Assembly: GCA_021789355.1 (NCBI GenBank)
Contig: JAJYJR010000250.1
Span: 1-8,018, forward strand
Direction of reading: 5' to 3'
DNA: 8,018 bases
Source of the DNA: Chloroflexota bacterium
GTDB lineage: Bacteria; Chloroflexota; Limnocylindria; Limnocylindrales; CSP1-4
Shown here piece by piece: positions 1 to 8,018 of this stretch (within the stretch, counting starts at the first letter, position 1; each line of letters begins with the position of its first letter). Made by a program: the position numbers and the translations under genes. The notes under the pieces are model-generated. The model was not told where the DNA came from, did not search any database, and was given only the letters and a program-made list of their open reading frames with translations.

Positions 1-194
1 TGTGCGAGATGGCGGCCGCGCTCGGCGAGCGGCAGAACAACGTGAGCAACCACCTGGCCCGCCTGCGGGAGGCCGGCCTGGTCCGGGCCAGCCGCGTGAG
101 CGGCGACTCGCGCCGGGCCTACTACGAGCGTGACGAGGCGGCCTGCGCGGCCGCGCTCACCACGCTGCGCGCGCTGCTGGAGGCCGCTGAGTGA
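1..194 (+). CDS. ArsR-family winged-helix transcriptional repressor (3' part, 5' end outside window)
   Basis: The reading frame is open from the first bases (it reads C-E before the first internal ATG at 9), so the start lies upstream. The visible ~63 residues hold the second half of an ArsR/SmtB winged helix: a recognition helix with ERQNNVSNHLARLREAGLV, the family's S/N-xVSxHLxxLrxAGLV pattern, then the wing with SRRAYYERD and a C-terminal helix. ArsR proteins bind operators as dimers and release DNA when arsenite or another soft metal binds thiols. The usual metal-binding region cannot be fully seen here; the one early Cys (bases 3-5) lies in the position where some ArsR proteins carry an inducer Cys, but its role is unproven. 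Its stop (192-194) overlaps the GTG start of the permease at 191, so the two are translationally coupled and it probably controls the operon. Confidence 0.88.
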   Translation, partial: CEMAAALGERQNNVSNHLARLREAGLVRASRVSGDSRRAYYERDEAACAAALTTLRALLEAAE

Positions 195-1234
195 CCACCC
201 TCGCGGTCCGCCGACCGCGTCCGCCGCTCCCGCTCATCGTCGTCACGGCCGTCGTCGCCTGGCTCGTCGCCTGGTTCGCGGAGAGCCCGCTCGCGGACTG
301 GCTGAGCTACGACCTGCTGCGCCTCGAGCGCGGCTCGCACCTGGGCGGGGCGGTGGACTTCTTCCTGGCCGACGTGCCCAAGGTCTTCCTGCTCCTGCTC
401 GGGATCGTGACCGTGGTCACGCTGATCCGCGGGTTCTTCCCGCCCGAGCGGGTGCGGGCGGCGCTGGTGGGCCGGGGGACGTTCGCCGGCTCCGTGGCGG
501 CGGCGGCCTTCGGCATCGTGACCCCCTTCTGCTCCTGCTCGGCGGTGCCCCTCTTCATCGGCTTCGTGGAGGCCGGCATCCCCCTCGGGGTCACCTTCGC
601 CTTCCTGATCAGCTCGCCGGTGGTGAACGAGGTCGCGCTCGTGCTCCTGTGGGGCCTCTTCGGCCCGGAGATCGCGCTGGTGTACGTGGCGGCGGGGCTG
701 GTGGTGGCCATCGCCGGGGGGCTGGCGATCGGCGCGCTGCACCTGGAGCGCTACGTGGAACCCTACGTGTGGGAGTTGCAGGGAGCGGGCGGCCGGCAGA
801 TCGAGGTCCGCTTGAGCTGGGAGGACCGCATCCGCGACGCCTGGCGCTACACCGTGGACCTGGTGCGGCGGATCACGCCGTACCTGCTCCTCGGCATCGG
901 CATCGGCGCGCTCATCCACGGGTACGCCCCCACGGAGCTGGTGGCGGCCATCGGCGGGCGCTCCAACCCGTTCGCGGTTCCCATCGTGGTGCTCATCGCG
1001 CTCCCGCTCTACTCGAACGCCGCGGGCACCATCCCGATCGTCCAGGCGCTCCTCGGGAAGGGGATGCCACTGGGCACCACGCTCGCCTTCATGATGGCCA
1101 TCACGGCCATCAGCCTGCCCGAGTTCATCATCCTGCGGAAGGTCATCAAGCCCCAGCTCATCGCGATCTTCGCGGGGGTGGTGACGCTCGGGATCCTCTG
1201 CATCGGCTACCTCTTCAACGCCCTCATCCACTGA
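191..1234 (+). CDS. ArsP/UPF0718 (DUF318, SO_0444-like) metal or organoarsenical efflux permease
   Basis: This 347-residue polytopic membrane protein belongs to the ArsP_1/DUF318 permease family. Members export trivalent organoarsenicals (ArsP), and related ones are linked to other soft metals; the substrate here cannot be told from sequence. Hydrophobic spans lie near residues 14-30, 64-80, 96-112, 132-158, 162-182, 228-244, 262-285, 296-316 and 323-343. The signature TPFCSCSAVP is at residues 111-120, with the paired cysteines C114 and C116 thought to bind the metalloid. A matching motif in the second half, LPLYSNAAGTIPI (271-283), reflects the internal two-fold repeat. The GTG start at 191 is preceded by GGAGG at 179-183 inside the regulator gene, 7 bases away, and overlaps the regulator stop. 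The downstream redox disulfide protein is a common partner of this family. Length is normal. Confidence 0.92.
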   Translation: MTTLAVRRPRPPLPLIVVTAVVAWLVAWFAESPLADWLSYDLLRLERGSHLGGAVDFFLADVPKVFLLLLGIVTVVTLIRGFFPPERVRAALVGRGTFAGSVAAAAFGIVTPFCSCSAVPLFIGFVEAGIPLGVTFAFLISSPVVNEVALVLLWGLFGPEIALVYVAAGLVVAIAGGLAIGALHLERYVEPYVWELQGAGGRQIEVRLSWEDRIRDAWRYTVDLVRRITPYLLLGIGIGALIHGYAPTELVAAIGGRSNPFAVPIVVLIALPLYSNAAGTIPIVQALLGKGMPLGTTLAFMMAITAISLPEFIILRKVIKPQLIAIFAGVVTLGILCIGYLFNALIH

Positions 1235-1291
1235 CACCGCACCCGGGCAGCCCGCGGCCGCCCCACGTGCACCTTCGAGAGGAGACGCCCC

Positions 1292-1528
1292 GTGCGGAAG
1301 ATCGAAGTGCTGGGGCCCGGGTGCCCCAACTGCCGGCGCCTGGAGGCCAACGCCCGGCAGGCGATCGCCATGGCCGGTGTCGAGGCCGAGATCGTCAAGG
1401 TCGAGGACTATCGCCAGATCATGGCCTACGGTGTGATGAGCACCCCTGCGCTGGTCATCGACGGCCGCGTGGTCAGCTACGGCCGCATCCCCTCCGCCGG
1501 CGACATCGCCGAGATGCTCTTCGTCTGA
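1292..1528 (+). CDS. Thioredoxin-like redox-active disulfide protein (TIGR00412-type)
   Basis: A 78-residue single-domain thioredoxin-fold protein. It has a CPNC active site (C11, C14) after the first strand, and the cis-proline loop MSTPALVIDG with T51-P52, followed by the last two strands and helix. It lacks the N-terminal extension of full thioredoxins, as is normal for the small redox-active disulfide protein 2 group. It is likely cytoplasmic. These proteins are often encoded next to DUF318 permeases and ArsR regulators, where a role in thiol or metal handling for the exporter is assumed rather than shown. The GTG start at 1292 is supported by AGGAG at 1280-1284 with a 7-base spacer. The 57-base gap after the permease contains no terminator-like structure, so it probably belongs to the same operon. 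Confidence 0.9.
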   Translation: MRKIEVLGPGCPNCRRLEANARQAIAMAGVEAEIVKVEDYRQIMAYGVMSTPALVIDGRVVSYGRIPSAGDIAEMLFV

Positions 1529-1657
1529 CCGACCTGGGCGCCGCAGTCCGGCGAGTCCATGCTGACGGCCTATCGTGGGGGCCGGAGCGGCCCGAGTCGG
1601 GCGATTGGGGCCAGCCGGATGGCGCGGACGGCGGACGGACGAGGAGGAGCCCCTGAC

Positions 1658-2689
1658 ATGCGGACCCTGCCGGTCGAACAGGCGGTCGGACTGCGCCTGG
1701 CCTGCGACGTGACCGGGATCACCGCGCACCAGGTGCGCGCGATCCTCACGAAGGGCATGCGCATCGAGCCGGGGCACGTGGCCATGCTCCGCGACGCCGG
1801 CCACGATGTCGTCTACGTGCGGGACGACGACGAACCCGACAGCGCGGCGGAGCTGGTGTCCGAGGATGAGGCCGCGCTGGAACTTGCCCGCGCCCTGTCC
1901 GGGACCGGGCTGGGGATCCAGCCGGGCGGGTCTGGCCGGGCCTTCCTGATCGCCCGGGCAGATGGCCTGGTGCGGATCCGGAAGGACACGTGCGCGCGGC
2001 TGAACGACTCCGAGGTGGCGCTGGTCATGACCCTGCCGCAGCACAGCGTCGGGCGGGCGGGCCGACTCGTCGCGGCGGTGGACCTCGTCCCGCTGCAGGT
2101 CCCGGCCACCGGGCTGGCGGAGCTGGTCGCGGGCCTGGCGCAGGACGGGCCTGCGATCGAGGTTCGGCCGTTCGCGCTGCGGCGCGTCGGCCTGGTGATC
2201 ACCGGCTCCGAGGTGTACGAGGGACGGGTGGCGGACCTCGTTGCCCCGGTCGTGCGGGCCACGGTGGCTCGGTACGGCGGCGAGGTCGGCGACGTCCAGG
2301 TGGTGCCGGACGACGAGGCTCGCATCGCGGCGGTCATCCTGGGGCTGGTGACGACACACGACATCGTGGTGGTGACCGGCGGGATGAGCATCGACCCCAC
2401 CGACCGCACCCCCTCGGCGATCCGGCGCGTCGCCGATCGCGTGGTCAAGTACGGGCTCCCGGTCCTGCCCACCGCCATGAGCATGGTCGCCTATCGCGGC
2501 GCGGTCCCCATCCTGGGCATCTCGTCAGGGATCATCCACTACCCCGACGGGAACGTCCTCGAGCGGCTGCTGCCGCTGGCCATGTGCGGCGAGCCGATCA
2601 CCCGCGCGGAGCTCGTGGCGGCCGGCGTCGGCGGCCTGGGCGCCGCGTTCGTGGCCGATGTCGAACGACGGATGGGGCCTCAGGCCTAG
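1658..2689 (+). CDS. Molybdopterin-binding protein (MoCF_biosynth / MoeA-like domain)
   Basis: A 343-residue protein. The N-terminal part (about 1-60) has the PVEQAVGLRLACDVTGI and ILTKGMRI...GHVAMLRDAGHDVVYV pattern of stand-alone molybdopterin-binding proteins related to MoeA. The C-terminal MoCF domain (about 175-305) has VGLVITGSEVYEGRV (177-191), an aspartate-rich VVPDD turn (216-220) and the characteristic TGGMSIDPTDRTP (240-252). It is expected to bind molybdopterin or Mo-cofactor in the cytoplasm, but the exact reaction is not known for this branch. It lacks the full four-domain MoeA layout. ATG 1658 is chosen because GAGGAGGAG lies at 1641-1649, 8 bases upstream, and homology starts there; an upstream in-frame ATG at 1559 would add 33 residues of low-quality sequence. 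No other Mo-related gene is in the window, so it may be an independent unit. Confidence 0.87.
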   Translation: MRTLPVEQAVGLRLACDVTGITAHQVRAILTKGMRIEPGHVAMLRDAGHDVVYVRDDDEPDSAAELVSEDEAALELARALSGTGLGIQPGGSGRAFLIARADGLVRIRKDTCARLNDSEVALVMTLPQHSVGRAGRLVAAVDLVPLQVPATGLAELVAGLAQDGPAIEVRPFALRRVGLVITGSEVYEGRVADLVAPVVRATVARYGGEVGDVQVVPDDEARIAAVILGLVTTHDIVVVTGGMSIDPTDRTPSAIRRVADRVVKYGLPVLPTAMSMVAYRGAVPILGISSGIIHYPDGNVLERLLPLAMCGEPITRAELVAAGVGGLGAAFVADVERRMGPQA

Positions 2690-2961
2690 CGTCGTCTCCC
2701 AGCCTGCCCTGCCAGGCCTCCCGTCGACGCATCCACAGGCAGATCCGGCCGGGTGGCGGGGCACGGCGGGCAGCGTAGGAGTGGGGTCGGCGGGCACGTA
2801 CCGGCGATCCGGCATGACCTGATGGTCCGGGGCAGCGAACGGCCGGAGGAGTTCCCCTACTCCTCCAGCCACCACTCGGACGAGGCAGCGAGGCCCCCGT
2901 CCGCGGTGGCATGCTACCGGACTGACCGTCGACCACCACCTGGTCGCCGCAGGCCCGCCGT
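2690..2961. other. Non-coding gap between convergent genes; candidate left boundary of the mobile element
   Basis: This 272-base stretch separates the stop of the molybdopterin-binding gene from the stop of the recombinase gene, which converge on it. I see no convincing gene: the open frames here are short, lack ribosome binding sites and give Arg/Pro/Gly-rich translations. It contains a strong hairpin at 2845-2866 and a 9-base direct repeat (CGGCGGGCA at 2764-2772 and 2788-2796) that may be chance at this GC content. As the first non-coding region beyond the recombinase gene, it is the likeliest place in the window for an attachment site. No second att copy is available here to prove it. Confidence 0.4.
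2845..2866. terminator. Strong hairpin between convergent genes (possible bidirectional terminator or att-site element)
   Basis: Perfect 8-base arms GGAGGAGT (2845-2852) and ACTCCTCC (2859-2866) flank a 6-base loop TCCCCT. There is no U-tract on either side, so it is not a textbook intrinsic terminator; in GC-rich genomes such U-less hairpins between convergent genes can still end transcription. It could instead be a symmetric element of a recombinase attachment site. The structure is seen directly; the function is inference. Confidence 0.4.
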
Positions 2962-4623
2962 TCACCTCGGCCGCGCGTTCTGAATGCCAATCCGCGGCAG
3001 CGTCGGCGGGGCCGCCTGATAGGCGCCGGCCTCGACGAGCGCGGCGAACTCGGTCCGGGGCTGCAGCGCGGTGACGAACGGTCCCCACAGCTCGACCCGC
3101 TCGAAGACCGCCGTCATGAGGTCGCGGCGCGCGGCCTGCAGCTCGGCCGAGGTGTCCTCGGGGTCGCCCCACAGGTCGCCGACGTGGCGGAGCAGCTCGG
3201 CGGCGGCCTCCAGGTCCACCATCTGCTGCGCGACCGAGGCAGGCGCATCGCGAAGCTCCGCGATGCGGTCTCGCGTTTCGCGCCGGAGACGGTCCAGATC
3301 GAGGGCGCTCACGGTGCTGTCGCCATCGGCGAAGGCGGCCGCCTTGGAGCGCAACTCGGCCTCGAGCCGCGCGATCTCCAGGTGGCGCTGGTCCTCGCGC
3401 TGCCCTGCCTCAGCTTCGGAGGCCAGGCGCGCGATGACCGCCTGTCGGGTCGTGTCGTCGAGTCGAAACGCGTGCCAGAAGTCTGCCAGGTGGCGCAGGT
3501 ACTCGACCTCCGCGTAGCTCTGGCGCTCTGGCTCGCAGAACGCGTGTTGGCCCGGGTGGTGGTAGCGCGGATGCGGCACCGTGCCCCCGTACTGTGCCGT
3601 CGCCTTCATCCCGCAGCGCCACCAGGCGAGACCGGCGAGGACATAGATGAAGCGCCGATGGTGGCTGGCGAGGACCGCCCGGCTGCGCCCGCGGAGACCC
3701 TCGGCGAGCTTGGCGTCGATGCGCGCGGCGAGCTCCGGCGCGAATAGCGGCTCGATGGATCCGGTCACCCCGTCGAGGTACCCGCGCTTCCGCGCTCTGC
3801 GCGAGACGTGGTAGCCGAGCACACCGCGGTGCAGCGGCAGCGTCAGCAGGTCGTAGATCGCCTGCTTGGTCCAGTGCTTGCCGCGACGCGTCTCGTAGCC
3901 CTGCGCGGTGGCCCACGCGGCCACCGTGGCACAGGTCTCGCCGGATCCCAGGAAGCGCGTCCCGATGGCCCGCACGATGGGAGCCTCGCTCGCGTGGTGG
4001 GCGAGGGGGAGGTTGTACTTGTCAGGGCGGCGCCAGCCGAAGGGGGCAACCCCGGCCTGGCTGACCACCTTGAGCGCCGCATCATCGCCGCGCACGATGA
4101 ACCCCTCGATGCCGTCGGCGACGCGGCGGCTGAGCTTGTCGACGTACTCCTGGTTCTCCGCGTGCTTGCGGTTCTTGGCCCCCCGTGTCTTCGCGTTCGA
4201 GGCGATGAGGACATCGTCGTCCTCGAGGTACACGACGAAGCAGCCGGCACGATGCAGCTCTTCCTCGATCTGCAGGGCACCAAGGACGTTGCGTGCATAG
4301 CGCGACGCGTCATAGAAGATGAGGACGCGAATCCGGCCGGCACGGGCTGCCTCGAGCTGTTCGCGCGTCTCGCGCGCGCTGGCCATATCCTTGCCGGTCT
4401 CGGTGCGCTCCCAGGCCAGGCCAGTGTCGAGCAGGCCATGGGACCGGCCGAAAGAACGGATGCGGCGTGCCTGCAGGTCAGTCGAGCCATTGCTGGTCTG
4501 ACGCTCGTCGCTGACGCGCACGGACATGGCGAACGGCAGACCCCGCAGGTCCTCCGGCCTGACGTCATACGGGGCGTTGGGATCGAGCTGCCAGGGATCG
4601 GTGGGAACGCCGCGGCGCTGCAT
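2962..4623 (-). CDS. Large serine recombinase (resolvase/invertase-type site-specific integrase)
   Basis: A 553-residue serine recombinase that would cut and rejoin DNA at attachment sites through a 5' phosphoserine link. The catalytic domain (about 30-180) has R36 and the nucleophile S38 in SVRVSDERQ, and the active-site arginines in YDASRYARN (R108, R111). The Recombinase domain (about 190-305) has GVAPFGWRRP and WTKQAIYDLLTLPLHRGVLGY. The zinc-ribbon region (about 325-370) is degenerate: only C337 and C363 of the usual four cysteines are visible. A helical, probably coiled-coil part follows (393-480). ATG 4623 has GAGG (4631-4634) 7 bases upstream, overlapping the stop of the preceding gene; an internal ATG at 4527 lacks an SD and would leave only 5 residues before the catalytic serine. 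The ~30-residue leader before the catalytic domain is unusual. It is the last gene of the leftward operon and probably mobilises it. Confidence 0.93.
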   Translation of the reverse strand: MQRRGVPTDPWQLDPNAPYDVRPEDLRGLPFAMSVRVSDERQTSNGSTDLQARRIRSFGRSHGLLDTGLAWERTETGKDMASARETREQLEAARAGRIRVLIFYDASRYARNVLGALQIEEELHRAGCFVVYLEDDDVLIASNAKTRGAKNRKHAENQEYVDKLSRRVADGIEGFIVRGDDAALKVVSQAGVAPFGWRRPDKYNLPLAHHASEAPIVRAIGTRFLGSGETCATVAAWATAQGYETRRGKHWTKQAIYDLLTLPLHRGVLGYHVSRRARKRGYLDGVTGSIEPLFAPELAARIDAKLAEGLRGRSRAVLASHHRRFIYVLAGLAWWRCGMKATAQYGGTVPHPRYHHPGQHAFCEPERQSYAEVEYLRHLADFWHAFRLDDTTRQAVIARLASEAEAGQREDQRHLEIARLEAELRSKAAAFADGDSTVSALDLDRLRRETRDRIAELRDAPASVAQQMVDLEAAAELLRHVGDLWGDPEDTSAELQAARRDLMTAVFERVELWGPFVTALQPRTEFAALVEAGAYQAAPPTLPRIGIQNARPR

Positions 4624-4632
4624 CGGAGCGCC

Positions 4633-4854
4633 TCACGCCGCCGGCCGGAGGGTTCCGGCCTCGGGAGCCAACGACGCGTCGGCGGGCAGACGCAGCCGGT
4701 AACGCACGAGGGCGGCCAGCGCGTCGATGAGCGGCGACTGGTCGCTGCTGGTGACGACATGGACGAAGGGGGTCCCCTCCTCCGCCCGGAGGTCGTCGTG
4801 GGCGATCCCGGAGACCGTTCCGAGGATCTGGGGATCGGGGCTGGATAGCGGCAT
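4633..4854 (-). CDS. Small hypothetical protein between J-domain gene and recombinase
   Basis: A 73-residue protein of no family I recognise. It has no cysteines or membrane segment. The middle (VSGIAHDDLRAEEGTPFVHV) looks like a small mixed alpha/beta fold, followed by a leucine-rich helix (PLIDALAALVRYRLRL) and an Ala/Pro tail. Start 4854 is preferred because GGAG (complement of 4863-4866) sits 8 bases upstream. The frame extends to an ATG at 4962, which would give 109 residues and lie only 3 bases after the J-domain stop, allowing translational coupling; but those extra 36 residues are Ser/Pro/Arg-rich and low-complexity. Its stop overlaps the ribosome binding site of the recombinase gene, 9 bases away, so it is probably translated just before it. 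A recombinase accessory role is possible but unproven. Confidence 0.5.
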   Translation of the reverse strand: MPLSSPDPQILGTVSGIAHDDLRAEEGTPFVHVVTSSDQSPLIDALAALVRYRLRLPADASLAPEAGTLRPAA

Positions 4855-4965
4855 GAGCGGGGCTCCGCGCTGCGGCAGGGACCGCCCGGTTCGCGAGCGG
4901 TGCGGGAGCGTCGACGGGGTTCGGCTGCTGTCAAGCGCGCTCGCGCCAGAATGCGGTGCCATCCG

Positions 4966-5493
4966 TCACCACCGCCGGGCAAGCCAGGTCCCCAGCCGGA
5001 GCGCTCCGACCAGGAGGGCACCCGCGGCTTCGGCCGGGGCATAGGGGTGGGCGTCGGGCACCGCGCGCACGTGCAGCCGCAGCACGAGGAACGCGGCGAG
5101 AAGTTCGAGCGGCGACCAGGCGCGGGACGATCCCAGGAGCGCGATCCCGTGCACCCCGGCGACGAGCAGCAGGCACCCGAGCCACTGGCCGGGGCCCGTC
5201 GTGACGAGCCAGGCCGCAGCCCGGGCCCGCACGCAGCGCTCCTGCGCCGGGCCGGTGGCCGGGCGGCCGGTCGGGCTCGCGCCGGACGCCGACCGCGGCG
5301 CCTGCCCAGGCGCCGCGGTCGCGTGGATACCGGCGATCCGGCGGAGCGCTGCATACGCGGCGTTGAGCTCGCGCATCCGAGCGGTCGAGCCGCCGTGGTC
5401 GGGATGGTGGCGCCAGGCGAGGCGCCGATACGCGGCGTGGACGGTCGCGGGATCCGCCCCGGGTGACACGCCGAGCACGCGCCAGGGGTCCAT
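4966..5493 (-). CDS. J-domain (DnaJ-like) protein with hydrophobic, membrane-anchoring C-terminus
   Basis: A 175-residue protein. Residues 3-52 form a complete J domain: WRVLGVSPGADPATVHAAYRRL, the basic helix II, the HPD motif (H30-P31-D32) that stimulates Hsp70 ATPase, and helix III with LNAAYAALR. A Gly/Ala/Pro-rich linker (about 57-90) follows, then two or three hydrophobic spans near 103-120, 127-143 and 153-171, so the J domain is expected to face the cytoplasm from the membrane. There is no zinc-finger or substrate-binding C-terminal domain, so it is a class III J protein likely to bring a DnaK-type chaperone to a specific site. ATG 5493 lies 6 bases after the stop of the microprotein gene with no strong SD, suggesting coupled translation. 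Its neighbours are an FtsH-like protease and a membrane microprotein. Confidence 0.85.
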   Translation of the reverse strand: MDPWRVLGVSPGADPATVHAAYRRLAWRHHPDHGGSTARMRELNAAYAALRRIAGIHATAAPGQAPRSASGASPTGRPATGPAQERCVRARAAAWLVTTGPGQWLGCLLLVAGVHGIALLGSSRAWSPLELLAAFLVLRLHVRAVPDAHPYAPAEAAGALLVGALRLGTWLARRW

Positions 5494-5499
5494 CGTGCG

Positions 5500-5652
5500 T
5501 CAGGCCCGGGCCGCGGGACCGGCCGGATCGAGCGCGCGCAGGAGCGTCCAGGCGATGCCGGCGAGGAGCCCGGCCACGAGCACGACGAGCAGGGCCGCGC
5601 CGCACAGGGCGAGCAGGGCCAGGCGGATCCCGATGCGCAGGAACGGGATCAT
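5500..5652 (-). CDS. 50-residue single-span membrane microprotein
   Basis: My reading of the complement of 5500-5652 gives a 50-residue frame that begins MIPFLRIGIRLALLALCGAA and ends RALDPAGPAARA. One long hydrophobic helix (about residues 10-37, Leu/Ala/Val/Ile-rich with one Cys at 17) follows a short basic N-terminus with two arginines, and a polar tail completes it. Its ATG (5652-5650) overlaps the stop of the protease gene (5651-5649) as ATGA, and its own stop is 6 bases before the J-domain start, exactly as expected for a coupled operon gene. It fills what would otherwise be the only sizeable hole between the protease and J-domain genes. The family is unknown. It could anchor or regulate the soluble FtsH-like protease at the membrane; that is inference. 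No strong SD is visible. Confidence 0.65.
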   Translation of the reverse strand: MIPFLRIGIRLALLALCGAALLVVLVAGLLAGIAWTLLRALDPAGPAARA

Positions 5653-7034
5653 GCCGGGCCCGTCACGCGGGCCGCGGCCAGCTGCGCGAGCCGCTCGCCG
5701 AGCGCCGCGCCGCTCAGGGTCTGGTCGGCGAGCAGCGTCTCGGCGAAGCTCAGCACGGCCTCGCGGCGGCGTTCGAGGATCGCCTCCGCCCGCGCCGTCT
5801 GGCGGTCCAGCTCGAGGCGCACCGCGGCCGCCCGTGCGTCGAGGAGCCGGGGGCCGGCCTCTCGGGTGAAGGCATCAGTGTTGAGGCCGCCCCAGGCGGC
5901 GTCGCTGCCACAGGCGAGGCGCGAGAGGAGCAGCTCGGTGGCCTGCTGCATGTCGCTGCCCCCACCCAGCGACCCTGAGCCCAGGACGAGGCGCTCGCCG
6001 ATCGCCCCGGCGAGGAGAACGGCCACCCGCGCCAGCAGCTCGTCGTCGGCGAGATCCGGGTGCGAGCCGTCGTCGGGCCCGAGCTCGGTGCGCCCACCGC
6101 GGTGGTCGCCCAGGGCGACCGCGCTGATCTCCCCCGGCCCGAGCAGCTCGAGAGCCACGACGGCATGGCTGGCCTCGTGGACCGCCTGGCGCCTGCGCTG
6201 GGCTGCCGTCAGGGCCGGCACTTCGTCGACCTCCCCGTGACGGCGCAGGGCCTCCTCCCAGTGGCGGGCCGTGAGCCCGCCGGTCACGCCGTCCGCCAAG
6301 GCCAGGGCGAGCCCGTCGTCGAGCGCCCCCAAGAGGTCCGCGCCGCTGCGCCCGCGGGTGAGCTCGGCCGCCCGCTCGAGATCGATCGGCTCGGCCACCC
6401 GGCGACGCGCGAGCAGATAGGCGAGCAGCTCGCGCCGCTCCTCACGCGTGGGCAGCTCCAGGCGCACGATCCGCCCAAAGCGCCCCGCACGCAGGAGCGA
6501 GCGATCGAGGTACGCGGGATCCGTGTTCGTGCTCGCGACATACAGCATGCGGCCTCCGTCGCGCAGCCCGTCGAGCGCCGAGAGGAGCGCATACAGGACG
6601 CTCCGCGAACGGCGGTCGTGGACCCGCGACCCGCGCTCCAGGGCCACCGCATCGATCTCGTCGATGTAGAGGACGGCGGGGACCGGGTGGGCCGCGAAGT
6701 GCCGGGCGAAGGCCGCCACTCGTCGCTCCGTGAGCTCCGCGGCGGTGCACTCGTAGTAGGGCACGGCGTCGCCCAGGAGCGCCGCGAGGATGCGCGCCAG
6801 GTTCGTCTTGCCGACCCCGGGCGGCCCGGTGAAGAGGACGCCGCGCACGATGCTGCCGCCCGCCGCGGTCACGGCGTCGGGGTCGCGCAGCATGGCCGCC
6901 AGGCTCGCCACCTCGCGCGTCGCGCGCGGCGAGCCGACATGGTCGGCGAGGGTGAGGCCGCGCACCGCCACCCGATGGCGGCGCAGCCAGCGCCGCACGT
7001 CGTGCGTGCCGGCCGATCGATGCCGGGCTGCCAT
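5649..7034 (-). CDS. Soluble FtsH-like AAA+ ATPase with M41 zinc-metallopeptidase domain
   Basis: A 461-residue ATP-dependent protease. The AAA module (about 25-265) has Walker A GPPGVGKT (70-77), Walker B VLYIDEID (121-128), sensor-1 N170 and the second-region-of-homology arginines in DRSLLRAGRFGR (R182, R185), then an FtsH-type lid with GRSGADL (228-234). The M41 peptidase part (about 276-455) has the zinc site HEASH (H286, E287, H290) and the distal aspartate in GGGSDMQQAT (D361), so catalysis looks intact. Unlike FtsH (about 600-700 residues) there is no N-terminal membrane region, and the aromatic FVG pore loop is not evident between Walker A and B. ATG 7034 is chosen because GGAGGA (complement of 7044-7049) lies 9 bases upstream; the frame runs on to 7262 but that part is not protein-like and would overlap the divergent HTH gene. 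It is the first gene of the leftward operon. Confidence 0.88.
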   Translation of the reverse strand: MAARHRSAGTHDVRRWLRRHRVAVRGLTLADHVGSPRATREVASLAAMLRDPDAVTAAGGSIVRGVLFTGPPGVGKTNLARILAALLGDAVPYYECTAAELTERRVAAFARHFAAHPVPAVLYIDEIDAVALERGSRVHDRRSRSVLYALLSALDGLRDGGRMLYVASTNTDPAYLDRSLLRAGRFGRIVRLELPTREERRELLAYLLARRRVAEPIDLERAAELTRGRSGADLLGALDDGLALALADGVTGGLTARHWEEALRRHGEVDEVPALTAAQRRRQAVHEASHAVVALELLGPGEISAVALGDHRGGRTELGPDDGSHPDLADDELLARVAVLLAGAIGERLVLGSGSLGGGSDMQQATELLLSRLACGSDAAWGGLNTDAFTREAGPRLLDARAAAVRLELDRQTARAEAILERRREAVLSFAETLLADQTLSGAALGERLAQLAAARVTGPA

Positions 7035-7248
7035 GCGGGCCGGTCCTCCGTGCGGGTCGACGATCTCCGTACGGGACGCCGGGACGGACCTCGGTGTCGA
7101 GGCCGTCGGTGCCCAGCGTTCCCAGGGTGCCCGAACGACGCAGCATTCGTGCGCGTATGGGCGGGTTCGCTTGACGGATGCGCCGCGGCGCCCACGCTCC
7201 TCGTGCCCGGCACCGCGCTCGGCGCCGGTGTTATTCGTGGAGCCGCCC
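7035..7248. promoter_or_regulatory. Divergent intergenic region, likely promoter/operator area for the protease operon and HTH gene
   Basis: These 214 bases separate the divergent starts of the FtsH-like gene (leftward) and HTH gene (rightward), so promoters for both should lie here. A TTGACG at 7171-7176 could be a rightward -35 box, but no good -10 follows at 17 bases. An inverted repeat CGTTC (7117-7121)/GAACG (7133-7137) with an 11-base spacer could be an operator for the HTH protein. The region is visibly less uniform in GC than the genes. None of these sites is more than suggestive. Confidence 0.35.
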
Positions 7249-7470
7249 GTGCCGCCTTCCACCCGCTATCGCACCATCGCGGAGATCGCCGCGGAGCTCG
7301 GCTACACGCGGCGCTGGGTGCTCCGCCAGGTGGAGCTCGGGCGCCTCGCCGCGATCGCGTTCGACGCGGGGCATCGCCGCTCCTACCGCATCCGGGAGGC
7401 CGACTTCGCGGCATTCCGCGCTCGCTACCTGCGCGACGCTCTCGAGCTGCCACGCCGCGATGAGGCCTGA
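7249..7470 (+). CDS. Excisionase/MerR-like helix-turn-helix DNA-binding protein
   Basis: A 73-residue protein of the HTH_17/excisionase kind. The fold YRTIAEIAAELGYTRRWVLRQ (7-27) is the helix-turn-helix, followed by the typical GRLAAIAF (31-38) strand and a basic HRRSYRIREADFAAFRARYL segment (42-61), matching the R-S-G-R-L-x-A...R-x-Y-R-I/V-x-x-x-D-h-x-x-F pattern. Such proteins act as recombination directionality factors or small repressors. Start GTG 7249 is chosen because GGAG (7239-7242) precedes it by 6 bases; GTG 7237 is an alternative without SD, and anything further upstream would read through the intergenic region. It is divergent from the protease operon that ends in the serine recombinase and converges with the RepA-like gene. 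Whether it directs excision or represses the operon cannot be decided here. Confidence 0.72.
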   Translation: MPPSTRYRTIAEIAAELGYTRRWVLRQVELGRLAAIAFDAGHRRSYRIREADFAAFRARYLRDALELPRRDEA

Positions 7471-7474
7471 CGCA

Positions 7475-7534
7475 GGCGCCACTCCAACCCAACCCGGTCC
7501 CCCCTAGGCGGCGCGGGCTTGGCTTGGAGTCGCC
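7475..7534. repeat. Imperfect inverted repeat spanning the stops of two convergent genes
   Basis: ACTCCAA (7481-7487) pairs perfectly with TTGGAGT (7524-7530), and flanking GGCG (7475-7478) pairs with CGCC (7531-7534) if CC at 7479-7480 bulges out. The loop is 36 bases and contains the stop of the RepA-like gene; the right arm is inside its coding sequence. It may help terminate the convergent transcripts, but a T-run is absent and chance is possible. Confidence 0.25.
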
Positions 7535-8018
7535 GGCCGGTACAGGGGCCGGTTCGCGGGACCCGCCTTGACCAGGCGACCCTCCCGCACGTGCGCCGCG
7601 AGAGCCTGCCGGGCCGTCTCGTCGCTCACCCCGCGCAGGGCGGCGAGCTCCGATGCGCTGAGCCCGCCCGTCGGGTCGGCGGCCACCCGGGCGGCGGCGA
7701 GGGCCACCACCGCCTCGGCGTCGATCCCGCCCGGGTAGCGGGGCGCGGCCGGCAGCGGGATGGGCCCCGCGTGCAGCTCGAAGCTGGCGCTGGCGCCGTC
7801 GAAGACCAGGCGCAGCGACTCCGACTCGGCGTCGCGCATCTCGGTGTCGAGGCGCAGGTGATCGCCCTGCCGGGAGAGGACCAGATTGGCGTCGGTGCTG
7901 CTGATGATGGCGCCGGAACCGCGCGCGGCGTTGCCGACCGCCCCGGCCTCGGCCCCGTGCTTGACCACGTGGTGCACCACCAGCACGGCGCACCCCAGGC
8001 CGGTCAGCGCCTGCAGGG
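7504..8018 (-). CDS. RepA-like AAA ATPase (AAA_25, RecA-type NTPase), 3' part; 5' end outside window
   Basis: The frame is open to the right edge (about 170 residues visible, ending at TAG 7506-7504). The first part, LQALTGLGCAVLVVHHVVKHG, followed by GAVGNAARGSGAIISSTDAN, is the Walker B strand, HH-x-x-K and ARGS-SAL/D-A-x-L segment of RepA/AAA_25 proteins, hexameric RecA-fold ATPases of plasmids, phages and integrative elements. A beta-rich stretch follows (LRLDTEMRDAESESLRLVFDG), then a C-terminal winged-helix-like domain with LSASELAALRGVSDETARQAL and VREGRLVKAG. Walker A lies outside the window. The likely role is DNA handling or replication of the element. A GTG at 7986 exists but is inside the ATPase core and is not a believable start. 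It converges with the HTH gene, 33 bases apart. Confidence 0.8.
   Translation of the reverse strand, partial: LQALTGLGCAVLVVHHVVKHGAEAGAVGNAARGSGAIISSTDANLVLSRQGDHLRLDTEMRDAESESLRLVFDGASASFELHAGPIPLPAAPRYPGGIDAEAVVALAAARVAADPTGGLSASELAALRGVSDETARQALAAHVREGRLVKAGPANRPLYRPATPSQARAA

Follow-up and report, generated by a model that had tools for sequence, protein, structure and literature searches.

Canonical FtsH and the i-AAA and m-AAA proteases (TIGR01241, PF01434) carry an AAA+ domain followed by an M41 protease domain, with Walker motifs, two conserved arginines and an HExxH motif, and gripping and pulling of the substrate by pore loops is generally regarded as a requirement of AAA+ proteases. 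The FVG pore loops of FtsH are described as highly conserved in sections of one report (PMC10850787), and parts of another assign pore loop 1 of the i-AAA proteases a role in substrate unfolding and translocation (PMC12067869). FtsH works together with membrane partners, namely the single-span proteins HflK and HflC and the peptide MgtR, as stated in portions of two papers (PMC12067869, PMC6813294); according to a portion of the latter, MgtR, a membrane peptide of 30 aa, promotes the degradation of MgtC by FtsH (PMC6813294). Chaperones deliver substrates as well. In excerpts of one study DnaK and DnaJ target sigma32 to FtsH, and the phage-carried J protein Rki acts on this DnaK-sigma32-FtsH axis (PMC3486835). 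Finally, FtsH xenologs are known from the mobile tLST islands, where the enzyme is bound to the membrane and accompanied by sHsp20, ClpG/K, YfdX and HdeD, as given in sections of a further report (PMC8290217).

The window analysed here is an entire contig of 8018 bases with 73% GC; a protein database gives the same size for the longest contig of the window's own J and 50-aa proteins. On its minus strand, a run of five genes extends from position 7034 to 2962. According to the ORF list and Pfam, it encodes an AAA+-M41 metalloprotease of 461 aa (5649..7034), a 50-aa single-span membrane protein (5500..5652), a J-domain protein of 175 aa (4966..5493), an ORF of 109 codons that an inner ATG would shorten (4633..4962) and, last, a large serine recombinase of 553 aa (2962..4623). 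The genes are spaced by −4, 6, 3 and 9 bases, and the whole run may form one transcript. The initial annotation had described the first three genes (7034..5649, 5652..5500 and 5493..4966) as a cassette of an FtsH-like enzyme without its own anchor, a separate single-span protein of 50 residues and a J-domain protein with a membrane C-terminus, carried beside a serine recombinase, and this description holds in all of these points. Its gap of 6 bases between the 50-aa gene and the J gene was likewise found, but the protease stop and the start of the 50-aa gene overlap by 4 bases instead of 3 (ATGA at 5649..5652 on the minus strand, TCAT on the plus strand). Neither the extension of the run into the recombinase via the 109-codon ORF nor the loss of pore loop 1 was part of that annotation. 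GC3 of the protease, 50-aa and J genes ranges from 0.89 to 0.94. The 109-codon ORF has a GC3 of 0.85; it matched no family in four libraries and could be an element factor.

The protease matched the Pfam families AAA (4.4e-22) and Peptidase_M41 (7.2e-12), with Walker A at residues 70-77 (6827-6804) and the motif HEASH at residues 286-290 (6179-6165). No hydrophobic segment was found ahead of Walker A. The one hydrophobic stretch, at about residues 333-351, falls within the M41 domain; since it aligns to a part of the protease domain in FtsH itself, it is read as a buried helix. A canonical FtsH with a mis-called start was considered and rejected, because the 76 residues added by a GTG start at 7262 contain no hydrophobic segment and because GGAGG is located upstream of the ATG at 7034. 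In contrast to canonical FtsH, the enzyme lacks the two N-terminal membrane segments with their periplasmic domain as well as the aromatic-X-Gly pore loop 1. It scored 165.8 bits against the NCBIfam equivalog of FtsH, for which the cut-off is 600. Its domain order and profile are FtsH-like, but since the membrane domain, the loop and this score are all wanting, we did not file it as FtsH. Across 16 aligned rows the Walker B DE, arginines 182 and 185, which we take to be the arginine-finger positions, both histidines and the glutamate of HExxH, and aspartate 361 are invariant. A pseudo-protease was rejected on the sequence of HExxH, aspartate 361, Walker B DE and the Walker A lysine, the last being almost invariant.

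A database search with the protease, in which the best 7994 candidates by shared words were scored, gave 104 proteins among the matches listed. Seventeen of them were assigned to the family of the window's protein. Eleven of these, P0001-P0011, are close at 66-98% identity and include two fragments; the other six, P0012-P0017, are distant at 36-43% identity in the alignment and include one fragment. The remaining listed matches are FtsH, Cdc48-like and other AAA proteins. The limits of this family within the match list, as well as those of the J family described below, are our own reading. Full-length family members comprise 459-521 aa, about 460 being typical. In an unrooted tree of 52 of the 75 gathered sequences, some of which, the window's included, are of unusual composition, the window's protein and 14 full-length relatives fell on one side of a branch supported at 100/99, which separates them both from FtsH with its membrane anchor and from another AAA-M41 group, one of 12 rows. 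The tree left out the family fragments P0010, P0011 and P0017, three Cdc48-like proteins together with one fragment (P0021, P0024, P0038, P0098), and 16 FtsH-type rows from P0042-P0058. Walker A and HExxH were detected in all 15 full-length family rows and a hydrophobic segment before Walker A in none of these 15, whereas each of the FtsH-type rows outside these two groups carries one or two such segments. Among the near rows P0005, 73% identical to the window's protease, branches first, with weak support (85/40). The distant P0012 (43-44% identical) reads GPVGCGKT at Walker A and VVVFVDELS at Walker B.

The most surprising part of the locus is the missing pore loop. None of the 15 full-length family rows contains an aromatic-X-Gly motif at this place, whereas of the 20 anchored FtsH-type rows aligned with them 18 do (FVG, YAG or YVG) and the other two have LVG; two of these 20 rows, P0039 and P0040, are without HExxH. 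Profile-profile alignment (probability 100%) placed a gap of 7 residues exactly at MFVGVGA with the flanks staying aligned, so that the loop of ~7 residues would be missing at the junction of residues 103/104 (6723..6728, minus strand). The MAFFT alignment distributes the gap otherwise, still with no aromatic-X-Gly. As pore loop 1 is missing and the ATPase and zinc motifs are kept, ATP binding and peptide cleavage are expected of the enzyme, whereas the usual threading of substrates may be lost.

All three protein families were found elsewhere in metagenomes. A motif scan of GTDB r220 revealed no member of the protease group, the scan using a single motif that P0009 and P0012 would escape. It returned 19 loci, 13 of which carry a one-frame HExxH protein with membrane segments; the six outside that filter belong to three Poseidoniales, a haloarchaeon, a cyanobacterium and an unclassified bacterium. 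No close member was present in 396 Actinomycetota genomes and 399 genomes of the same class as L001 (overlapping draws, best four candidates per genome), nor in 17 genomes of a further phylum, searched without a positive control. Of the seven top matches in the two draws, the two opened, L071 and L070, are FtsH with an N-terminal membrane part, L070 being judged from its ORF list. Viral contigs were queried with the protease and the recombinase, with two protease alignments and with one alignment each of the J and 50-aa families, and loci were obtained only with the J query (50) and the wide protease alignment (3). The 50 J loci (L020-L069) match in the J-domain region and contain no protease relative by tblastn; the three loci of the wide alignment match in AAA parts only.

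M41 enzymes without the FtsH membrane pair are not unique to this locus on mobile DNA. The second AAA-M41 group, supported at 100/100, includes six rows from alphaproteobacterial plasmid records, among them Rhizobium tumorigenes (L077) and Bosea (L082), and likewise lacks the paired FtsH segments; a marginal hydrophobic stretch precedes the AAA domain in L078 and P0096, and none is found in the other 10 rows. Members of this group differ from the window's protease in their size of 500-790 aa, in their mostly long N-terminal regions and in a W-containing segment at the place of the pore loop. Six plasmid loci (L077-L082) were opened of the 25 rows among the matches listed (935 records matched). 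Metallophosphoesterase genes are located near the AAA-M41 gene in five of the six (not annotated in L078). Within ~6 kb, no J or 50-aa relative was recognisable at any of the six loci, with the 50-aa queries weakened by the BLAST low-complexity filter (six of eight found the window itself). The initial annotation had pictured the cassette as an FtsH split into parts. The putative anchor is indeed separate, but this picture is too simple, because pore loop 1 has been lost as well as the anchor and because no such partners were recognisable at the plasmid AAA-M41 loci opened.

The 50-aa protein has arginine residues at positions 6 and 10 and a single strong hydrophobic span. Its family has eight listed members, the window's included, every one exactly 50 aa long, and the relatives are 74-82% identical; the fixed size and the conservation argue for a real gene. 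In build it resembles the FtsH membrane partners MgtR and HflK/HflC, being short or single-span, and it differs from them in that its putative partner protease has no membrane span of its own. The J protein matched Pfam DnaJ (3.4e-9; 37.1 bits at a cut-off of 27.8), with the J domain at residues 2-51 and HPD at residues 30-32 (5406-5398). A hydrophobic hairpin follows at about residues 105-145 and a third, weaker segment at about 156-172; at a loose threshold three hydrophobic segments were predicted, the first being the strongest. The 13 listed members of its family, the window's included, share this build of an N-terminal J domain, a variable linker, the hairpin and a third weaker segment. 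All 13 have the three hydrophobic segments and 12 have HPD, P0107 carrying NPD instead. A J domain with HPD is also found in DjlA, which is membrane-anchored, and in Rki; in contrast to these, the J protein of the window has its J domain at the N-terminus and a hairpin at the C-terminus, adjoins a protease and matches Pfam in the J domain only. In P0106, 107 of the first 110 residues match P0107 and the last 75 are identical to the window's J protein; it is either a recombinant allele or a chimeric assembly.

Whether the three genes travel together was evaluated from the longest contigs listed for each protein hit, matched by exact size in bases and by source. Three of the seven other 50-aa proteins share contig size (2252, 3855 and 1241 bases) and source with a J protein, and one of the 11 close proteases, P0005, shares a contig of 12,136 bases with a J protein 43-44% identical to the window's, both from JGI. 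None of the seven shares a contig with a protease, and judged by matching contig size the full triple was seen only in the window. Four control comparisons with non-family J proteins and other FtsH-type hits gave no shared contig; they comprised 69 values, one of them duplicated, for 87 listed non-family proteins and 27 values for 28 J proteins, one of which is listed with no contig size. The contigs of 10 of the 11 close proteases, seven of which exceed 5 kb (28,326, 21,996, 21,312, 13,229, 9,004, 7,429 and 5,781 bases), are not in the J list, which contains only cluster representatives at 90%. Since four of the J clusters comprise two or more sequences, the J protein of nearer relatives could be hidden inside a cluster. 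For P0008 (28,326 bases) and P0009 (21,312 bases), whose proteases are 66-67% identical to the window's, such hiding is unlikely, and the J gene is therefore missing there, disrupted, strongly divergent or located outside the contig. The partnership of the J protein with the 50-aa protein, and that of protease and J protein in P0005, are thus supported, though incompletely. The initial annotation had asked for recurrence and had named regular occurrence of the protease without the membrane genes, or of the triple in this strain alone, as signs of a chance neighbourhood. The results point both ways: the genes recur in pairs, on three contigs and on one, and P0008, P0009 and a triple seen only here speak for the other side. 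Taken together, the FtsH variant of this locus is genuine, out of the ordinary and found repeatedly; its membrane partners are likely, and it appears to be carried by an integrative element.

With the anchor separate, the loop gone and a membrane J protein adjacent, the simplest model would be a membrane-held protease that takes chains loosened by DnaK. According to this model, the recombinase-side operon of an integrative element would encode a proteolytic module made of an FtsH-derived enzyme and two small membrane proteins. The 50-aa span, the J hairpin or both would tether the enzyme to the membrane's inner face, and the J domain would recruit host DnaK (Hsp70) with its clients. DnaK would then supply the unfolding that a protease without pore loop 1 cannot perform as usual, and the zinc site would cut the delivered chain. 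We give this reading, in which a mobile protease is assisted by DnaK and tethered to the membrane by small proteins encoded apart from it, a probability of roughly 40%; physical association, membrane tethering, DnaK delivery and substrates are those parts of it which we infer. It is supported by the coherent 15-row group, the kept ATPase and zinc motifs, the lost loop, the conserved J motif, the recurrence of the families and the contig sizes shared in pairs, and it has precedents in the delivery of sigma32 and in MgtR. Counting against it are the 10 protease contigs not in the J list, the finding that no other 50-aa protein shares a contig size with a protease, the NPD of P0107, the different placing of the gap by MAFFT and the plasmid AAA-M41 enzymes without recognisable partners. 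Doubtful is the stronger form, in which an Hsp70-fed AAA protease would be spread by integrative elements, with anchoring ceded to the 50-aa span and unfolding and feeding to the J-recruited Hsp70. A conserved group with the ATPase and protease motifs kept, pore loop 1 gone and a J gene adjacent would provide a natural test of whether Hsp70 directly feeds a compartment protease and of the purpose of the ATPase once threading is lost, and it would add a mobile module that reshapes the turnover of host membrane proteins.

The layout of the window would fit one end of an integrative element with the cassette in the recombinase-side run. Both recombinase domains, PF00239 (Resolvase) and PF07508 (Recombinase), scored above their cut-offs, and five phage records match the recombinase at 24% identity, with no match in plasmid records; a search of the plasmid collection with the DNA of 2600-8018 likewise found no relative. 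Divergent from the cassette, an HTH_17 excisionase-like protein (1.4e-7) is encoded on the plus strand (7237..7470, GTG start assumed), followed on the minus strand by the C-terminal portion of a protein truncated where the contig stops (7504..7986, from the ORF list), which weakly resembles phage replication proteins (best E 0.008). No tRNA was found in the window, Rfam gave nothing above the gathering score, and near the recombinase end no direct repeat was detected within 2600-3050, the contig holding one end of the element. FtsH turns over lambda CII, and in a comparable manner the protease could degrade a regulator of the element or its host, timing excision or maintenance under common control with the recombinase. 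The five co-directional, closely spaced genes ending in the recombinase and the divergent excisionase-like gene are consistent with such a function. It leaves the two membrane proteins unexplained, however, and a position on the integrase side is a common place for unrelated cargo genes, and we consider element control unlikely.

Equally unlikely is that the genes are stress-tolerance cargo, an extra membrane proteostasis set for heat or membrane stress comparable to the FtsH copy on the tLST island. That island is mobile DNA carrying an FtsH relative, and J proteins are chaperone partners; but neither the tLST partner genes nor its core dna-hsp20-clpG was present among the window proteins scanned, and the membrane-bound tLST enzyme differs from the enzyme described here, which has no N-terminal membrane segment.

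A role in defence or counter-defence, with the protease degrading membrane proteins of phages or competitors, appears more improbable still. Carriage on a mobile element and partial matches to the AAA protein IetA of the anti-phage system IetAS (63.6 bits; 59.6 of 510 bits) would be in line with it. These matches cover the AAA part only, however, the other five scanned proteins, J and 50-aa proteins included, match no PADLOC family, the partner protease of IetA included, and a motif scan of IMG/VR found no member of the protease group. As there was no whole-protein match to a defence family and only AAA-domain matches, the best to IetA, the initial annotation was right not to name a defence system. 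The locus is not a recognised defence or stress system, and no paper on this gene set was found among the titles and abstract starts that searches of an open-licence library listed. What is new here, as far as can be read from the genes, is a protease group of the FtsH kind without pore loop 1 or N-terminal anchor, in the window beside a putative membrane J protein.

The poorest of the explanations, an FtsH-derived enzyme that, here and in some related strains, has two membrane genes of no related function as neighbours by chance, would agree with the single full triple and with P0008 and P0009, on whose long contigs no J protein is listed, but is rendered very improbable by the ATGA coupling and by the shared contigs of 50-aa and J proteins (three) and of protease and J protein (one).

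On the far side of the recombinase, host-type genes occupy positions 9-2689 of the plus strand, namely an ArsR-like C-terminus, so assigned by eye, and genes for an ArsP permease and an ArsE-type thioredoxin, followed by one for a molybdopterin-binding protein. Among 119 sampled Actinomycetota genomes, no counterpart of this last protein exceeds 37% identity over almost the entire length, and a Paenibacillus plasmid record carries a copy that is 37% identical.
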